Below, piece by piece: positions 1 to 64,000 of a stretch of 64,000 nucleotides of DNA (its first letter is position 1; each line of letters opens with the position of its first letter). The notes beneath the pieces were generated by a model. The model did not search any database and had not been told where the DNA came from. It saw only the letters and a program-made list of their open reading frames with translations. This stretch comes from Alkalispirillum mobile (lineage in GTDB: Bacteria; Pseudomonadota; Gammaproteobacteria; Nitrococcales; Halorhodospiraceae), in NCBI RefSeq assembly GCF_003664325.1, contig NZ_RCDA01000001.1, forward strand, positions 434,001-498,000, in the 5' to 3' direction. Position numbers and translations under genes: made by a program.

Positions 1-1
1 A

Positions 2-892
2 ATCGTCCGGGCCGTGGGCCTGGAAATGCTCCCGCGGGACCGCCAGTCCAGCCTGGACCAATGGTTGGCCGGTGACCGGGACGAGGCGGCATTCCTGCGC
101 GAGAGCGAGTGGTATGAACATTGGGGGCATCCGCCGGAGGGCTACCTGCCCCTGCTCCACCTGGCGAGGATGGAGCGGATCCCGCTCCGCGCCCTCAACC
201 TGGACCGCGAAACCCATGGCCGCCTGGCCGGCACGGACTGGGACGACGATGCAAGCGCCCTGGAGGGCATCATCTCGCGCCCCGCCACCCCTCACCCTGA
301 TTATCGTGACCGCCTGATCGAGGCCCTGGAGCGCCACCCCCACGCTGAAGTGGCAGATCAGGAGCGGTTCGTTCGGGCGCAACTGGTCTGGGACCGCGCC
401 ATGGCCGAAGGCCTGCACGAAGCGCTGGACAAGCACGGTGGCCCGGTGGTCGGAATCATGGGACGTGGCCACGTGGAATACGGTCACGGCGTGCCGGAGC
501 AGCTGGCGGACCTGGGGGTCGGGGACGTCCTGGTGCTGCTGCCCCATGCGACCGAGGAGGACTGCGAACCGCCGGACACCGCACTGGCCGACTTCACCTA
601 CAGCTACCAACCGGGAACCGGCAGCGCGGATGCCCCCCTGCGACTCGGGATCATGGTGGAGTCGGCAGAGACAGGGCTGGAGGTAACACAGGTCAGTGAT
701 GGATCGGCGGCCGATGATGCTGGCATTCGGGCGGGCGATATCCTGCTGGAGGCTGGCGGAGAGCCGGTGAACCAGCAGAGCGCATTGCTAATCATTCTCA
801 ACAACGCCCGAAAAGGATTCGCATTACCAATAAAAATTAGTCGCAACGGCGATAGAAAAGACCTATTGGTCCGTTTTGAAAATGGCCACTGA
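2..892 (+). CDS. ChaN-like (DUF399) lipoprotein-family protein with C-terminal PDZ domain, 5' truncated
   Basis: The reading frame is open from base 2, so the true start lies upstream of the window; 296 residues are visible. The central part carries the ChaN-family signature near visible residues 150-170 (GRGHVEYGHGVP), seen in haem-binding, iron-regulated outer-membrane ChaN of Campylobacter and in DUF399 proteins. About the last 85 residues form a PDZ domain of the HtrA type, with the pattern 'SAADDAGIRAGDILLEAGGEPV'. PDZ domains bind C-terminal peptides, so this protein probably acts in the periplasm or envelope on a partner protein. The signal sequence cannot be seen because the 5' end is missing. 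The codons of the last 100 bases are visibly AT-richer than the rest. Family assignment is moderately sure; the function is not known. Confidence 0.75.
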   Translation: MVRAVGLEMLPRDRQSSLDQWLAGDRDEAAFLRESEWYEHWGHPPEGYLPLLHLARMERIPLRALNLDRETHGRLAGTDWDDDASALEGIISRPATPHPDYRDRLIEALERHPHAEVADQERFVRAQLVWDRAMAEGLHEALDKHGGPVVGIMGRGHVEYGHGVPEQLADLGVGDVLVLLPHATEEDCEPPDTALADFTYSYQPGTGSADAPLRLGIMVESAETGLEVTQVSDGSAADDAGIRAGDILLEAGGEPVNQQSALLIILNNARKGFALPIKISRNGDRKDLLVRFENGH

Positions 893-1073
893 ACTTCGGG
901 CAGACAAGGCTGTCCTATCTCCATGACCCGGCAGGCGATTGCATAAAATCAATTCTTTGAATGCGAAAGCTTGCACCCGCCTGCCAGGTTATTTAAGCTT
1001 CAAAGCAGTCGATCAATGCAGCTATTGGTTGGCATTTCAAAAGCCAAATAATCAGTGGCAAAGGAGAAGCACC

Positions 1074-1406
1074 ATGTCCCAAGACATCGATACCAAGCGC
1101 CGCAGCTTCCTGAAGACCACCGCCCTGGGCGTGGCCGCCGTGCCCTTCGCCGGTGCCATGCTGCAGAGCCAGGTCGCCCGCGCAGACATGCCCCGCCTGG
1201 AAGAGGACGACGATATCGCCCAGAGCCTGGACTACGTGCACGACGCCGCTGATGCGTCCGATCACGCTCAGTACCAAGACGGCTCCACCTGCGCCAACTG
1301 CAGCCTGTGGCAGGGCGGCGATGAGCAGTGGGGTGGCTGCGACATCATCCCGGGGCACAACGTGAACGCCGACGGCTGGTGCAACGCCTGGGTACCGGCC
1401 GGCTAA
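1074..1406 (+). CDS. hip: High-potential iron-sulfur protein (HiPIP), isoform 1
   Basis: This encodes a 110-residue periplasmic electron carrier with one [4Fe-4S] cluster cycling between +2 and +3. HiPIPs usually shuttle electrons from the bc1 complex to a reaction centre or terminal oxidase. A Tat signal (KRRSFLK at 8-14, then a hydrophobic stretch and an ARA cleavage site near 36) fits export of a folded, cluster-loaded protein. The four cluster ligands are C73, C76, C89 and C103, in the family order CxxC...C...C. The start was set at the ATG preceded by AAGGAG; a longer upstream frame lacks family similarity. A second HiPIP gene follows in the same orientation, but an intrinsic terminator separates them, so the two are probably transcribed independently. 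Confidence 0.95.
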   Translation: MSQDIDTKRRSFLKTTALGVAAVPFAGAMLQSQVARADMPRLEEDDDIAQSLDYVHDAADASDHAQYQDGSTCANCSLWQGGDEQWGGCDIIPGHNVNADGWCNAWVPAG

Positions 1407-1434
1407 ACACTGCGTCTTGACGCATGTTTACCGT

Positions 1435-1459
1435 AGCCCGCCACTCGGCGGGCTTTTTT
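1435..1459 (+). terminator. Rho-independent terminator after HiPIP 1
   Basis: An eight-base-pair stem (AGCCCGCC, loop ACTC, GGCGGGCT) runs straight into six T residues. It lies 28 bases after the HiPIP 1 stop codon. Confidence 0.9.
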
Positions 1460-1641
1460 ATGGCCAACCGCCCAACGCAATCGCGGGTGCGACAATGTGC
1501 GCCTTGCAATGATTCTAAAGAAGGGATAGCTTGCGTAGTTGAAGCCGGCAGGCAGGAAGCCGTTCTGAGATATGCAGAAGAAACGCCTCCAGCCCGCTTG
1601 TTGCTTCCATCCGATATGGTTCAACAAGGGAGTACCCGAGA

Positions 1642-1968
1642 ATGGCTGACCAAATCAATAAGGGCCGCCGCCGTTTCCTGAAGACCACCGCCCTGGGCGC
1701 CGCCGCCGTGCCGTTCACCGGGCTGATGCTGCAGCAGCAAGTGGCCCGTGCCGACCTGCCCCGGCTGAGCGAGGATGACGACATCGCGCGCAGCCTGGAC
1801 TACAAGCACGACGCCACCCAGGTTGAGCACCGTCGTTACCAGGAGGGCCAGATCTGCGGTAACTGCGCCCTGTGGCGGGGTGGTGACGACGAATGGGGTG
1901 TTTGCCAGATCATTCCGGGCAAGCTGGTCGCCCGCGAGGGCTGGTGCAACGCCTGGGTGCAGGGCTGA
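1642..1968 (+). CDS. hip: High-potential iron-sulfur protein (HiPIP), isoform 2
   Basis: This 108-residue protein is a paralogue of the gene just upstream. The Tat signal is almost identical (RRRFLKTTALG near 9-19, cleavage after ARA near 37), and cluster cysteines lie at C72, C75, C88 and C102. The mature domains share the DDDIA-SLDY start and the GWCNAWV end but differ in charge: isoform 2 has more Lys/Arg (KHDATQVEHRR, GKLVARE). This suggests a different redox partner or potential; that last point is inference. Like isoform 1 it would be an exported electron carrier. A purine-rich site (AAGGGAG) sits nine bases before the ATG, and a hairpin terminator follows the stop. Tandem HiPIP isoforms are known from Halorhodospira and Ectothiorhodospira. 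Confidence 0.95.
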   Translation: MADQINKGRRRFLKTTALGAAAVPFTGLMLQQQVARADLPRLSEDDDIARSLDYKHDATQVEHRRYQEGQICGNCALWRGGDDEWGVCQIIPGKLVAREGWCNAWVQG

Positions 1969-2015
1969 CCCTCACCCCGCGCTCACACCGCCTGGTAGTC
2001 AACCGCTGATGGTCC

Positions 2016-2045
2016 AAGGCCCGCCCCGGCGGGCCTTGTCATTTG
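2016..2045 (+). terminator. Hairpin terminator after HiPIP 2
   Basis: A ten-base stem, AAGGCCCGCC against GGCGGGCCTT, is followed by the weak T-rich stretch TTGTCATTT. It lies 48 bases after the stop codon of HiPIP 2. Confidence 0.7.
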
Positions 2046-2163
2046 CCCCTCCCGGCCGCTATCCGGTCAACCCCCTTCATCCCGTCGCCACCACCCTGTC
2101 ACACCACTGCCATCCAAGCGCTACACCCTGTGCCTATCTAATTCAACAGACAGGCAGATCAGC

Positions 2164-2394
2164 ATGGCGCGCAAATCCCCGCTGCAGCTCTACCAGATGG
2201 CCCTGGCCCTCCACCGCGACGGCTGGCCGGCCGAACAGATTGCCGACCACCTGGGACTGCACCCCGGTTCGGTTACGCTTTGGCTTGATTGGCCCCGAAG
2301 CACCTCCCGGGCTGCGCTGGCCGCGGATGTCCGGGCTAGCGCGCTGCGCCACTCCGACGACGCACCGTCCAGCGGAGCTGGCGCGCGCTACTAG
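2164..2394 (+). CDS. Small helix-turn-helix protein, unknown
   Basis: A 76-residue open frame. Residues 8-45 (LYQMALALHRDGWPAEQIAD, then HLGLHPGSVTLWL) look like a compact helix-turn-helix of the kind found in transposase-type or sigma-like DNA-binding domains: 'W(P)AEQIADHLGLHPGSV' gives helix, turn and recognition helix. The last 30 residues look disordered and rich in Ala, Ser and Arg. There is no strong ribosome site, and only an isolated position between a terminator and the next gene. It could be a small regulator or a remnant of one. I do not recognise a named family. Confidence 0.5.
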   Translation: MARKSPLQLYQMALALHRDGWPAEQIADHLGLHPGSVTLWLDWPRSTSRAALAADVRASALRHSDDAPSSGAGARY

Positions 2395-2457
2395 TTCCCC
2401 TGACCCCTCACCCGTGCGAACATGGGCAGATCCAAAGCCACAACCCGACCGCCGCCG

Positions 2458-2922
2458 ATGAACCAGCAGGCTTTGACGGCCATCCAACACGCACTAGGGG
2501 ACGCCCGGCCGGAAACGGCACTGGCCGTGGGCGACGTTGCGCGGGAGGCCCTGGCGGGCAACACTCTGGGGGAATGCGTCAGCATTGCACCCGGGGAGGC
2601 ATTGGCGGCCCTCAGCCAGCATGGCGTATTCGATGTCGCCGTGCTCTCCGGCGTCCTGGAAGGGCTCGGCCAGCGGGACGCCTCCGGACTGCTCGCACGT
2701 TTACGGGACCTGCACGCCCGCCGGATCATTCTGCTGGTGGACCACGGCCAGTGCGGCTGGACCAAGCTGGACATCACCGCCCTGGGCCTCACCCGCCTGC
2801 AGGACTGGGACAAAACGCACGCCCTTTACGGGTTCGATATCGACACTTACAAGACCACCCCGGACTGGCTCAACCCTGACTACTGGGCAAACCCTGAACT
2901 CTGGGACCGGCATCGCTGGTGA
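2458..2922 (+). CDS. DUF6231 family protein
   Basis: A 154-residue protein resembling a short Rossmann-type, methyltransferase-like fold. The motif is found in gammaproteobacterial DUF6231 members: an N-terminal segment on a presumed cofactor pocket, 'GLLARLRDLHARRI' in the middle, and the hallmark C-terminus 'YKTTPDWLNPDYWANPELWD'. No enzyme activity has been shown for the family to my knowledge. The ATG at 2458 (MNQQAL) is chosen because related proteins begin close to it; an in-frame ATG at 2422 would add 12 residues. Neither has a clear ribosome site. Its 3' end overlaps the convergent hydrolase gene by 53 bases. Confidence 0.7.
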   Translation: MNQQALTAIQHALGDARPETALAVGDVAREALAGNTLGECVSIAPGEALAALSQHGVFDVAVLSGVLEGLGQRDASGLLARLRDLHARRIILLVDHGQCGWTKLDITALGLTRLQDWDKTHALYGFDIDTYKTTPDWLNPDYWANPELWDRHRW

Positions 2923-3766
2923 TCCGGGGCAGCACCTGCTCCTGGAGCCAGTCATCGATGCGCGTGGCTGCCCGCTGCCAGCCATGGTCAAGCATCATGC
3001 CGTGCCCCATATCCGGCAGGATTTCCGCCTGGGTCCCGTATGCCTCCGCGGTCGCATGCACCATCCAGGGCGGGAACAGTGCATCCCGGGCCGCCCCCAG
3101 CACGAGCAGGGGCAGCTCCGGGTCACGCGGCCGGGGCGGAGTCGCCGGAACGCTCATATCCAGTAACGCGAGTTGCGACTCCTGCTGCAACCCCTGCGCG
3201 TAGTGCAGCAGCTGGCGGTCCTCCACCGGCCGCGAAAACAATACCCGCTGCGCCACACTCAAATTGACTTGTGTCGGGCCCAGCCCCTGCAGCATCCAGA
3301 GCTCCCAGAGCAGTGGCGGGTCGGCGCAGAGCATCTGCAGCGCCGATGCGGTCAGGCCCATCGGAGGCACCGAGGCCATCAGGACCACCCCGGCCGGCTC
3401 CATGTGCCGCAGACACCGTTGCACCACCAGGCCACCCATGGAGTGCCCTACCAGCACCGGCGGCCGCTCCAACTCGCTCGCCACCCGGAGCACATCCTCG
3501 ACGTAATCCTCAATGCTGGCGCCGTGCAGGTGCTCCCGGTCTCCGCTCTTGCCGTGGCCCCGGACGCTGGGGGCACAAGCGCGCCAACCTCGCCGCGCGA
3601 ACCAGGGCAGGAAATGGGCGTCCCAACACCAGGCGCCGGCGTAGGCCCCGTGAACGAACAGCAGCGGCGGCGTGGTGGACCGGCTGCCCCGACGGAGCAC
3701 TTCCAGATCCACATCGTTGCCAGACCCCGGCCAGAGGCCGGTTGTCGGGGTGAAAATAGAGTACAT
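2870..3766 (-). CDS. Alpha/beta hydrolase
   Basis: This is a 298-residue alpha/beta-hydrolase fold enzyme. The oxyanion-hole region HGAYAGAW lies near residues 39-46, the nucleophile elbow GHSMGG places the catalytic Ser at 109, and an Asp and the His of 'DMGHGMM' near the C-terminus complete the triad. It is probably an esterase or lipase-like hydrolase, possibly a monoacylglycerol-lipase-type enzyme; the substrate cannot be read from the sequence. The start at 3766 is preferred over the ATG four codons upstream because GAGGTG precedes it. No signal peptide is seen, so it is cytoplasmic. It converges with and overlaps the DUF6231 gene. Confidence 0.85.
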   Translation of the reverse strand: MYSIFTPTTGLWPGSGNDVDLEVLRRGSRSTTPPLLFVHGAYAGAWCWDAHFLPWFARRGWRACAPSVRGHGKSGDREHLHGASIEDYVEDVLRVASELERPPVLVGHSMGGLVVQRCLRHMEPAGVVLMASVPPMGLTASALQMLCADPPLLWELWMLQGLGPTQVNLSVAQRVLFSRPVEDRQLLHYAQGLQQESQLALLDMSVPATPPRPRDPELPLLVLGAARDALFPPWMVHATAEAYGTQAEILPDMGHGMMLDHGWQRAATRIDDWLQEQVLPRITSDAGPRVQGLPSSQG

Positions 3767-3890
3767 AACACCTCGCATACAACGTTTGTACAGAGTCTAA
3801 CAGCAACCGCCCGAAGCCGTGGCGCCCAAGCAAGACCGCCTGCGCTAGAGTGTTAGGATAATCCGCACATCGACGTTCACAGGGGCCCCC

Positions 3891-6536
3891 ATGACCGACC
3901 AGAAACAGCGGAAGGCGGTAAAACTCAGTGATTACGAGCCGCCCGCCTTCGAGGTGGAGACGGTCGACCTGCATTTCCAGCTGACCGAGGACTGCGCGCG
4001 GGTGCGCACCCGGATGCACCTGCATCGGGCCGACGGGGTGGACCTGCATGAGCCACTGCACCTGCACGGCGAGGCGCTGGAACTTGAGGCGTTGTACCTG
4101 GACGGCCAACCTCTGGCCATGGACGACTTCCTGCTGACCCGTCAGGGGCTCAGCATCGAACGGGTGCCGGACCGCTTTGAACTGGAGGTACACACCCTCC
4201 TCCGCCCGCAGGACAACACCTCGCTCTCCGGGTTGTACCGCTCGGGCGGCAATTTCTGCACCCAATGCGAAGCCGAGGGCTTCCGGCGCATCACCTATTT
4301 CCCCGACCGCCCCGATGTGCTCAGCCGGTTCACCACCACTATTGAGGCCGATCGCCAGCGCTACCCGGTGCTACTCTCCAACGGCGATCTGGTGGATAGC
4401 GGGGATGCCGGCGAGGGTCGCCACTGGGTCAAGTGGGTCGACCCCTGGCCCAAGCCCAGCTACCTGTTTGCGCTGGTGGCCGGCGACCTGCACTGCCATC
4501 AGGATACCTACCGCACCCGCTCCGGCCGCGACGTGCAACTGGAGTTCTACGTGGAGCACGAGAACGCCAACCGCACTGGCCACGCCATGGAAAGCCTGAA
4601 GAAAGCCATGCGCTGGGACGAGGACACCTACGGCCTGGAGTACGACCTGGACACCTACATGGTTGTGGCCGTAGGCGACTTCAACATGGGTGCCATGGAG
4701 AACAAGGGGCTGAACATCTTCAACACTCAGTACGTGCTCGCGAGCCCCGAGACCGCCACCGACGCGGACTTCGAGGCGGTGGAGGCCGTCATCGGCCACG
4801 AGTACTTCCACAACTACACGGGCAACCGGGTCACCTGCCGCGACTGGTTCCAACTCAGCCTCAAAGAGGGGCTCACCGTGTTCCGCGAGCAACAGTTCAG
4901 CGAGGACATGGGATCGCCGGCGGTCCAGCGCATCCAGCAGGTCCGGCTGCTGCGCTCCGCCCAGTTCCCCGAGGACGCCAGCCCCATGGCGCACCCGGTG
5001 CGCCCCGAGTCCTACGTGGAGATTAACAACTTTTACACCGCCACGGTCTATATCAAGGGCGCGGAGGTGATCCGCATGTACCACACCCTGCTCGGGGACG
5101 CGGTGTTCCGGCAGGGCGTAAAGCGCTACCTGGAGCGGTTTGACGGTCAGGCGGTCACGATTGAGGACTTTCGCCAGACCCTGGCGGAGACCGGGGGTCG
5201 GGACCTCGGTCAATTCGGCCGCTGGTACAGTCAGACGGGCACCCCGCGGGTGCGCGTGCGCGACGAGTTCGACCCCGCAAGGGGCCGCTACACCCTGCAC
5301 ATCAGCCAGTCCTGCCCCCCCACGCCGGATCAGGCCGAGAAAAAGCCCTTCCACATCCCCGTGGCCGTGGGGCTGCTGGGTCGCGACGGGCAGGCGCTGT
5401 CGTTGCGCCTTTCCGGCGAGTCCGTGGCCGAAGGGACCACGCGGGTGCTGGAGTTGACCGGGTCGGAACAGCAGTTCACTTTCGAGGGCCTCGCCGAGCG
5501 CCCGGTACCGTCGCTGCTGCGCGGTTTCTCCGCACCGGTCATTCTCGAGTACGACTACGACGACGATGATCTGGCCTTCCTGCTGGCCCACGACAACGAC
5601 CCCTTCGCCCGCTGGGAAGCGGGCCAGCAGCTGGCCTTGCGAGTGATTCTGCGCCGGGTCCAGGGGCAGGCATCACCCAACGACAGCAGACAGGTCATCC
5701 AGGCTTTTCAACAGGTGCTCGAGGCCCCCGACCTGGATCCGTCGCTGGCGGCCGAGGCCCTGGCGCTGCCGCAGGAGGCCTACCTGGCCCAGCACATGGA
5801 CCCGGCCGACCCGGTGGCCATCCGGGCCGCCCGCGAAGCACTGCGCACGGAACTGGCGCAGGCCCTGGCCAGCCAATGGCGCGACACTTACCGGCGTTAC
5901 CGGCCAGAAGGACCCTGGCGACTCGACGCCGATCACATCGCCGGCCGCCGGCTCGCCAATCTGGCGTTGGGTTACCTGGGGGCCACGGGGGCCGCAGAGG
6001 ACAACGGCCTGGTACAACAGCAGTACCACCGGGCCGACAACATGACCGACAGCCTCGCCGCCCTGGCGCTGCTGGCCGATCGGGAAGACGAGGCCGCCGT
6101 GACCGCGCTGGATGACTTCTACCAGCGCTGGCGACAGACACCGCTGGTGCTGGACAAATGGTTCCGCGTTCAGGCCATGTCCCGTCACCCAAGGGTGGTC
6201 GAGCGTGTTCAGGCGCTGGTTCAGCACCCCGACTTTGACCTGCGCAACCCCAACCGCGTGCGCGCGGTCATTGGCGCCTTCGCGCAGGGCAACCCCGCGG
6301 CCTTCCACGACGACAGCGGGACCGGCTACCGACTGCTGGCCGCCCACGTCATACGGCTTGACGCCATCAACCCACAGGTCGCGGCCCGGATGGCGCTGCC
6401 ACTCAGCAAGTGGCAGCGCTATGATGCGAGCAGGCAGAAGATGATGAAAAATGAACTGCAACGGATAGCTGACGCGCCTTCGCTGTCGAACGACGTGTAC
6501 GAGGTGGTCTCCCGCAGCCTTGAGGCCACCGGCTGA
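3891..6536 (+). CDS. pepN: Aminopeptidase N (M1 family)
   Basis: An 881-residue cytoplasmic zinc aminopeptidase that removes N-terminal residues from peptides in the last steps of protein turnover. All catalytic elements are present: the exopeptidase motif GAMEN at 267-271, the zinc site H303-E-Y-F-H307, and the third ligand E326, 19 residues after H307 as in the Escherichia coli enzyme. A C-terminal helical domain fills the rest, and the length matches the roughly 870-residue family norm. The gene is followed after 57 bases by prc in the same direction, which may place two protein-degradation enzymes in one transcript. The divergent hydrolase starts 124 bases upstream. Confidence 0.97.
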   Translation: MTDQKQRKAVKLSDYEPPAFEVETVDLHFQLTEDCARVRTRMHLHRADGVDLHEPLHLHGEALELEALYLDGQPLAMDDFLLTRQGLSIERVPDRFELEVHTLLRPQDNTSLSGLYRSGGNFCTQCEAEGFRRITYFPDRPDVLSRFTTTIEADRQRYPVLLSNGDLVDSGDAGEGRHWVKWVDPWPKPSYLFALVAGDLHCHQDTYRTRSGRDVQLEFYVEHENANRTGHAMESLKKAMRWDEDTYGLEYDLDTYMVVAVGDFNMGAMENKGLNIFNTQYVLASPETATDADFEAVEAVIGHEYFHNYTGNRVTCRDWFQLSLKEGLTVFREQQFSEDMGSPAVQRIQQVRLLRSAQFPEDASPMAHPVRPESYVEINNFYTATVYIKGAEVIRMYHTLLGDAVFRQGVKRYLERFDGQAVTIEDFRQTLAETGGRDLGQFGRWYSQTGTPRVRVRDEFDPARGRYTLHISQSCPPTPDQAEKKPFHIPVAVGLLGRDGQALSLRLSGESVAEGTTRVLELTGSEQQFTFEGLAERPVPSLLRGFSAPVILEYDYDDDDLAFLLAHDNDPFARWEAGQQLALRVILRRVQGQASPNDSRQVIQAFQQVLEAPDLDPSLAAEALALPQEAYLAQHMDPADPVAIRAAREALRTELAQALASQWRDTYRRYRPEGPWRLDADHIAGRRLANLALGYLGATGAAEDNGLVQQQYHRADNMTDSLAALALLADREDEAAVTALDDFYQRWRQTPLVLDKWFRVQAMSRHPRVVERVQALVQHPDFDLRNPNRVRAVIGAFAQGNPAAFHDDSGTGYRLLAAHVIRLDAINPQVAARMALPLSKWQRYDASRQKMMKNELQRIADAPSLSNDVYEVVSRSLEATG

Positions 6537-6593
6537 ACCCGACGCACCCGCAACCGTCGGCCCGGACCGGCGGCCCAGACAGGACTGACATTT

Positions 6594-8702
6594 ATGAAAT
6601 CGCAACTCATGCGTCCCACGCTGATTGTCGCCGGCCTGCTGCTGGCGCTGGTTCTGGTGGTCAGCGGCAACGACGGGCCCGGTCGTCCGGGGCCTGCCGT
6701 TGCCAACGCGGACCTGGCAGCGGACTCCGATCAACGGGAGACGGCCAGCGTTATCGCCGACCTGCTCACCCGTTATCACTACCGCGGGCAGGGGCTCGAC
6801 TCCGCGCTCTCTGACCGGGTGTTCGACGCCTGGCTGGACCAGCTGGACCGTGAGCGCTTCTACCTGCTGCAGGAGGACATCGAGGAGTTCGAGGAGCACC
6901 GGGTCGAGCTGCACGAGCAGCTGCGCCACGGCGACCTCAGCGTCCCCTACGCGTTGTTTGAGCGCTACCGGGAGCGCGTGGCCGAGCGGACCGAGTACGC
7001 ACTGGAGCTGCTCGAGGACGGCCTGGATTTTGATACCGACCTGCGCTTTGAACAGGATCGCAGCGAGGCCGACTGGGCCGAATCCCGCGAGGAGCTGGAC
7101 CGGATCTGGCTCAAGCGGGTGACCCACGACGCCCTCACCCAGAAGCTGGCCGGGCGCGATCACGAGCAAGTGATCGAAACCCTCAGCCAGCGCTACGAGC
7201 GCATCCGCCGCACCACCGAGCAGGACACCAGCGAGGACGTGTTCCAGCGCTACATGGATGCCTGGGCCCACGCCTTCGACCCGCACAGCAGTTACCTCTC
7301 ACCGCGGCGCTCGGAAGATTTCGACATCAACATGAGCCTCTCGCTCGAGGGCATCGGCGCGATGCTCCAGAGCGAGCACGACTTCGTCACCATCGTCGAG
7401 CTGGTCGCCGGCGGGCCGGCCTCCCAGAGCGACGAGCTCTCCCCGGGCGACCGCATCATCGGCGTAGCCGATGGCGAGGACGGTGAGATGGAGGACGTGG
7501 TCGGTTGGCGGCTTTCCGACGTGGTGGACCTGATCCGCGGCCCGCGGGGCTCCATCGTCCGCCTGCAGGTGCTGCCCGAGGCCGGCGCCAGCGACACCAG
7601 CCCCCGCGAGGTGGTGCTGGAGCGTAACGAGATCAAGCTGGAGGACCAGGCGGCCAGCAGCCAGGTGATCGAGGTGCCGGGCGACAACAGCGAGAAGGAC
7701 CGGATCGGGATCATCACCATCCCCGCCTTCTACATGGACTTCGAGGCGGCCGAGGCCGGCGACCCGAATTACCGCAGCACCACCCGTGATGTCCGCCGCC
7801 TGATCGAGGAGCTGCAGGAGGACGGCATCGACGGCCTGGTGATCGACCTGCGCGGCAATTCCGGCGGCTCCCTGCGGGAGGCGGCCTCCCTCTCCGGGCT
7901 CTTCATGGGCGGCGGTCCCATCGTGCAGGTCCGCCGCAGCGGCGGTGACCTGGAGGTATTGCGGGGGGGTGACGAGGCCAACTCCGCACCGGTCTACGAC
8001 GGCCCGCTGGGGGTCATGGTGGACGGTTTCAGCGCCTCCGCCTCCGAGATCCTGGCTGGCGCCATCCAGGATTACGGCCGGGGGGTGGTCATGGGCAAGG
8101 ACACCTTCGGCAAGGGCACCGTCCAGACCATGATCAACCTGGACCGCTTCGGCCTGGGCAATGGCGAGGATGGCGCGGGGCGGCTCAAGCTGACCGTGGC
8201 GAAGTTCTACCGCGTCACCGGCGACTCCACCCAGAAAAAGGGGGTGCAGCCGGATATCGAACTGCCCTCCCCGGTTGATGCTTCCGAGTTCGGGGAACGG
8301 GGCATAGACAACGCCCTGCCCTGGAACAGCATTGAGGCGACGGATTACCGGGCCGACAGCAGTCTGGCGGAGCACATCCCCTCCCTGCGCAGCCGCTATG
8401 AACTGCGCAGCGAGGACGACCCGGGCTTCCAGGCACTGCTGCGCGAATACGACCACCTGCGCGAGCGCAGGAAGCAAACCGACGTCTCTCTGAACGAGCA
8501 GACCCGTCAGCAGGAGCGCGACGAGGTGGAGAAGGTCCGCCTGGAACTGCATAACGAGCGGCGGAAGGCCGCCGGCCTCGAGCCACTGGAGGCGGACGAT
8601 GACATTGACGAGGACGAATTGCCCGACGTGCTGCTGGAGGCCGCGGCAGCGGTGATCGCCGATCTCAAACGCCTGCAGACCGCCTACACGGCACAACGCT
8701 GA
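6594..8702 (+). CDS. prc: Carboxy-terminal processing protease (Tsp/Prc, S41A)
   Basis: A 702-residue periplasmic serine protease that degrades proteins with nonpolar C-termini and processes or removes lipoproteins and murein-hydrolase regulators. The N-terminal hydrophobic segment (residues 6-24) serves as signal peptide or anchor. A helical Tsp N-domain is followed by a PDZ domain (about 245-330) and the S41 protease core. The catalytic dyad is S482, in the FSASASE motif, and K507, in TFGKGTVQ. The 25-residue spacing matches E. coli Prc. A C-terminal helical domain rich in charged residues (DUF3340 type) ends the protein. Its acidic composition is in keeping with a salt-adapted host. Confidence 0.96.
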   Translation: MKSQLMRPTLIVAGLLLALVLVVSGNDGPGRPGPAVANADLAADSDQRETASVIADLLTRYHYRGQGLDSALSDRVFDAWLDQLDRERFYLLQEDIEEFEEHRVELHEQLRHGDLSVPYALFERYRERVAERTEYALELLEDGLDFDTDLRFEQDRSEADWAESREELDRIWLKRVTHDALTQKLAGRDHEQVIETLSQRYERIRRTTEQDTSEDVFQRYMDAWAHAFDPHSSYLSPRRSEDFDINMSLSLEGIGAMLQSEHDFVTIVELVAGGPASQSDELSPGDRIIGVADGEDGEMEDVVGWRLSDVVDLIRGPRGSIVRLQVLPEAGASDTSPREVVLERNEIKLEDQAASSQVIEVPGDNSEKDRIGIITIPAFYMDFEAAEAGDPNYRSTTRDVRRLIEELQEDGIDGLVIDLRGNSGGSLREAASLSGLFMGGGPIVQVRRSGGDLEVLRGGDEANSAPVYDGPLGVMVDGFSASASEILAGAIQDYGRGVVMGKDTFGKGTVQTMINLDRFGLGNGEDGAGRLKLTVAKFYRVTGDSTQKKGVQPDIELPSPVDASEFGERGIDNALPWNSIEATDYRADSSLAEHIPSLRSRYELRSEDDPGFQALLREYDHLRERRKQTDVSLNEQTRQQERDEVEKVRLELHNERRKAAGLEPLEADDDIDEDELPDVLLEAAAAVIADLKRLQTAYTAQR

Positions 8703-8708
8703 ACCCGC

Positions 8709-8734
8709 GGGGCCGGGCCGCCAGGCCCGGCCCC
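8709..8734 (+). terminator. Strong GC hairpin after prc
   Basis: A perfect 11-base-pair stem (GGGGCCGGGCC, loop GCCA, GGCCCGGCCCC) lies six bases after the prc stop. There is no T run, so it may stabilise the upstream mRNA end or pause polymerase rather than terminate by itself. Confidence 0.45.
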
Positions 8735-8771
8735 CAACCCCGCCTGATCAGAATAAAACCGAGGACAAGCC

Positions 8772-9899
8772 ATGCCCGAGAGCGAGGCGCACTTTTACCA
8801 CCAAGTGTTGCCGGGTGCCCAGGGCGGCCCCGGCATTGCCGTGGCCACCCTGGCTGCACCGCGTAAGCTGAACGCCCTGGATCTGGGGATGATCCAGGCC
8901 CTGACCCGGCAGCTGGCGGCCTGGGCCCACGACCCCGAGATCGCCTGTGTGGTGCTTGAGGGTGAAGGGGAACGGGCATTCTGCGCGGGCGGTGACGTCC
9001 GCGCCGTCGTCGAAGCCCTGCGCGGTAACCGCAGCACCGGGCTGGCCTTCGCCGAGCAGTATTTCAGCGCGGAGTACCGGCTGGATCACAGCCTGCATGT
9101 TTACCCCAAGCCGTTGCTGGTCCGGGGTCAGGGCGTGGTCATGGGCGGCGGCTTGGGACTGTTCCAAGGGGGTGACCTCCGGGTGCTTACCCCCACCTCC
9201 ACCCTCGCCATGCCCGAGATCACCATCGGGCTGTTCCCGGATGTCGGGGCTTCCTGGTTTCTCCAGCGCACGCCCCCGGGCACCGGTGCCTATGCGGCCC
9301 TGACCGGCACCCGGTTGAACGCCAGCGATGCCCTGTTCATGGGCCTGGGAGACGTGGTCCTGCCCGAGGACCACCGGGAACAACTGATCCAGGCCCTGCA
9401 GCAGGTGGCCTGGACCGGGCGCGCCCAGGAGGACCTGGGCCGGATGCACAACGCCGTGCGCCCCCTGGCCCTGCCCCGCCCGGAGCTCTCGGACTCCCCC
9501 ATGCAGGCCAGGGCCGAGCGGATCCGGCAGCTCATGGCCTGGCCCACTTTGGCGCAGCGGGTGGCGGCGGTGCGGGATTCCGCCCGCCACGACCCCTGGC
9601 TGGAGGAGAACGCGGAGCGGATGGCAAGCGGTGCGCCCTCCTCGCTGGCACTGCTCCACGAACAGTTTCGCCGCACCCGTCACCTGGCCCTGCGGGAATG
9701 CTTCCAGCTGGATCTGGTCCTGGCCATCCAGTGCTGCCGGCGTGATGACTTCGTTGAGGGCGTGCGGGCCCTGTTGCTGGACAAGGACCAGAACCCCGGC
9801 TGGCAGCCGCCGGCGCTCAGCGATATCACGCCAAGCTGGCTGGAAGACCACTTCGCCTCACCCTGGGCAGACCAGCCCAACCCCCTCCTCGATTTGTAA
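8772..9899 (+). CDS. Enoyl-CoA hydratase/isomerase family, 3-hydroxyisobutyryl-CoA hydrolase type
   Basis: A 375-residue crotonase-fold enzyme. The N-terminal half has the CoA-binding and oxyanion-hole segments (FCAGGDVRAV near 75 and MGGGLGLFQGGDLRV near 125). The following 'MPEITIGLFPDVGASWFL' block is characteristic of the 3-hydroxyisobutyryl-CoA hydrolase subgroup, which acts in valine breakdown, and of related dehydratases. The long C-terminal extension (about 200-375) with a conserved 'LRECFQLDL...DDFVEGVRALLLDKD' segment supports the HIBCH-type assignment over a plain enoyl-CoA hydratase. The exact substrate is not decided by sequence. No other valine-catabolic gene is adjacent. The gene is followed by a 307-base stretch without coding. 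Confidence 0.85.
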   Translation: MPESEAHFYHQVLPGAQGGPGIAVATLAAPRKLNALDLGMIQALTRQLAAWAHDPEIACVVLEGEGERAFCAGGDVRAVVEALRGNRSTGLAFAEQYFSAEYRLDHSLHVYPKPLLVRGQGVVMGGGLGLFQGGDLRVLTPTSTLAMPEITIGLFPDVGASWFLQRTPPGTGAYAALTGTRLNASDALFMGLGDVVLPEDHREQLIQALQQVAWTGRAQEDLGRMHNAVRPLALPRPELSDSPMQARAERIRQLMAWPTLAQRVAAVRDSARHDPWLEENAERMASGAPSSLALLHEQFRRTRHLALRECFQLDLVLAIQCCRRDDFVEGVRALLLDKDQNPGWQPPALSDITPSWLEDHFASPWADQPNPLLDL

Positions 9900-10019
9900 G
9901 CCCTGCCGGGCCACCGGGCGAAGCCGGCGGCCCGCTCACCTCCCTTCGCCTCTGCCCTGCCCCGCGACTTCTCGTGGTGCGCTGCGGCATCTTGCCTCAG
10001 TGCACACCTTGGAATTGGT

Positions 10020-10048
10020 CTGACCTATGGCAAAACTGATGATATAAT
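10020..10048 (+). promoter_or_regulatory. Near-consensus sigma-70 promoter with long leader
   Basis: A perfect TATAAT lies at 10043-10048, with CTGACC at 10020-10025 as the -35 (four of six matches) and exactly 17 bases between. It stands out as AT-rich in GC-rich DNA. Transcription would start near 10055 and leave a leader of about 150 bases before the 10207 start. The leader contains a short GGGCC/GGCCC hairpin just before the ribosome site. Within 9900-10206 I see no gene and nothing else. Confidence 0.6.
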
Positions 10049-10206
10049 CATGTTGCATTGCAAAAATAACTCCACCCGGACATTGCACAAGGCCGGCCTC
10101 AGAGCCGCAAAAGGCCGCAGCAGTCCGGGCCACAACAGCGGGAGGAGTCCACCAAGTAATCCGCTGAACTGTTACGGGCCACAAAACGGCCCCGGGAGTT
10201 GAAGAG

Positions 10207-10566
10207 ATGTATACCGCGCTGATCTGCCCGTGCTACGCGGACGGTATAGAGCAGGAGGCCAAGCGCCACGGTGGTTTTGTTGCACGCGGCCTGATGGCCC
10301 ACCACCCGGCACAACCGGATGCAACAAGCAATTGGGTATTCGCACTGCTTCCCGGAGAGCCGCCGGAAGCCGGAGAGGTGATCCCGCTGGCCGCTGACGA
10401 CGTCATCCGTTCGCTGGAGGCCGAGCGCGAGCGCTACCAGGTCATGGCCCGACAGCACCCGGATACGCTCTGGCAGGAGGCCATCCGTGCCCTGGACGAG
10501 ATGCTGGACCGTCTGTACCGCAACCAGACCCATACGCACCAGCCCCCCGTCGCGCAGACCGCGTGA
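10207..10566 (+). CDS. Unknown conserved-looking small protein
   Basis: A 119-residue protein I do not recognise. It begins with a beta-like 'MYTALICPCYADG' and then a charged segment. A long amphipathic helix follows (about 63-103, DDVIRSLEAERERYQVMARQ and on to LDEMLDRLYRNQ), and a polar tail ends the protein. No signal peptide or membrane segment is present. Codon use and the well-formed upstream promoter argue that it is a real gene, probably monocistronic, since a GC-rich hairpin follows the stop. A GGGAG site lies about ten bases before the ATG. Cys residues at 8 and 10 could bind metal, but nothing supports that further. Confidence 0.65.
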   Translation: MYTALICPCYADGIEQEAKRHGGFVARGLMAHHPAQPDATSNWVFALLPGEPPEAGEVIPLAADDVIRSLEAERERYQVMARQHPDTLWQEAIRALDEMLDRLYRNQTHTHQPPVAQTA

Positions 10567-10573
10567 GCCCGAT

Positions 10574-10602
10574 CCGCCCCGCCCCCCTGATGCGGGGCGG
10601 TT
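10574..10602 (+). terminator. Hairpin after the 119-residue gene
   Basis: The stem CCGCCCCGC (10574-10582) pairs with GCGGGGCGG (10592-10600) and is followed by TT only. It lies directly after the stop codon and between convergent genes, so it may serve both. Confidence 0.55.
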
Positions 10603-10605
10603 CGC

Positions 10606-11442
10606 TCAACCGTCATAACCCAACTGCCCATTTCGGGCTTCGGTCTCCTCGCGCACCTCGGACGCCGGCCGGTTGGCGTCAACCCCCAGGTAGACATCCC
10701 GGTAAGAGACGTACATCAGGGCGGCCGCTGCTGGCAGCACGGCCACACCCGCCCAGCCCAGCGTCACCGCCACCAGTGCAATACCGATCAGAAGCGCCCC
10801 GCTGACCCCCATCATCGGCACCGGGTTCAGGCTGTAGCCCTGGGCACTGACAATGGCCGCCGGTTGCACGGGGGCGTTGTGCAGCACCAGCATGGGCAAC
10901 AGGAACCATTGCCCCAGGGCCAGGAGCACCAGAAGCAGTACCCCACCGGTTAACCCCAACAGGCCACCAAAGACGTAGACCGGCCCCAGTAGCGCATGGC
11001 TGAGCGGCGGATCCGCCGGCGCACCGCTCTCCAGCTGCGGCGACCAGTAGCCGGCCTGGGTAACCAACTGCTCGAAACCGGCCACAACCGGTTGTAGCGC
11101 CAGGAGCGCCGTCCCGTGCAGAGCCGAGAGGACGGCGGCCAGGGCCAACGCCGCCAGGCAATCCCGGTTGCCGGGCAGCACCAACCCGGTACGCGCCGGC
11201 TTGCTGTAATCCGCCACCAGGGCGAGGCGCAGGAACAGGACCAGGCCCAGCGGGACCACCGCGAGGGTGCCCAGGGTGCGCAAAGGCGCCCATGCAACCT
11301 GCTGGCTGACCAGATGGAGCAGCACCACGGCCACCGTCCAGCCCGCCCACGCCAACGGCCGTCGCTGGATCAGCTCGGCCGCCTGGCCGATCCACTCCTG
11401 CCAGGCGGCCGGCTCGACTTTTCGGGGTCCCAGTGCACTCAT
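10606..11442 (-). CDS. Polytopic inner-membrane protein, unknown
   Basis: A 278-residue hydrophobic protein with about six predicted membrane segments. They lie roughly at 31-50, 55-75, 93-118, 150-180, 182-200 and 213-245, with a short charged C-terminal tail. The N-terminal part ([16 protein letters not shown]) and the layout of paired helices resemble BPSS1780-type uncharacterised membrane proteins, though I am not certain of the family. No transport or enzymatic motif is recognisable. The gene is divergent from tRNA-Ser, whose promoter lies 31 bases from its start codon. Confidence 0.7.
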
Positions 11443-11472
11443 GGTGCGCCATTCCGGCCCATCGCCGCCGCC

Positions 11473-11501
11473 TTGTCAAGCGCGCCCGCTTCACCGACAA
11501 T
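11473..11501 (+). promoter_or_regulatory. tRNA-Ser promoter with GC-rich discriminator
   Basis: TTGTCA (11473-11478), a 17-base spacer and GACAAT (11496-11501) are followed by AGGCGCCCCC. A GC-rich discriminator between -10 and start site is typical of stable-RNA promoters that ppGpp and DksA repress. Confidence 0.6.
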
Positions 11502-11511
11502 AGGCGCCCCC

Positions 11512-11599
<88 letters not shown>

Positions 11600-11605
11600 A
11601 TCATT

Positions 11606-12487
11606 TCAACGCGTTGTCCCGAATACCTCAAGTCGCGCGTAACGGGAAAAGCGGGCATTCACCCAGAGTGAAAAGGCGATCACCAGCCCCCCGGCGGCCA
11701 GTCGCAACAAGTCGGCGTCCCGGTTCCAGACCAGCAGATTCACCAACAGCCCGGCCGGCACCAGGGCGTTGTTCATCACCGCCAGCGTTCCGGCATCCAC
11801 CAGACACCCCCCACGGTTCCAGAGGTAGAGCCCGAGTCCGGAGGCGGCCACTCCCAGCCACAGCAGGACCAGCCACTGCGCAGCGGTCTCCGGCATCATG
11901 GTCCGGTCACCGAAAACCAGCCACGCTGGCAGGGTCACGGCCAGGGCGCCGATAAAGAACAGGAAGAAGTAGCGGTAAGCCGGCGTCTCCGTTGGATAAC
12001 GCTGTAGCAGGTGCTTGAAACCCACCTGCCCGGCCGCGAACGCGCAGTTGGCCACCTGGAGCAGGAAGAAACCCAGCCAGTACCCCTCGCTCAGCCCCTC
12101 GTACCGGATGATACCCGCGCCCACCACCGCCAAGCCGGCCGCCACCAGGGCGACCGGTGCGAAACGCCGATGCAGCGCATCATCCAGCAGGGTGACGTAC
12201 AGGGGCGTGGTGATCGTGAACAGCAGCACCTCGGGCACGGTCAGGTAGGCGAAGGAACGGTACAGGCAGAGGTAGGTCACGCCGAACTGCAACGCCCCCA
12301 CCAGGAGCATGCCGGCAATCAGGCTCCGCCGCAGCCCGGCGAGACGGAGCAGAGGCAGGAACACCAACCCACCGAGCAGCACCCGGGTGAGCACGGCGAA
12401 ATCGCTGTCGACCTGGCCGCTCAGGTACTCACCGATCAGGCTGAAGGAAAACGCCCACAGGGCGGTGACAAAAAGAAGATAACCCAT
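11606..12487 (-). CDS. EamA-family (DMT) transporter
   Basis: A 293-residue inner-membrane protein with ten predicted helices in two EamA repeats. The first repeat starts at GYLLFVTALWAFSFSLIGEYL minus its last residue, and the second begins near residue 140. The drug/metabolite transporter superfamily exports amino acids, metabolites or drugs; the substrate is not predictable here. The ATG at 12487 places the first helix at the N-terminus as is usual. An ATG seven codons upstream at 12508 is also in frame. The gene runs toward, and ends seven bases from, the 3' end of tRNA-Ser, on the opposite strand. Confidence 0.85.
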   Translation of the reverse strand: MGYLLFVTALWAFSFSLIGEYLSGQVDSDFAVLTRVLLGGLVFLPLLRLAGLRRSLIAGMLLVGALQFGVTYLCLYRSFAYLTVPEVLLFTITTPLYVTLLDDALHRRFAPVALVAAGLAVVGAGIIRYEGLSEGYWLGFFLLQVANCAFAAGQVGFKHLLQRYPTETPAYRYFFLFFIGALAVTLPAWLVFGDRTMMPETAAQWLVLLWLGVAASGLGLYLWNRGGCLVDAGTLAVMNNALVPAGLLVNLLVWNRDADLLRLAAGGLVIAFSLWVNARFSRYARLEVFGTTR

Positions 12488-12612
12488 ACGATCGTCCGCG
12501 CCATTCAACGATGGAATGCCCCTCAGCCCGGGCTGGCGTACTCCCCCGCCAAGTGCGGTATGCTGGATTCAACGCGACAACTTTGCACTGTGCCGTAAAG
12601 GAGGCCCAGGCC

Positions 12613-13020
12613 ATGCTGACCAAGGAACAATTGCTAGCCAGCCCGCCCGAAGACTACATGAACGAGGCGCAGCTGGCCTACTTCCGCAACCTGCTGGAGC
12701 AGGAGCGCCAGGAGATCCTCGAGGGTCTGGAGAGCACCACCAACCACCTGCGCAACGACAACACGCGGGAGTCCGACGAACACGACCGCGCCTCGCTGGA
12801 GGAGGAGTACCAGCTGGAGCTGCGCATTCGAGAGCGGGAGACCCGCCTGTTGCGCAAGATCGACGAGGCACTGCACCGCATTGATACCGGCGAGTACGGC
12901 TACTGCGAAGAGACCGGTGAACCCATCGGCATTCCGAGGCTGCTGGCCCGGCCCACCGCCACGCTGAGCATCGAGGCCAAGGAGCGGGCCGAAGTGGCGG
13001 AGCGGACCCGGCGCTCCTGA
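12613..13020 (+). CDS. dksA: DksA-family transcription factor lacking the zinc-finger cysteines
   Basis: A 135-residue RNA-polymerase secondary-channel protein that potentiates ppGpp, represses stable-RNA promoters and activates amino-acid promoters. The coiled coil spans about 18-90, with D55 and D58 at the tip in DEHDRA, the catalytically needed DxxDxA motif. In canonical DksA four Cys bind zinc. Here only C98 remains; the other positions are T101, S119 and A122. The same C/T/S/A pattern is known from the zinc-independent DksA2 of Pseudomonas aeruginosa. A strong ribosome site (AAAGGAGG) precedes the ATG. No Zur-like box is visible upstream, and no gluQ neighbour is present. Confidence 0.93.
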   Translation: MLTKEQLLASPPEDYMNEAQLAYFRNLLEQERQEILEGLESTTNHLRNDNTRESDEHDRASLEEEYQLELRIRERETRLLRKIDEALHRIDTGEYGYCEETGEPIGIPRLLARPTATLSIEAKERAEVAERTRRS

Positions 13021-13048
13021 GGCGGATCACCGGCAGCGGCGGCGGGTG

Positions 13049-14584
13049 CTAGCGCCGGCGCAGGCCTCGCCAGAGCCGCTGCCCGCCCCGGCCCAACTGC
13101 CCTGCCACCTGGCGCCACCCCCCCATTGGCTGCCGCGCAAGCCGGACCCTGCGGGTCTGCTCCATGGCAGGCAGCAGGCCGGCCACCTCCGAGACCAGCC
13201 GTTCCAGGTTCCAGGGGGCATCGCCGCGCAGGCTGAGCGGTATCACCTGCCCCCGCTCCACCGCCAGGTCATCGGCAATGGCCCCGACCGCGGCATCAAT
13301 GCGCCTGGCCTTCGGCCGCTCTTCCAGAGGGTCCAGATCATACGGCGGCTGCCACTCCCGTTTGGGGGATAACCGGTCCACGTGGCTGGCCACAACCCGA
13401 ACAGGGGGGCGCCGACGCTCCGGGTGGGCCTCGAACCAGCCGCGGACCGCATCCAGCGCCGCCCGGTCCACGCCGCGGTCGGCCCGGTGCGCCGCGCACA
13501 CCCAGAGCACCAGGTCGGCGCCGGCCGCCGCGTCGACCAGTGCCTCCTGTGCCCAGCCCGTCCCCAGGCCGGGGGTGTCCACCAGCAGCACCGGGGCAAC
13601 GCCCTCGCGCTGCAGGCGATAGCCCGTCTGCCCGGCGGTGAGCGGCAGCGCGTCCGCGCCGGCGAGGGGCTCCCCCAGCAGGGCGTTTACCAGGCTGGAT
13701 TTCCCGACCTGCGGCTGTCCGACCACCAGCACCCGGGGAACGCCCGGCAAAGGCCTGTCCGCATGGCCGTCGTCGCTCTCTTGCTCCGCAAGCCGGGCCA
13801 GGGCATCGGCATCCCTTTGCAGGCGCCCGGAGTAGAGCTCGATGGCGGCCCGCCCCACCTCCTCCACCCAGATCCGCCCCAACCGGCGCAGCAGGTAGGC
13901 GCGGGCACTGGAAGACAACTCCTGCATGAACAGCTCCCGCAGCTCCGCCGCCAGAGCGTGCAGTGGGTTGGCCAGACGGGCCAGCCGATAGGCACGCCAG
14001 GCCTGCCGCCCGTAGGCCAGTCCGGAGCTGACCACCGGCTTGTAGCCCCACAACCGCAGTACCCGACCGACGCGGATGCGATGCGAGAGTGGCACCTCCT
14101 CCAGCAACAGCTTACGCAGGCGGGCGCTGATCCGCTCACTGAGCAGGAGCGCCTCCGGCAGCGTGAACTCCCAGAGCGGGTCCTCTTGTGCGGGATGATA
14201 GTGGGCAGCCACCCGGCGCAGGGTCTCCTCTGCCACCTGCAGCAGGCGGTCGCGGTCGGTGATGCATGCGTCGGTGACATTCTCGCTCAGGCGCGCCACC
14301 CCCGTCCAAGCGGCCTGCTCCAGCGGTGCCCAGTCCGGCTCTGGCGGGCGGACCGGCTGCTCGGCCTGCTCACGCCACTCCGCCGTCACCCCCCGCCGCA
14401 CCCACCATGCCGCCACCCAGACCAACCCGGTGGCACCCGCCGTCAGCCCCATCCAGAGTAACAGCCGGTCGTGCTGGTAGAGCCAGAGCAGGCCCAGCAA
14501 GAAGACGGCGATGAAGGGTGCTGCCAGCAACAGACCGGCCAGCACCAGCAACAGTGCCTGCGGGCGGGGCAACCCCGACTTCAT
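13049..14584 (-). CDS. Membrane-anchored GTPase (HSR1/Era-like)
   Basis: A 511-residue protein with two N-terminal membrane helices (about 9-36 and 41-62), a long helical middle region (70-280) and a C-terminal small GTPase domain. GTPase motifs are G1 GQPQVGKS at 289-296, G2 Thr near 316-320 (TAGQT), G3 DTPG at 336-339 and a G4-like SHVD instead of NKxD. The C-terminus ends in a basic tail rich in Arg and Gly. It is the last gene of an operon: its ATG overlaps the stop of the upstream GTPase gene. A membrane anchor and a GTPase head suggest a role in envelope organisation or stress, but no function is established. Confidence 0.85.
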   Translation of the reverse strand: MKSGLPRPQALLLVLAGLLLAAPFIAVFLLGLLWLYQHDRLLLWMGLTAGATGLVWVAAWWVRRGVTAEWREQAEQPVRPPEPDWAPLEQAAWTGVARLSENVTDACITDRDRLLQVAEETLRRVAAHYHPAQEDPLWEFTLPEALLLSERISARLRKLLLEEVPLSHRIRVGRVLRLWGYKPVVSSGLAYGRQAWRAYRLARLANPLHALAAELRELFMQELSSSARAYLLRRLGRIWVEEVGRAAIELYSGRLQRDADALARLAEQESDDGHADRPLPGVPRVLVVGQPQVGKSSLVNALLGEPLAGADALPLTAGQTGYRLQREGVAPVLLVDTPGLGTGWAQEALVDAAAGADLVLWVCAAHRADRGVDRAALDAVRGWFEAHPERRRPPVRVVASHVDRLSPKREWQPPYDLDPLEERPKARRIDAAVGAIADDLAVERGQVIPLSLRGDAPWNLERLVSEVAGLLPAMEQTRRVRLARQPMGGWRQVAGQLGRGGQRLWRGLRRR

Positions 14585-15789
14585 TCGGCTGCGCCCCGGC
14601 TTTCGGCCCGCCGCCGGGCGAGGTCCAGCGCCTCCCGCAAGGCCTGCCGGTAGGCCGCTTCCACACCCTCCGTTGCATCACGGCCGTCGCGGGTCCGCGA
14701 CAGATAGGTGCAGGCCGCGATACCCAGCGCGTAGGTGACCGCGAAGGTCGCGGCCGCTGCTGCTGCCGCTCCGGCGGTCTGGCCGTAACCGGGGATGAGC
14801 TTCCCCAATTGCCGCGCGCCATGGCTTAACCCCAGCCCGGCGAGCGTGCCCGAGCCCAGGGCGGCAGTGAACGCCCTCAGGCTGCCGGCGTCCCAGGGCA
14901 CCCCGTAGATACGACCCAGGCTGTGCAACAACTTGCCCTGCATCGCAGGCACCGAGACCACGCCCAACACCGGCACCACATCGCTGGCCGCTGCCGCGCT
15001 GGCATAACCGAGGATGTGTGGGCGGGCACGCCGGGCCCGGGGGTCGTCCGCCGGGCGACGCAATGCCTGCAGGATGGCGGCCAGCCGCCCCGGGGCCTGC
15101 GCCTCCAGCGCATCGAGCAGGGCGGGCAGGCCGTAAAACACCGGCGTATAGTCCTCATCGGGCAGCGTCAGGTCCACCGGCACCACAACCACCGGGCCCT
15201 TGCCCGGCAGGGCGCGAAAGGCATCGGCCTGTTGCCGGCGGCAGCGGGCCAGGTCCTCCAGGCCGGGGGCGGCGTCCAGGGCCGGGTACGGCGGGTGATC
15301 ACGGTCGTCCGGGTAGCCCTCGTGGAGGCAGGTCTGCACCAGCAGCACGGGCCAGTCGGGGTGACGGCGGCGGACCGCGCGCAGGGTTTCCAGGACCTCG
15401 TCCTGGTGCAGGTCCATGGCGCGGGCCACGGCCACGACCATGTGGGCGCGTTCGGTCAGTCGGGCCAGGTCGTCACCCGGACCGCCGCCTACCTCCCCCA
15501 ACCCGCGGGTATCCAGAAAACGCAGCACCGGCGCCTCTGCCGGGTAGTCGTAGACCCGCGCGCTGCGGGTGCAGCTGCGAAACCCCTCGCCGATCGCCGC
15601 CGCACTGTCGCCGGTGATGGCGCCCACGATCGACGTCTTGCCGGACTGGACCTTGCCCAACAGCCAGAGCACCGGGGCCTGCTCCCGCGCCTGCCGCGCG
15701 ATCTCCGCCTGATCCAAATCGGCACGCTCCGGTCTGATCACCGCGTCCATGAGCCGTTGCCAGCCGCGGGAGAGGCGCGATCCGTTCAC
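14581..15789 (-). CDS. GTPase with DUF697-like hydrophobic C-terminal domain
   Basis: A 402-residue protein with a GTPase domain in its first half: P-loop GKVQSGKTS at 45-53 and G3 DTRG at 93-96, with Arg in place of the usual Pro. The second half carries a DUF697-type region (about 255-365), including 'AAAASDVVPVLGVVSVPAMQ' and 'LIPGYGQTAGAAAAAAATFA'. In YcjF-like proteins this region associates with the membrane. It overlaps the acyl-CoA synthetase fusion upstream by four bases (ATGA) and the second GTPase gene downstream by four. Translational coupling points to a shared job with the lipid enzyme. The two GTPases could work as a heterodimer; that is inference. Confidence 0.85.
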   Translation of the reverse strand: MNGSRLSRGWQRLMDAVIRPERADLDQAEIARQAREQAPVLWLLGKVQSGKTSIVGAITGDSAAAIGEGFRSCTRSARVYDYPAEAPVLRFLDTRGLGEVGGGPGDDLARLTERAHMVVAVARAMDLHQDEVLETLRAVRRRHPDWPVLLVQTCLHEGYPDDRDHPPYPALDAAPGLEDLARCRRQQADAFRALPGKGPVVVVPVDLTLPDEDYTPVFYGLPALLDALEAQAPGRLAAILQALRRPADDPRARRARPHILGYASAAAASDVVPVLGVVSVPAMQGKLLHSLGRIYGVPWDAGSLRAFTAALGSGTLAGLGLSHGARQLGKLIPGYGQTAGAAAAAAATFAVTYALGIAACTYLSRTRDGRDATEGVEAAYRQALREALDLARRRAESRGAAE

Positions 15790-18467
15790 TGCTTGTCCTG
15801 TCGTGGCGCCAGGGCGGCCACCTCGTCCTGGATCAGCCGCACCATGGCCTGCTCGTCGTCACCCGCCGACTGCAGGCGCTCGACACTGATAGGCTCCCCC
15901 ACCACCAGTGTCACCCGGCCCGGCCGCGGAAACCGCCGGCCCTGGGGCATCAGCTCGCGGGTGCCTTCGAGCCAGACCGGGACTACCGGTACCGGCCAGG
16001 CCCGAAGCAACAAGCCCACACCGGGCTGAAAAGGCTGCAGGGTGCCGTCCGGCGATCGGGCACCTTCCGGAAACCACACCAGGCTGTCCTGTCGCTGGAG
16101 CGCGGCCGCCGCCAGGGCCAGACTGCGGCGCGGTGCGGTCGCCGGATCCACGGGCAGCACCCCGGCGGCGCGGCTGAACCAGCGGCTTACCGGCCCCTGG
16201 AACAGCAGCCCGGTCCAACCGGCCCAGCGCAGCCGCAGCATGAAGGGCAGGCCCATGCCACGGGACAGCACGATGGGGTCGAGGACGCTGAGGTGGCGCG
16301 GGGCAATCAGCACCGGCCCCTCGGTGGGAAAGCGACCACGCACCTCCACGCGCACCCACAACCGGGTGAAGAGCCGGGCGATCAACCAGAGCAGACGGGC
16401 CGACCCCTTACTGACCGCACTGCGCGGTTGCAACCACTGCTGCAGGTGCTCGGGCAGGTGCTCATCCGGACGCTTCAGCACGCCGACCAGATCGCTGGCG
16501 GAGGCGGTATCCTCCGCGCCCTCGCCCGCGGTGTCCCGCTGGCCGACCCCGGCCGCCTCGCGCAGCAAGTCACGGACGGTCTCGATGCGGCCGATGGCCT
16601 CGTCATCCAGTTCAATCCCGATCCGGTCCCTGAGGGTCAGGCTGAGGTTGACCCAGGCCAGGGAGTCCAGCCCGAGGTCCAGCGACAGGCTGGTATCCGG
16701 GGTCAGGCGGAAATCGGGATACTTCTTTACCAGGTACTCCCAGGTCGCCTCGGCGGACGGGTCGGTGAGCAGTTGCTGGTCCTCCGGCGCCATCGCCTCG
16801 CGGGCCATGGGCTCGGCCCGGGCGGCCGTCATCCCCCCCTGCTCGGCCAGTGCCTCGTAAAGGCCCTGCAGTTCATGCCGCCGCAACTTGCCCAGCCGGG
16901 TGCGCGGCAGCGGGTCCATGGAGACTTGCAACTTCCCGGGCCGATGGTGGCTGGGCAGCCCCCGGCCGGCGGACTGAACCGCACTGATCAGGTGCTCGCG
17001 CAGCGCCTCCCCTTCGTGGGCCCGCATCAATGACGGCTCCGGTACGGCCACCGCCACCAGGCGCCCGCCATACTCCAGCACGCCCACCTCGCGGACGCCT
17101 TCACCCTGCACCAGAGTCGCCTCTACCCGCTCCGGGTCGATGTTCTCGCCCCCGGGCAGCACGATCATCGCCGAGCGGCGACCGTGCAGGTAGAGGAACC
17201 CATCGTCGTCCAACTCGCCCAGGTCGCCGGTACGAAACCACCCGTCCTCCTCCAGCACCTCGCGACTCTTCTCGGGACGATTCCAATAGCCGTGAAAGAC
17301 GTTATCCCCCTTTGCCAGTACCTCGCCCACCTCCCCCGGCGGATCGATGCGCAGGGAAACACCCGGCAGCGCTTTGCCGGCACTGGTTACCCGAAGCGCC
17401 TCCGCCGGGTTATAGGTGAGAATCGGCGCGGTCTCGCTAAGCCCGTAGCCGGTGGCCACCTCCCAGCCCAGGGCACGGAGCTTTTCGGCGAGCCCCGGAT
17501 CGAGCGCGGCACCACCGGAGACCACCATCCGCAGGGAGGGCGCCAGGCGTTGGTGCAGGCTACGGAAGAGCTTGCGGCCCAGCCGCCAGCCCAGCTTCTG
17601 CCGGGCCCACATCGAGAGACGCAGCATGCCGTGGAACAGGCGCGCAGCCACCGCCCCGCGCCCCGCCACCCGGTCCTCCAGCGCCGCCCAGACGGCGTCG
17701 TAGAGGCGGGGGACGCCGAGCATGATAGTGGGGGCACACAGCTGCATGGCCCGCACGATCTGCGGGCCAACCAGCGAGAAGGGCAGGACGAGCGGCGCCC
17801 CCAACCGCAGCGGCACCAGGATACCGACCGTGAAGGGGTAGACGTGGTGGAACGGCAGGGGCACCAGCACCCGGTCCTCGCTACCAGCAACGTCCTGGCG
17901 CACCAGGGAGGCCACGTTGCTGGCCAGGTTATAGTGGGTCAGAGGCACGCCCTTGGGCGCCCCGGTGGTACCGGAGGTATAAAACATGGTGGCCAGGTCC
18001 TCCGGCTGGACGTCCGGGGCCAACGGTTCATCGCCCCAGAGCCTGTGCCAGCAGTCCTCCGCCTCCGCTGGCGCATCCATGCGGTAGATCGCCGGCGCCG
18101 GCTCCACCTCGGCACCTTTGACCCGCTCGACTAATGCCTCGGTGGTCAGCACCCAGCGCGGCTGGGCGTCGTGCAGGACGTAGTGGAACTCCTTGAGCGG
18201 CATCTGGGTGTCCAGCGGCACCAGCACTCCGCCCGCCTGCATCACCCCCAGCGCGGCGACCACCCAGTCGATGCTGTTATGGGCCACCAGGGCCACCCGG
18301 TCGCCCTTCCCCAGGCCCTGTTCGGTCAGGCCACTGGCGAAGCGGCCAGCGCGGGTCAGCAACTCGGAGCGGCCGCACTCCTCGACACCGTCGCGGGTGA
18401 CGGCAACCGCAGCCACTCCGTCGGCGGCGTGCAAGGACAGCAGTTCAGGCACTGTGGATGCGCTCAT
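15786..18467 (-). CDS. Acyl-CoA/acyl-ACP synthetase - ACP - 1-acylglycerol-phosphate acyltransferase fusion
   Basis: An 893-residue three-domain protein. Residues 1-510 are an AMP-forming adenylating enzyme with the P-loop-like motif YTSGTTGAPKGV (about 163-174) and a later acidic adenylation core (RTGDL, near 405). Residues 570-640 are an acyl-carrier domain whose phosphopantetheine attachment site is S602 in GLDSL. The last 220 residues are a PlsC-type acyltransferase with H725-x4-D730 and the glycerol-phosphate motif FPEGARS. It would activate a fatty acid, load it on its own carrier and transfer it to a lysophospholipid, as E. coli Aas does, but with its own ACP and no MFS domain. The ATG at 18467, preceded by GGGGAGG, is preferred to the GTG two codons upstream. 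Confidence 0.92.
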   Translation of the reverse strand: MSASTVPELLSLHAADGVAAVAVTRDGVEECGRSELLTRAGRFASGLTEQGLGKGDRVALVAHNSIDWVVAALGVMQAGGVLVPLDTQMPLKEFHYVLHDAQPRWVLTTEALVERVKGAEVEPAPAIYRMDAPAEAEDCWHRLWGDEPLAPDVQPEDLATMFYTSGTTGAPKGVPLTHYNLASNVASLVRQDVAGSEDRVLVPLPFHHVYPFTVGILVPLRLGAPLVLPFSLVGPQIVRAMQLCAPTIMLGVPRLYDAVWAALEDRVAGRGAVAARLFHGMLRLSMWARQKLGWRLGRKLFRSLHQRLAPSLRMVVSGGAALDPGLAEKLRALGWEVATGYGLSETAPILTYNPAEALRVTSAGKALPGVSLRIDPPGEVGEVLAKGDNVFHGYWNRPEKSREVLEEDGWFRTGDLGELDDDGFLYLHGRRSAMIVLPGGENIDPERVEATLVQGEGVREVGVLEYGGRLVAVAVPEPSLMRAHEGEALREHLISAVQSAGRGLPSHHRPGKLQVSMDPLPRTRLGKLRRHELQGLYEALAEQGGMTAARAEPMAREAMAPEDQQLLTDPSAEATWEYLVKKYPDFRLTPDTSLSLDLGLDSLAWVNLSLTLRDRIGIELDDEAIGRIETVRDLLREAAGVGQRDTAGEGAEDTASASDLVGVLKRPDEHLPEHLQQWLQPRSAVSKGSARLLWLIARLFTRLWVRVEVRGRFPTEGPVLIAPRHLSVLDPIVLSRGMGLPFMLRLRWAGWTGLLFQGPVSRWFSRAAGVLPVDPATAPRRSLALAAAALQRQDSLVWFPEGARSPDGTLQPFQPGVGLLLRAWPVPVVPVWLEGTRELMPQGRRFPRPGRVTLVVGEPISVERLQSAGDDEQAMVRLIQDEVAALAPRQDKQ

Positions 18468-18504
18468 CGGCACCTCCCCGGACGGGCAACAGGGGCCTGC
18501 TCAG

Positions 18505-18633
18505 CTACTCGTCGTCATCCTTCCAACCGAAGAACAGGGTCTTGATGGCATAGCCGAGCATGACCAGAAAGAGAATGACCAACGGCGCCAGGATAAAAAT
18601 CACACCGTCGCCTAATACTTCAAATAGCGGCAT
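18505..18633 (-). CDS. 42-residue single-span membrane protein
   Basis: A small gene below the usual size cut-off. After a strong ribosome site (GGGAGG) it encodes a short N-terminal part (MPLFEVLGDG) and one hydrophobic helix (about 11-30). An aromatic/basic stretch (KTLFFGWK) and an acidic tail (DDDE) end it. It precedes the acyl-CoA synthetase fusion by 37 bases on the same strand, and its TAG stop is clear. The divergent MarC gene starts 54 bases away. I infer that it is the first gene of the lipid/GTPase operon, perhaps a small regulatory subunit anchored in the membrane. Function unknown. Confidence 0.7.
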   Translation of the reverse strand: MPLFEVLGDGVIFILAPLVILFLVMLGYAIKTLFFGWKDDDE

Positions 18634-18687
18634 GGGGCCTCCCAAATTTCGTCACTGGCGCCGATAATAACACCCGGGAGGAACAAC

Positions 18688-19434
18688 ATGCTGGTACTGC
18701 TCGAATACTTGATTATTACCTTCGTCGCGGTGTTCGTGATCGTCAACCCGCTGACGACGTCGTTCGTTTTCATGGCCTTGCTGCCCACCGCATCGGTCAA
18801 ACGGCGCCGGGCTATTGCCCGACGGGCGACAATCATCGCCACAGCGCTGTTTTTCCTGTTCGCCACCCTGGGCGGGCTGATCTTCCAGATCTTCGGGATC
18901 ACCCTGGCCGCCTTCCGCATCGCCGGCGGGCTGATCCTTTTCGGGGTGGCCATGGCGATGATCCGACAGACCCTGCCCAAGGAGGCGGAGGCGGCCGAGC
19001 AGGCACGCAGCGACGAGGGGCGGATCACCGATGACGTCTCGGTCATCCCGCTGGCCATCCCCTTCATCAGTGGGCCCGGCTCCATTGCAACGGTGATGAT
19101 CCTGACCAGCGAAGCCCCTACGATCTACCACACCGCGTTGGTCTACCTGGCGGTGCTCACCTGCACCATCACCTGCTATTTCGCGATGATCTACTCGCGT
19201 TACATCGTGAAATTCCTCGGCGAGACGGGCAAGGAGATCCTCACCAAGATCTTCGGCCTGATCCTGGCGGTGCTCGCCATCCAGTTCGTGATCAATGGGG
19301 TGAGTGATGCGGTGACCGGCTACATGCTGGACTACAACCTGCTGGACGGCGCCGAGGTGCAGGACCCGCGAGCCATAGAGCGCTGGGACCTCCGGGATGA
19401 ACTCCCACGTCCGGATGCGCCGGAGCCAGAGTGA
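18688..19434 (+). CDS. MarC family integral membrane protein
   Basis: A 248-residue inner-membrane protein with six predicted helices, matching the UPF0056/MarC family: 'FVIVNPLTT...FMALLPTAS' in helix 1-2 and 'IPLAIPFISGPGSIAT' at the start of the second repeat. MarC was once linked to multiple antibiotic resistance, a role later withdrawn. Related members have been described as neutral amino-acid transporters, so the substrate here is open. The C-terminus has a roughly 40-residue acidic soluble tail ending in PDAPEPE. A clear GGGAGG ribosome site precedes the ATG, and the short divergent intergenic region contains an AT-rich GATAATAA. Confidence 0.9.
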   Translation: MLVLLEYLIITFVAVFVIVNPLTTSFVFMALLPTASVKRRRAIARRATIIATALFFLFATLGGLIFQIFGITLAAFRIAGGLILFGVAMAMIRQTLPKEAEAAEQARSDEGRITDDVSVIPLAIPFISGPGSIATVMILTSEAPTIYHTALVYLAVLTCTITCYFAMIYSRYIVKFLGETGKEILTKIFGLILAVLAIQFVINGVSDAVTGYMLDYNLLDGAEVQDPRAIERWDLRDELPRPDAPEPE

Positions 19435-19440
19435 ACGCGC

Positions 19441-20442
19441 TCAGGCCGGCTGCAACAGAGCCTCGAACTGGCGGGTGCAGGCATCCCAGCCGAACCCCAG
19501 CGCCGCCTGGCGCACCGCCGACCGGTCGAGCCGCAAAGCACACAGCGCCGCCGAACGCAGGTCATGGTCCAGGACGCCGGTTAAGCCGGGCCTGACCACG
19601 TCCAGCGGGCCGGTGACCGGGAATGCGGCCACCGGCAAGCCGCTGGCCATTGCCTCAAGCATCACCAGGCCAAAAGTATCCGTCCGGCTGGGGAAGACAA
19701 AGACATCCCCTGACGCCAGGTAACGGGCCAATTCATCGCCCCGCCGGTACCCAACAAAAACCACATCGGGGAACTGCCGCACCAGCCCGGCCCTGGCTGG
19801 CCCGTCACCAATCACCAGCTTCGTCCCGGGCAGGTTGAGCCGCAGAAACGCCGGCAGATTCTTCTCCACCGACAACCGCCCCGCATACACCCAGACGGGA
19901 CCGGGCAACCCGAGATCCATCCTCTGGTCCGGGTGGAAGCGTTCGGTATCTACCCCGCGGGACCAAAGCTGCAAGCGTCCAAAACCGCGCTCCGCCAGTG
20001 CGGAACAGACGCTAGGTGTCGGCACCAGGACGGCTTCGGCCGGGGCGTGAAAACGGCGCAACCAAGCGTAGCTGACCCCCTCTGGCACCGGCAGGCGCGC
20101 CCGGAGGTATTCCGGAAAACGGGTGTGATACGAGGTGGTAAAAGGCCGGTTGTGTGCCAGGCACCAACCCCGTCCCGCCTGCCCCATAGGCCCCTCGGTA
20201 GCGATATGAATGCAGTCGGGCCCAAACCCGTCCAACAGTTCATTAACCCGGGACCGGGGCCGCCAGGCAAGCCGGATCTCAGGGTAGCCGGGCAGCGGGA
20301 TGGTGCGCATGCCCTCGTGATCGGGCGCGACCACCCTCACCTCATGCCCCTGGCGGCGGAGATGTTCCGCGGTATGCGTCAGCGTGGTGACCACGCCGTT
20401 GACCTGGGGCACCCAGGCGTCAGTGCAGATAGCAATTTTCAT
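19441..20442 (-). CDS. Glycosyltransferase family 4 (GDP-mannose-type alpha-mannosyltransferase-like)
   Basis: A 333-residue GT-B glycosyltransferase. The N-terminal domain starts with the typical TDAWVPQVNGV segment, which contains the acceptor-side glycine loop. The C-terminal donor domain has the E-x7-E-type motif in 'FPSRTDTFGLVMLEAMASG' (about 260-278), where the last Glu contacts the sugar nucleotide. The protein belongs to the MgtA/PimB-like group that adds mannose or other hexoses to diacylglycerol, glucuronosyl-lipid or inositol acceptors. The next gene on the other strand is a PAP2 phosphatase, so a lipid-glycosylation context is possible but unproven. The stop lies seven bases from the MarC stop, convergent. 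Confidence 0.88.
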   Translation of the reverse strand: MKIAICTDAWVPQVNGVVTTLTHTAEHLRRQGHEVRVVAPDHEGMRTIPLPGYPEIRLAWRPRSRVNELLDGFGPDCIHIATEGPMGQAGRGWCLAHNRPFTTSYHTRFPEYLRARLPVPEGVSYAWLRRFHAPAEAVLVPTPSVCSALAERGFGRLQLWSRGVDTERFHPDQRMDLGLPGPVWVYAGRLSVEKNLPAFLRLNLPGTKLVIGDGPARAGLVRQFPDVVFVGYRRGDELARYLASGDVFVFPSRTDTFGLVMLEAMASGLPVAAFPVTGPLDVVRPGLTGVLDHDLRSAALCALRLDRSAVRQAALGFGWDACTRQFEALLQPA

Positions 20443-20621
20443 GGCGGCAAGGGTGCAAGCCCGTCATGACAGGACCGAGATCCGCCGGTGACAGCGGTAT
20501 GACAGCGTCAAGCGCCGGCTCACAGGCACGAGGATTGTCATCGCGTTGCAACCCGACGGTAACCCGATCGGCGCATCGGCCCCCTACGCTCGCCGTCAAG
20601 CCCACGCACCGAGGACAGTCC

Positions 20622-21182
20622 ATGCGCATCATTCGCCCCCTCGCACGGTTCGACCGAATGGAGGTCGCCGTTTGCCGCTTTTTTAACCAGCAGGCGCAGC
20701 GGCGCCCCGTACGCCATTCCTTTGCCCTGGTCAGCCGACTGGGTGACGGCCTATTCTGGTATGCGCTCATGGGGACGTTAATGCTGTTCGAAGGGCTGCA
20801 GGGCAGTGTTGTCGCCCTTCAGATGGGTACCACCGCGCTGGTCGGGGTGGTGGTTTACAAGGTACTGAAGGGGACGCTGGTCCGGGAACGCCCCTTCATT
20901 AGTCATGGTGGCATCCGATGCGCGGCCGCCCCGCTCGACCGCTACAGCTTTCCCTCCGGGCATACCTTGCAGGCAGTGTTATTCAGCACCGTGGCCATGG
21001 CCTGGTTCCCGGCACTGGCCGTGCCGCTCCTCGGGTTCGTGATGCTCGTCGCCCTGTCGCGGGTGGTGCTCGGCCTGCATTACCCCTCGGATGTACTGGT
21101 GGGCGCCCTCATCGGCTACGGACTGGCCCGACTGTCACTGTGGCTCTATCCGGCCACCCCCGCCATCCAGTTGCTGAATTAG
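20622..21182 (+). CDS. PAP2-type membrane phosphatase
   Basis: A 186-residue integral-membrane phosphatase of the PAP2 superfamily. All three active-site motifs are visible: KGTLVRERP (KxxxxxxRP), FPSGH with the catalytic His, and SRVVLGLHYPSD (SRxxxxxHxxxD). Substrates in the family include undecaprenyl pyrophosphate and phosphatidic acid or phosphatidylglycerol phosphate. The start at 20622 follows a GAGGAC ribosome site; the frame stays open 52 codons upstream but that part has no family similarity. The last 48 bases overlap the convergent mobB gene. Confidence 0.88.
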   Translation: MRIIRPLARFDRMEVAVCRFFNQQAQRRPVRHSFALVSRLGDGLFWYALMGTLMLFEGLQGSVVALQMGTTALVGVVVYKVLKGTLVRERPFISHGGIRCAAAPLDRYSFPSGHTLQAVLFSTVAMAWFPALAVPLLGFVMLVALSRVVLGLHYPSDVLVGALIGYGLARLSLWLYPATPAIQLLN

Positions 21183-21725
21183 AAAGCGGGCCACTGCCGC
21201 CGGGTCATTCAATGGCAGGACGGGCCGGTCGGTTCGCACCCTGCCGAGCGCATCCGTCGCCACCGCCACGATCGCGGGATCCTCGGGGTAGAGCGCACGT
21301 TCGCTGTACGCCGGGCGGTAGACCTCGATCTTAGGGAAACACTCGTGTCGGAAGCCCTCCACCAGAATCAGGTCAATGCTGTCCTGATCCAGACGTGCGA
21401 GTTCCTCCAGCAATACCGGGTCGGGCTGTTCGGCCGGCCGCTCCACCATCAGCGCGAACCGGCGCCCGGAGGTGAGCAGCACCTGCCCGGCGCCGGCCTC
21501 GCGCAAGCGGTGGCTGTCCTTGCCCGGCTTGTCCACGTCGAACCGGTGATGGGCATGCTTGACCAGGGCCACGCGGAGACCGGCGGCGCTCAGGTGGGCA
21601 ATCACCCCCTCCAGCAATGTGGTCTTGCCCGACCCGCTCCAGCCGGCGAAGCCGACAACGGGCACCCGGGCCGAGGCCGGCAGCAGCGCCTGCCAGGGAT
21701 GATCGGCGGGCAGTGTTTTGCTCAT
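21135..21725 (-). CDS. mobB: Molybdopterin-guanine dinucleotide biosynthesis adaptor MobB
   Basis: A 196-residue GTP-binding protein that assists MobA in attaching GMP to molybdopterin for bis-MGD enzymes such as DMSO or nitrate reductases. The P-loop GWSGSGKTT lies at 28-36, the family motif VKHAHHRFD follows near 56-64, and a 'DLILVEGFRHE' Walker-B-like segment is near 118-128. The length is slightly above that of E. coli MobB. It lies seven bases after the preceding glycosyltransferase on the same strand and ends inside the PAP2 gene. No mobA is present in this window. Confidence 0.92.
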   Translation of the reverse strand: MSKTLPADHPWQALLPASARVPVVGFAGWSGSGKTTLLEGVIAHLSAAGLRVALVKHAHHRFDVDKPGKDSHRLREAGAGQVLLTSGRRFALMVERPAEQPDPVLLEELARLDQDSIDLILVEGFRHECFPKIEVYRPAYSERALYPEDPAIVAVATDALGRVRTDRPVLPLNDPAAVARFLIQQLDGGGGRIEPQ

Positions 21726-21732
21726 GGTTCCC

Positions 21733-22788
21733 TCAAAATGGCGGTGTCAACAGGGCCTGCCAGCGCGATGTAAGCGCGGGTGCCAGCCAGTCGCTGACAT
21801 CGGGGGCCATGGGCAGCCCGTTCGTCAGCCAATGGGCCAGCCGCCCGACCAGCGCGTCCTCATCGCCGACGGGGTAGCGGAAGGCAGCCGGGTACTGCTC
21901 CGGATAACAGAGCGCGTCCGGCACCAGCGGACAGGCCCCCGCGCTCACCGCCTCCAGCATTGAGACCCCCTGGAATTCGTGCCGGGTGGTACTGACCACC
22001 ACACCGGCCCGCGCCAGCAGCCGCCGGTATTCTGCCCGATCCACCCGCCCGTCCGCCACGATCCGCCCCGGCAGCGCCGCCCGCAGGGTGGCCAGCGCCC
22101 GGGGCACCGGCTCGGGGCGCGGCCCCAGCAGGGCCAGCCGGAAGTCCACGCCACGCCGGGCCAGTGCCAGCATTGCCCGGGTGAAAAGCTCCGGCTGTTT
22201 GTCGTACTCCCAGCGGTGGTTCCACAGGATCAGGCGCGGATCCCGCGCCTCCGGCGCCAGGGGTGGCACGGGCACAGGCAGGATTTCACAGGCATGGGAC
22301 AGGCGCTCCGTCACGCCGGCGGGCACCGCATCGGGCATTTTGCGCAGTAGCGCCGCCACGCCCTGCAGGAAGCTGTCCCGGTTCCATGCGGAGTTGAACA
22401 ACAACCGTTGGGCGGCCAGTGCGCCGTAAAGCTGCACCATCTGCGGTTCGACGCTGCGGACTTGGCGGGGACTGACCGGGTAGGCAAATTGGTTCTCGTG
22501 AAAATAGTACCAGGCCGGCACCTGCGCCAGCCGGGGGTGGAGGCCCCGCAGGGTGGCCAGGTCCACCATGGACGTGGCGAGTATCAGGTCCGGGGTGTGC
22601 TCGGGCAGAGCATCCAGCCAGGAAAGCGGATTCCCGCGGATTCGCCAGCTGAAGTGACGGCCGGGCAGTTCCCGCCGAGTCCATTTCAGGTCGGGTCGGC
22701 TCTCCACCACCCAGTCTGCCCAAGCGGCATGGCTGTCCGCCCGGTAGGCCGACAGCAACCACACGTTCGCGCCACCGCCTTCCCTCAC
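21733..22788 (-). CDS. DUF3524 glycosyltransferase, tRNA-queuosine mannosyltransferase-like
   Basis: A 351-residue GT-B protein with the DUF3524 N-terminal domain: 'ATSMVDLATLRGL' near 90-102 and 'YYFHENQFAYP' near 113-123, followed by a normal GT4 donor domain ('WNHRWEYDKQPELF', 'STTRHEFQGVSMLEAVSAG'). This family includes human GTDC1, the enzyme that mannosylates queuosine in tRNA-Asp. The bacterial members are less characterised and may modify queuosine or another acceptor. Its GTG start overlaps the stop of the glutamine amidotransferase gene by four bases, and mobB follows after seven bases. Donor and acceptor in this organism remain inference. Confidence 0.82.
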   Translation of the reverse strand: MREGGGANVWLLSAYRADSHAAWADWVVESRPDLKWTRRELPGRHFSWRIRGNPLSWLDALPEHTPDLILATSMVDLATLRGLHPRLAQVPAWYYFHENQFAYPVSPRQVRSVEPQMVQLYGALAAQRLLFNSAWNRDSFLQGVAALLRKMPDAVPAGVTERLSHACEILPVPVPPLAPEARDPRLILWNHRWEYDKQPELFTRAMLALARRGVDFRLALLGPRPEPVPRALATLRAALPGRIVADGRVDRAEYRRLLARAGVVVSTTRHEFQGVSMLEAVSAGACPLVPDALCYPEQYPAAFRYPVGDEDALVGRLAHWLTNGLPMAPDVSDWLAPALTSRWQALLTPPF

Positions 22789-23561
22789 GCGGGGATCGCC
22801 GCACTCACTGGCCGCTCACCACCGTTATGAACCCAGCGCTGTGCCAGGGCCCCGAACCGGCGCAGCAGCCGGGCAGCTGCGGGCGTGCCACGCACGGCGT
22901 GGAGCAGCTTCTCCGGGTCCTGTCCCTCCATCCGCAGCTGGGGGTCCAGGTGGCCGATATAGGCCCGCATCACGGCCGGGGAAAACTCCGGATGGAACTG
23001 CACTCCCCAGGCCCGTTGGCCCACGCGGAAGGCGTGGTGCGGCTCAAACGGGCTGCGGCTGAGTACGACAGCGCCTCGCGGTAGGTGGCGGACGAACTGC
23101 CTGTGCACCACTTGCGCGGGAAAAGCGGGCGGCAAGCGATTGAACAAACGATCGGCGGTGGCGGCCTCGGTGCGGTGCACCGTGGTGGTACCGATTTCCA
23201 CGCCCTGGTCACGGTAATCCACCGCGCCGCCCAGAGCCTGGGCTAACAACTGGTGGCCGTAGCAGATGCCTAACACCGGCACCTCTCGTTCCACCAACTC
23301 CTGAAGCCAGGTCTCGGCAGCCGGCGTCCACGGCTCTCCTTCTGTCACCATCCCGTGAGAACCGGTAATGACCACCCCAGCCAAACACTCCGGGACAGGC
23401 AGCCGGCCGCGATCGCGCGGGTCCAGCACCTCAACCGGCAGGCTCACCGGTCCGAGACCGCGGCGTATCCAGTCCTCGAAATCACCCTGATCGGCCGCAA
23501 GCTTGGGGAAGGTGGAACCGGTCTTCAGGATGACGAGCGTTCGGGTGGGATCTTCTGCCAT
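22785..23561 (-). CDS. Class I glutamine amidotransferase-like protein (GMP-synthase-type)
   Basis: A 258-residue protein with a class I glutamine amidotransferase fold: the nucleophile elbow GICYGHQ places catalytic Cys at 100, and the HPE of 'WGVQFHPEFSP' near 190 completes the triad. Such stand-alone proteins (E. coli YfeJ-like, annotated as glutamine amidotransferase or GMP synthase subunit-like) hydrolyse glutamine or gamma-glutamyl compounds; the partner is unknown. It is the first gene of a three-gene run with the DUF3524 protein and mobB. The start faces the Smr gene, with a 79-base divergent region holding an inverted repeat. Confidence 0.85.
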   Translation of the reverse strand: MAEDPTRTLVILKTGSTFPKLAADQGDFEDWIRRGLGPVSLPVEVLDPRDRGRLPVPECLAGVVITGSHGMVTEGEPWTPAAETWLQELVEREVPVLGICYGHQLLAQALGGAVDYRDQGVEIGTTTVHRTEAATADRLFNRLPPAFPAQVVHRQFVRHLPRGAVVLSRSPFEPHHAFRVGQRAWGVQFHPEFSPAVMRAYIGHLDPQLRMEGQDPEKLLHAVRGTPAAARLLRRFGALAQRWVHNGGERPVSAAIPA

Positions 23562-23589
23562 GGCTGTTCCGGATTGCCGACGGGTGTGT

Positions 23590-23610
23590 TCCTATTGAGC
23601 AACAATAGGA
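23590..23610. promoter_or_regulatory. Operator-like inverted repeat between divergent genes
   Basis: TCCTATTG (23590-23597) and CAATAGGA (23603-23610) form a perfect eight-base inverted repeat with a five-base centre. It sits 28 bases before the amidotransferase ATG and 30 before the Smr ATG, the usual place for a shared operator. No known regulator consensus is recognised. Confidence 0.45.
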
Positions 23611-23640
23611 TAACTGAAAACCGGATGTGGTGTGCAGCTT

Positions 23641-23895
23641 ATGGCCAAGATCAAAATCGACTTACACGATTGCTTCAATGACGGCAGAAAAATCGACCGC
23701 GCGCTGAACGACGCGGTGGAACAGGCCTGCCGCAAGGGGGTGAAACAGGTAGAGATCATCCACGGCCGGGGCAGCGGGCAATTAAAAAAACGCGTGCTCA
23801 AGTTCCTGGAACAACCGGAAATCAAGGCCCGCTATCACCGGGTGGAGAAGGACACGAAAAACCCCGGGCGGTTATTCGTGCATTTCCGCCATTAA
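23641..23895 (+). CDS. Small Smr-domain protein
   Basis: An 84-residue stand-alone Smr domain. The first strand keeps the LDLH-type motif (IDLHDC), and the glycine-rich loop 'IIHGRGSGQLKKRV' near 41-54 matches the family nuclease/DNA-binding loop. A basic C-terminal strand follows. Smr domains are found in MutS2 and in nucleases that cut stalled-ribosome mRNA (SmrB). Full-length SmrB has an N-terminal extension that is missing here. The ATG at 23641 is preferred because upstream residues have no match. Role therefore likely in nucleic acid cleavage or binding. Confidence 0.82.
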   Translation: MAKIKIDLHDCFNDGRKIDRALNDAVEQACRKGVKQVEIIHGRGSGQLKKRVLKFLEQPEIKARYHRVEKDTKNPGRLFVHFRH

Positions 23896-23910
23896 CCGCC
23901 CGCCGCCCCG

Positions 23911-24330
23911 TTACTGGTCCTTACTCGGCTTGCCGCGCAGCTGCTTCAGGCGTCCACGTTGTTTCTTACTGTCCATGCGCCGTTTCCGGGCGCCCCGCGT
24001 GGGCCGGGTGGCACGGCGCTTTTTCACCGGGCGTGCCGCTTCCTGGATCAGCTCGCGCAGGCGTTCCAGGGCGTCCTGGCGGTTCTGCTCGAGGGTGCGG
24101 TGCTGCTGCGCCTTGATGATGACCACCCCGTCCTTGCTGATGCGCTGGTCGGAGAGGCTCAAAAGCCGTTCTTTGTAGAACGGCGGCAGTGTCGAGCGGT
24201 TGATATCGAACCGCAGGTGCACCGCTGTGGCGACCTTGTTCACGTTCTGGCCACCGGCGCCCTGGGCCCGGACCTGGCTCAACTGGATTTCCCAGTCGGC
24301 CAGCACGACGGCGTTGGAGATCTTCAGCAT
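23911..24330 (-). CDS. arfB: Alternative ribosome-rescue factor / peptidyl-tRNA hydrolase ArfB (YaeJ)
   Basis: A 139-residue class-I release-factor homologue with the hydrolytic GGQ motif in RAQGAGGQNVNK. It lacks the codon-recognition domain of RF1/RF2, as ArfB does. The basic C-terminal tail (KKRRATRPTRGARKRRMDSKKQ, less the last two residues) is the part that inserts into the mRNA channel of non-stop ribosomes. It frees stalled ribosomes when tmRNA is insufficient. The start at 24330 gives a length within one residue of E. coli ArfB; an in-frame ATG at 24348 is six codons upstream. The reading frame stays open through the frameshifted methyltransferase upstream, but this is an artefact of high GC content. 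Confidence 0.92.
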   Translation of the reverse strand: MLKISNAVVLADWEIQLSQVRAQGAGGQNVNKVATAVHLRFDINRSTLPPFYKERLLSLSDQRISKDGVVIIKAQQHRTLEQNRQDALERLRELIQEAARPVKKRRATRPTRGARKRRMDSKKQRGRLKQLRGKPSKDQ

Positions 24331-24440
24331 CCCGCTATCATCGGTCATCTGACCGCAGCACCACAAACCCGCTCCCGGCCAGCGGGTCCGGCCACGCCTC
24401 CTGCTACCTGGACCGGACCGTGCCCGCCTTGACTGGCCGG

Positions 24441-25314
24441 TCAATCCCGTCGTGCGGTAACGCACCAGGAGCTGGAGGGCATCACCACCCTGCCCTGCTC
24501 CAAGTAGGGGTGCAGTGCCTCCTTCAAGGCAGCTTCGATCTGCGTGCGTTTCTGCTCTGCCTCCTTCCCCGCCTCGCGAAAGACCTCGCCGGCCGGTCCG
24601 ATGGCCAATTGGAAGTTGACGGCGTCCTCCAGCGAGTCGCCCACCGTGACCGGCCCGTCGATGCGATCGAACTGGATCTCCCGGAACCCGGCAATCTCCA
24701 GCTGTCGGCTGACCACGTCCGGGTTCGCCATGGAGAAGGGCCCGGGCCCGCACGTCCGGGCGTCCTCCCCCGGGGGGTGGCAGGAAGTCGAGGACCACCT
24801 CCTTGGCCATACCCAACCAGGGATTGTCTTTCGCCTCACGCCATACGATGAACATGAGCTCGCCACCCGGTCGCAGGGCGGTACGGACATTTCGCATGGC
24901 CGCAACGGGGTTTTCAAAGAACATCATCCCGAACCGGGAGAAGGCCATATGGAATGCGTTGTCGAAGGGGTAGCGCTCCACATCCCCGGCCACGAACTCC
25001 ACGTTCTCCAGGTCCTGGTTCCGCGCCTCCTCGCGGGCGCGATCGAGAAACGCATCCACGCAGTCCACGCCCAGAACGTAGCCGGTCGGGCCGGTCTTGT
25101 GGGCCAGGGCGATGGCCGTATCCCCCCAGCCGCAGCCGACATCGACCACCCGTGTCCCGGGTTCCAACCGCAGCGCATCCAGCGGTACCCGGCTGTGATA
25201 ACTCAGCCCGTCCATGAGGATATGGCGAAAGCGGTTAAACTTCGCTGCCAACGTGTCATTCCAGAATTCCACGTACTCGGTGGGGGCCGCAACCCCCTCG
25301 CTGATCTGACTCAT
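24441..25314 (-). pseudogene. Class I SAM-dependent methyltransferase, interrupted by one-base frameshift
   Basis: Starting at the ATG at 25314 behind GGGAGG, the frame gives a well-formed methyltransferase N-terminus with the SAM motif VVDVGCGWGDTA (about residues 54-65). It runs to FLPPPG. There the original frame turns into unrelated sequence, while the next frame continues with the expected family C-terminus 'GEDARTCGPGPFSMANPDVV' and ends at 24441 with 'VMPSSSWCVTARRD'. The switch point is a C5/G6 run at 24767-24777 on the plus strand: one base too many. Either a sequencing or assembly error, a strain mutation or slippage could explain it. Without it the protein would be about 290 residues. 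Substrate unknown; the family resembles small-molecule methyltransferases with a C-terminal 'GPAGEVFREAG' block. Confidence 0.85.
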
Positions 25315-25354
25315 GGCAGGTGCCCTCCCAATGATGGCGCACACAGGCGCGGGG

Positions 25355-25378
25355 CAGCGGCGACGGCCGTCGCCGCTG
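25355..25378. repeat. 24-base perfect palindrome upstream of the methyltransferase gene
   Basis: The half site CAGCGGCGACGG is followed at once by its exact complement CCGTCGCCGCTG. The palindrome lies 40 bases before the methyltransferase ATG. Its RNA would form a very stable hairpin but no T run follows. It could be an operator for a dimeric regulator or a leader hairpin; no regulator is recognised. Confidence 0.6.
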
Positions 25379-25523
25379 GGGGGCTGCGGCAATGCGCTTG
25401 CCACGATCACAGCGACACGGGAGCGGATCCGCGTGAGCGTCGGCACGCCTGCCGCGGCAGTTTCCCGCTCAAAGTATAGGTAGGGGGATTGGGTGAATCT
25501 GCGGTGGGGGCACTGCGGTTTTG

Positions 25524-25593
25524 GGTCAGATACCGCGTAAAAACCAACACGCGTGAGCCGGCATTGCGTTCAACGGTTGGCGGTCAGATACCG
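25524..25593 (+). repeat. Pair of 12-base direct repeats
   Basis: GGTCAGATACCG occurs at 25524-25535 (intergenic) and again at 25582-25593 (inside the 3' end of the yaiI gene), and similarity extends a few bases on each side. A small local duplication is the simplest reading. Confidence 0.5.
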
Positions 25594-26016
25594 GTCCAGC
25601 TCGTTGGCGAAGGCCTGTCGGTCCCGCTGGCTCATGGCAGGTGCTCCGCCGGTATCCACACCGCTGGCACGGAGGGTATCCATGAAGTCCCGCATGTTGA
25701 GACGCGACTTGATATTGCTGGCGGTATAGCGCTCGCCGCGGGGGTTGAGGGCGTGCGACCCCTTCTCGATGACCTCCGCGGCCAGCGGGATGTCGCCGGT
25801 GATGACCAGGTCCTCCGGTTCGACGCAGCGGACGATTTCATTGTCGGCCACGTCGAAACCGGGGGCGACCTGCACCCGCCGGATGTACCGCGAAGGCGGT
25901 ACCCGGACGGGTTGGTTGGCCACCAGGACCAGCGCCGTACGGGTGCGTTCCGCGGCCCGGAACAGGATCTCCTTGATGACGCCAGGACAGGCGTCGGCAT
26001 CCACCCAGATGGTCAT
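25570..26016 (-). CDS. yaiI: UPF0178 (YaiI/YqxD, DUF188) family protein
   Basis: A 148-residue protein starting with the family motif VDADACPG, which gives a PIN-like acidic site, and continuing with '[13 protein letters not shown]' and '[18 protein letters not shown]', then the conserved '[17 protein letters not shown]' block. DUF188 proteins are predicted nucleases of the PIN superfamily with no proven substrate. The acidic residues D6, D8 and D74 would be metal ligands. The gene follows the RhlE helicase gene by 62 bases on the same strand and could be co-transcribed with it; an RNA-related role would fit that neighbourhood. Confidence 0.92.
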
Positions 26017-26078
26017 GGGCAGGCTCCCTTATGCTGCCCGGGGTCGGGCCCCGAAAACGCCCGCACGAGCGATGGTCC

Positions 26079-27362
26079 TCAGCCCTGACGGGCGCCCTGC
26101 CCCGGGCGACCGTTACGACGACGACCACCCTGCGGCGGCCGGTTGGCGGTATGTCCGCCGTTGGGGCGCCTGCCCCCGCCCTTGCGACCGGCCGGTTTCT
26201 TGAACAGGGGCTGAGGCCGCTCGCTCGGGTCCGGCTCGAACCCCGGGACGATGTGCTGGTCGATGGGGTTTTTGAGCAGCTTCTGGATGCCGTCCAGCAG
26301 CTTGTGCTCATCCACGCAGACCAGGGACACGGCCTCACCACCACGCCCCGCCCGCCCGGTGCGGCCGATACGGTGGACGTAGTCTTCCGGCACGTTCGGC
26401 AGCTCGAAGTTGACCACGTGCGGCAGTTGGTCGATATCCAGCCCGCGGGCGGCGATGTCCGTTGCCACCAGCACTCGGACCCGACCCTGCTTGAACTGGG
26501 ACAAGGCCTTGGTACGGGCGTTCTGGCTCTTGTTGCCATGGATGGCCGCGGATGCCAGACCGTCCTGGTCGAGTTGCCGGGCCAGGCGGTCGGCACCATG
26601 CTTGGTGCGGGTAAAGACCAGCACCTGCTGCCAATCCCCGTCCTGGATCAGATTGCTCAGCAGCGCCCGTTTCTCGCCCCGGCTTACCGGGTGCACTCGT
26701 TGGCGGACGGTTTTGGCCGCCGTATTGCGGGCCGCCACTTCCACCTGGGTCGGGTTCTGCAGCATGCCCTGGGCCAGCTGCCGGATCTCCTTGGAGAACG
26801 TGGCCGAGAACATCAGCGTCTGGCGCTGCTTCGGCACCTCGGCGATAACCTTGCGGATATCCCGAATGAAGCCCATGTCCAGCATGCGGTCGGCTTCGTC
26901 CAGCACCAGCATCTCAACACCGGAGAGGTCGACGGTGCCCTGGCGCAGGTGGTCCAGGAGCCGGCCTGGCGTGGCCACCACGATGTCCACTCCACGGCGC
27001 AAGGTCTGGATCTGGGGGTTCATCCCCACCCCGCCAAAGATGACGGCGGTCTTGAGGGGCAGCTTGGACCCGTAAGTCCGAACGCTGTCGCGCACCTGGG
27101 CAGCCAGTTCGCGGGTCGGGGTCAGGATCAGTGCCCGCACGCGGCGGCGCCCCCCCTCACGTTGGCTCTGGGTCAGCCGTTCCAGCATGGGCAGGGTAAA
27201 ACCGGCCGTCTTGCCGGTCCCTGTCTGCGCAGCTGCCATGACGTCATCACCCTGCAAAATGGCAGGAATGGCCTGGGCCTGAACCGGAGTGGGATCGCTG
27301 TAACCCTGTTCGGAAACAGCACGGAGCAGCACGGCCGAGAGACCGAGAGAATCAAAAGACAT
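26079..27362 (-). CDS. rhlE: DEAD-box ATP-dependent RNA helicase RhlE
   Basis: A 427-residue RNA helicase that remodels ribosome-assembly intermediates and structured RNA. The core is complete: Q motif ([14 protein letters not shown]), Walker [10 protein letters not shown], Walker B DEAD with RMLDMGF, SATFS, and C-terminal [11 protein letters not shown] roughly 65-residue basic tail rich in Gly, Arg and Pro follows, typical for RhlE and probably RNA-binding. The ATG at 27362 (MSFDSLGL) has AGGAG nine bases upstream and matches family starts; the frame open for 13 codons further is not used. The upstream 295 bases are shared with the divergent HDOD gene. Confidence 0.95.
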
Positions 27363-27623
27363 GTATAGGAATACTCCTGGGGTGCCTACCCGCACGGCCA
27401 TCAGCCGCTGCAGCGGGGCCCGGTCCAGGCAGAATAAAGAGGTGAATTCGGGGGGCCCTGAAGGGGGGTACCGCGAAAGCGTGACGCCGACCGGTGCGCA
27501 TCAACGGGACGGACTATACCAGCTATCGGGGATTTGCACATCTCTTGCCGGCAAACCGGTGGATCGTGGCACATCATGAAGGTGTCCCCCCTCTGGTTAC
27601 CCGGACCCCTGCGCGCGCATAAC

Positions 27624-27643
27624 TTGACTATTTACTGGGTCAA
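27624..27643. promoter_or_regulatory. Inverted repeat TTGAC-N10-GTCAA before HDOD gene
   Basis: A perfect five-base inverted repeat with a ten-base centre ends 14 bases before the ATG of the HDOD gene. Its left half doubles as a TTGACT -35, with TAAACT at 27645-27650 as a weak -10 at 15-base spacing. Binding of a dimer there would compete with polymerase. No consensus is recognised. Confidence 0.35.
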
Positions 27644-27657
27644 CTAAACTGACCAAC

Positions 27658-29298
27658 ATGACTGATTCTGTGAATGAGTTCGTTCATCAGCACAGCGTCA
27701 CCGAACTGCCGGCCTTTCCGGCCGTGGTGCTCTCGCTTCTGGAGGTGATGTCAGGGGGGGATGCCGGACCCCGGGACGTCGAGGCCATTATCAGGCGGGA
27801 CAGTACATTGACGACGCGGCTGCTCGGGGCTGCCAATGCCGCTGCCTTGACGCGCGGGACGCCTGCCGGGAACCTGCGCGAGGCCATCTCGCGCCTGGGG
27901 TTAACCCGTGTCCACACGCTGGCGGTCACGGCTGCCGTGCGCGGTTACTTCCGCGCCCTGGACCAGGGCCAACCCACGTGGCAGACGAACCTCTGGAACC
28001 ATGGCCTGCTCTGTGCAGTGCTGTCACGGGAACTGGCCCGTGTCCGCGGCGCCTGTCCTGAGGCTGCTTATCTGGCCGGTCTGCTGCACGACCTGGGCAA
28101 GCCGGTACTCGCCCTGGCCTATCCGGATGCCTACGACCGGCTTCTGCAAAAGGCGGAGTGCTCGGACGTCAGCCTGCACGGGTTGGAACACCGTCAGTGG
28201 GGCCTGGACCACAGCGGCGTGGGTGCGGAGCTGCTGGCCTACTGGGGCTTCCCGGCGCTGATCACCGATGCGGTGCGGTACCACCACCAGCCCGTAGCCG
28301 ACCTGGCACACGCCCACCCACTGGTCCGATGCGTGGCCCTGGCCAACCTCCTCAGCCGCTATCCGGAAGTGGACGTAACCGGCCGCCAGGCCGCCGCCCG
28401 CCTGCTAGACCTCGGCCGCGCCGATGCACAGGCCTTGCTGGACGTGGCATACCGGGAACTGGCGGAAACCCGGGCCGCGTTCGGTGAAGATGCCGACGCC
28501 GACCCGGCTGAGGCCAACGAGCAGACCCTACGGGCGCTGGGAAAGCAGGCACGGACCGCGGCCCTGGCCGGGGGGCTGGGCGCGACCCTGGCCGAGGGTG
28601 AAACCATCGACAACATCATCATGTGTGTCGCCCTATTGTTCGGCGTTCGGCACCTGCTGGTGCTGCAGGTCGATGACGACCAAGAGCAACTGCGGGGCAC
28701 GGCCACCCCCACCGCCCACCCCGGTATCGCCGACCTCAGTCTGCCACTGGATGCTGAAGCCAGCCCGATAGCGAGCTGTCTGTTGCACAACCGGATAGAC
28801 ACGCTGGAAGCCACCAGGCAAGGCGGCACCCTGCCGGTGGCCGACTGCCAGGTGCTGGACCGGCTGGATGGCGAGACCGCTCTGGCGTTGCCGCTCTTCA
28901 GTAGCGGAAGACCGGTGGGCTTGCTGGTCCTGGGCCTGCGCCGGGAGCAAACGGCGGCGCTGCAGCAGGAAACCGGGCTGCTCCGCGCCTTTGCCGACCA
29001 GGCCGGTGCCCTGCTGGCGCGCCAGCAGCAGGAGGCGCGCGCCCTGCGCGCCAGCCGCGAGTCCGCGCGCGCCGAACAGCAAGAGCGCCAATTACGTTTG
29101 GTCACTGAGGCCGCCAACCCGATCACCGTCATGCAGAACTACCTGGGGGTGCTGCAGCAGCAACTGGAGCAGGATCACCCCGGTCAGGGCGGGTTGTCCG
29201 CCCTCAGGGACGAAGTCGAGCGTATCAAGGAGCTGATATCAAGCCTGGAGGCAGAGTCCACGGGGGAAGCGCCATGCGACCGCGCATCGGGGCTCTGA
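27658..29298 (+). CDS. HDOD-domain signalling protein with GAF-like module
   Basis: A 546-residue protein. Residues 10-205 are an HDOD domain ('ELPAFPAVVLSLLEVM', 'LLHDLGKPVLA', 'HHQWG' as EHRQWGLDHS), a relative of HD phosphohydrolases that usually lacks catalysis and links c-di-GMP or other signals to targets. HD residues are partly kept (HDLGK near 138). A middle part (about 310-450) looks like a GAF-type domain ('TALALPLFSSGRPVGLLVLGL'). A C-terminal coiled coil follows, and the extreme C-terminus resembles a histidine-kinase dimerisation segment without a catalytic domain ('TEAANPITVMQNYLGVLQ'). The next gene begins 41 bases later and encodes a c-di-GMP protein, so the two probably form one operon. 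Confidence 0.85.
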   Translation: MTDSVNEFVHQHSVTELPAFPAVVLSLLEVMSGGDAGPRDVEAIIRRDSTLTTRLLGAANAAALTRGTPAGNLREAISRLGLTRVHTLAVTAAVRGYFRALDQGQPTWQTNLWNHGLLCAVLSRELARVRGACPEAAYLAGLLHDLGKPVLALAYPDAYDRLLQKAECSDVSLHGLEHRQWGLDHSGVGAELLAYWGFPALITDAVRYHHQPVADLAHAHPLVRCVALANLLSRYPEVDVTGRQAAARLLDLGRADAQALLDVAYRELAETRAAFGEDADADPAEANEQTLRALGKQARTAALAGGLGATLAEGETIDNIIMCVALLFGVRHLLVLQVDDDQEQLRGTATPTAHPGIADLSLPLDAEASPIASCLLHNRIDTLEATRQGGTLPVADCQVLDRLDGETALALPLFSSGRPVGLLVLGLRREQTAALQQETGLLRAFADQAGALLARQQQEARALRASRESARAEQQERQLRLVTEAANPITVMQNYLGVLQQQLEQDHPGQGGLSALRDEVERIKELISSLEAESTGEAPCDRASGL

Positions 29299-29339
29299 TG
29301 GATTCGCAAGCCGCACGCCTACAACAATGATAAAACGCC

Positions 29340-31520
29340 ATGAAAGCCATACCGCCGACGCCCAACGAGGACGACCCCTTACAGCCACCGGCCTACGAGC
29401 GGAGCGAACGTATCCTGGCAGTAGACCGCCATCCGCGCCTGCTGGAAAGCCTGGACTTGCTCGCGAGCGCCCGGGGTATCCCGCTCGACACGGCCGAGAC
29501 ACCGGACGAGGCCCGGGCGCTGCTGGCGGATACCGACTACGGCCTGGCGCTGGTGGAGATGCAGGGCGGGGACGAGACCAGCCTGGGTTTGATGGAGTGG
29601 CTGCGCGAACATCACGGCGCCGTGGACGTCATCGCGCTCACCGCCGACCCCACCTGCAAGGCGCCGATAGAGGCGCTGCGTCGCGGCGCCAGTGAATTCA
29701 TTCGCAAGCCCTATGCCCCGGAGGCCCTGCTCGCCACCCTGGAGAACACCCTGGAACGGCGGCGCCTGCATCGGCAGAACGAACAGATCCGTCACCGGCT
29801 GAAGCGCTCGGAACGGCTTTACCGCTTCATTGTTGAGAACTCCCCCGATTTTATCTACGTGCTCGATGCCCAGGGGCGCTTCACGTTCGCAAGCCGGAGC
29901 ACCGAAAAGCTTCTGGGCATCGGGCCCGAGGCCCTAGTTGGCGAGCATTTCCAGAGGGTGGTGCTCGCCGAAGATCGCGAGGTGGCGGAATTCCGTTTCA
30001 ACGAACGCCGCACTGGCCATCGCGCCACCCACAACCTGGAACTGCGCCTTTGCGCGCAGCCGGGCGGAGCCCGCAACCCGGTGCGCACCGTGGACCTCAC
30101 GGCCATGGGCATCTACGCCGACACCGACAGCGACCAACCCGGTCAGTACCTGGGTACCTACGGGATCGCCCGCGACGTCACCGAACGCAAGCAGGCGGAG
30201 TCCATCGTCCACTATCAGGCCCACCACGACCTGCTTACCGGCCTGCCCAACCGCGCACTGCTGAAGGACCGTCTGGGCCAGGCCCTGGCGCAGGCGCGTC
30301 GCGACAACAGCGAGGTGGCGGTGCTGTTCCTGGACCTGGACCGCTTCAAGGTGGTCAACGACAGCCTCGGCCACTCGGTGGGCGATGAATTGCTGCAACG
30401 GGTTGCGCACCGGCTGCGCGGCTGCCTGCGCGAAGGTGACACCCTGGCGCGCCTGGGCGGCGACGAATTCACGCTGTTGCTGCCAGCCATTCCCGACCGG
30501 CGGGCCGCCGAGCGGGTGGCAGAGAAATGCATCGGCGCCCTGGAGGCCCCCTTCCTTGTCCACGACCACCGGCTATTTCTGGGTGTGAGCATCGGCATCG
30601 CGGTCTACCCGGAGCACGGCGAAACCCAGGAGGTGCTGATCAAGCACGCGGACGTGGCGATGTACCACGTCAAGGACGAGCACAAGGGCCATTACAGCTT
30701 CTTCGATGCGGCCATGAGCAACCGCATCGATCGCCACCTGAACATCGAGACCGGCCTGCGCCAGGCACTGGACAACCAGGAATTCCGGGTGGTGTATCAG
30801 CCCCAGGTGGACGTGGAGACCGGGGCGATCACCGCCATGGAGGCCCTGATCCGCTGGCAACACCCGGAGGCCGGCGAGATCAGCCCCGGCGAATTCATCC
30901 CGGTGGCCGAGCAGACGGGCCTGATCATCCCCATCGGGGACTGGCTGCTCCACACCGCCTGCGAAGAGATGCTGCGCTGGCCCGGCGCCGAGCACCTGCG
31001 TTTGGCGGTCAACCTGTCGCCGTTGCAACTCAACCAGCGTGATTTCGTGCAGCGAGTAGGCGAAATCTGCGGGAACACGGGGTTTCCGCTCTCGCGACTG
31101 GATCTCGAGATCACCGAAAACCTGCTGATGCGCGACGTGGATTCGGTAGTGGAGAAACTGCGCACCCTCAGCCGGCTGGGCGTCACCGTGGCCATCGACG
31201 ATTTCGGCACCGGTTACTCATCGCTCAGTTACCTGCAGCGCCTGCCGATTCATACCCTCAAGATCGACCAGTCCTTTATTCAGGCCATCCGAGAGGGCCA
31301 GGACGAGGGCACATTGGTGGAAACCATCATCGCCATGGCCCAGGGGCTGGACCTGCGGGTGGTGGCGGAAGGGGTCGAAACCGAACGTCAGCTCAACTAT
31401 TTGCGGCGCCTGAAATGCGGCTATATGCAGGGCTACTATTTCAGCCGTCCCATAAACGGCCGTGACGCCGTAAACCTCCTAGGCAGCTGGCCGCGGGAGC
31501 GCGAGGCAACGGGTTACTGA
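29340..31520 (+). CDS. Receiver-PAS-GGDEF-EAL protein (c-di-GMP metabolism)
   Basis: A 726-residue cytoplasmic protein with a response-regulator-like domain (24-145), a PAS domain (about 160-285), GGDEF (motif at 373-377) and EAL (motif E501-A502-L503). The GGDEF active site and the RxxD product-inhibition site (REGD, 364-367) are intact, and the EAL part carries 'EALIRW' and 'DDFGTGYSS', so both synthesis and breakdown of c-di-GMP are possible. The receiver is unusual: the phosphoacceptor position in 'GLALVEM' is E73, not Asp, while the Lys of 'FIRKPYAPEAL' is kept. It may therefore act as a permanently phosphorylated mimic or as a protein-binding module. It follows the HDOD gene closely. 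Confidence 0.92.
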   Translation: MKAIPPTPNEDDPLQPPAYERSERILAVDRHPRLLESLDLLASARGIPLDTAETPDEARALLADTDYGLALVEMQGGDETSLGLMEWLREHHGAVDVIALTADPTCKAPIEALRRGASEFIRKPYAPEALLATLENTLERRRLHRQNEQIRHRLKRSERLYRFIVENSPDFIYVLDAQGRFTFASRSTEKLLGIGPEALVGEHFQRVVLAEDREVAEFRFNERRTGHRATHNLELRLCAQPGGARNPVRTVDLTAMGIYADTDSDQPGQYLGTYGIARDVTERKQAESIVHYQAHHDLLTGLPNRALLKDRLGQALAQARRDNSEVAVLFLDLDRFKVVNDSLGHSVGDELLQRVAHRLRGCLREGDTLARLGGDEFTLLLPAIPDRRAAERVAEKCIGALEAPFLVHDHRLFLGVSIGIAVYPEHGETQEVLIKHADVAMYHVKDEHKGHYSFFDAAMSNRIDRHLNIETGLRQALDNQEFRVVYQPQVDVETGAITAMEALIRWQHPEAGEISPGEFIPVAEQTGLIIPIGDWLLHTACEEMLRWPGAEHLRLAVNLSPLQLNQRDFVQRVGEICGNTGFPLSRLDLEITENLLMRDVDSVVEKLRTLSRLGVTVAIDDFGTGYSSLSYLQRLPIHTLKIDQSFIQAIREGQDEGTLVETIIAMAQGLDLRVVAEGVETERQLNYLRRLKCGYMQGYYFSRPINGRDAVNLLGSWPREREATGY

Positions 31521-31761
31521 CCGGCAGACACGCAGGGTCCCCGCGCGCCCGAACGACAGCCCGATGGAGGCCCGTTAAGCATTCTCTCCCCGCCCATCGA
31601 CTGGATACGCCCCGCCCCGGGGAAACCGATCGCTGCTGCGGATCAACGCATTTGATGGCCGACAGCCAGGGACCGGGTAGCGGGTGCTTTATCAGCCCTG
31701 TGCCGGCGGGCTACCCTGCCCGTTATCGAGATCACAAAAACCAGCAGGGGGAGGCGCAGCC

Positions 31762-32943
31762 ATGACGGACAGCAACCGCCATTTCAGCACCCGGGCCATC
31801 TGGGCCGGCGAACCGAAAGACCTGCACCGCAAGGATGTGGCCACACCGGTCCACCACAGTGTCACCTTCTCCTACGAGGATGTGGACGAGTGGTTCGACG
31901 TCGCCCTGGATCAACGGCCCGGCTACATCTACTCGCGCAACAAGAACCCGACCGTGCGTCCGCTGGAACTGACCATGCGCGCACTGGAGGGCGCGGGTGA
32001 GGCCGTCAGTTTCTCAACCGGCATGGCCGCCATCAGCAACACGCTCTTTACCCTCCTGGCCCCGGGCGACCGGGTGGTGGGTATCAAGGACACCTACGGC
32101 GGCACCAACAAGATCTTTACCGAGTTCCTGCCCCGGGCCGGGGTGGACGTGGCCCTGTGCGATACGCTGGATTTCGACGCAATCGAGGCCGAGATCCGCA
32201 AGGGCTGCAAGCTGCTCTACCTGGAGACCCCCACGAACCCCACCTTGAAGGTGGTGGACATCGCACGGTTGTCCCGGGTGGCCCACGAACACCACGCGCT
32301 GGTAGTAGTGGACAACACCTTTGCCACGCCGGTGAATCAGCGGCCGCTGGACCTGGGGGCTGACCTGGTCCTCTACAGCGCGACCAAGTACCTGAACGGC
32401 CACTCTGACGCCATGGGGGGCATCCTCTGTGGCCCGAAGGATATCGTCGACCGGGTCTTCCACTACCGGGAGATCAACGGCGCCACCCTCCACGCCAACA
32501 GCGCCTACATGATCCTGCGCGGGTTGAAGACCCTGGAATTGCGCATCCAGCGCCACAACGAGAACGCCCAGCGTGTGGCCGAATACCTGCATGAACACGA
32601 CAAGGTGGAGGCCGTTTTCTACCCGGGGCTCCCGGACCACCACAACCACACCATCGCCAAGGCGCAGATGGACGGCTACGGCGGCATGCTCAGCTTCTCA
32701 CTGAAAGGCGACTTCGAGCAGGTCAAGCGGCTGCTGCCGCGGATGCGTCTGGCCCACAAGGCCGCCAGCCTGGGCTCGGTCTCCACCCTCGTGGGCCCAC
32801 CTCGGGTCACCAGCCACGTGGAACTGACTGCCGAGGAGCGCCGGGCGGCGGGCATCCCGGAGAGTCTGATCCGCTATTCGGCCGGCATCGAAAACGCAAA
32901 GGACCTGATCGCCGACCTGGAGCAGGCGCTGGCGGGCATCTGA
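31762..32943 (+). CDS. Cystathionine gamma-synthase / Cys-Met metabolism PLP enzyme
   Basis: A 393-residue PLP-dependent enzyme of the Cys/Met-metabolism family (trans-sulfuration). The cofactor lysine lies in SATKYLNGHSD near 206-216; the PLP-phosphate segment 'SFSTGMAAISN' (about 84-94) and 'LETPTNPTLKVVDI' match the family. Members include cystathionine gamma-synthase, cystathionine gamma-lyase, O-acetylhomoserine sulfhydrylase and methionine gamma-lyase, and the sequence alone does not decide. The N-terminal 'HFSTRAIWAGEPKD' differs from classical MetB and points to a distinct subgroup. The start is fixed by a strong GGGGGAGG site. A long GC hairpin follows between it and the convergent YbhB gene. 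Confidence 0.9.
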   Translation: MTDSNRHFSTRAIWAGEPKDLHRKDVATPVHHSVTFSYEDVDEWFDVALDQRPGYIYSRNKNPTVRPLELTMRALEGAGEAVSFSTGMAAISNTLFTLLAPGDRVVGIKDTYGGTNKIFTEFLPRAGVDVALCDTLDFDAIEAEIRKGCKLLYLETPTNPTLKVVDIARLSRVAHEHHALVVVDNTFATPVNQRPLDLGADLVLYSATKYLNGHSDAMGGILCGPKDIVDRVFHYREINGATLHANSAYMILRGLKTLELRIQRHNENAQRVAEYLHEHDKVEAVFYPGLPDHHNHTIAKAQMDGYGGMLSFSLKGDFEQVKRLLPRMRLAHKAASLGSVSTLVGPPRVTSHVELTAEERRAAGIPESLIRYSAGIENAKDLIADLEQALAGI

Positions 32944-32970
32944 CCCCTGTTTGAAGGAGACCAGAGCGGA

Positions 32971-33006
32971 GGCTGGCACAACCGGCACTCGCCGGCCGTG
33001 CCAGCC
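32971..33006. terminator. Long GC hairpin between convergent genes
   Basis: Outer arms GGCTGGCAC and GTGCCAGCC and inner arms CCGGC and GCCGG give a two-part stem with an ACTC loop. There is no T run, but its position between two convergent stops suits a bidirectional terminator. Confidence 0.5.
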
Positions 33007-33018
33007 CGCGCCGTCCCA

Positions 33019-33498
33019 TCAGTCGCGCTGGTAGGTACCGACCAGCCGGTTCATCCCGATGATGTTCGGCTCCAGCCGCTCCAGCATCTGCCAGAGGCTC
33101 AGGCCGGAGGGCAACTGCTCATCGGTATCCAGGGCCAGCACCCAAAAATAGTAGCGGTGCACGCCGTGGCCGTCCGGCGGCATGGGGCCACCATAACCGA
33201 CGTTGCCAAAATCGTTCTTGCCTGGCGTGTACGCCTGGGTGCCCTCCTCCAACTGGTTGACGTCTCCCGGGATGTTGTACAGCACCCAGTGCACGAAGCC
33301 GTAGGTGCCACCCGGGCTGACCAGCGGCGCATCCGGGTCGTGGCAGATCACCGCAAAGGCCTTGGTGCCCTCGGGCGCCTGGCTCCAATCCAGCGCCGGC
33401 GAGACGTCCTCGCCCTCACCGGTATAGCGGGCAGGAATCGCGCCGCCGTCGGTAAACGCAGTGGTGGTCAGGTTCAGATCGGATAGTGCAAAACCCAT
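33019..33498 (-). CDS. YbhB/YbcL family Raf-kinase-inhibitor-like protein (PEBP)
   Basis: A 159-residue phosphatidylethanolamine-binding-protein fold. The conserved ligand pocket block is present (CHDPDAPLVSPGGTYGFVHWVLYN, shown here as CHDPDAPLV and FVHWVLYNIP), together with the 'YGGPMPPDGHGVHRYYFWVLALD' region in shortened form: GGPMPPDG...HRYYF. In eukaryotes the family regulates kinases; bacterial members have no firm function, though they bind anionic ligands. No signal peptide is present. The ribosome site AAGGAGG precedes the ATG. It is divergent from the kaiB run. Confidence 0.93.
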   Translation of the reverse strand: MGFALSDLNLTTTAFTDGGAIPARYTGEGEDVSPALDWSQAPEGTKAFAVICHDPDAPLVSPGGTYGFVHWVLYNIPGDVNQLEEGTQAYTPGKNDFGNVGYGGPMPPDGHGVHRYYFWVLALDTDEQLPSGLSLWQMLERLEPNIIGMNRLVGTYQRD

Positions 33499-33585
33499 AT
33501 CAGCCTCCTTCGGTTTCGTTATCGCATCGTGGCTATCCGCAACACCCGCCTAGCCTACCGCGACCCTTCGCCGCTTTGCATCCGC

Positions 33586-33614
33586 TTGGGCCCGTGATCC
33601 GGACACCGTATACT
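33586..33614 (+). promoter_or_regulatory. Probable kaiB promoter
   Basis: TATACT at 33609-33614 (five of six consensus bases) lies 17 bases after TTGGGC at 33586-33591. Transcription would start near 33621, about 50 bases before the kaiB ATG. The -35 is weak, which may allow activator control. Confidence 0.4.
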
Positions 33615-33669
33615 AGTAGACAAATTGTGGAATGCCGTGCGCATTCCCACTCGAAACGGGGGCACCGCC

Positions 33670-33966
33670 ATGACCGAACGTTATCTCCTCCGGCTGTTCA
33701 TCTCCGATCACACCGACCGGTCCCGGTGCGCCCTCGAAAACCTGGAGCAGATCTGCGCCGAGGAGCTCGGTGGCCGTTACGAACTCGAGATCGTGGATAT
33801 CCTGCTCGACCCCCAGGCGGCAGCCCGCGAGCAGGTGTTCGCCACGCCCACGCTGATACGCGAGTTACCCCACCCGGTCAGGCGTATCGTCGGCGACCTG
33901 GCCGATCACGAGCAGGTCCTGGAGGACTTGGAGCTGCTGCCCATCCTCGCCAAAGGGCGGGACTGA
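33670..33966 (+). CDS. kaiB: KaiB family circadian-clock-like protein
   Basis: A 98-residue thioredoxin-like KaiB. The family signature is intact: an N-terminal strand 'LLRLFISD', then 'YELEIVDILLDPQ', the cis-Pro motif 'FATPTLIRELP' and the 'PVRRIVGDL' segment. In cyanobacteria KaiB changes fold and binds phosphorylated KaiC; in other proteobacteria KaiB/KaiC pairs act in stress or metabolism rather than in a true clock. No kaiA or kaiC is found in this window. Sixty-one bases later starts a PAS-GGDEF gene and after that a second one, so KaiB is probably linked to c-di-GMP signalling here (inference). The start ATG is preceded by GGGGG. Confidence 0.93.
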   Translation: MTERYLLRLFISDHTDRSRCALENLEQICAEELGGRYELEIVDILLDPQAAAREQVFATPTLIRELPHPVRRIVGDLADHEQVLEDLELLPILAKGRD

Positions 33967-34027
33967 GCCGCAATAGGCATCAGGTCCGGCGCGTATTTGC
34001 TACGCTTCGGAAAGCTTTTTGCGCACG

Positions 34028-34996
34028 ATGTCCGAAATCCTGACACCCGCCATCAAGAAAACCATGCAAAACGTATCGCAAAAGAACAACACCCCGAGCC
34101 CCCACCGCCCGCACCCGGTGTGCAACCGCCGGCTGGCCGCCTTTCGGCATTCCGGAAATGGGGACGGCCCCGAGGAGGACCAGCTGTTCGAGATCATCGT
34201 TCGCCACTCCAGCGATGCCATCGTGGTGACCGATGACCAGGGCCTGGTCCGTTATGCGAACCCCGCGGCGGCAAAGCTCTTCGGGCGCCGCGTGGAAAAA
34301 CTCCTGGGCCGCCCACTCGGGCTGCCCACCGGGGGCGAACGCAACGAAGTGGACATCATCCGCCCCGAAGGTGACCTGGTGGTGGCCGAGATGCTGACCT
34401 CCCGCATCCCGTGGGGCAAAAAGCAGGCACGCCTGGCCATGCTGAGGGACATCACCGAGTGGCGCGAGACCCTCTCCCGACTGGATCACCTGGCGCACTT
34501 CGACCCGCTGACGGAACTCCCCAACCGGTCCGAACTGCAGCGCCAGCTGCGCAAGGCGCTCTCCCGGGCAAGTCGGCGGAACGCGAAGGTAGCGGTGCTG
34601 TTCCTCGACCTGGACGGCTTCAAGGTCGTCAACGACACCCTGGGCCATACCACCGGTGACCTGTTGCTTCGCGAGGTGGCCGTCCGCCTGAATGCCTCGG
34701 TCCGGGCCGGGGACCTGCTGGCCCGTATCGGCGGGGATGAGTTCGTGCTGGTGCTGGAGAATATCACCTGCGCCGACGCCGCCGCCCATGTGGCGGAAAA
34801 GCTGATCAAGGCGCTGGAGGCGCCCTTCCAGCTCGACGACACAACCCTGCACCTGAGCGCCAGCGTCGGCATCGCCCTATGCCCCCAAGACGGTGTGCAC
34901 GCCGGCCGCCTGGTTCAGACCGCGGACCACGCCATGTACCGGGCCAAGGCCGCAGGCCGGGGGACGTACGCCTTCAGCTGGGACCCCCACGACTGA
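34028..34996 (+). CDS. PAS-GGDEF diguanylate cyclase
   Basis: A 322-residue protein with a PAS domain (about 50-150, 'DAIVVTDDQGLVRYANPAAAKLFG') and a C-terminal GGDEF domain. The active-site motif GGDEF lies at 235-239 and is preceded by the RxxD inhibition site (RAGD, 226-229), so it should synthesise c-di-GMP from two GTP and be feedback-inhibited. The PAS domain could sense a small molecule or redox state. The first 45 residues look disordered and have no membrane segment. The ATG at 34028 is chosen; a TTG three codons upstream is possible. It follows kaiB and precedes a larger GGDEF gene. Confidence 0.9.
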   Translation: MSEILTPAIKKTMQNVSQKNNTPSPHRPHPVCNRRLAAFRHSGNGDGPEEDQLFEIIVRHSSDAIVVTDDQGLVRYANPAAAKLFGRRVEKLLGRPLGLPTGGERNEVDIIRPEGDLVVAEMLTSRIPWGKKQARLAMLRDITEWRETLSRLDHLAHFDPLTELPNRSELQRQLRKALSRASRRNAKVAVLFLDLDGFKVVNDTLGHTTGDLLLREVAVRLNASVRAGDLLARIGGDEFVLVLENITCADAAAHVAEKLIKALEAPFQLDDTTLHLSASVGIALCPQDGVHAGRLVQTADHAMYRAKAAGRGTYAFSWDPHD

Positions 34997-35090
34997 TTTT
35001 AAGCTTGCGCGTGGGGTTTTCCCGCCTAGAATGGCAGGCACGTGCGCTGTTGCTTCCCTCCCGGGGAGAAGCCGGAGGCCATAGATCGCC

Positions 35091-37019
35091 GTGCTGCCAA
35101 ACTGGCTCTTTATTGTCCTGATCCCTGCCACGCTGATGGCAGCCGTTCTGGCCCTGATCCTGCAACTGCGACAACGGCACCGGTTAGCCGACGAGGTACA
35201 AAGCCGCACCCGGCAGCTTTACGACGAGCGCGAACTTTTCCGCACCCTCTCCCATAACACCGCCGCCGGTATCTTCATCGCCCGGCTGCACGAGCTGGTG
35301 GCCGTCAACCCGGCGCTCTGTGAGATCCTCGGGCGCAACGAGGATACCCTCATCGGCATGGACTGGCGGGCGCTGGTCCACCCGCAAGACCGAGCGACCG
35401 TGGAGGCCCGCGCGGCGGCTCGCCTGCGCGGGGACCGGGTGCCGGCGCGGTATGCCATCCGGATCATCCGCCAGGACGGCAGCCCCCGTTGGGTGGAATT
35501 GAGCGCGGGGCGGGTGCAGCACCATGGGCACCCGGCGATTATCGGCACCCTCTTCGATATCAACCGGCGCTACGAACTCGAGCAGGCACTCCGCCACAGC
35601 GAGGCGAAATACCGCCAGCTGGTGGAGAACGTCAACGACATCATCTACACCGTCTCACCCGAAGGCGTCCTCACCTACGTCTCGCCCAACTGGCCGGAAC
35701 TCCTCGGGCACGAGGCGGAAACCGTCACCGGACGCAATATCGCCGAATTCGTCCACCCGGACGACCTGCCGGCCTGCATGGAATTCCTGGAACGCCTTTA
35801 TCTCACGGGCAAGAAGCAGAGCGGGATTGAATACCGGGTCAAACACGCCAATGGGACGTGGCGCTGGCACACCTCCAACGCCTCCCCGCTGTATGGCGAC
35901 AACGGCGGGGTGGAGGCCTACGTGGGCATTGCCCGCGATGTCACGGATCGCAAGTCCATGGAGGGCGAGCTGCTCTATCAATTGCGCTTCACCGAATTGG
36001 TCGCCGACCTGTCCACTCGCTTCGTGCGCAGCTACGCCGAGGATATTGACTCGGTGATCAACGACATGCTGGCCCGGGCCGGGCGGTTTTTCGGGGTGGA
36101 CCGCACCTACTTCTACATGTTCTCGGATGATGGGACCACCCTGTGCAACACCCACGAATGGTGCGCCCCCGGGGTCGACTCGATGATTCAGAAGAGCCAG
36201 GCGGTGTCGCTCGACGGCTACCCCTGGTGGCGACAGCGCATGGAGGCCCTGCGCAATCGCCACGATGTGGTCTTCATCGAGGATGTGGACGCGCTACCGC
36301 CGGAAGCCGCCGCCGAGCAGGCCCTGTTACGTGACCAACGGGTGCGCACACTGTACTGCGTCCCGGTGGCCACCCCGGACCGGGTCATCGGCTTCCTCGG
36401 GTTTGACTCACTGGCGCCGCGGGACTGGCGCCGGGACCAGGGGGACCTGCTCGTGGTATTGGGCAACCTGCTCGCCGCAGCCCTGGCACGAAAGGCGTTG
36501 GAGGAGGAGTTGCGCGGCCTCTCCGTCACCGATCCGTTGACCGGGCTGTTCAACCGCCGCTTCCTGCGGGCAAGGCTCGTGGCGCTGATCGAGGAGTACG
36601 AGCGGACCGGTCGCAACTTCTGCCTGAGCCTGCTGGACCTGGACCACTTCAAGCAGTTGAACGACGAGCACGGCCATCTGGCCGGCGATCGCGCCCTTCA
36701 GGATTTTGCCGGCATCCTGCGGGAGAACCACCGGGTATTCGACATTGTGGCCCGGTATGGCGGCGAGGAGTTCGTGGTGGTGCTGGTGGAGACGGAGATG
36801 GAGCAGGCCCGGGCCATCACCAGCCGGGTGCTCGAGGCCACCCGCGAGTTCAGCTTCAGCCATGACGGTACCGTGATGCCACTGACGGCCAGCGCCGGCC
36901 TGGCGGACATCTCCGAGCTGCCGCAGGATCAACGCAACGTGGAGAACCTGCTGCAACTGGCCGACCGGCGTCTGTACCAGGCCAAGCAGAAGGGGCGAGA
37001 CCGCCTGGTGGCCCACTGA
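35091..37019 (+). CDS. Membrane-anchored PAS-PAS-GAF-GGDEF diguanylate cyclase
   Basis: A 642-residue protein beginning with one membrane helix (about 5-25) at a GTG start. PAS domains follow at about 50-165 and 175-295, then a GAF-like domain (about 310-475) and GGDEF. The active site is GGEEF at 557-561, with the RxxD site RVFD at 548-551 in the right spacing, so c-di-GMP synthesis and product inhibition are expected. Several PAS and GAF domains suggest that more than one signal is read. It is the third gene of the kaiB run, 94 bases after the preceding diguanylate cyclase. A GC hairpin lies between its stop and the convergent hrpA. Confidence 0.9.
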   Translation: MLPNWLFIVLIPATLMAAVLALILQLRQRHRLADEVQSRTRQLYDERELFRTLSHNTAAGIFIARLHELVAVNPALCEILGRNEDTLIGMDWRALVHPQDRATVEARAAARLRGDRVPARYAIRIIRQDGSPRWVELSAGRVQHHGHPAIIGTLFDINRRYELEQALRHSEAKYRQLVENVNDIIYTVSPEGVLTYVSPNWPELLGHEAETVTGRNIAEFVHPDDLPACMEFLERLYLTGKKQSGIEYRVKHANGTWRWHTSNASPLYGDNGGVEAYVGIARDVTDRKSMEGELLYQLRFTELVADLSTRFVRSYAEDIDSVINDMLARAGRFFGVDRTYFYMFSDDGTTLCNTHEWCAPGVDSMIQKSQAVSLDGYPWWRQRMEALRNRHDVVFIEDVDALPPEAAAEQALLRDQRVRTLYCVPVATPDRVIGFLGFDSLAPRDWRRDQGDLLVVLGNLLAAALARKALEEELRGLSVTDPLTGLFNRRFLRARLVALIEEYERTGRNFCLSLLDLDHFKQLNDEHGHLAGDRALQDFAGILRENHRVFDIVARYGGEEFVVVLVETEMEQARAITSRVLEATREFSFSHDGTVMPLTASAGLADISELPQDQRNVENLLQLADRRLYQAKQKGRDRLVAH

Positions 37020-37023
37020 CCGG

Positions 37024-37054
37024 GCGCCGGGGCCACGCCAGCCTCACCCGGCGC
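37024..37054. terminator. GC hairpin between convergent genes
   Basis: GCGCCGGG (37024-37031) pairs with CCCGGCGC (37047-37054) around a 15-base loop. There is no T run. It sits exactly between the stops of the diguanylate cyclase and hrpA. Confidence 0.4.
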
Positions 37055-37058
37055 GGCC

Positions 37059-40000
37059 TCAGGCCACCTCCTTCCAGGCCGCCTTGAGCCGCTTCTCCGA
37101 AACCTTCTCCTTCGCCCCCACGTCCTGCGCGAACAGCGACACCCGGTACTCCTCCAGCAGCCAGCGGAAGCGCTCCAGGGCGGGATCCGGCTTGCCCTGC
37201 GCCTCGCGACGCTCGCGGCGCTCCCGCCACTTCTCCCACCATGGCCGCACACTGCGCAAGGGCGTCCGGTCCTTACCCGGGTCCTGACGCAGTTTTTCAA
37301 CCCGCCGCTCCAGGGCGCGCAGGTAGCGGGGCAACTCCGCCAGATACTCCGGTGGTGTCTCCCGCAGGAAACCGGGATATACCAGGCTGTCCAGGTGCTC
37401 CTGCAGGTCCTTCAGGCTGTCCATCAGGGCCAACGCGTTGAATTGCTTGAGCGCCTTGCGGACCGCCTGGTAGCGGCCCAGCACCTCGTCCAGCCCGTCC
37501 ACCAGCCGCTGGGCGTTCTCCACCAGTTGCGGCCGGCCCCGCTCCAGGCGCTCCCGGAATGCCGCCTCGGTACGCGGCAGTGCTTCCCCGAGGAAGGTCC
37601 GGTCGATGGCTGCGTGAACCAGCTCCCGCTTGAGGTCCTCGTCCGACCCCAAGCCGCGGTAGGCGAGCCGCAGCCTGTCCAGGCCCGGCAGCCCGCGGCG
37701 CAGGTACCGCACCTGCTGCGGCAGCGCCAGCATGAACAGACGGCGGATACCGGCTCGGTTCTGCCGCTCGGCCTCGTCCGGGCTATCCGACAAGGTCAGC
37801 CGCACGCTGTCCTCCTGCTCGATCAGGGCAGGATAACCGCGAATGGTGAGGCCATTACGTTCAATCTCAACAGTTTCGGGCAGGTCGCCGAAATCCCACG
37901 TCTTTATGCCGTCTCTCGACCACGCCTCCGTGCCACCGCCTGTCTCGGCGAAGCGCTGACTGGCCTCGTCGCCCAGCCCCGCCTGCAGCCTGGCCAGGTC
38001 GGACCCGGTGCGCAGGGTCTTGCCTTGTTCGTCCAGCACCCGGTAGTGCATCCGCAGGTGCACCGGCAGTTCCACCGCGTCCAGCGCACCGGGCGGGATG
38101 TCCACACCGGTGATGCGCTTCAGGTGGCGGGCCACGGCATCCGTCAAGGAGCCCTCACCGTGGGGGATCGCCTCGAGCACGGCCCGGGCGTAGTCCGGTG
38201 CGGGCACGAAGTTACGCCGGACCGCCTTGGGCAGCGCACGGATCAGCGCCACCACCTTCTCCTGCAGCAGCCCCGGGACCAGCCACTCAAAGGGCTCCGG
38301 GCGCAGCTGATTGAGCGCTGCCACGGGCACCCGGGCCACCACGCCGTCCAGTTCGCTGCCCGGCTCCAGGTGGTACTCCAGCGGCAACTCCAACCCGCCG
38401 GGCAAGCGCAGCCGGTCGGGATAGGCCTCACCGGACACCACGTCGGCATCGTCGCGCATCAGCGCCTCGCGACTCATGTGCAGCCGTTTCGGGTCCTCCC
38501 GGGCGATCTTCTTGAGCCAGCGTTCAAAGGCGGCGCCGCTGTAGATCCCTTCCGGTATCCGCTGCTCGTAGAAGCGAAAGCGCGCCTCCTCGTCCACCAG
38601 CACATCGCGGCGGCGCGCCTTGGCCTCCAGCCGCTCGATCTCCTCGATCAACCGGCGGTTATGCGCCCAGAACGGGGCGCGGGTGCGGTACTCCCCCTGG
38701 ACCAGTGCCTCCCGAATGAAGATCTCGCGTGCGGTCGGCGGATCGATGGGCCCGTAGTTCACCCGACGCTGGCTGGCCAGAACCAGACCGTAGAGGGTGA
38801 CCTTCTCGAAGGCACCCACCTGGGCCGGTTTCTTCTCCCAGTGGGGCTCGGAGTAGCTGCGGCTGATCAGGTGGCTGCCGATACGCTCGATCCAGTCCGG
38901 CTTGACCTCGGCCACCGTCCGGGCAAACAGGCGGCTGGTCTCCACGAACTCGGCGGCCACGATCCATTTCGGGTTGCGCTTGAACTGCCCCGACCCGGGG
39001 AAGATCATCAGCTTCACGCCGCGGGGGCCCAGGTACTCTTTGTTCTCCTGGTGGTGGGCCACGTTGCTGATCAGCCCGGTGAGCAGCGCCTCGTGGATCG
39101 CCTGGTACTGTGCATCCAGGTGCTCGCGCAGCGGGGCATCGTCCAGTGCCTGGAGGGGCCGGGGTTTGTCCGCGCCCGGCTTGCCCCTGGCCCCCTCCAG
39201 CCCGGCCACCAGTTCGCGGATCTGGCGGTGAATATCCAGCCACTCCCGCATCCGGTGGGGGCTCAGGAAGTTCTCACGGCACCACTGGCGCAGTTGCCGG
39301 TTGCTGAGTTTTCGTTTTTGCCGGTGGTAGGCCTGCCAGAGCAGCAGGAAGGAGAGAAAGTCACTCTTCTCGTGCCGCCATTGGCCGTGGGCGCTGTCCG
39401 CCGCCTGCTGGGCGTCCAGCGGCCGGTCCCGGGGGTCCTGCACCGAGAGCGCAGCGGCAATGACCAGCACCTCGTCCAGCACCCCCTGGTCGCGCGCCGC
39501 CAGCAGCATGCGGCCCACCGGTGGGTCAAGCGGCAGGCGGGCCAGCTGGCGGCCCAGCGGGGTGAGCTCCCGCCCGCTGTCCACCGCACCCAACTCGTGC
39601 AGCAGCTTGAAGCCGTCGTTGACAAACTTGTGCTCGGGCGGTTCCACGAAGGGGAAGCGCTGGATGTCGCCGAGCCCCAGGGCCTTCATCTGCAAGATGA
39701 CCGCGGCCAGGTTGGTGCGCAGGATCTCCGGGTCGGTGAATTCCGGCCGCCCCGCGAAATCCTCCTCACTGTACAAGCGGATGGCCACACCCGGCGCCTC
39801 CCGCCCGCAGCGGCCGGCCCGCTGATTGGCCGACGCCCGGCTGATGGGCTCCACCGGCAGGCGCGAGACTTTGGTCCGGTAGCTGTAGCGGTTGATCCGC
39901 GCGTAGCCGGAGTCCACCACGTAGCGTATCCCCGGTACGGTCACGGAGGTCTCCGCCACGTTGGTGGCCAGCACCACCCGGCGCCCGCCCCCCTTGGGGT

Positions 40001-41042
40001 TGAACACCCGCTGCTGCTCGGCGGCGGAGAGCCGGGCGTAGAGTGGCAGCACCTCGGTATGGGGCGGGTGTTTCTTGCGCAGCGCCTCGGTGCATTCCCG
40101 GATCTCCCGCTCGCCGGAGAGGAAGACCAGCACATCCCCCTGCCCCGGCTCCCGGGCCAGCTCCTGCACCGCATCCACCACCGCCCCGGGGAGGTCTTCG
40201 TCGCGCTCGTCCTCGTCGTCCACCATGGAGCGGTACCGGACCTCCACCGGATAGGTGCGGCCGCTGACCTCCACGATGGGGGCGTCGTCGAAGTGCTTCG
40301 AAAAGCGCTCGGGGTCGATGGTGGCTGAGGTGATGATCAGCTTCAGGTCGGGCCGCCGCGGCAGCAACCGCTTCAGGTAGCCCATGATGAAGTCGATGTT
40401 GAGGCTGCGCTCGTGGGCCTCGTCGATGATCAGGGTGTCGTAGGCATCCAGATGGCGGTCACCCTGGATCTCAGCCAACAGCATGCCGTCGGTGAGCAGC
40501 TTCAGGTGAGTACGTTCGCTTACCCGATCGGTGAAGCGCACCTTGTAGCCCACGGCGTCGCCCGGTTGCGTGCCCAACTCGTCGCTGATTCGCTGGGCCA
40601 GGGTGCGGGCGGCCAGGCGCCGCGGCTGGGTATGGCCGATCCAGCCGTGCACCCCACGCCCCAGCTCCACGCAGATCTTGGGGATCTGGGTGGACTTGCC
40701 GGAGCCGGTGGCCCCGCAGATCACCACCACCTGATTGTCGCGGATCACCTCGCGGAGGTCATCCAGGCGCTGGTTGACGGGCAGGTCGGGGTCGTAGGTG
40801 GGCGTGGGCAGGCTGACGGCGCGCGCCTCCGCCCGCTGGCAGGCCAGGGCGAGATCGCGCTCGAGCTTCTCCAGCCCTTTGTCGAAGGGCTTGCCGGCGT
40901 GGGCCCGGCGCTCCAGGCCGGCGAGGCGCTTGCGCAGCCCGGGCCGCTCCGGACCAAAGGCCTGGTCGATCCGGGGGCGCAGGGCTTTCAGGGGCTCGGG
41001 AATACTACGGGTCTGGCGTGCTCTGGCAGTCATGCGGCGCAT
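37059..41042 (-). CDS. hrpA: ATP-dependent RNA helicase HrpA
   Basis: A 1327-residue DEAH-box helicase. The Walker A motif GATGSGKST lies at 110-118 and DEAH at 207-210; SAT ('ITSATIDPERF') and the QRAGRCGR motif VI follow. The remaining roughly 700 residues contain the helicase-associated, OB-fold and long C-terminal (DUF3418) domains of the bacterial HrpA family, matching E. coli HrpA (about 1300 residues). HrpA acts in mRNA processing and in rescue of collided ribosomes. The start is taken at the first ATG; a second ATG three codons in is equally possible. No partner gene is adjacent. Confidence 0.96.
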   Translation of the reverse strand: MRRMTARARQTRSIPEPLKALRPRIDQAFGPERPGLRKRLAGLERRAHAGKPFDKGLEKLERDLALACQRAEARAVSLPTPTYDPDLPVNQRLDDLREVIRDNQVVVICGATGSGKSTQIPKICVELGRGVHGWIGHTQPRRLAARTLAQRISDELGTQPGDAVGYKVRFTDRVSERTHLKLLTDGMLLAEIQGDRHLDAYDTLIIDEAHERSLNIDFIMGYLKRLLPRRPDLKLIITSATIDPERFSKHFDDAPIVEVSGRTYPVEVRYRSMVDDEDERDEDLPGAVVDAVQELAREPGQGDVLVFLSGEREIRECTEALRKKHPPHTEVLPLYARLSAAEQQRVFNPKGGGRRVVLATNVAETSVTVPGIRYVVDSGYARINRYSYRTKVSRLPVEPISRASANQRAGRCGREAPGVAIRLYSEEDFAGRPEFTDPEILRTNLAAVILQMKALGLGDIQRFPFVEPPEHKFVNDGFKLLHELGAVDSGRELTPLGRQLARLPLDPPVGRMLLAARDQGVLDEVLVIAAALSVQDPRDRPLDAQQAADSAHGQWRHEKSDFLSFLLLWQAYHRQKRKLSNRQLRQWCRENFLSPHRMREWLDIHRQIRELVAGLEGARGKPGADKPRPLQALDDAPLREHLDAQYQAIHEALLTGLISNVAHHQENKEYLGPRGVKLMIFPGSGQFKRNPKWIVAAEFVETSRLFARTVAEVKPDWIERIGSHLISRSYSEPHWEKKPAQVGAFEKVTLYGLVLASQRRVNYGPIDPPTAREIFIREALVQGEYRTRAPFWAHNRRLIEEIERLEAKARRRDVLVDEEARFRFYEQRIPEGIYSGAAFERWLKKIAREDPKRLHMSREALMRDDADVVSGEAYPDRLRLPGGLELPLEYHLEPGSELDGVVARVPVAALNQLRPEPFEWLVPGLLQEKVVALIRALPKAVRRNFVPAPDYARAVLEAIPHGEGSLTDAVARHLKRITGVDIPPGALDAVELPVHLRMHYRVLDEQGKTLRTGSDLARLQAGLGDEASQRFAETGGGTEAWSRDGIKTWDFGDLPETVEIERNGLTIRGYPALIEQEDSVRLTLSDSPDEAERQNRAGIRRLFMLALPQQVRYLRRGLPGLDRLRLAYRGLGSDEDLKRELVHAAIDRTFLGEALPRTEAAFRERLERGRPQLVENAQRLVDGLDEVLGRYQAVRKALKQFNALALMDSLKDLQEHLDSLVYPGFLRETPPEYLAELPRYLRALERRVEKLRQDPGKDRTPLRSVRPWWEKWRERRERREAQGKPDPALERFRWLLEEYRVSLFAQDVGAKEKVSEKRLKAAWKEVA

Positions 41043-41112
41043 TGTAAGGCACTACCCGCCACGGTAGGAGCCCGCCGGGGCGGACCCCGTCCGGGGCGGG
41101 CCACGGGCGACG

Positions 41113-41691
41113 TCACACCGCCTTGTACTTGCGCGGCTCCAGCTGCAACGGCTCTACCTTCCAGCCCGCCTCCCCGCATTCCAGGATCAGGCAGGAGGGG
41201 CCGGCCTTGGTGCGGATCCGCCCGGCCGCTCCCGGGTTCAACACCCAGGGCGTTTCCGCGTCGTCGATCACCAGTTCGTGGCTGTGGCCGTAGACGATGG
41301 CCTGCACATCGGGGTAGTCCCGCCGCAGGTTCCGGTGGCGCGCTTCTGGCCGGCCGGCGCGCTCCCCGTGCACAACAGCCAGCTGCCCGCCGGGCAGGTC
41401 CAGCACCACCTCCTCGGGCAAGGTGTCGAGCATGTGAACCTCGTGGGAGGGCCAGGTCTCCGGCACATCGCCGTTGCCCTTCACCGCCACCAGCTCCTCT
41501 TTCGGCTGCATGGCGAGGAGCACGGCAGCGCCACCGATATCCCCGGCGTGCACGGCCAGGTCACACTCGGCGATCTCGTCTCCGATACGGGGGTCGAGGA
41601 AGCCGTGGGTATCGGCCACGATGGCAACTCGCAGGGTGCGGGCCTGGTCCTCGGTCTTCGGGGCGTCCTGCCCTTGCGACTGCTCGGCCAT
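41113..41691 (-). CDS. YfcE/MJ0936-type metallophosphoesterase
   Basis: A 192-residue phosphoesterase of the calcineurin-like superfamily. Metal-binding motifs are visible: 'VADTHGFLD' (D-x-H), 'HAGDIGG' (GD), 'GNGDVPE' in place of GNHD, and 'VYGHSH' (GH-x-H). The family cleaves phosphodiesters and includes YfcE and Mn-dependent phosphatases. The His-to-Gly change in the third motif is seen as 'KGNGDV' and is known in some YfcE-like members. The ATG at 41691 has a GGATGG site and overlaps the thrH stop region on the same strand, so the two genes are translationally coupled. An ATG four codons upstream (41703) also works. Confidence 0.88.
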   Translation of the reverse strand: MAEQSQGQDAPKTEDQARTLRVAIVADTHGFLDPRIGDEIAECDLAVHAGDIGGAAVLLAMQPKEELVAVKGNGDVPETWPSHEVHMLDTLPEEVVLDLPGGQLAVVHGERAGRPEARHRNLRRDYPDVQAIVYGHSHELVIDDAETPWVLNPGAAGRIRTKAGPSCLILECGEAGWKVEPLQLEPRKYKAV

Positions 41692-41695
41692 GGGG

Positions 41696-42310
41696 TTATC
41701 CATCCATACTGGCGAGGGCTTCGTCCACCCGGGCGCGCAGGTCAGTGTAGCCGTGCACCACGGGGAACTGCGGGAATTCATCCACCACGTTCTGCGGCGC
41801 CCGGAACAGGATGCCCGCATGGGCCGCGCCCAGCATGGTGGTGTCGTTGTAGGAATCGCCTGCGGCCACCGTGTTGAAGTTGAGCGCACGGAAGGCCTCC
41901 ACCGCCTTGCGCTTGTGGTCGCGCAGGCGCAGATGGTAGCTGCTGATACGGCCGTCCTGCTCCACGCCCAGCTTGTGGCAGAAGAGCGTCGGCCAGCCCA
42001 GCTGCCGCATCAGCGGCCGGGCGAACTCGTAGAAGGTGTCGGAGAGGATGACTACCTGGTACCGCTCGCGCAGCCCGTCCAGAAAGGCCCTGGCGCCCTC
42101 CAGAGGCTGCATGCGGTCGATCACCTGTTCGATGTCGGGCAGCCCGAGGTTGTGCTTTTCCAGCACCGCAAGGCGCATCTGCATGAGCTCATCGTAGTCC
42201 GGCACGTCGCGGGTGGTCGCGCGCAGTTCATCAATACCGGTGAGGTCGGCGAAATCGATCCAGATTTCGGGCACCAGCACCCCTTCAAGATCCAGGCAGA
42301 CGATATTCAA
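41696..42310 (-). CDS. thrH: Bifunctional phosphoserine phosphatase / homoserine phosphotransferase ThrH
   Basis: A 204-residue HAD-superfamily enzyme. The start 'CLDLEGVLVPEIWIDFA' gives nucleophile D7 in a D-x-E motif, characteristic of ThrH rather than SerB. Further HAD motifs are 'VVILSDTFYEF' (motif II Ser-Asp) and 'AAGDSYNDTTML' (motif III). ThrH of Pseudomonas can transfer phosphate from phosphoserine to homoserine and so feed both serine and threonine synthesis. The downstream phosphoesterase overlaps it, which suggests one transcript. The region upstream (288 bases, to 42598) holds no gene and no convincing promoter. Confidence 0.95.
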   Translation of the reverse strand: MNIVCLDLEGVLVPEIWIDFADLTGIDELRATTRDVPDYDELMQMRLAVLEKHNLGLPDIEQVIDRMQPLEGARAFLDGLRERYQVVILSDTFYEFARPLMRQLGWPTLFCHKLGVEQDGRISSYHLRLRDHKRKAVEAFRALNFNTVAAGDSYNDTTMLGAAHAGILFRAPQNVVDEFPQFPVVHGYTDLRARVDEALASMDG

Positions 42311-42598
42311 GACGGCACCCTCTGTTGGTGTTGCAACGCGGAATCGCCACCCCTGCCGGCGGCGGGGCCCAACTTATTCATTTTGACGGACAGACGCAAG
42401 CTTCCCGGAATGGCGGCACTGCGCGCTGCAACGCACCATCCACACGCACGGGGCACGGGCAACGCGCATTGATGTCATTGGCCGTGACCTGGTTTAGACT
42501 GTGTCCGGATCGGGTTAACCCCGCGATTGCCACCGTGCGTTGAGCAGGCAACAGGGCTGCCGCGCCGGCAAGTGACGCAACAAGGAGGAAGGACGACG

Positions 42599-43270
42599 AT
42601 GACAGACCGTTACCAGGCCCCGGCACCCGCCCGCCCGGCGGAGTCGGTGCTGGCCACCAACAAGGTCATTCGTAACACCTACATGCTGCTGTCCATGACG
42701 CTGCTGTTCAGCGCGGCCATGGCCGGCGTCTCCATGGTGCTGCAGGTCCCCCACCCCGGGCTGATCATCACCCTGGTGGGTTACTTCGGCCTGCTGTTCC
42801 TGGTGAGCTACCTGCGTAACAGCATCTGGGCGCTGCCCGCGGTGTTCGCGCTCACCGGGTTCATGGGCTTTACCCTGGGGCCGATCGTCAGCGCCTACCT
42901 GGCCTTGCCCAATGGCGGTCAGATCGTCATGCAGGCCTTTGGCGGCACGGCGGCCATCTTCCTGTCGCTGTCGGCCTACGCGCTCACCTCGCGCAAGGAC
43001 TTCAGCTTCATGGGGGGCTTCCTGTTCGCCGGTATCATCGTGGCGTTCCTGGCGGGGCTGGCGGCCATCTTCTTCCAGATGCCCATGCTCTCGCTGGCGG
43101 TCAGCGTAATGTTCGTGCTCCTGATGTCCGGTCTGATCCTGTGGGAGACCAGCAACATCATTCACGGTGGCGAGACCAACTACATCATGGCCACCGTGAC
43201 GCTGTTCGTGGCCATCTATAACCTGTTCATCAGCCTGCTGAACATCCTGGGCGTGATGAACAGCGACTAG
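42599..43270 (+). CDS. Bax inhibitor-1 / YccA family membrane protein
   Basis: A 223-residue inner-membrane protein with seven predicted helices. Typical BI-1/YccA features are an N-terminal cytosolic stretch (1-25) and alternating hydrophobic helices, the last ending in 'NLFISLLNILGVMN'. The 'ETNYIMATVTLFVAIYN' block near 195-211 also belongs to the family. E. coli YccA interacts with and modulates the FtsH protease; others are pH-sensitive calcium leak channels. The ATG is preceded by a textbook AAGGAGGA site. A strong terminator follows 44 bases after the stop and also serves the convergent gene. Confidence 0.93.
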   Translation: MTDRYQAPAPARPAESVLATNKVIRNTYMLLSMTLLFSAAMAGVSMVLQVPHPGLIITLVGYFGLLFLVSYLRNSIWALPAVFALTGFMGFTLGPIVSAYLALPNGGQIVMQAFGGTAAIFLSLSAYALTSRKDFSFMGGFLFAGIIVAFLAGLAAIFFQMPMLSLAVSVMFVLLMSGLILWETSNIIHGGETNYIMATVTLFVAIYNLFISLLNILGVMNSD

Positions 43271-43313
43271 AGTGACGCGAACCGGCCTGCCCGCCGCGGC
43301 CGGCCGGTAAAAG

Positions 43314-43350
43314 AAGGGCCCCGTCACCGTTGCCGGTGCGGGGCCTTTTT
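43314..43350. terminator. Bidirectional Rho-independent terminator
   Basis: GGCCCCG (43317-43323) pairs with CGGGGCC (43339-43345), with an inner stem CACCG/CGGTG around TTGC. TTTTT follows on the plus strand; on the minus strand the stem is followed by CTTCTTTT. It serves both the BI-1 gene and the convergent DamX-like gene. Confidence 0.93.
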
Positions 43351-43395
43351 AATGACCGCGACTTAATGACCGCCACGGACGATCACCGCCACCGC

Positions 43396-45012
43396 TCAGG
43401 GCATGGACTCGGCCACGGATTCGATACTGCGAACCCAGGGCCCGGCTGCCCGGACCGCGTCGGGCAGGTCCTCAATCGCATCCCGGGCGGCATCCCGATC
43501 GGCATGGCTTCCCACCAGCACCAGGTACCAGTCATTACCCTGCCGCTGGGTTCGTACAAGGTGGCCCTGCTCGTCCAAGTCATGTTGCCGCATGTACTGC
43601 AGCACCGTGTCGGGACTGCCGGCGGCCAGCACCTGAATGGTGTAATGACCGTCCGGCTGCTCGCGCACCCACGTATGCGCCTCATCCAGCCACTGCTGGA
43701 CAGGACTCTGCTCGGCCGCCTCCGCATCGACGGGCTCATCCGGTTCTAGCTCGGACACCTCCTCCTCGGGGGCGGGGTCCTCAGGCGCCGGCTCGGGTTC
43801 GGGCTCGGGCTCAGGCGCGGGCTCCACTTCCGGCTCGGGTGCCGGCTCGGCCTCCACGTCCGGTATCTGCTCAGGTGCCGGTTCCGGTTCCGGCGCCGGC
43901 TCCGCTTCCGCTTCGTCGGGCACCGGCACGTCCGGGGCTTCCTCGGAGGGCTCGTCGCGGGTCATACCCATGGGCAGATGGTCCGTGGACTCAGGCTCGT
44001 CGGCGTCAGGTTCCGCCTGCGTCAACGCCGGCAGTTCCAGCTGCAGTTCGTCGTCAACGATCTCGGCATCCTCGTCACCAGAGCCGGGGAACAGGTTGAC
44101 CACCAACAGCCCACCCACAACCACGGCCACACCGCCGGCCAGTGCGTGCCGCGCCCGGCCTGCAGGCAGCAAACCCTTGAGGGCCTGCAGACCCGGTAAG
44201 CCGGGCAGGGCCAGGGAGAACCCCTTGCCCCCCCGCGCTGCCTTCTCCTGCAGCACATCGCGGGCCGCCAGGTTGATGAACCCGGGGCGACCACCCGAGC
44301 GTTCGTAAATCCGTTCCACGTCCTTGCGGGTCAGCAGGCTGCTCTCACCACCCGCCAGTTGCAACCGGTGCTGCAGGTAACGCTCTGTCTGGTCCAGGTC
44401 GAAGGGGTAGAGGGTGATGTTGTAGGTGCGGGAAGCGTCCAGCCGGGTACCCGCCAGGTAGCCCTCCTCGCTCCCTTCCACCCCGGGGTCCACGGCCGCC
44501 ACCAGGCCGAACGCCTCCCGGGCCTCGGCCATTTCACGCCAGAAATCCAGCAACTGGCCGGAGGTGTCGTCCGCCAGGTCGTGGGCGTCGTCGATCAGCA
44601 GTACCGGCCGTTGCCCCCGGCGGTTCATCCCTTGGATGAGGTTGACCAGCTGGGTATGGCGGATGTGATCGCCGTAGTCGGTGCTGGGATCGAGCCGGCC
44701 CAGGTACTCCAGCCAGATGTCGCTGAAAAGCAGATCCGGGTCGGCAACGCAGGGCTCGAAGTCGAGCCCGGGCTGGGCCGAGTCCAGCAGTTTGCGCATG
44801 AAGGTGGTCTTGCCCAGGCCGGGCTCGCCGCGGATGAGGAGCATCCGCTCGCCGGTTTGCAGCAGGTTGAGGGCGACGTTCACCTGGGTGCGGTAGGCCG
44901 CATCCTCGAATATCGCTGGCCCGTGGGGACGGTCCCCGAAGGGTTGTTCCAAAAGGCCTAGCCGGTGGAGGCTGGCCGGAGGCAGGAAGGCCCTGAACTC
45001 TTGTTCGCTCAT
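43396..45012 (-). CDS. DamX-like AAA ATPase with SPOR domain
   Basis: A 538-residue protein. The first 270 residues are an ExeA/GspA-type AAA ATPase (Walker A GEPGLGKTT at 62-70, Walker B 'VLLIDDAHDL' near 139). A membrane helix follows near 290-308, then an acidic proline/glutamate-rich linker (about 320-450, with short APEPE repeats) and a C-terminal SPOR domain (about 465-535) that binds denuded glycans at the septum. The layout matches DamX of gammaproteobacteria, a cell-division protein, although here an intact ATPase is present. The usual aroK-aroB neighbours are not in the window. It lies after tRNA-Glu on the same strand, separated by a terminator. Confidence 0.88.
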   Translation of the reverse strand: MSEQEFRAFLPPASLHRLGLLEQPFGDRPHGPAIFEDAAYRTQVNVALNLLQTGERMLLIRGEPGLGKTTFMRKLLDSAQPGLDFEPCVADPDLLFSDIWLEYLGRLDPSTDYGDHIRHTQLVNLIQGMNRRGQRPVLLIDDAHDLADDTSGQLLDFWREMAEAREAFGLVAAVDPGVEGSEEGYLAGTRLDASRTYNITLYPFDLDQTERYLQHRLQLAGGESSLLTRKDVERIYERSGGRPGFINLAARDVLQEKAARGGKGFSLALPGLPGLQALKGLLPAGRARHALAGGVAVVVGGLLVVNLFPGSGDEDAEIVDDELQLELPALTQAEPDADEPESTDHLPMGMTRDEPSEEAPDVPVPDEAEAEPAPEPEPAPEQIPDVEAEPAPEPEVEPAPEPEPEPEPAPEDPAPEEEVSELEPDEPVDAEAAEQSPVQQWLDEAHTWVREQPDGHYTIQVLAAGSPDTVLQYMRQHDLDEQGHLVRTQRQGNDWYLVLVGSHADRDAARDAIEDLPDAVRAAGPWVRSIESVAESMP

Positions 45013-45106
45013 TCCCTGTGAAGCTCCGCACTGTCGCTGGCAGACACAATCTGCAGTCTAACAGAGCAACGCCAACCCGCCTGTCCACACTCCCGGTACA
45101 GATGAA

Positions 45107-45142
45107 AGAAAAGCCCGGCTGCCTGCCGGCAACCGGGCTTTT
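45107..45142 (-). terminator. Terminator of tRNA-Glu
   Basis: On the minus strand AAGCCCGG and CCGGGCTT pair around a GC-rich loop and the arm continues into TTTTCTTT. It begins seven bases after the tRNA 3' end. Confidence 0.85.
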
Positions 45143-45148
45143 CAGTGT

Positions 45149-45224
45149 TGGCGTCCCCTAGGGGATTCGAACCCCTGTCGCCGCCGTGAAAGGGCGGTGT
45201 CCTAGGCCTCTAGACGAAGGGGAC
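45149..45224 (-). tRNA. tRNA-Glu (anticodon UUC)
   Basis: A 76-base tRNA with acceptor stem GTCCCCT/AGGGGAC. The anticodon stem CCGCC/GGCGG encloses CTTTCAC, giving anticodon TTC. The T loop is TTCGAAT and CCA is encoded. The D arm starts TCGTCTAGAGGCC, typical of glutamate tRNAs. Confidence 0.97.
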
Positions 45225-45254
45225 TAGCAACCTGCCTCTCGACAAGTGGGGCGC

Positions 45255-45283
45255 ATTATCCAGATCCAGACCGGGGCTGTCAA
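45255..45283 (-). promoter_or_regulatory. tRNA-Glu promoter with GC-rich discriminator
   Basis: Read on the minus strand: a perfect TTGACA (45283-45278), a 17-base spacer, then GATAAT (45260-45255), followed by GCGCCCC. This is a strong stable-RNA promoter with the GC-rich discriminator expected of ppGpp/DksA-repressed genes. Confidence 0.85.
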
Positions 45284-45432
45284 CAGTCCCGCCCTACCCT
45301 CCATGCCCTTAGAGACAACCGTATCCCTGTGCGACTCATTTCACCCTTTCCTGAGTCCATCACTATGCTTCTAGCCGCTCAGGCCTGTTATCATAAGCAG
45401 CCATTTTCGCAGTGATCACGGACCACCACTCC

Positions 45433-48400
45433 ATGACGAGCATGACCCGCATCCGCGAGATCCCCTACAACTACACGTCCCACTCCGATCGCGAGATCGT
45501 GATCCGCTTTCTCGGCGAGGATGCCTGGGAGCGATTAAACCGCCTGCGTGGCGAGCGCCGCACCGGTATCAGCGCCCGGATGCTGTTCGAAGTGCTGGGG
45601 GATCTCTGGGTGGTGTGTCGCAACCCCTATCTGCAGGATGACCTGCTCAAGCACCGCAAGCGCTTGGACAACCTGGTCCACGCCATGCACCATCGGCTCG
45701 ACCAGATCGTCCAGCGGGCCGAGGGCAACCAGGAGGCACTCAAACTGGCCGAAGAGGCGCGCGCCGCGGTCAAGCGCTTCGAGGACTGGTTCCCCACCAT
45801 GCGCCAGCGCCGGGCCGACGCCCTGAAGCGCTTCCGCGGCCTCACACGGCGGGACAACATCTGCTTCGACGGCCTCTCCCGTGTATCCCACGTCACCGAC
45901 GCCACCGACTGGCGCGTGGAACTGCCCTTCGTGGTCCTCTGCCCCGACACCGAAGAGGAAATGGCGCGGCTGGTGCAGGCCTGCTTCGACCTGGACCTCA
46001 CCGTTATCCCGCGCGGCGGCGGCACCGGTTACACGGGCGGGGCCATCCCGCTGAGCGAGGACTCGGCGGTGATCAACACCGAGAAGCTGGAAGGCATCAG
46101 CGACGTCATTTGGCGTGAGCTGCCGGATCGCGACGGCGACAAGGTGCCCACCGTGCGCACCGAGGCGGGCGTGGTCACCCGCCGGGTGTCCGACCTGGCC
46201 GGCAAACACGGCCTGGTCTTCGCCGTGGACCCCACCTCCCAGGACGCCTCCACCATCGGCGGTAACATCGCGATGAACGCCGGCGGCAAGAAGGCCGTGC
46301 TCTGGGGCACCACCCTGGACAACCTCGTCTCCTGGCGCATGGTGACGCCGGATGCCACCTGGCTGGAGGTGGAGCGGCTGAACCACAACCTGGGCAAGAT
46401 CCACGACCAGGAGACGGTGCGCTTCCGGATCACCCGCTACGCCGCCGACAACAAGACCCAGATCGGCGAGCCGGAGGTGCTGGAATTCCCCGGCAGCAAG
46501 TTCCGCCACGTGGGGCTGGGCAAGGACGTGACCGACAAGTTCCTCGGTGGCCTGCCTGGCGTGCAGAAGGAGGGCTGCGACGGCCTGATCACCTCCGGGG
46601 TGTTCGTGCTGCACCGCATGCCCGAGCACATCCGCACGGTCTGCCTGGAGTTCTACGGCAAGGACCTGCGCGAGGCCGTGCCGGCCATCGTGGAGATCAA
46701 GGACGACCTGGACGCGGATGACCAGGTGCTCCTCTCCGGCCTGGAACACCTGGACGAGCGCTACGTCCGGGCGGTCAAATACACCCCGAAGGGCACCCGC
46801 CGCGAGCGGCCCAAGATGGTATTGATCGGCGATATCGTCTCCGACGACGAGCAGGCCGTGGCCGATGCCGCCTCGCGCATGATCCGGATCGCCAATGCGC
46901 GCAATGCCGAAGGTTACGTGGCCATCAGCCCCGAGGCCCGGCGCACCTTCTGGGCGGACCGCTCGCGCACCGCCGCCATCGCCGCTCACACCAACGCCTT
47001 CAAGATCAACGAGGACGTGGTCATTCCGCTGGACAAGCTGGCGGAGTACAGCGAGGGCATCGAGCGGATCAACATCGTCCAGTCCATTCGCAACAAGCTG
47101 GCCATGACCGCCGCCACACTGGAGTACCTGGACGGCGACATGCCCGAGCGCAAGCGCCTGCCCGACTACGAGGAGAGCGCCGAAGGGGATTCCATGCTGG
47201 CGGGCAAGGTCAAGCTGGCCCGGGAGCACGTGCAGGCCGTGCATGACCGCTGGACCGGCATACTGGAGCACCTGGATGACCCGGTCAGCCAGCACATGGA
47301 CCTGCTGGACGATGCGGCCCGGGCCGATGCCCGCGGCGATGAGCCGCTGGTCCAGCTGATACTGCGCCACAGCCTGCGCGTGTCCTGGCGCGCCGAGGTG
47401 GAGAAACCGGTAAAGGAGATCTTCCACGGCGCCAGCATGGAGCCGGTGGTGGAGCGCATCGACGCCATCCACGACCAGGTGCTCACCAGCCGGCTGTTCG
47501 TCGCGCTGCACATGCACGCCGGCGACGGCAACGTGCACACCAACATCCCGGTCAACTCCAACGACTACGAGATGATGAACGAGGCCGAGCGCATCGTGGA
47601 CCAGGTGATGGATCTGGCCCGCAGCCTCGACGGGGTCATCTCCGGCGAGCACGGCATCGGCCTGACGAAGATGCAGTACCTGGACGAGGAGCAGATCGAG
47701 CGCTTCACCGAGTACAAGCAAAGGGTCGACCCGCGACAGCGCTTCAACCGCGGTAAGCTCATGAAGGGCACCAACCTGGAGCGGGCCTACACCCCATCCC
47801 TGCGCCTGGTCCAGCAGGAAGCGCTGATCATGGAGCAGAGCGAGCTGGGCGAGCTCAACGACGAGATCAAGGACTGCCTGCGCTGCGGCAAGTGCAAGCC
47901 CGTCTGCACCACCCACGTGCCGCGGGCCAACCTGCACTACTCGCCCCGCAACAAGATCCTGGCCACCGGCCTGGTGATCGAGGCCTTCCTGTACGAGGAG
48001 CAGACCCGGCGCGGCATTTCGCTGGAACACTTCGCCGAGGCGAACGACATCGCCGACCACTGCACCATCTGCCACCGGTGCGAGAAGCCCTGCCCGGTGA
48101 ACATCGACTTCGGCGATGTGACCATCAAGATGCGCCACATCCTCAAGAAGCGGGGACAGCGCACCTTCAAGCCCACCAGCATGGCCTCCATGGCATTCCT
48201 CAACGCCAAGGACCCGCGCACCATCAACGCCATGCGCGAAGGCATGATCAAGTGGGGCTACGGCGCCCAGCGGATGGCCACCTCGGTGGCGCGCAAGCTG
48301 GGCGTGAGCGGAAGGAACAAAAACACGCCGAAGGACCGCCCGGCCAAGACCACCGGCAAGCAGGACATCCCGGCACAGGTGGTGCACTTCATGCGCAAGC

Positions 48401-49299
48401 CGATGCCGGATGTGCCCCGAAAGCCGGCCCGCGCCCTGCTCGGCGTGGAGGACAGCAAGTACGTGCCGATCATCCGCGACCCGCAAAAGGCGGACGAGAA
48501 CTCCGATGCGGTGTTCTACTTCCCCGGTTGCGGCTCCGAACGGCTGTTCAGCCAGATCGGCCTGGCTACCCTGGCCATGCTCTACGACGCGGGCGCCCGC
48601 ACGGTGCTGCCGCCCGGGTACCTCTGCTGTGGCTACCCGCAGACCGCAGGCGGCGACGTGGACAAGGGCAAGGCGATCACCACCGAGAACCGGGTGCTGT
48701 TCCACCGGGTAGCCAACACCCTGAACTACATGGATATCAAGACCGTGGTGGTCTCCTGCGGCACCTGCATGGATCAGCTGCTGAAATACGAGTTCGAGCA
48801 GATCTTCCCCGGTTGCCGCCTGTTGGACATCCACGAGTACCTGATGGAGAAGGACTACAAGCTGGAGGGCGTGGACGGGGTGCAGTACATGTACCACTCC
48901 CCCTGCCACGAGCCGATGAAGGCCTACGACAGCACCAAGGTGGCCAGCACCCTGATGGGCAAGGACGTCCCGCTGAACGACCGCTGCTGCGGCGAGGCCG
49001 GCACCTTCGCCATCGACCGGCCGGACATCGCCACCCAGGTCCGCTTCCGCAAGGAGGAGGAAATCGTCGGCGGCACCCGCGAGCTGACCGGCAGCGATGC
49101 CAAGCCGGAAAAGGACAAGGTCAAGATGCTGACCTCCTGCCCGGCCTGCCTGCAGGGGTTGTCCCGCTACCGCGACGACACCAACGTGGACGCGGACTAC
49201 ATCGTCATTGAGCTGGCCAAGCACCTGCTGGGCGAGGGCTGGCAGAAGGACTTCATCGACCGGGCGAACTCCGGCGGGGTCGAGAAGGTATTGCTGTAA
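45433..49299 (+). CDS. Fused FAD-dependent oxidoreductase with [4Fe-4S] and CCG domains (DUF3683 type)
   Basis: A 1288-residue multi-domain flavoprotein. The N-terminal DUF3683 region (about 1-130) begins with the family '[11 protein letters not shown]'. A PCMH-type FAD domain follows ([11 protein letters not shown] near 193-203) with the vanillyl-oxidase-like C-terminal half. The GlpC/LldE-type part binds two [4Fe-4S] clusters (C815, C818, C821, C825 and C877, C880, C883, C887) and ends in two CCG domains with CxxCG-like motifs ('YLCCGYP', '[10 protein letters not shown]'). Such proteins act on D-lactate, glycolate or related 2-hydroxyacids and pass electrons to the quinone pool. The ATG at 45433 fits family starts; a GTG at 45412 is in frame. 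The convergent MATE gene ends five bases away. Confidence 0.9.
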
Positions 49300-49303
49300 C
49301 GCC

Positions 49304-50656
49304 CTATGCGGGGGCGGCCTCTTCCGCCCCCGCCACCTCGGCCTGCAGGCGCGCCAGGCCCTGACGGTAGGCCAGCCAGGCAGAGACGCCTGCGAGGATA
49401 TTACCCACCAGCACGCCCACGAACAGACCCATCATGCCGCCGAGTTGCGCCCCCAGCCAGAGTGCGGGCAGGTAACAGGCAAACAGGCGCAGGACCGCGA
49501 TCACGAGTGCCCGCAACGGCATGCCGAGTGCGTTACACACCGAAACCATCAGCATGCAGGTCCCCAGCGCCGCATAGCTCCAGGGTGCCAGCCGCAGGTA
49601 ATCCGTGAGCAGCCCCGCCACGTCGGCATCACGGCTGATCAGGCCCGGGAGGAAGAAGGAGAGCAGCAGCCAGAGCACGGCGATGCCTAGCTGCCATAGC
49701 AGGACAAACCGCACCGCGATACCGACCACGCGGCGGATGCTGTCCAGGTCGCCGGCGCCGCGGAACCGGCCCACCATGGGCGGCAGCGCCATGGTCAATG
49801 CCAGCACCGCGACAATGGAGAAGAACTCCAGCCGGGTGGCTATGGCCCACGCCCCCACCGCAGCGGAACCGAAACCGGCCACCAGCGCCGTGGCAGCCAT
49901 GGCTGAGACCGGCGGCAGCAATTGGCTGACCGTCGCCGGCCCGGTAATGCCCCCCAGCTCCTTCGCCGCGCTCAGCGGATTCATCGCCCGCATCCGGAAT
50001 CGCAGCCGGACCTTACGGTGCAGCGCCCAGTGCACGATCAGCAGCGATACCCCGAAGGCCACCACAGTCGCCCACGCTGCCCCCGGCAACCCCCAACCGA
50101 AGACAAAGATGAACAGCGGATCCAGGGCCACATTGATGAGGCTGCTCAGTACCATCAGCAGTCCGGGCAGACGTGTATCACCGTGGGCGCGACAGACGCT
50201 GTAGCCAAAATAAAGCTGTGCCCCCAGCCAGGTGGCCAGCAGCCACGGCCCCCAGTAGGCGTCGATCAGTGGCAGCAGCTCCGGATCCGCCCCCATCAGC
50301 AATACCAGCGGATGCCGGACCAGCCAGAGCAACACCGCCAGCAGCGCCATGATGCCGGCACCACCGAGGATCACCAGCCCGCCGAGCTGCCGGGCGCGCT
50401 CCTGGTGCGCCGCGCCCAGACTCCGGGATATCACCGCCGTGGTCGCGATCCCCAGCCCCACCTGCACCCCGATGATCACCTGGGCCACCGGCAGGGTGAA
50501 GCCCAGCGCTGCCAGCGGCTCCACGCCCAGGTAACTGATGAACACGCTGTCCACCAGCTGGTAGCTCATCAGCGCCAGCACGCCGAAGAGCATGGGCCAG
50601 GTCATCCGGAACAGCGTGCGGCCGAGGCCCACACGCAGCATTTCCTCGGTGGTCAT
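49304..50656 (-). CDS. MATE family efflux transporter
   Basis: A 450-residue inner-membrane protein with twelve predicted helices in two six-helix halves. It has the NorM/DinF-type pattern: 'PMLFGVLALMSYQLVDSVFI' in helix 1 and 'PLAALGFTLPVAQVIIGVQVG' in helix 2, here broken up, with a 'GxGxAxxAxISR' block ('GLGIATTAVISRSLG'). MATE proteins export drugs or cationic metabolites by Na+ or H+ antiport, and a Na+-driven type would suit a halophile (inference). The ATG at 50656 is chosen because the start MTTEEML is normal for the family; the frame upstream is unrelated. Confidence 0.9.
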   Translation of the reverse strand: MTTEEMLRVGLGRTLFRMTWPMLFGVLALMSYQLVDSVFISYLGVEPLAALGFTLPVAQVIIGVQVGLGIATTAVISRSLGAAHQERARQLGGLVILGGAGIMALLAVLLWLVRHPLVLLMGADPELLPLIDAYWGPWLLATWLGAQLYFGYSVCRAHGDTRLPGLLMVLSSLINVALDPLFIFVFGWGLPGAAWATVVAFGVSLLIVHWALHRKVRLRFRMRAMNPLSAAKELGGITGPATVSQLLPPVSAMAATALVAGFGSAAVGAWAIATRLEFFSIVAVLALTMALPPMVGRFRGAGDLDSIRRVVGIAVRFVLLWQLGIAVLWLLLSFFLPGLISRDADVAGLLTDYLRLAPWSYAALGTCMLMVSVCNALGMPLRALVIAVLRLFACYLPALWLGAQLGGMMGLFVGVLVGNILAGVSAWLAYRQGLARLQAEVAGAEEAAPA

Positions 50657-50797
50657 ATAGGGGTTCGGCCTTCTCGACAGGTCCGTTGGAGCCGGACAGT
50701 CTAACAGGCGCAGTATGCCGGGGTCGGCAAGGTGGCAGTCGCGCCGCCGAGGTGCGATGCTTGGAACATGGATACAGTCGATCGCGTGAGGCCCCGC

Positions 50798-51667
50798 ATG
50801 CACAGCCCGACAGGCCGCTACCCGGCCGGCGCCGTTCTTTTGGTTCTCCTCTGCCTGCTGGTGACCACCACCTCCGCTCAGGCCAGGGATCTGCTAACCG
50901 ACCGCGATGAACTGGTGGCGGTGGAACTGGCCACCGTGGGCATTGCCCAGCCCGGCGGCGTACCGGTGGTGCTATTGCGCGAACCCGACTCCGGCGACGT
51001 GGTCCCCATCTTTATCGGGCCCAACGAGGCCCGCGCCATCCTCCAGGCCCTGGGAGGCGAACGGCCGCCACGGCCCATGACCCACGATCTGCTGGGCCAT
51101 ATTACCTCCGCCCTGGGTGGCACCCTGGAGCGGGTCTACGTGGACGGCTTGCTGGCCGGCACCTACATGGGCGTGATGGAATTCTCGGTGACCGGCCAGG
51201 ACGATCCGGTGCGCGTGGACGCCCGCCCCAGCGACGCGATCGCGCTGGCGGCCCGCACCGGGGCGTCGATACACGTGGCACCTGATGTCCTGCAGGCGGG
51301 CGAGGATCTGCAGTACGAGCCGCTGCACGATGACCAGGCGGTCGCCGCACTCGGTATCACGGTGGTAGAGGCCACCGACGAGCTGCGCGATGCGTTGGGG
51401 CTGCCTGACCAGCCCGGCGTGCTGGTCAGCGATGCCATTGGCGATGCCGCCGAGGCCGGAATCGGCGCCGGGGCCCTTATCCTTGAGGTTAACGGCGAGA
51501 CGCTGGAACGGCCGATGGATTTCCTGAACCAGGTACGCGGGACCGCCCGCGGCGAGGAGGTGGAAGTGCTCTGGTGGCAGGAGGGTGAGGAGCAACGCGC
51601 CCGGCTGTCCACCGACATCCCCGACCGCCGGCACCGGGAGCGCGCTCCCGAGGGGATCACCCTCTAG
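50798..51667 (+). CDS. Exported bifunctional-nuclease (DUF151) protein with PDZ domain
   Basis: A 289-residue protein with an N-terminal signal peptide (hydrophobic core about 13-27, cleavage after SAQA near 31). A DUF151/bifunctional-nuclease domain follows (about 40-170), with the hallmark 'RPSDAIALAARTGASI' block. The last 80 residues are a PDZ domain ('GVLVSDAIGDAAEAGIGAGALILEVNG' pattern, split here as GVLVSDAIG and AGIGAGALILEVNG). Bifunctional nucleases in plants and cyanobacteria cut RNA and DNA, mostly in the cytoplasm or plastid, so export is unusual. The ATG at 50798 is preferred, after GTGAGG; an ATG ten codons upstream is possible. It converges on regA. Confidence 0.8.
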   Translation: MHSPTGRYPAGAVLLVLLCLLVTTTSAQARDLLTDRDELVAVELATVGIAQPGGVPVVLLREPDSGDVVPIFIGPNEARAILQALGGERPPRPMTHDLLGHITSALGGTLERVYVDGLLAGTYMGVMEFSVTGQDDPVRVDARPSDAIALAARTGASIHVAPDVLQAGEDLQYEPLHDDQAVAALGITVVEATDELRDALGLPDQPGVLVSDAIGDAAEAGIGAGALILEVNGETLERPMDFLNQVRGTARGEEVEVLWWQEGEEQRARLSTDIPDRRHRERAPEGITL

Positions 51668-51682
51668 GCCGCGAAGCGGGAC

Positions 51683-52234
51683 TCACCGCTTGACCGGGCG
51701 CTTACCCAGCTTACGCTGCAGCGTGCGGCGGTGAATCCCCAGGGCGCGGGCCGCGGCCGAGATGTTGCCATCGTGCTCGGCAAGCACCCGTTGAATCTGC
51801 TCCCATTCCAGCCGCTTGAGCGACATGGGCTGGGTCGGCGGTTCGGCCACCGGCTCCTGCTCGTCGTGCTCGCCGCTGAAAGCGGCAACCACCGTGTTCA
51901 CATCTACCGGCTTGGGCAGGTAATTGGCCGCCCCCAGCTTCACCGCCTCCACGGCGGTAGGAATGCTGGCATAGCCGGTCAGCACGATGATCCGGGTTTC
52001 AGGCACCGTTTCCAGCATCGGCTGGATCAGCTTGAGCCCGGAGTCATCCCCCAGTTTGAGATCCAGCACGATATGCTCGGGCTGGTGCGAGCGCGCCACC
52101 GCCAGCGCCCGCTCGGCATCGTGTGCCTTCTCCACCGAGTACCCGCGACGGGTCAGCCCCCGCCCCAGGACCGAGCAGAAGACCTCGTCATCGTCAACCA
52201 GCAGGACTCGCGTCCCGGTTTCTTGGTCGGTCAC
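51683..52234 (-). CDS. regA: RegA/PrrA-type redox response regulator
   Basis: A 183-residue two-domain regulator. The receiver has the acidic triad near D14-D16, phosphoacceptor D58 ('IVLDLKLGDDSG') and K108. A short linker with acidic and proline-rich residues leads to a Fis-type helix-turn-helix (about 158-175, 'NISAAARALGIHRRTLQRKL'). RegA, PrrA and ActR control respiration, photosynthesis and carbon and nitrogen metabolism in response to the redox state of the quinone pool. It is translationally coupled to regB upstream by a four-base overlap. Nearby cydDC, divergent from regB, is a plausible target. Confidence 0.93.
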   Translation of the reverse strand: MTDQETGTRVLLVDDDEVFCSVLGRGLTRRGYSVEKAHDAERALAVARSHQPEHIVLDLKLGDDSGLKLIQPMLETVPETRIIVLTGYASIPTAVEAVKLGAANYLPKPVDVNTVVAAFSGEHDEQEPVAEPPTQPMSLKRLEWEQIQRVLAEHDGNISAAARALGIHRRTLQRKLGKRPVKR

Positions 52235-53625
52235 GTAGCTACCCCCTGCTTGTCTCTGGAAGGATCAACAGCACTTCCGGCATCGACATCCTCGTCACCC
52301 GCGCCATGACTGCATAATTTATCACCGACCCGCAGATCGTCCAGCGGCAGCCAGATACAGGAGACAACCCCCCCTTTCTGCGCCGGCATCAGTGTAACGC
52401 TGCCCCCGAAACGGCCCAGGGTGGCATTGGACAGCACCAGGCCAATCCCCATGCCATCAGGCTTGGTGGTGTGAATAACCCGTCCTGCACGCTCCATCGC
52501 CTCCGGGTCCAGCCCGCGGCCCTCGTCCACGATGGTCAGGGTCATCTCGCCGTTACGACAGGTCACGTCGATGTCCACCCGGTCCTTACCGTTCTCCACC
52601 GATGCATCCGCCGCGTTGTTGAGCAGGTTCACGATGGCGTGCATCAGGGTTTGTTCGGCGAACAGGCAGGGGTTTTCGAACGGCTCCTGGAAGCGCAGCC
52701 GGTGGCGCACCTCCGGACGCATGAGGCTCCAGGTGTTGACGATCCGGCCGATGAACTGGCGCAGCGTCGCCTGCCCACCGCTCTGGGCGCGCCCGTTACC
52801 AGCCGCCTCCATCAGCTCGGAGAGCGTCTGTTTACAGACCTGGATCTGCGAGTCGAGGATGTCCAGGTCCTCCTGCAACTCGTCGTCCTCCTGGCGGTTG
52901 TCCCGGAGTTCACCCACCACCATGGACATGGACGACAAAGGGGTGCCCAGTTGATGGGCCGCCCCGGCCGCCAGGGTTCCGATGGCGACAATCTGCTCAT
53001 TGCGCAAGGTGTTCTCGCGCGCTTCGGCCAGTTTCATGTCCTGCCGGCGCAGCGTCGCGGCCATGAGGCTGACGAACACCGTGATCAGGATGACGCTGAG
53101 GATGAAATTGATCCAGGTTCCGAACAGGTGGAGGTTGATATCGCCGGCCATCACCTCCTGCGGATCATCCATGGGCAGGAACCAGACCAGCAGAAACCCG
53201 TACAAAATGACGCTGGCGATCCCCACCGACCAGGCGTAGGCGCTGGGCAAGGCCACGGCGGCCAATGCGATTGGTACCAGGTACAGGGAGACAAACGGGT
53301 TGGTGGGCCCGCCGGAGAGGAACAGCAAGGCCGTCAACACCAGCGAGTCGACCATCAAGTGGAGGAAGACCTCCAGGTGACTGGCCTCCTTGATCAGGTG
53401 GAGCCGCAGGAACACGCCCAGGTTGAAAAGCGCTAACAACCCCACGCAGGCCAGCATCGCGGTGACCGGAAGAGCCATGTCCATCAGGTAGTGGACACCC
53501 AGCACCGTGATACCCTGGCCCAGTACGGCGTAAAGCCGCAGCCACATGAGTATCCGTAGCACCTGTTGAGGCTTGAACCTGAGTGTGTCCTGCATCCGGG
53601 CAATCACGAGTCTGTTTACCTGCAT
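52231..53625 (-). CDS. regB: RegB/PrrB-type redox sensor histidine kinase
   Basis: A 464-residue inner-membrane kinase with six predicted membrane helices in the first 190 residues. It keeps the hallmark RegB features: the ubiquinone-binding heptad GGPTNPF at 105-111, the phosphorylated H224 in AAHQLGTPL, and a redox cysteine C264 ('IQVCKQTL') at the place of R. capsulatus Cys265. A complete ATPase domain follows (N box 'NLLNNAADAS', then 'DEGRGLD' and 'GMGIGL'). It would phosphorylate RegA when the quinone pool is reduced. The gene starts 131 bases from cydD on the other strand. A second ATG (53595) could also be the start. Confidence 0.94.
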   Translation of the reverse strand: MQVNRLVIARMQDTLRFKPQQVLRILMWLRLYAVLGQGITVLGVHYLMDMALPVTAMLACVGLLALFNLGVFLRLHLIKEASHLEVFLHLMVDSLVLTALLFLSGGPTNPFVSLYLVPIALAAVALPSAYAWSVGIASVILYGFLLVWFLPMDDPQEVMAGDINLHLFGTWINFILSVILITVFVSLMAATLRRQDMKLAEARENTLRNEQIVAIGTLAAGAAHQLGTPLSSMSMVVGELRDNRQEDDELQEDLDILDSQIQVCKQTLSELMEAAGNGRAQSGGQATLRQFIGRIVNTWSLMRPEVRHRLRFQEPFENPCLFAEQTLMHAIVNLLNNAADASVENGKDRVDIDVTCRNGEMTLTIVDEGRGLDPEAMERAGRVIHTTKPDGMGIGLVLSNATLGRFGGSVTLMPAQKGGVVSCIWLPLDDLRVGDKLCSHGAGDEDVDAGSAVDPSRDKQGVAT

Positions 53626-53756
53626 ACTAACGGGTTCATGAGCAGGACCGCCTGCCTCCGCGACAAAGCACCACAGGATGCCATAAATAACCTAGCGCTA
53701 TCCTAATGAAAATGAGGAGCTGTGCTGGCGAACGAAGCTGAAGGACCTGCCCGGAC

Positions 53757-55457
53757 GTGAGTGAGAACCTGGACAAGAGAAAGGCCCGCCAGTGGCTGAA
53801 CCGGCGTGCGCAACCCGCGCGGCGCCTGCTGGCGCTGGCCTCGGGGGCCGGATTGGCGCAGGGTGTGCTCATCATACTGCAATCCGCCTTGATCGCCCAC
53901 GTGGTCCATGCCGCGGTGATCGAGTCCACGCCCTTGCAGACCTTGTGGCCGGTGATCCTCGCCCTCCCACTGGTCTTCCTGGCACGGGCCGTCTGCACCT
54001 GGGGGCAGGAGGTGGCGGGCATGCAGGCGGCAACACGCATCAAGGACCGGTTGCGCGAAGAGCTCTACGCCCACCTACTGGCACTCGGCCCCATCGGCCT
54101 GGGCACGCGCCAGAGCGGCACCGTGTCCACCGCCATGCTGGAGCAGGTGGAGGCACTGGAGGGCTACTATGCCCGCTTCCATCCGCAGATGATTATCGCG
54201 CTCGGGGTGCCCCTGCTGATACTGGTCACCGTCTTTCCCATGGACTGGCTAGCCGCCCTGCTGCTGCTCTTTTCCGCGCCCCTGATCCCGCTGTTCATGG
54301 CGCTGGTGGGGTTTGGCGCGGAGCAGTTGCAGCAAAAGCAGTTGGTCGCCCTCGGGCGGCTGTCTGGCTGGATGCTCGACCGCATCACCGGCCTCACTAC
54401 CCTCCGCCTGTTCGGTCATACCCGGCATGACCAGGACCGCCTGCGCGAGGCCTCTGACGATTTCCGAGCACGCACCATGAAGGTGCTCCGGGTGGGCTTC
54501 CTCTCCTCGGCGGTGCTGGAGTTCTTCGCCTCGGTGGCCATCGCCATGCTGGCCATCTACATCGGCCTGGGTCTGCTGGGCTATATCACCTACGGTCCCT
54601 CGGCGGAGCTCACCCTGTTCACCGGGCTGTTCATCCTGTTGCTGGCGCCCGAGTTCTTTCAGCCGCTGCGCACCCTGGCCACCCACTACCACGACCGCGC
54701 CGGTGCCATCGGCGCCGCCGGCGAGTTGATGGCACTGCTCGAAACGCCGCCGGTCCGCCCGGTAAACGGGAAGCAACGCCCGGTGATAGACGGCCCGCCC
54801 GCGCTGCAGCTGGAGAAGGTGACCGTCGAACTGCCCGGCGGCACCCGGCCCCTGCGGGAGCTGTCGCTCAGTGTCGCCCCTGGAGAGCGGGTGGTGATCG
54901 CAGGGCCCAGCGGCTGTGGCAAGTCCACGCTGATCCACCTGCTGCTCGGCCTAGTGGCCGGCGAGGGGCAGATCCATCTGAACGGTCACCCCCTGCGGGA
55001 ACTGGACCCGGACTGGCTGCGGGAGCACGTGGCCTGGGTGGGGCAACGGGCCCAACTGTTCCACGGCACGCTGGCCGACAACATCGCCCTGGGGTACCCG
55101 GGTGCGCCCCGCGACCAGGTCGAGGCCGCTGCCCGCAGGGCCCGGGTCACCGCCTTCAGCGATCTGCTGCCGTCGGGGCTGGACACCCGGGTAGGGGAAC
55201 GGGGCGAAGGGCTCTCCGGCGGCGAGGCCCAGCGGGTGGCCCTGGCTCGCGCCCTGTTGCGCAGCACCCCGCTGCTCCTGCTGGATGAACCCACCGCCCA
55301 CCTGGACCCGGAGAACGAGCAGGCCCTGTTGGCCACCCTGGCCGAGGTCGCGCGCGGGCGCACCGTGATCATGACCACCCACCGGCCGGCCGGCATGGCC
55401 TGGGCCGACCGCGTGCTGGAGATGCACGACGGCCGACTGAGGGGGTGTCAGGCATGA
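53757..55457 (+). CDS. cydD: Thiol reductant ABC exporter, subunit CydD
   Basis: A 566-residue half of the heterodimeric ABC exporter that carries cysteine and glutathione to the periplasm and is needed for assembly of cytochrome bd. Six membrane helices occupy the first 320 residues. The ATPase part has Walker A GPSGCGKST, the ABC signature 'LSGGEAQRVALARAL' and Walker B 'LLLLDEPTAHLD'. The start is a GTG without a strong ribosome site; a run of GTGAGTGAG lies there. It overlaps cydC by four bases (ATGA), so CydD and CydC are made in a coupled way. No cydAB is seen here. Confidence 0.93.
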   Translation: MSENLDKRKARQWLNRRAQPARRLLALASGAGLAQGVLIILQSALIAHVVHAAVIESTPLQTLWPVILALPLVFLARAVCTWGQEVAGMQAATRIKDRLREELYAHLLALGPIGLGTRQSGTVSTAMLEQVEALEGYYARFHPQMIIALGVPLLILVTVFPMDWLAALLLLFSAPLIPLFMALVGFGAEQLQQKQLVALGRLSGWMLDRITGLTTLRLFGHTRHDQDRLREASDDFRARTMKVLRVGFLSSAVLEFFASVAIAMLAIYIGLGLLGYITYGPSAELTLFTGLFILLLAPEFFQPLRTLATHYHDRAGAIGAAGELMALLETPPVRPVNGKQRPVIDGPPALQLEKVTVELPGGTRPLRELSLSVAPGERVVIAGPSGCGKSTLIHLLLGLVAGEGQIHLNGHPLRELDPDWLREHVAWVGQRAQLFHGTLADNIALGYPGAPRDQVEAAARRARVTAFSDLLPSGLDTRVGERGEGLSGGEAQRVALARALLRSTPLLLLDEPTAHLDPENEQALLATLAEVARGRTVIMTTHRPAGMAWADRVLEMHDGRLRGCQA

Positions 55458-57136
55458 ACCACGAGGCCCCAAAGGCATTACAACGGCCGCTGACCCACTT
55501 CGCCCGGCTCTTTCTGCACCGCTGGCCGTGGATGCTGGCCGGCACCCTGCTCACCCTGGCCACCCTGCTGGCCAACATCGGGCTGCTGTCCCTCTCCGGC
55601 TGGTTCATCACCGCCACCGCACTGGCCGGGCTGGGGTTGATCGTCGGGCTGGACATCTACGTACCGGGCGGCGGCATCCGGTTTTTCGCCCTCGCCCGCA
55701 CGCTCTCTCGGTACGGCGAGCGTCTGGTCACCCATGAGGCCACGTTCCGGTTGCTGGCCGATATCCGCTGCTGGCTCTTCCGGCGGCTGGCGCAACAGGA
55801 CCCGCTGTCGCTCGGTCGGCTCCGCGGCGGCGATCTGCTCAACCGGCTGACCGCGGATATCGAGGCGCTGGACAACCTCTACATCCGGGTCATCGGCCCG
55901 ACCATCGCGGCACTGCTTGCCGGACTGGTGGCCATGGCCCTGCTCGGCTGGGTGGACGGCCGCATGGCGCTGGTGGCCCTGGGGTTGCTGCTCGTCGGTG
56001 CCCTGCTGACCTGGGACGCAGCGCGACGGGGCCGGCGCAGCGGCCAGCGCATGAGCCACCTGCAGCCACGCTTCCGGGCCGTGATCATCGAGGGCGTGCG
56101 GGGCCTGGCCGAGTTGCGGGTCTACGGCGGCGGCGAGCGTCAGCGGCGCCTGATCGGCCAGCACGGCCGTGCCTGGTCCCAGTTGCAACGGCGCATGGCG
56201 CACCTGACCGGCGTGGGCAATGCGCTCAACGGGCTGGCTGGGCAACTGGCCCTGTTTGCCGCCCTGATCCTGGGCCTGTGGCTGCACCAGCAGCAGGCTA
56301 TCACTGGGCCACAGTGGGTCCTGACCCTGTTTGCCCTGATGGGGTTGGCCGAGGCCCTGGCGCCCCTGCCCCTGGCCTTCCAGTTCCTGGGCCGGACCCG
56401 GTCGGCGGCCACCCGGTTGCTGGAACAGGCCGAACACCCGGTGCAGGTGCACAGCCCGCGGAGCCCGCAGGGCATGCCCGAGCGCTTTGACATCGAACTG
56501 CGCCGGGTCACCTACGGCTACCACGCCGGCCGGCCGGTGCTGAGCAACTACAGCCTGCATATCACGCAAGGCCGGCAGCTGGCTATCACCGGCCCCAGCG
56601 GGCTGGGCAAGACCACGCTGCTGAAACTGCTGGCCCGGCTCGATGACCCGTGGGCAGGCACGATCCGGGTCGACGGCGTTGACCTCCGCGAGCTTGCCCT
56701 CACCGACTGGCACCAACGCATCGGCATGCTGGAGCAACACGCGCCGGTGTTCAGCGACAGCGTGGCGGGAAACCTGCGCGTGGCCGCGCCCGACGCCGGC
56801 GAGGAGCGCCTGTGGGAGGCCTTGCGGATCGCCGGCCTGGATGAACGGGTGCGGGCCATGCCGGAAGGGCTGGCGACCTGGTTGGGGGAGGCCGGTGCCA
56901 CCGTGTCCGGTGGCGAGGCCAGGCGCCTGGCGCTGGCCCGGGTGATCCTCCACGACCCGGACATCGTGCTGCTGGACGAACCCGCCGCCGGCCTTGACGG
57001 CGACAGTGCACGGGCCCTCGCGGCCCGCCTGCAGCACTGGCTACGGGGGCGGACCGCCATCATCGTCAGCCACGATCCGGACTGGCTGCCCCCCATGGAC
57101 GCGGTGCTGGACTGGTCCCGGATCGATCACCGCTGA
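55454..57136 (+). CDS. cydC: Thiol reductant ABC exporter, subunit CydC
   Basis: A 560-residue partner of CydD with the same domain order. The membrane half contains 'GWFITATALAGLGLI' and 'VPGGGIRFFALARTLSRYGERLVTHEATF' (shown here broken: IRFFALARTLSRYGER). The ATPase half has Walker A GPSGLGKTT, signature 'VSGGEARRLALARV' and Walker B 'IVLLDEPAAGLD'. The H-loop histidine is present ('IIVSHDPDW'). Together with CydD it would supply reductant for the periplasmic maturation of cytochromes. The stop lies 15 bases from the convergent sensor gene, with no terminator between. Confidence 0.94.
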   Translation: MNHEAPKALQRPLTHFARLFLHRWPWMLAGTLLTLATLLANIGLLSLSGWFITATALAGLGLIVGLDIYVPGGGIRFFALARTLSRYGERLVTHEATFRLLADIRCWLFRRLAQQDPLSLGRLRGGDLLNRLTADIEALDNLYIRVIGPTIAALLAGLVAMALLGWVDGRMALVALGLLLVGALLTWDAARRGRRSGQRMSHLQPRFRAVIIEGVRGLAELRVYGGGERQRRLIGQHGRAWSQLQRRMAHLTGVGNALNGLAGQLALFAALILGLWLHQQQAITGPQWVLTLFALMGLAEALAPLPLAFQFLGRTRSAATRLLEQAEHPVQVHSPRSPQGMPERFDIELRRVTYGYHAGRPVLSNYSLHITQGRQLAITGPSGLGKTTLLKLLARLDDPWAGTIRVDGVDLRELALTDWHQRIGMLEQHAPVFSDSVAGNLRVAAPDAGEERLWEALRIAGLDERVRAMPEGLATWLGEAGATVSGGEARRLALARVILHDPDIVLLDEPAAGLDGDSARALAARLQHWLRGRTAIIVSHDPDWLPPMDAVLDWSRIDHR

Positions 57137-57151
57137 CGGGGTGGATCCGCC

Positions 57152-60100
57152 TCAGGCCTCGCCGTCGCCCTGTGGCCTTTCAGCCACCGCCGGCAGCCAC
57201 GCGGTCAGCGCATCGGCAGGCATCGGACGCCCATAGTAGAAGCCCTGCAACAGGTCGGCCCCCTCGGCGCGCACCAGGGCCACCTGGGCCTCCGTCTCGA
57301 GCCCCTCGGCGACCACCTCCAGGCCGAGCCCGTGGGCCATGCCGATGATCGACCGCAGCAGCTGAGCGCCCCGCTCACTGGCGCTGCCGTCCGCCACGAA
57401 GCTGCGATCGATCTTCAGCACCGAGAAAGGCAGCTGGCGAAGGTAGCTCAGGGCCGAGTAGCCGGTGCCGAAATCGTCCAGGGACAGCCCCACGCCCAGG
57501 TCTCGCAGGGCCCGCAGGCTCTCCATCACGCCTTTCTCACCGCTCAGGAATATCCGCTCGGTGATCTCCAGTTCGAGGCACCGCGGGGGCAAGCCGGTCC
57601 GTGCCAGCGTCCGCCTTACCGCACCTACGAAATCACTCTGCACCAGCTGGTTCGGGGCGACGTTGACCGCTATGCGCAGCCACTGACCAGTCTGCGCGTG
57701 CCACTGCACCCCCTGCTGGCAGGCCTTGCGCAGCACCCACTCGCCCATGGGAATGATCAGCCCCGTCTCCTCGGCCATGGGAATGAACTCACCGGGCGAG
57801 ACCGGGCCGTGCTCCTCCAGCGTCCACCGCAGCAGCACCTCGACACCCACCGGTTTCAGCGTGGCGCCATCCACCAGCGGTTGATAGGCCAGGTGCAGGG
57901 TCTCCTGCTCCAGTGCCCGCCGCAGTCGGGACTCCAGCGCCAGCCAGCGGTGCGCCTTCTCGTTGACTTCCGGCTTGAAGAAATGGAAGCCGCCCCGCTC
58001 CACCTGCTTGGCCTGGGACAATGCCGCGTAGGCGTTACGCAGCAGCACGCTGCTATCCGTGCCGTCATCCGGGAACAGGGTCACGCCGATGCTCGCGTCC
58101 ATGAACACCTCCTGGCCCTGCAGCCAGAGCGGGTCCTGCAGCGACCCCAGGAGTCGTTCCGCCACCTGCTCGGCCTGGCGCACCGAGCGCAGTTCCGGCA
58201 GGATCACCAGGAACTCGTCGCCCCCCGGCCGACAGAGGGTGTCCTGCGGCCCCAGCGCCGCCTTGAGACGGGCGGCCACCGCCCGGAGCAGCTCATCGCC
58301 GGGCTCATGGCCCAGGCTTTCGTTGACCTTTCGGAACTGGTCCAGGTCCAGCACCAGTACCGCCCCGGAGCCGCGCCCCCGCCGGTGCGCCAGCCGCCGG
58401 GCCGCATTGTCCAGGCGGTCCATTGCCAGCGCCCGGTTGGGCAGGCCGGTCACCGTGTCGTGGGTCGCGTGGTACTCCAGCCGGCGCTCCGCGTCCTTCC
58501 GCCCGGTTACGTCCTGCTTGATGGCGATGTAATGGCTGACCGTCCCGTCGTCATCCCGCAGCGGGAAGACGACGCCGGCCTCCCAGAAGAGCTCCCCGTT
58601 CTTGCGCCGGTTGTGGAACTCACCCCACCAGGGTTCACCCGCCTCCAGGGTGTCCCAGAGGTCCTCGTACCAGGATTGCGGCATCAACCCGGAGCGGATG
58701 ATTTTCGGCGTGGCGCCCAACGCCTCGTCGGCGCTGTACCCCGTGGTCCGCTCAAAGGCGGGATTGACGTACTCGATCACTCCCCGCCGGTCGGTGATCA
58801 TCACCGAGCTCGGCCCCTGCTCGACCACGGCGGAGAGCTTGCGCAAGGCCTCCCGCTCGGCCCGGCGGTGGGTCTCGTCCGCGAAGGTCACCACGTAAAC
58901 CGGATGCCGATCACCCGCCTCCAGCTCCCGCCACTCGGCAATCGGCGCGCCAAAGACCTGCACGGGGAAGCGCTGGCCATCGCGTCGACAGAACCACTCG
59001 TCGTCCAATCGCAGGTGTTCGCCCCGCATGGCGGCATGGTAGATGGGGCACGCCGAAGCCGGCAGGTAATGGTCATCGCCGTGGGCATGAAACAGTTCAT
59101 GCGCGCGCTGACCGACCAGCTCGCGGGCCGAATACCCGAGCATCTCCTCGGCGGAACTGTTGACGTGGGTGATCAGGCCATCGCCATCGAAGACGTACAT
59201 GCCCTCGTTCATGGTGTCCGAGATCGCCCGGAGTTGGGCCCGCTCTTCCAGCCGCTCCCGCTGCAGGCCGAGGAAACGCAACCACAGCCCCCCGGCGCCA
59301 CCCACCAGCAACAACGCAAAAACCGCCCCTACGTAAAAGTGCTGGTTGAGACTGCCGAGCGCGTTGACGGCGCGCAGACTGACCACGTAACCCAGGGGCT
59401 CCCCCCGGGCGTCCGTAAGCGGGACAAATGCCACGATGTGGCCCCCGCCGCCCGCCTCCACGGCAAAACCGAAGGGTTCACCTCGGGCCAGCTTCTCCTC
59501 CAACCCGGGCTGCTGCGCCACCTCGGCCTCCACCTCGGCGAAGGCCGTGCCATTAGCGGGATACCAGTGCTCCGGGTCGTGGGGATGGTCCAGCAGGAAA
59601 TCCGGGGACAGCGGGCTGGTCTGGTAAGCGGCCAGCACCTCCTCCTGGACAACGGGAGTGACCGCATCCCGGCGGAGCAGGATACGAAAGCCGCTGGCGG
59701 GCATCAGCTCGTCGAGCCGGTGGTGGAGCGCGGCCATCGACATGCCCGTCTCCACTACACCCCGCACTTCGCCCTGGTGCACGATCGGGCTCAGGTAACG
59801 CAGGCCTTGGGTATAGCGGCCCGGCCCCGCCGCCTGCAACGGCCGCTGCTCCTCCAGCACCCGGGCAATGTCCACCCGCTCAGGCAGCAGCTCATCCCCG
59901 TGGGCCTCCGGGGCGTGCAGGCGGACCAGGCTGGTGCCGTCCGCCAGCACCACCTGCATCTGGTCCAGGCCGCGGGCCTGCAACTGGGTGAAGATCGGTT
60001 CCAGATCGGCCTGAATCCAGGCCCGCAGCGCCTGGCGGCCCTGCTCATCGGCAACATTCGCGGCCGCTACGGCCCCGGTAAAGTCAGGCTGCAGGACCAC

Positions 60101-60379
60101 CCCCTCGTGCAGCAACTCGCTGGCCAGCGCGCTGCCCCCGGTTGCCGCGTCTACGGCGGTTTCCAGCGCAGCGACCTGCTCGCCGACCAGCAGGTCGCGA
60201 CGGGTGTCCCAGTCGGCCCAGACGTACCACACTGCACTAGCCGCGATCAGCAGGATGGCCAGGACAGAGAGGTAAAAGGGCTGCCAGCCCAAGAGGGCTT
60301 TGGTCTTGCGCAGACTCCACATATCACGGTGAGCCGATCGGGGCTCGCGGCGTCCTCTCTTGAGCTTGAATAAATCCAT
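57152..60379 (-). CDS. Membrane sensor with PAS-PAS-GGDEF-EAL (degenerate EVL) domains
   Basis: A 1075-residue membrane protein. A helix at about 33-53 and another at about 345-365 flank a large periplasmic sensor part (dCache/CHASE-like). PAS domains follow (about 385-500 and 515-630), then GGDEF (719-723) and an EAL domain. The cyclase motif is intact, but the inhibitory RxxD is missing: the position reads GPQD. The phosphodiesterase motif is EVL (847-849) instead of EAL, which may reduce or abolish hydrolysis, although 'DDFGTGYS' is kept. It may therefore act mainly as a c-di-GMP cyclase or binding receptor. It faces the malate synthase gene. Confidence 0.88.
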   Translation of the reverse strand: MDLFKLKRGRREPRSAHRDMWSLRKTKALLGWQPFYLSVLAILLIAASAVWYVWADWDTRRDLLVGEQVAALETAVDAATGGSALASELLHEGVVLQPDFTGAVAAANVADEQGRQALRAWIQADLEPIFTQLQARGLDQMQVVLADGTSLVRLHAPEAHGDELLPERVDIARVLEEQRPLQAAGPGRYTQGLRYLSPIVHQGEVRGVVETGMSMAALHHRLDELMPASGFRILLRRDAVTPVVQEEVLAAYQTSPLSPDFLLDHPHDPEHWYPANGTAFAEVEAEVAQQPGLEEKLARGEPFGFAVEAGGGGHIVAFVPLTDARGEPLGYVVSLRAVNALGSLNQHFYVGAVFALLLVGGAGGLWLRFLGLQRERLEERAQLRAISDTMNEGMYVFDGDGLITHVNSSAEEMLGYSARELVGQRAHELFHAHGDDHYLPASACPIYHAAMRGEHLRLDDEWFCRRDGQRFPVQVFGAPIAEWRELEAGDRHPVYVVTFADETHRRAEREALRKLSAVVEQGPSSVMITDRRGVIEYVNPAFERTTGYSADEALGATPKIIRSGLMPQSWYEDLWDTLEAGEPWWGEFHNRRKNGELFWEAGVVFPLRDDDGTVSHYIAIKQDVTGRKDAERRLEYHATHDTVTGLPNRALAMDRLDNAARRLAHRRGRGSGAVLVLDLDQFRKVNESLGHEPGDELLRAVAARLKAALGPQDTLCRPGGDEFLVILPELRSVRQAEQVAERLLGSLQDPLWLQGQEVFMDASIGVTLFPDDGTDSSVLLRNAYAALSQAKQVERGGFHFFKPEVNEKAHRWLALESRLRRALEQETLHLAYQPLVDGATLKPVGVEVLLRWTLEEHGPVSPGEFIPMAEETGLIIPMGEWVLRKACQQGVQWHAQTGQWLRIAVNVAPNQLVQSDFVGAVRRTLARTGLPPRCLELEITERIFLSGEKGVMESLRALRDLGVGLSLDDFGTGYSALSYLRQLPFSVLKIDRSFVADGSASERGAQLLRSIIGMAHGLGLEVVAEGLETEAQVALVRAEGADLLQGFYYGRPMPADALTAWLPAVAERPQGDGEA

Positions 60380-60410
60380 AGTGGAGTGGCCGAGGGTACC
60401 ACAGAACGCC

Positions 60411-60435
60411 CCTGCCTAATGGCGGGTTTTATTTT
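60411..60435 (+). terminator. Plus-strand terminator-like hairpin
   Basis: CCTGCC, loop TAAT and GGCGGG (one G-U pair) are followed by TTTTATTTT on the plus strand. It lies 32 bases upstream of the minus-strand sensor gene and in front of glcB. Confidence 0.6.
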
Positions 60436-60497
60436 GTGGAAACCGATTCCATTTTCTTGCATCCCATCGACATGCGGGTTAAAACTAAGGCTCATGG

Positions 60498-60528
60498 TTG
60501 CGCGCCCACGGAGCGGGCGCGCTACACT
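60498..60528 (+). promoter_or_regulatory. Probable glcB promoter overlapping a palindrome
   Basis: TTGCGC (60498-60503) and TACACT (60523-60528) flank 19 bases. A perfect eight-base inverted repeat (GCGCGCCC at 60500-60507, GGGCGCGC at 60515-60522) sits between them. A repressor bound there would block polymerase. The leader to the glcB ATG is about 90 bases. Confidence 0.4.
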
Positions 60529-60624
60529 TCAGTGTTCCGATGGGTGCTGCACCACCTGTCGCACGTCCCCTGGGGCCGTGCCCAGCAGCCCCGGTGAGTA
60601 ACGCCCAATCTAGCGAGGAGACCC

Positions 60625-62814
60625 ATGACTCAACGTATCGAAGTCGGCGGCCTGCAAGTCGCCCAAGAACTCTACGACCTGGTTGCCAAGGAGATCGCTC
60701 CGGCCACCGGCGTGGACGCGGATGGTTTCTGGACCCACCTGGGCGCCATCGTACGCGATCTGGGCCCCCGCAACCGTGAGCTGCTGCAAAAGCGGGACGA
60801 AATGCAGCAAGCCATCGACAAGTGGCACCTGGAGCGCAAGGGCCAGGCCCACGATGCGAACGCCTACAAGGCGTTCCTCGAGGAGATCGGCTACCTGCAG
60901 CCGGAGGGCGAGGACTTCCAGGCCACCACGGAAAACGTTGACCCGGAGATCGCCGAGATCGCCGGCCCCCAGCTGGTGGTGCCGATCAATAACGCCCGCT
61001 TTGCCCTGAACGCCGCCAACGCCCGCTGGGGCAGCCTGTACGACGCGCTGTACGGCTCCGACGTGCTGCCCGAGGACGGCGGGGCGGAGAAAGGCACCAG
61101 CTACAACCCGGTGCGCGGCAAGAAGGTCATGGAGTACGCCGGCCAGGTGCTGGACCAGGTAGCCCCGCTGGCCCAGGGCAAGCACGGCGATGTGGTCGCC
61201 TACAAATTGGCTGACGAGGCGGGCGTGAAGCGCCTGCAGGCCAAGCTCGCCGACGGCAGCGAAACCGGGCTGGCCGACCCCGAAGCCCTGGCCGGCTACA
61301 ACGGTGCCGAGGACGATCCCACCGTCCTGCTGCTGCGTCACAATAACCTGCACGTGGAAATCCAGATCGACCGCGATCACCTGATCGGCAAAGACCACCC
61401 GGCCGGCGTCAAGGACGTGGTCATGGAGGCGGCGGTGACCGCCATCATGGACTGCGAGGACTCCGTGGCCGCGGTGGACGCCGAGGACAAGACCCAGGTC
61501 TACCGCAACTGGCTGGGGCTGATGAACGGCGACCTGGAGACCAGCCTGGAGAAGGGCGGCAAGACCATCCAGCGTAAGCTGAACGCCGACCGCGACTACA
61601 TCGGCGCCGATGGCCGCGCCATCACCCTGCCCGGCCGCAGCATGATGCTGATCCGTAACGTCGGCCACCTGATGACCACGCCGGCCGTCCTGGACGCCGA
61701 CGGCAACGAGATCCCCGAGGGCATCCTCGATGGAATGGTCACCGCCCTGGTCGCCCTGTACGACCTGAAGGGCCTGGGCAAGTACCGCAACTCCCGCACC
61801 GGCAGCATGTACATCGTGAAGCCGAAGATGCACGGCCCGGAAGAGGTGGCCTTTGCGGTGGAGCTGTTCGGTCGCATCGAGGATGCGCTGGGCATGGAGC
61901 GCAACACCCTCAAGATCGGCGTCATGGACGAGGAGCGGCGCACCACCGTCAACCTCAAGGCCTGCATCCGCGAGGCCAAAGAGCGCATCATCTTCATCAA
62001 CACCGGCTTCCTGGATCGCACCGGCGACGAGATGCACACCTCCATGGAGGCCGGCCCGATGATCCGCAAGGCCGAGATGAAGGGCTCCCGCTGGCTGAAC
62101 GCCTACGAGGACTGGAACGTGGATATCGGCCTGGAGTGCGGGCTGCGCGGCCGCGCCCAGATCGGCAAGGGCATGTGGACCATGCCGGACCTGATGAAGG
62201 GCATGATGGAGGCCAAGATCGGCCATCCGAAGGCCGGTGCCAACTGCGCCTGGGTGCCCTCGCCCACCGCGGCTGCGCTGCACGCCATCCACTACCACCA
62301 GGTCAACGTGGCCGAGGTGCAGGATCAGCTGGCCGGTCAGCGGCGCGCCGCCCTGGATGACCTGCTGACCATCCCGCTGGAGGCCAACCCCAGCTGGTCC
62401 GCCGAGGAGATCCAGCAGGAGCTGGACAACAACTGCCAGGGCATCCTCGGCTACGTGGTCCGCTGGGTCGACCAGGGCATCGGCTGCTCCAAGGTGCCGG
62501 ACATCAACAACGTCGGCCTGATGGAGGACCGTGCCACCCTGCGGATCGCCAGCCAGCTGCTGGCCAACTGGCTGCACCACGGTATCTGCTCCGAGGAGCA
62601 GATCATGGAGACCATGAAGCGCATGGCCAAGGTGGTGGACGAACAGAACGCCGGTGACCCCAGCTACCGGCCCATGGCCGCCGACTACGACGGCAGCGTC
62701 GCCTTCCAGGCGGCCTGCGAGCTGGTGCTCAAGGGCAAGGAACAGCCCAGCGGCTACACCGAGCCGGTCCTGCACCGCCGCCGCCAGGAGGCCAAGGCCA
62801 AGTTCGGTGCCTGA
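60625..62814 (+). CDS. glcB: Malate synthase G
   Basis: A 729-residue monomeric malate synthase that condenses glyoxylate with acetyl-CoA. Length and domain order agree with isoform G. Conserved blocks include '[14 protein letters not shown]' near 274-287, the '[15 protein letters not shown]' segment, '[12 protein letters not shown]' with the lysine and histidine of the active-site region, and the C-terminal '[19 protein letters not shown]' helical plug. It works in the glyoxylate bypass or glycolate use; the upstream giant oxidoreductase may supply glyoxylate if it acts on glycolate (inference). The start follows a GAGGAG site, and an efficient terminator follows. Confidence 0.97.
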
Positions 62815-62849
62815 TTAACCGGCCCGAAACGGCCTACCCGGCCCTTCTG

Positions 62850-62878
62850 AAAAGCCCGGCTCCGGCCGGGCTTTTTTT
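62850..62878 (+). terminator. Rho-independent terminator after glcB
   Basis: AAAGCCCGGC, loop TCCG and GCCGGGCTTT run into seven T residues. It lies 36 bases after the glcB stop. Confidence 0.95.
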
Positions 62879-62913
62879 GTTGTGCCGCGCCGCGAATTCC
62901 GGTGTGGCCCGGC

Positions 62914-63567
62914 CTAATCCAACGGCTCACACGGCCCGATAGCGGAGGGGTTGGCGCTGGGGTCGAGGAAAGGCCGCTGCAACAGGTACCCCCCATACTG
63001 GCGAACCTCAGCCCAGAGAAAATCACTCTTGGCACGCATCCCCTGGAAGCGGCTGGTGGCGGTGGGCGACGGATGGGCGTCCAGGCCCAGGTCCCGCGCC
63101 ATGGTCACGGCGCGGCGCAGGTGCAGCGGGTCGCTGACGACCAGCACCCGCCCGATGGCCTCCGATTCCACAATCGCGGCCGCGCCCCGCAGGTTATTCA
63201 GGGTATCCGCCGAGGCCTGTTCGCAGAGGACATCCGTTGCCGGCACCCCGTGGTGGATGGCGTAGCGGGCACCGGCTACCGATTCGGCCAGCGGCTCGCC
63301 CGGCGCCTGTCCGCCGGTGAAGATGAGCAGTTCGACCCGCCCCGCTTCGTACAGGCTGACAGCGTGCCGGATGCGTTCGCGGAAAACCGGAGAAGGGCGC
63401 CCGTTCCAGGCCGCGGCCCCCAGAATGATCGCCGCATCGGCGGGGGCGTTGTCGTCGCGATGACCAAACCACCAGATATTGGCCGCCAGCATCGCCACCA
63501 CCAATAACGGCAATAACACCAGCAGCAGGGCTGCTCGCAGCCCACGGGACACGCCGCGCACCGTCAA
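62914..63567 (-). CDS. SanA/YdcF-like DUF218 envelope protein
   Basis: A 217-residue protein with one N-terminal membrane helix (about 8-30) and a DUF218 domain. Family motifs are 'DAAIILGAAAWNGRPSPVF' near 46-64, 'LLIFTGGQAPGEPLAES' and the histidine in 'VVSDPLHLRRAV'. SanA of E. coli affects vancomycin tolerance at high temperature and envelope permeability, and others handle nucleotides or peptidoglycan precursors. The start is a TTG at 63567 behind AAGGGGG; a GTG two codons later is an alternative. A much longer open frame runs on upstream into dacB but has no match. It is 52 bases downstream of dacB. Confidence 0.82.
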   Translation of the reverse strand: MTVRGVSRGLRAALLLVLLPLLVVAMLAANIWWFGHRDDNAPADAAIILGAAAWNGRPSPVFRERIRHAVSLYEAGRVELLIFTGGQAPGEPLAESVAGARYAIHHGVPATDVLCEQASADTLNNLRGAAAIVESEAIGRVLVVSDPLHLRRAVTMARDLGLDAHPSPTATSRFQGMRAKSDFLWAEVRQYGGYLLQRPFLDPSANPSAIGPCEPLD

Positions 63568-63619
63568 GCGATTCCCCCTTCGCCAAGGGCGATACCAGGC
63601 GCCTCGGCTTGTGGCCCGA

Positions 63620-64000
63620 CTACTGCCGAAATGCCCATCGAAGCACGGCCTCCTGAATCTCCTGGCCCGGCCCCTGATGGGCACCGGGGTGATTGACCAG
63701 CACCACCGCCAGCAGCGGCTCGCCCCCCTCATCCGGACGAACATAGCCGGCGACCGCTGCCACGTCATTAAGCCTGCCGGTCTTGAGATGCATCCGCCCC
63801 CGCTCCGGCCCCTCGTCGAAGCGGCGCTGAAGCGTGCCGTCCAGCCCCGCAATGGCCAGCGACGAGACAAATTCCGGCATCCACGGATGCTCCCAGGCCA
63901 GCGCCAGCAGCTGGGCCACCTGGCGGGCGGTGATACGGGTGTTACGGGACAGGCCCGCGCCGTTATCCATCACCACACCGTCGGTATCCATACCGAGCTC
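63620..64000 (-). CDS. dacB: D-alanyl-D-alanine carboxypeptidase/endopeptidase DacB (PBP4), C-terminal part
   Basis: The frame is open to the right edge, so only the last 126 residues are visible and the N-terminal catalytic Ser is outside the window. The visible piece holds the SxN motif in 'GLSRNTRITARQVAQLL' and the KTG box in 'MHLKTGRLNDVAAVAGYV', both penicillin-binding-fold elements of PBP4. The enzyme trims cross-links and pentapeptides of murein in the periplasm. It precedes the DUF218 gene on the same strand, and both could act in the envelope. Confidence 0.9.
   Translation of the reverse strand, partial: ELGMDTDGVVMDNGAGLSRNTRITARQVAQLLALAWEHPWMPEFVSSLAIAGLDGTLQRRFDEGPERGRMHLKTGRLNDVAAVAGYVRPDEGGEPLLAVVLVNHPGAHQGPGQEIQEAVLRWAFRQ

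Follow-up and report, generated by a model that had tools for sequence, protein, structure and literature searches.

Gene content of the locus

The analysed window (the whole stretch of 64,000 nucleotides, G000:C1:434001-498000) belongs to the 2.95 Mb genome of Alkalispirillum mobile, which was assembled in 13 contigs and is 99.7% complete. Within it, a kaiB gene is followed on the same strand by two genes for predicted diguanylate cyclases, dgc1 and dgc2, the products of which would synthesize c-di-GMP. The features of the locus, in window positions, were as follows:

33499-33669 (+): intergenic region upstream of kaiB, between a divergent PEBP-family gene and kaiB; presumed promoter region
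33670-33966 (+): kaiB, intact, 98 amino acids, PF07689 with E 1.6e-23; the only KaiB of the genome
34028-34996 (+): dgc1, PAS-GGDEF diguanylate cyclase; Pfam GGDEF with E 3.7e-51, plus PAS
34175-34480 (+): PAS domain of dgc1, of a type mainly from kai loci and common to sister genus g3 and genomes G030 and G410
35091-37019 (+): dgc2, PAS-PAS-GAF-GGDEF, GTG start; Pfam GGDEF with E 5.5e-42

The gaps were 61 bases between kaiB and dgc1 and 94 bases between dgc1 and dgc2. An earlier reading of the DNA letters, hereafter the sequence-only reading, had given the same gaps, and its coordinates and domain assignments for the three genes were correct. It had also described both cyclases as having complete active and inhibitory sites, in agreement with the translations: dgc1 carries RAGDLLARIGGDEF and dgc2 carries RVFDIVARYGGEEF, each with the GG(D/E)EF signature and the RxxD inhibitory site intact. 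Its suggestion that all three genes are read from one promoter gained no support, as a consensus scan of positions 33400-37100 gave no sigma-70-like site. Horizontal gain as an island of odd composition was rejected, since the GC and GC3 contents of kaiB, dgc1 and dgc2 were the same as those of the neighbouring genes.

A second c-di-GMP cluster was observed a few kb upstream of kaiB (27658-31520, +), consisting of an HDOD-GAF gene and an RR-PAS-GGDEF-EAL gene (29340-31520). Between this cluster and kaiB lies a gene for a Cys/Met-metabolism PLP-dependent enzyme (31684-32943, +). Genes for such an enzyme (36–38% identity) were also found downstream of kaiC in loci L052 (5903-7180) and L065 (4132-5412) of the Halorhodospira type, a label based on genus g2, which we take to be Halorhodospira. 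The recurrence of this gene near kai genes in several loci is possibly a coincidence. Synteny with the Halorhodospira-type kai loci was rejected: the flanks were unlike, and the distant Cys/Met enzyme was the only gene in common. Further upstream (about 23911-25446, −), the frame of a SAM-methyltransferase gene seemed by eye to shift after LPPPG and to continue into an ArfB-like release-factor gene, a possible frameshift.

KaiB and the missing KaiC

The sequence-only reading had called the gene product a bona fide KaiB, and this was borne out. The motifs ATPTL and PVRRIVGDL were both present, and the protein scored 82.6 bits against PF07689 (E 1.6e-23; curated cut-off 27). In the AlphaFold2 model (mean pLDDT 80), the best Foldseek matches were KaiB crystal structures (TM 0.80–0.85), and identity to the best-matching solved KaiB structures was 40–45%. 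The score for the circadian KaiB equivalog TIGR02654 was 74.1 bits, below the NCBI cut-off of 145.3. The protein fell in a KaiB1-like clade. In a KaiB tree based on about 100 columns, with many forks unresolved, it grouped with the KaiB of G030 (SH-aLRT 82) and next with Halorhodospira-type KaiB encoded beside high-scoring KaiC (91).

The A. mobile KaiB was changed at positions that are nearly invariant in its KaiC-linked clade, e.g. G16 to D, G89 to D and D91 to E. Both G89 and D91 (T. elongatus numbering) were replaced in A. mobile, in G030 and in both KaiBs of genus g3. Compared with these KaiC-less proteins, G89 was kept in 31 of the 34 KaiC-linked KaiBs of the same clade (Fisher 5e-4, kinship ignored). 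From these two replacements, it was proposed that the KaiC-free KaiB is locked in the fold-switched state. This proposal was not supported: AlphaFold2 with an 11-sequence alignment predicted the ground-state topology (pLDDT 80), and the same outcome for a KaiC-linked control (pLDDT 67) meant that the run did not discriminate. AlphaFold2 is a weak test for the metamorphic KaiB (PMC10808063).

The genome yielded a single KaiB match. Across the whole genome, the general KaiC/RecA-like profile PF06745 matched five places in four genes, which were RadA, DnaB, AtpA and RecA. The model TIGR02655 detected no KaiC in A. mobile and did so in nine of 11 other family members, and no remnant of kaiC was found around the kaiB locus. 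The sequence-only reading, which had reported no kaiC in the window, was thus right, and by both profiles the absence extends throughout the genome. Hence, the KaiC needed for a KaiBC timing system was not detected in A. mobile.

A kaiB gene without kaiC is unusual, since 115 of the 123 KaiB genes collected had a KaiC gene within 2.5 kb. It lay just upstream in all 31 KaiB loci of named genomes, and kaiC was also beside kaiB in 20/20 loci taken from the phylum-wide survey. The eight KaiB genes without KaiC within 2.5 kb were those of A. mobile, G030, G010 and G011, two in G381, one in G452 and the remnant in G260. One KaiB gene of G381 had KaiC further off in the same gene run and the other was on a short contig; in G452, KaiC was about 8 kb away. 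A ninth case, G410, was found separately from the 123 genes.

Recurring linkage of kaiB with a PAS-output gene

A comparison of gene order, a check proposed with the sequence-only reading, was positive: kaiB without an adjoining kaiC, beside a PAS-output gene, recurred in three other lineages, namely G030, sister genus g3 (G010 and G011) and G410. Genome G030 is from another family of the same order. Its KaiB was 62% identical to that of A. mobile, with a PAS-PAS-GGDEF gene 75 bases downstream, and it has KaiC genes elsewhere in the genome, one of them accompanied by a divergent KaiB of its own. In g3, a PAS-HATPase gene directly followed kaiB, with a 29-base gene overlap in G011. KaiC was not found in either g3 genome, an absence that is less certain for metagenome-assembled genomes that are 81% complete. 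No HisKA domain was detectable in the g3 PAS-HATPase proteins (L063 9730-10638 and L064 403-1386), and their N-box looked degenerate by eye; they may be pseudokinases. Genome G410 (same class, 100% complete) contained a kaiB gene (L159 8200-8520, +) that is frameshifted within a run of A, either through genuine decay or through an error of assembly, and then an intact PAS-GGDEF gene. Its sole match to the KaiC model (E 7e-5, 78 positions, in a 463-amino-acid frame) looks like a RadA-type ATPase.

A decayed kai locus was observed in G260 (L164 about 1980-2482, −), where a broken kaiB was joined to broken GGDEF pieces and kaiC was missing. Genome G137, of the same genus as G260, carried kaiB-kaiC-REC-PAS-GGDEF with one frame change, between PAS and GGDEF.

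For the one genome pair in g3, dN/dS was 0.16–0.34 for kaiB, 0.02–0.06 for the PAS domain and 0.27 for the HATPase part. By these values kaiB is therefore constrained without KaiC: the g3 kaiB is under purifying selection, and in the neighbouring gene the strongest constraint falls on PAS.

The closest matches of the Dgc1 PAS domain were PAS domains from genes next to kaiB. When it was searched against 54 genomes of the order, the top three foreign matches were the kaiB-adjacent PAS domains of G010, G011 and G030 (E 2e-25 to 4e-24, 48–53% identity); the next best PAS within the A. mobile genome reached 32% over 57 residues. The next level (40–44%) consisted of Halorhodospira-type proteins encoded away from kaiB, which were PAS-GGDEF-EAL proteins where examined. 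A PAS type exclusive to kai loci was ruled out by these proteins. Among 38 KaiB-bearing genomes of the class and phylum, 42 PAS matches passed the cut-off for a strong match (1e-8), and 35 of them lay by their coordinates at most 5.5 kb from a kaiB. For 15 of 19 genomes, the best PAS match sat in a kai locus.

In kai loci, this PAS type was fused to GGDEF, histidine-kinase domains or GGDEF-EAL, so that the output domain varies while the KaiB-PAS pair persists. Conservation of the PAS type across different outputs (GGDEF, HATPase, histidine kinase, GGDEF-EAL) fits an interface between KaiB and PAS. Many loci of the phylum survey were long runs of kaiB-kaiC, often with a second kaiB or kaiC, and then PAS-histidine-kinase and PAS-GGDEF genes. 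Long runs with two kaiB genes were observed in L236, L238, L239, L241, L242, L244 and L247 (phylum survey) and in L138 and L139; several also had two kaiC genes, and most continued with PAS-histidine-kinase and PAS-GGDEF genes of the same PAS type.

A gene of the dgc2 type was absent downstream of kaiB in G030, g3 and G410. We consequently did not retain dgc2, which is still a real gene, as part of a unit with kaiB and dgc1.

A proposed reduced kai operon and its alternatives

We hypothesize, with about even confidence, that kaiB and dgc1 represent a reduced kai operon without kaiC and that KaiB acts there on Dgc1, probably via the PAS domain. The starting point would be the kai output operon common in Pseudomonadota, with kaiB-kaiC and then PAS-histidine-kinase and PAS-GGDEF genes. 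After a loss of kaiC, KaiB and its PAS-containing diguanylate cyclase partner would have remained linked. KaiB would then be a small protein regulator of Dgc1 that works on the PAS domain or jointly with it, and the state or amount of KaiB may set c-di-GMP synthesis without KaiC. The comparisons establish that kaiB and dgc1 were inherited together; from the sequences we infer that KaiB may also bind and regulate Dgc1. The observations behind this hypothesis are the missing kaiC, the recurring kaiB-PAS linkage, the kai-type PAS domain and the purifying selection that both kaiB and PAS show in g3. The sequence-only reading had suggested that KaiB works on both c-di-GMP enzymes, for example by binding their PAS part. 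The recurring linkage (g3, G030 and G410) and the PAS type from kai loci favour such a partnership for Dgc1 only, and the idea was dropped for Dgc2, which has no conserved link with kaiB.

Several points count against the reduced operon. The linkage could be a legacy of an ancestral operon where the true partner of KaiB was KaiC. The kaiB of G410 is frameshifted and the kai locus of G260 is a decayed remnant; KaiB can thus decay after KaiC has been lost. The neighbours of kaiB in g3 and G030 differ from dgc1 in domain content, and Halorhodospira-type genomes also encode the PAS type at a distance from kai genes. A wider proposal is tentative: KaiB could regulate independently of KaiC, by binding a PAS domain dedicated to it and switching whichever output is fused to that domain (GGDEF or a histidine-kinase-like ATPase), a second and separable role. 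If true, this role may also operate beside KaiC in larger kai operons.

Among the alternatives, an ordinary KaiBC system in which KaiC is present but was missed (in an assembly gap, on an unassembled plasmid or as a very divergent form) is very improbable. Room for it is left by the 13 contigs and a completeness of 99.7% rather than 100%, but two profile searches returned RadA, DnaB, AtpA and RecA and nothing else, the model TIGR02655 readily detects KaiC in nine of 11 other family members, and kaiC usually adjoins kaiB, which is not so here. A chance neighbourhood where c-di-GMP genes are plentiful, with several GGDEF/EAL genes within 8 kb, may well be true of dgc2. For dgc1 it is largely refuted by the adjacency conserved in other families and by the pattern of PAS matches, and as an account of the locus we give chance very little credence.

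It is also unlikely that kaiB is a relic of a recent loss of kaiC, idle and surviving for now because transcription passes through it on the way to a useful diguanylate cyclase gene. The frameshift of the G410 kaiB in a run of A, the broken kaiB and GGDEF pieces that are all G260 keeps, and the altered near-invariant positions of the A. mobile KaiB (G16 to D, G89 to D, D91 to E) agree with such a fate. However, the full-length KaiBs of A. mobile and G030 share 62% identity and have intact core motifs, kaiB is under purifying selection in the KaiC-less g3, and KaiC-less units occur in several lineages. Alternatively, KaiB might serve another partner, e.g. in a stress response like the one suggested for the Legionella protein, and its position ahead of dgc1 would be only historical. 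PMC10808063 and PMC5520375 cite work in which free Legionella KaiB has a structure like that of thioredoxin and a role in stress, and the tie between KaiB and PAS is deduced from linkage. We nevertheless doubt this explanation, as kaiB keeps the same PAS type alongside while outputs and flanking genes change.

Comparison with known Kai systems

KaiB has been studied almost only as a KaiC binder. No paper that describes KaiB together with a diguanylate cyclase where KaiC is absent was found in the literature searched, outside of which many subscription papers lie. A KaiC-free kaiB beside a kai-type PAS cyclase offers a minimal natural system for examining a possible link from KaiB to c-di-GMP without the ATPase of the clock. 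If KaiB binds the PAS domain of Dgc1, this would show how the PAS kinases and PAS cyclases of bacterial kai operons receive their signal. The retention of kaiB beside such a cyclase, with no detectable KaiC, points to an ability of KaiB to serve a signalling enzyme when the core of the clock is missing. Fold-switched KaiB also binds domains other than those of KaiC, namely KaiA and the CikA pseudo-receiver (PMC6378743), and a partner other than KaiC is therefore not far-fetched.

Like the cyanobacterial KaiABC clock (Synechococcus, Thermosynechococcus), A. mobile has a KaiB homologue with a predicted ground-state fold. Unlike the clock, it is without KaiC, and its KaiB scores below the TIGR02654 cut-off and is changed at the fold-switch positions G89 and D91. 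For Synechococcus, an indirect influence of c-di-GMP on the circadian rhythm is assumed, and binding of KaiB to KaiC in vitro was unaffected by it (PMC13001216). The KaiB of Legionella pneumophila (Lpp1115, PDB 4KUN), implicated in stress response and not in rhythm (PMC10808063), is likewise a non-cyanobacterial KaiB with a proposed non-clock role; in contrast to A. mobile, the Legionella kai operon includes KaiC (PMC5520375, citing Loza-Correa 2014).

KaiB is encoded with a PAS signalling protein in Rhodopseudomonas palustris, as kaiC-kaiB-PAS histidine kinase (PMC4794148), and in Rhodobacter sphaeroides, as a kaiBC operon with a PAS protein (PMC6627678). Both differ from the A. mobile locus in having KaiC, and the output in R. 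palustris is a histidine kinase and not GGDEF. Also among the closest precedents are kaiBC clusters with GGDEF/EAL or histidine-kinase genes behind them (De Luca et al. 2011, PMC3164672). Arrangements of this kind were also seen in many of the KaiC-bearing loci surveyed here, so the link to c-di-GMP as such, which in the sequence-only reading would be a new use of the clock protein, has precedents. The A. mobile locus resembles the De Luca clusters in that KaiB is encoded beside a PAS-containing c-di-GMP enzyme or kinase, with a PAS type common to many surveyed kai loci. Those clusters contain KaiC, whereas the A. mobile locus and genome contain none, and the new part is only this KaiC-free form of a known operon type.
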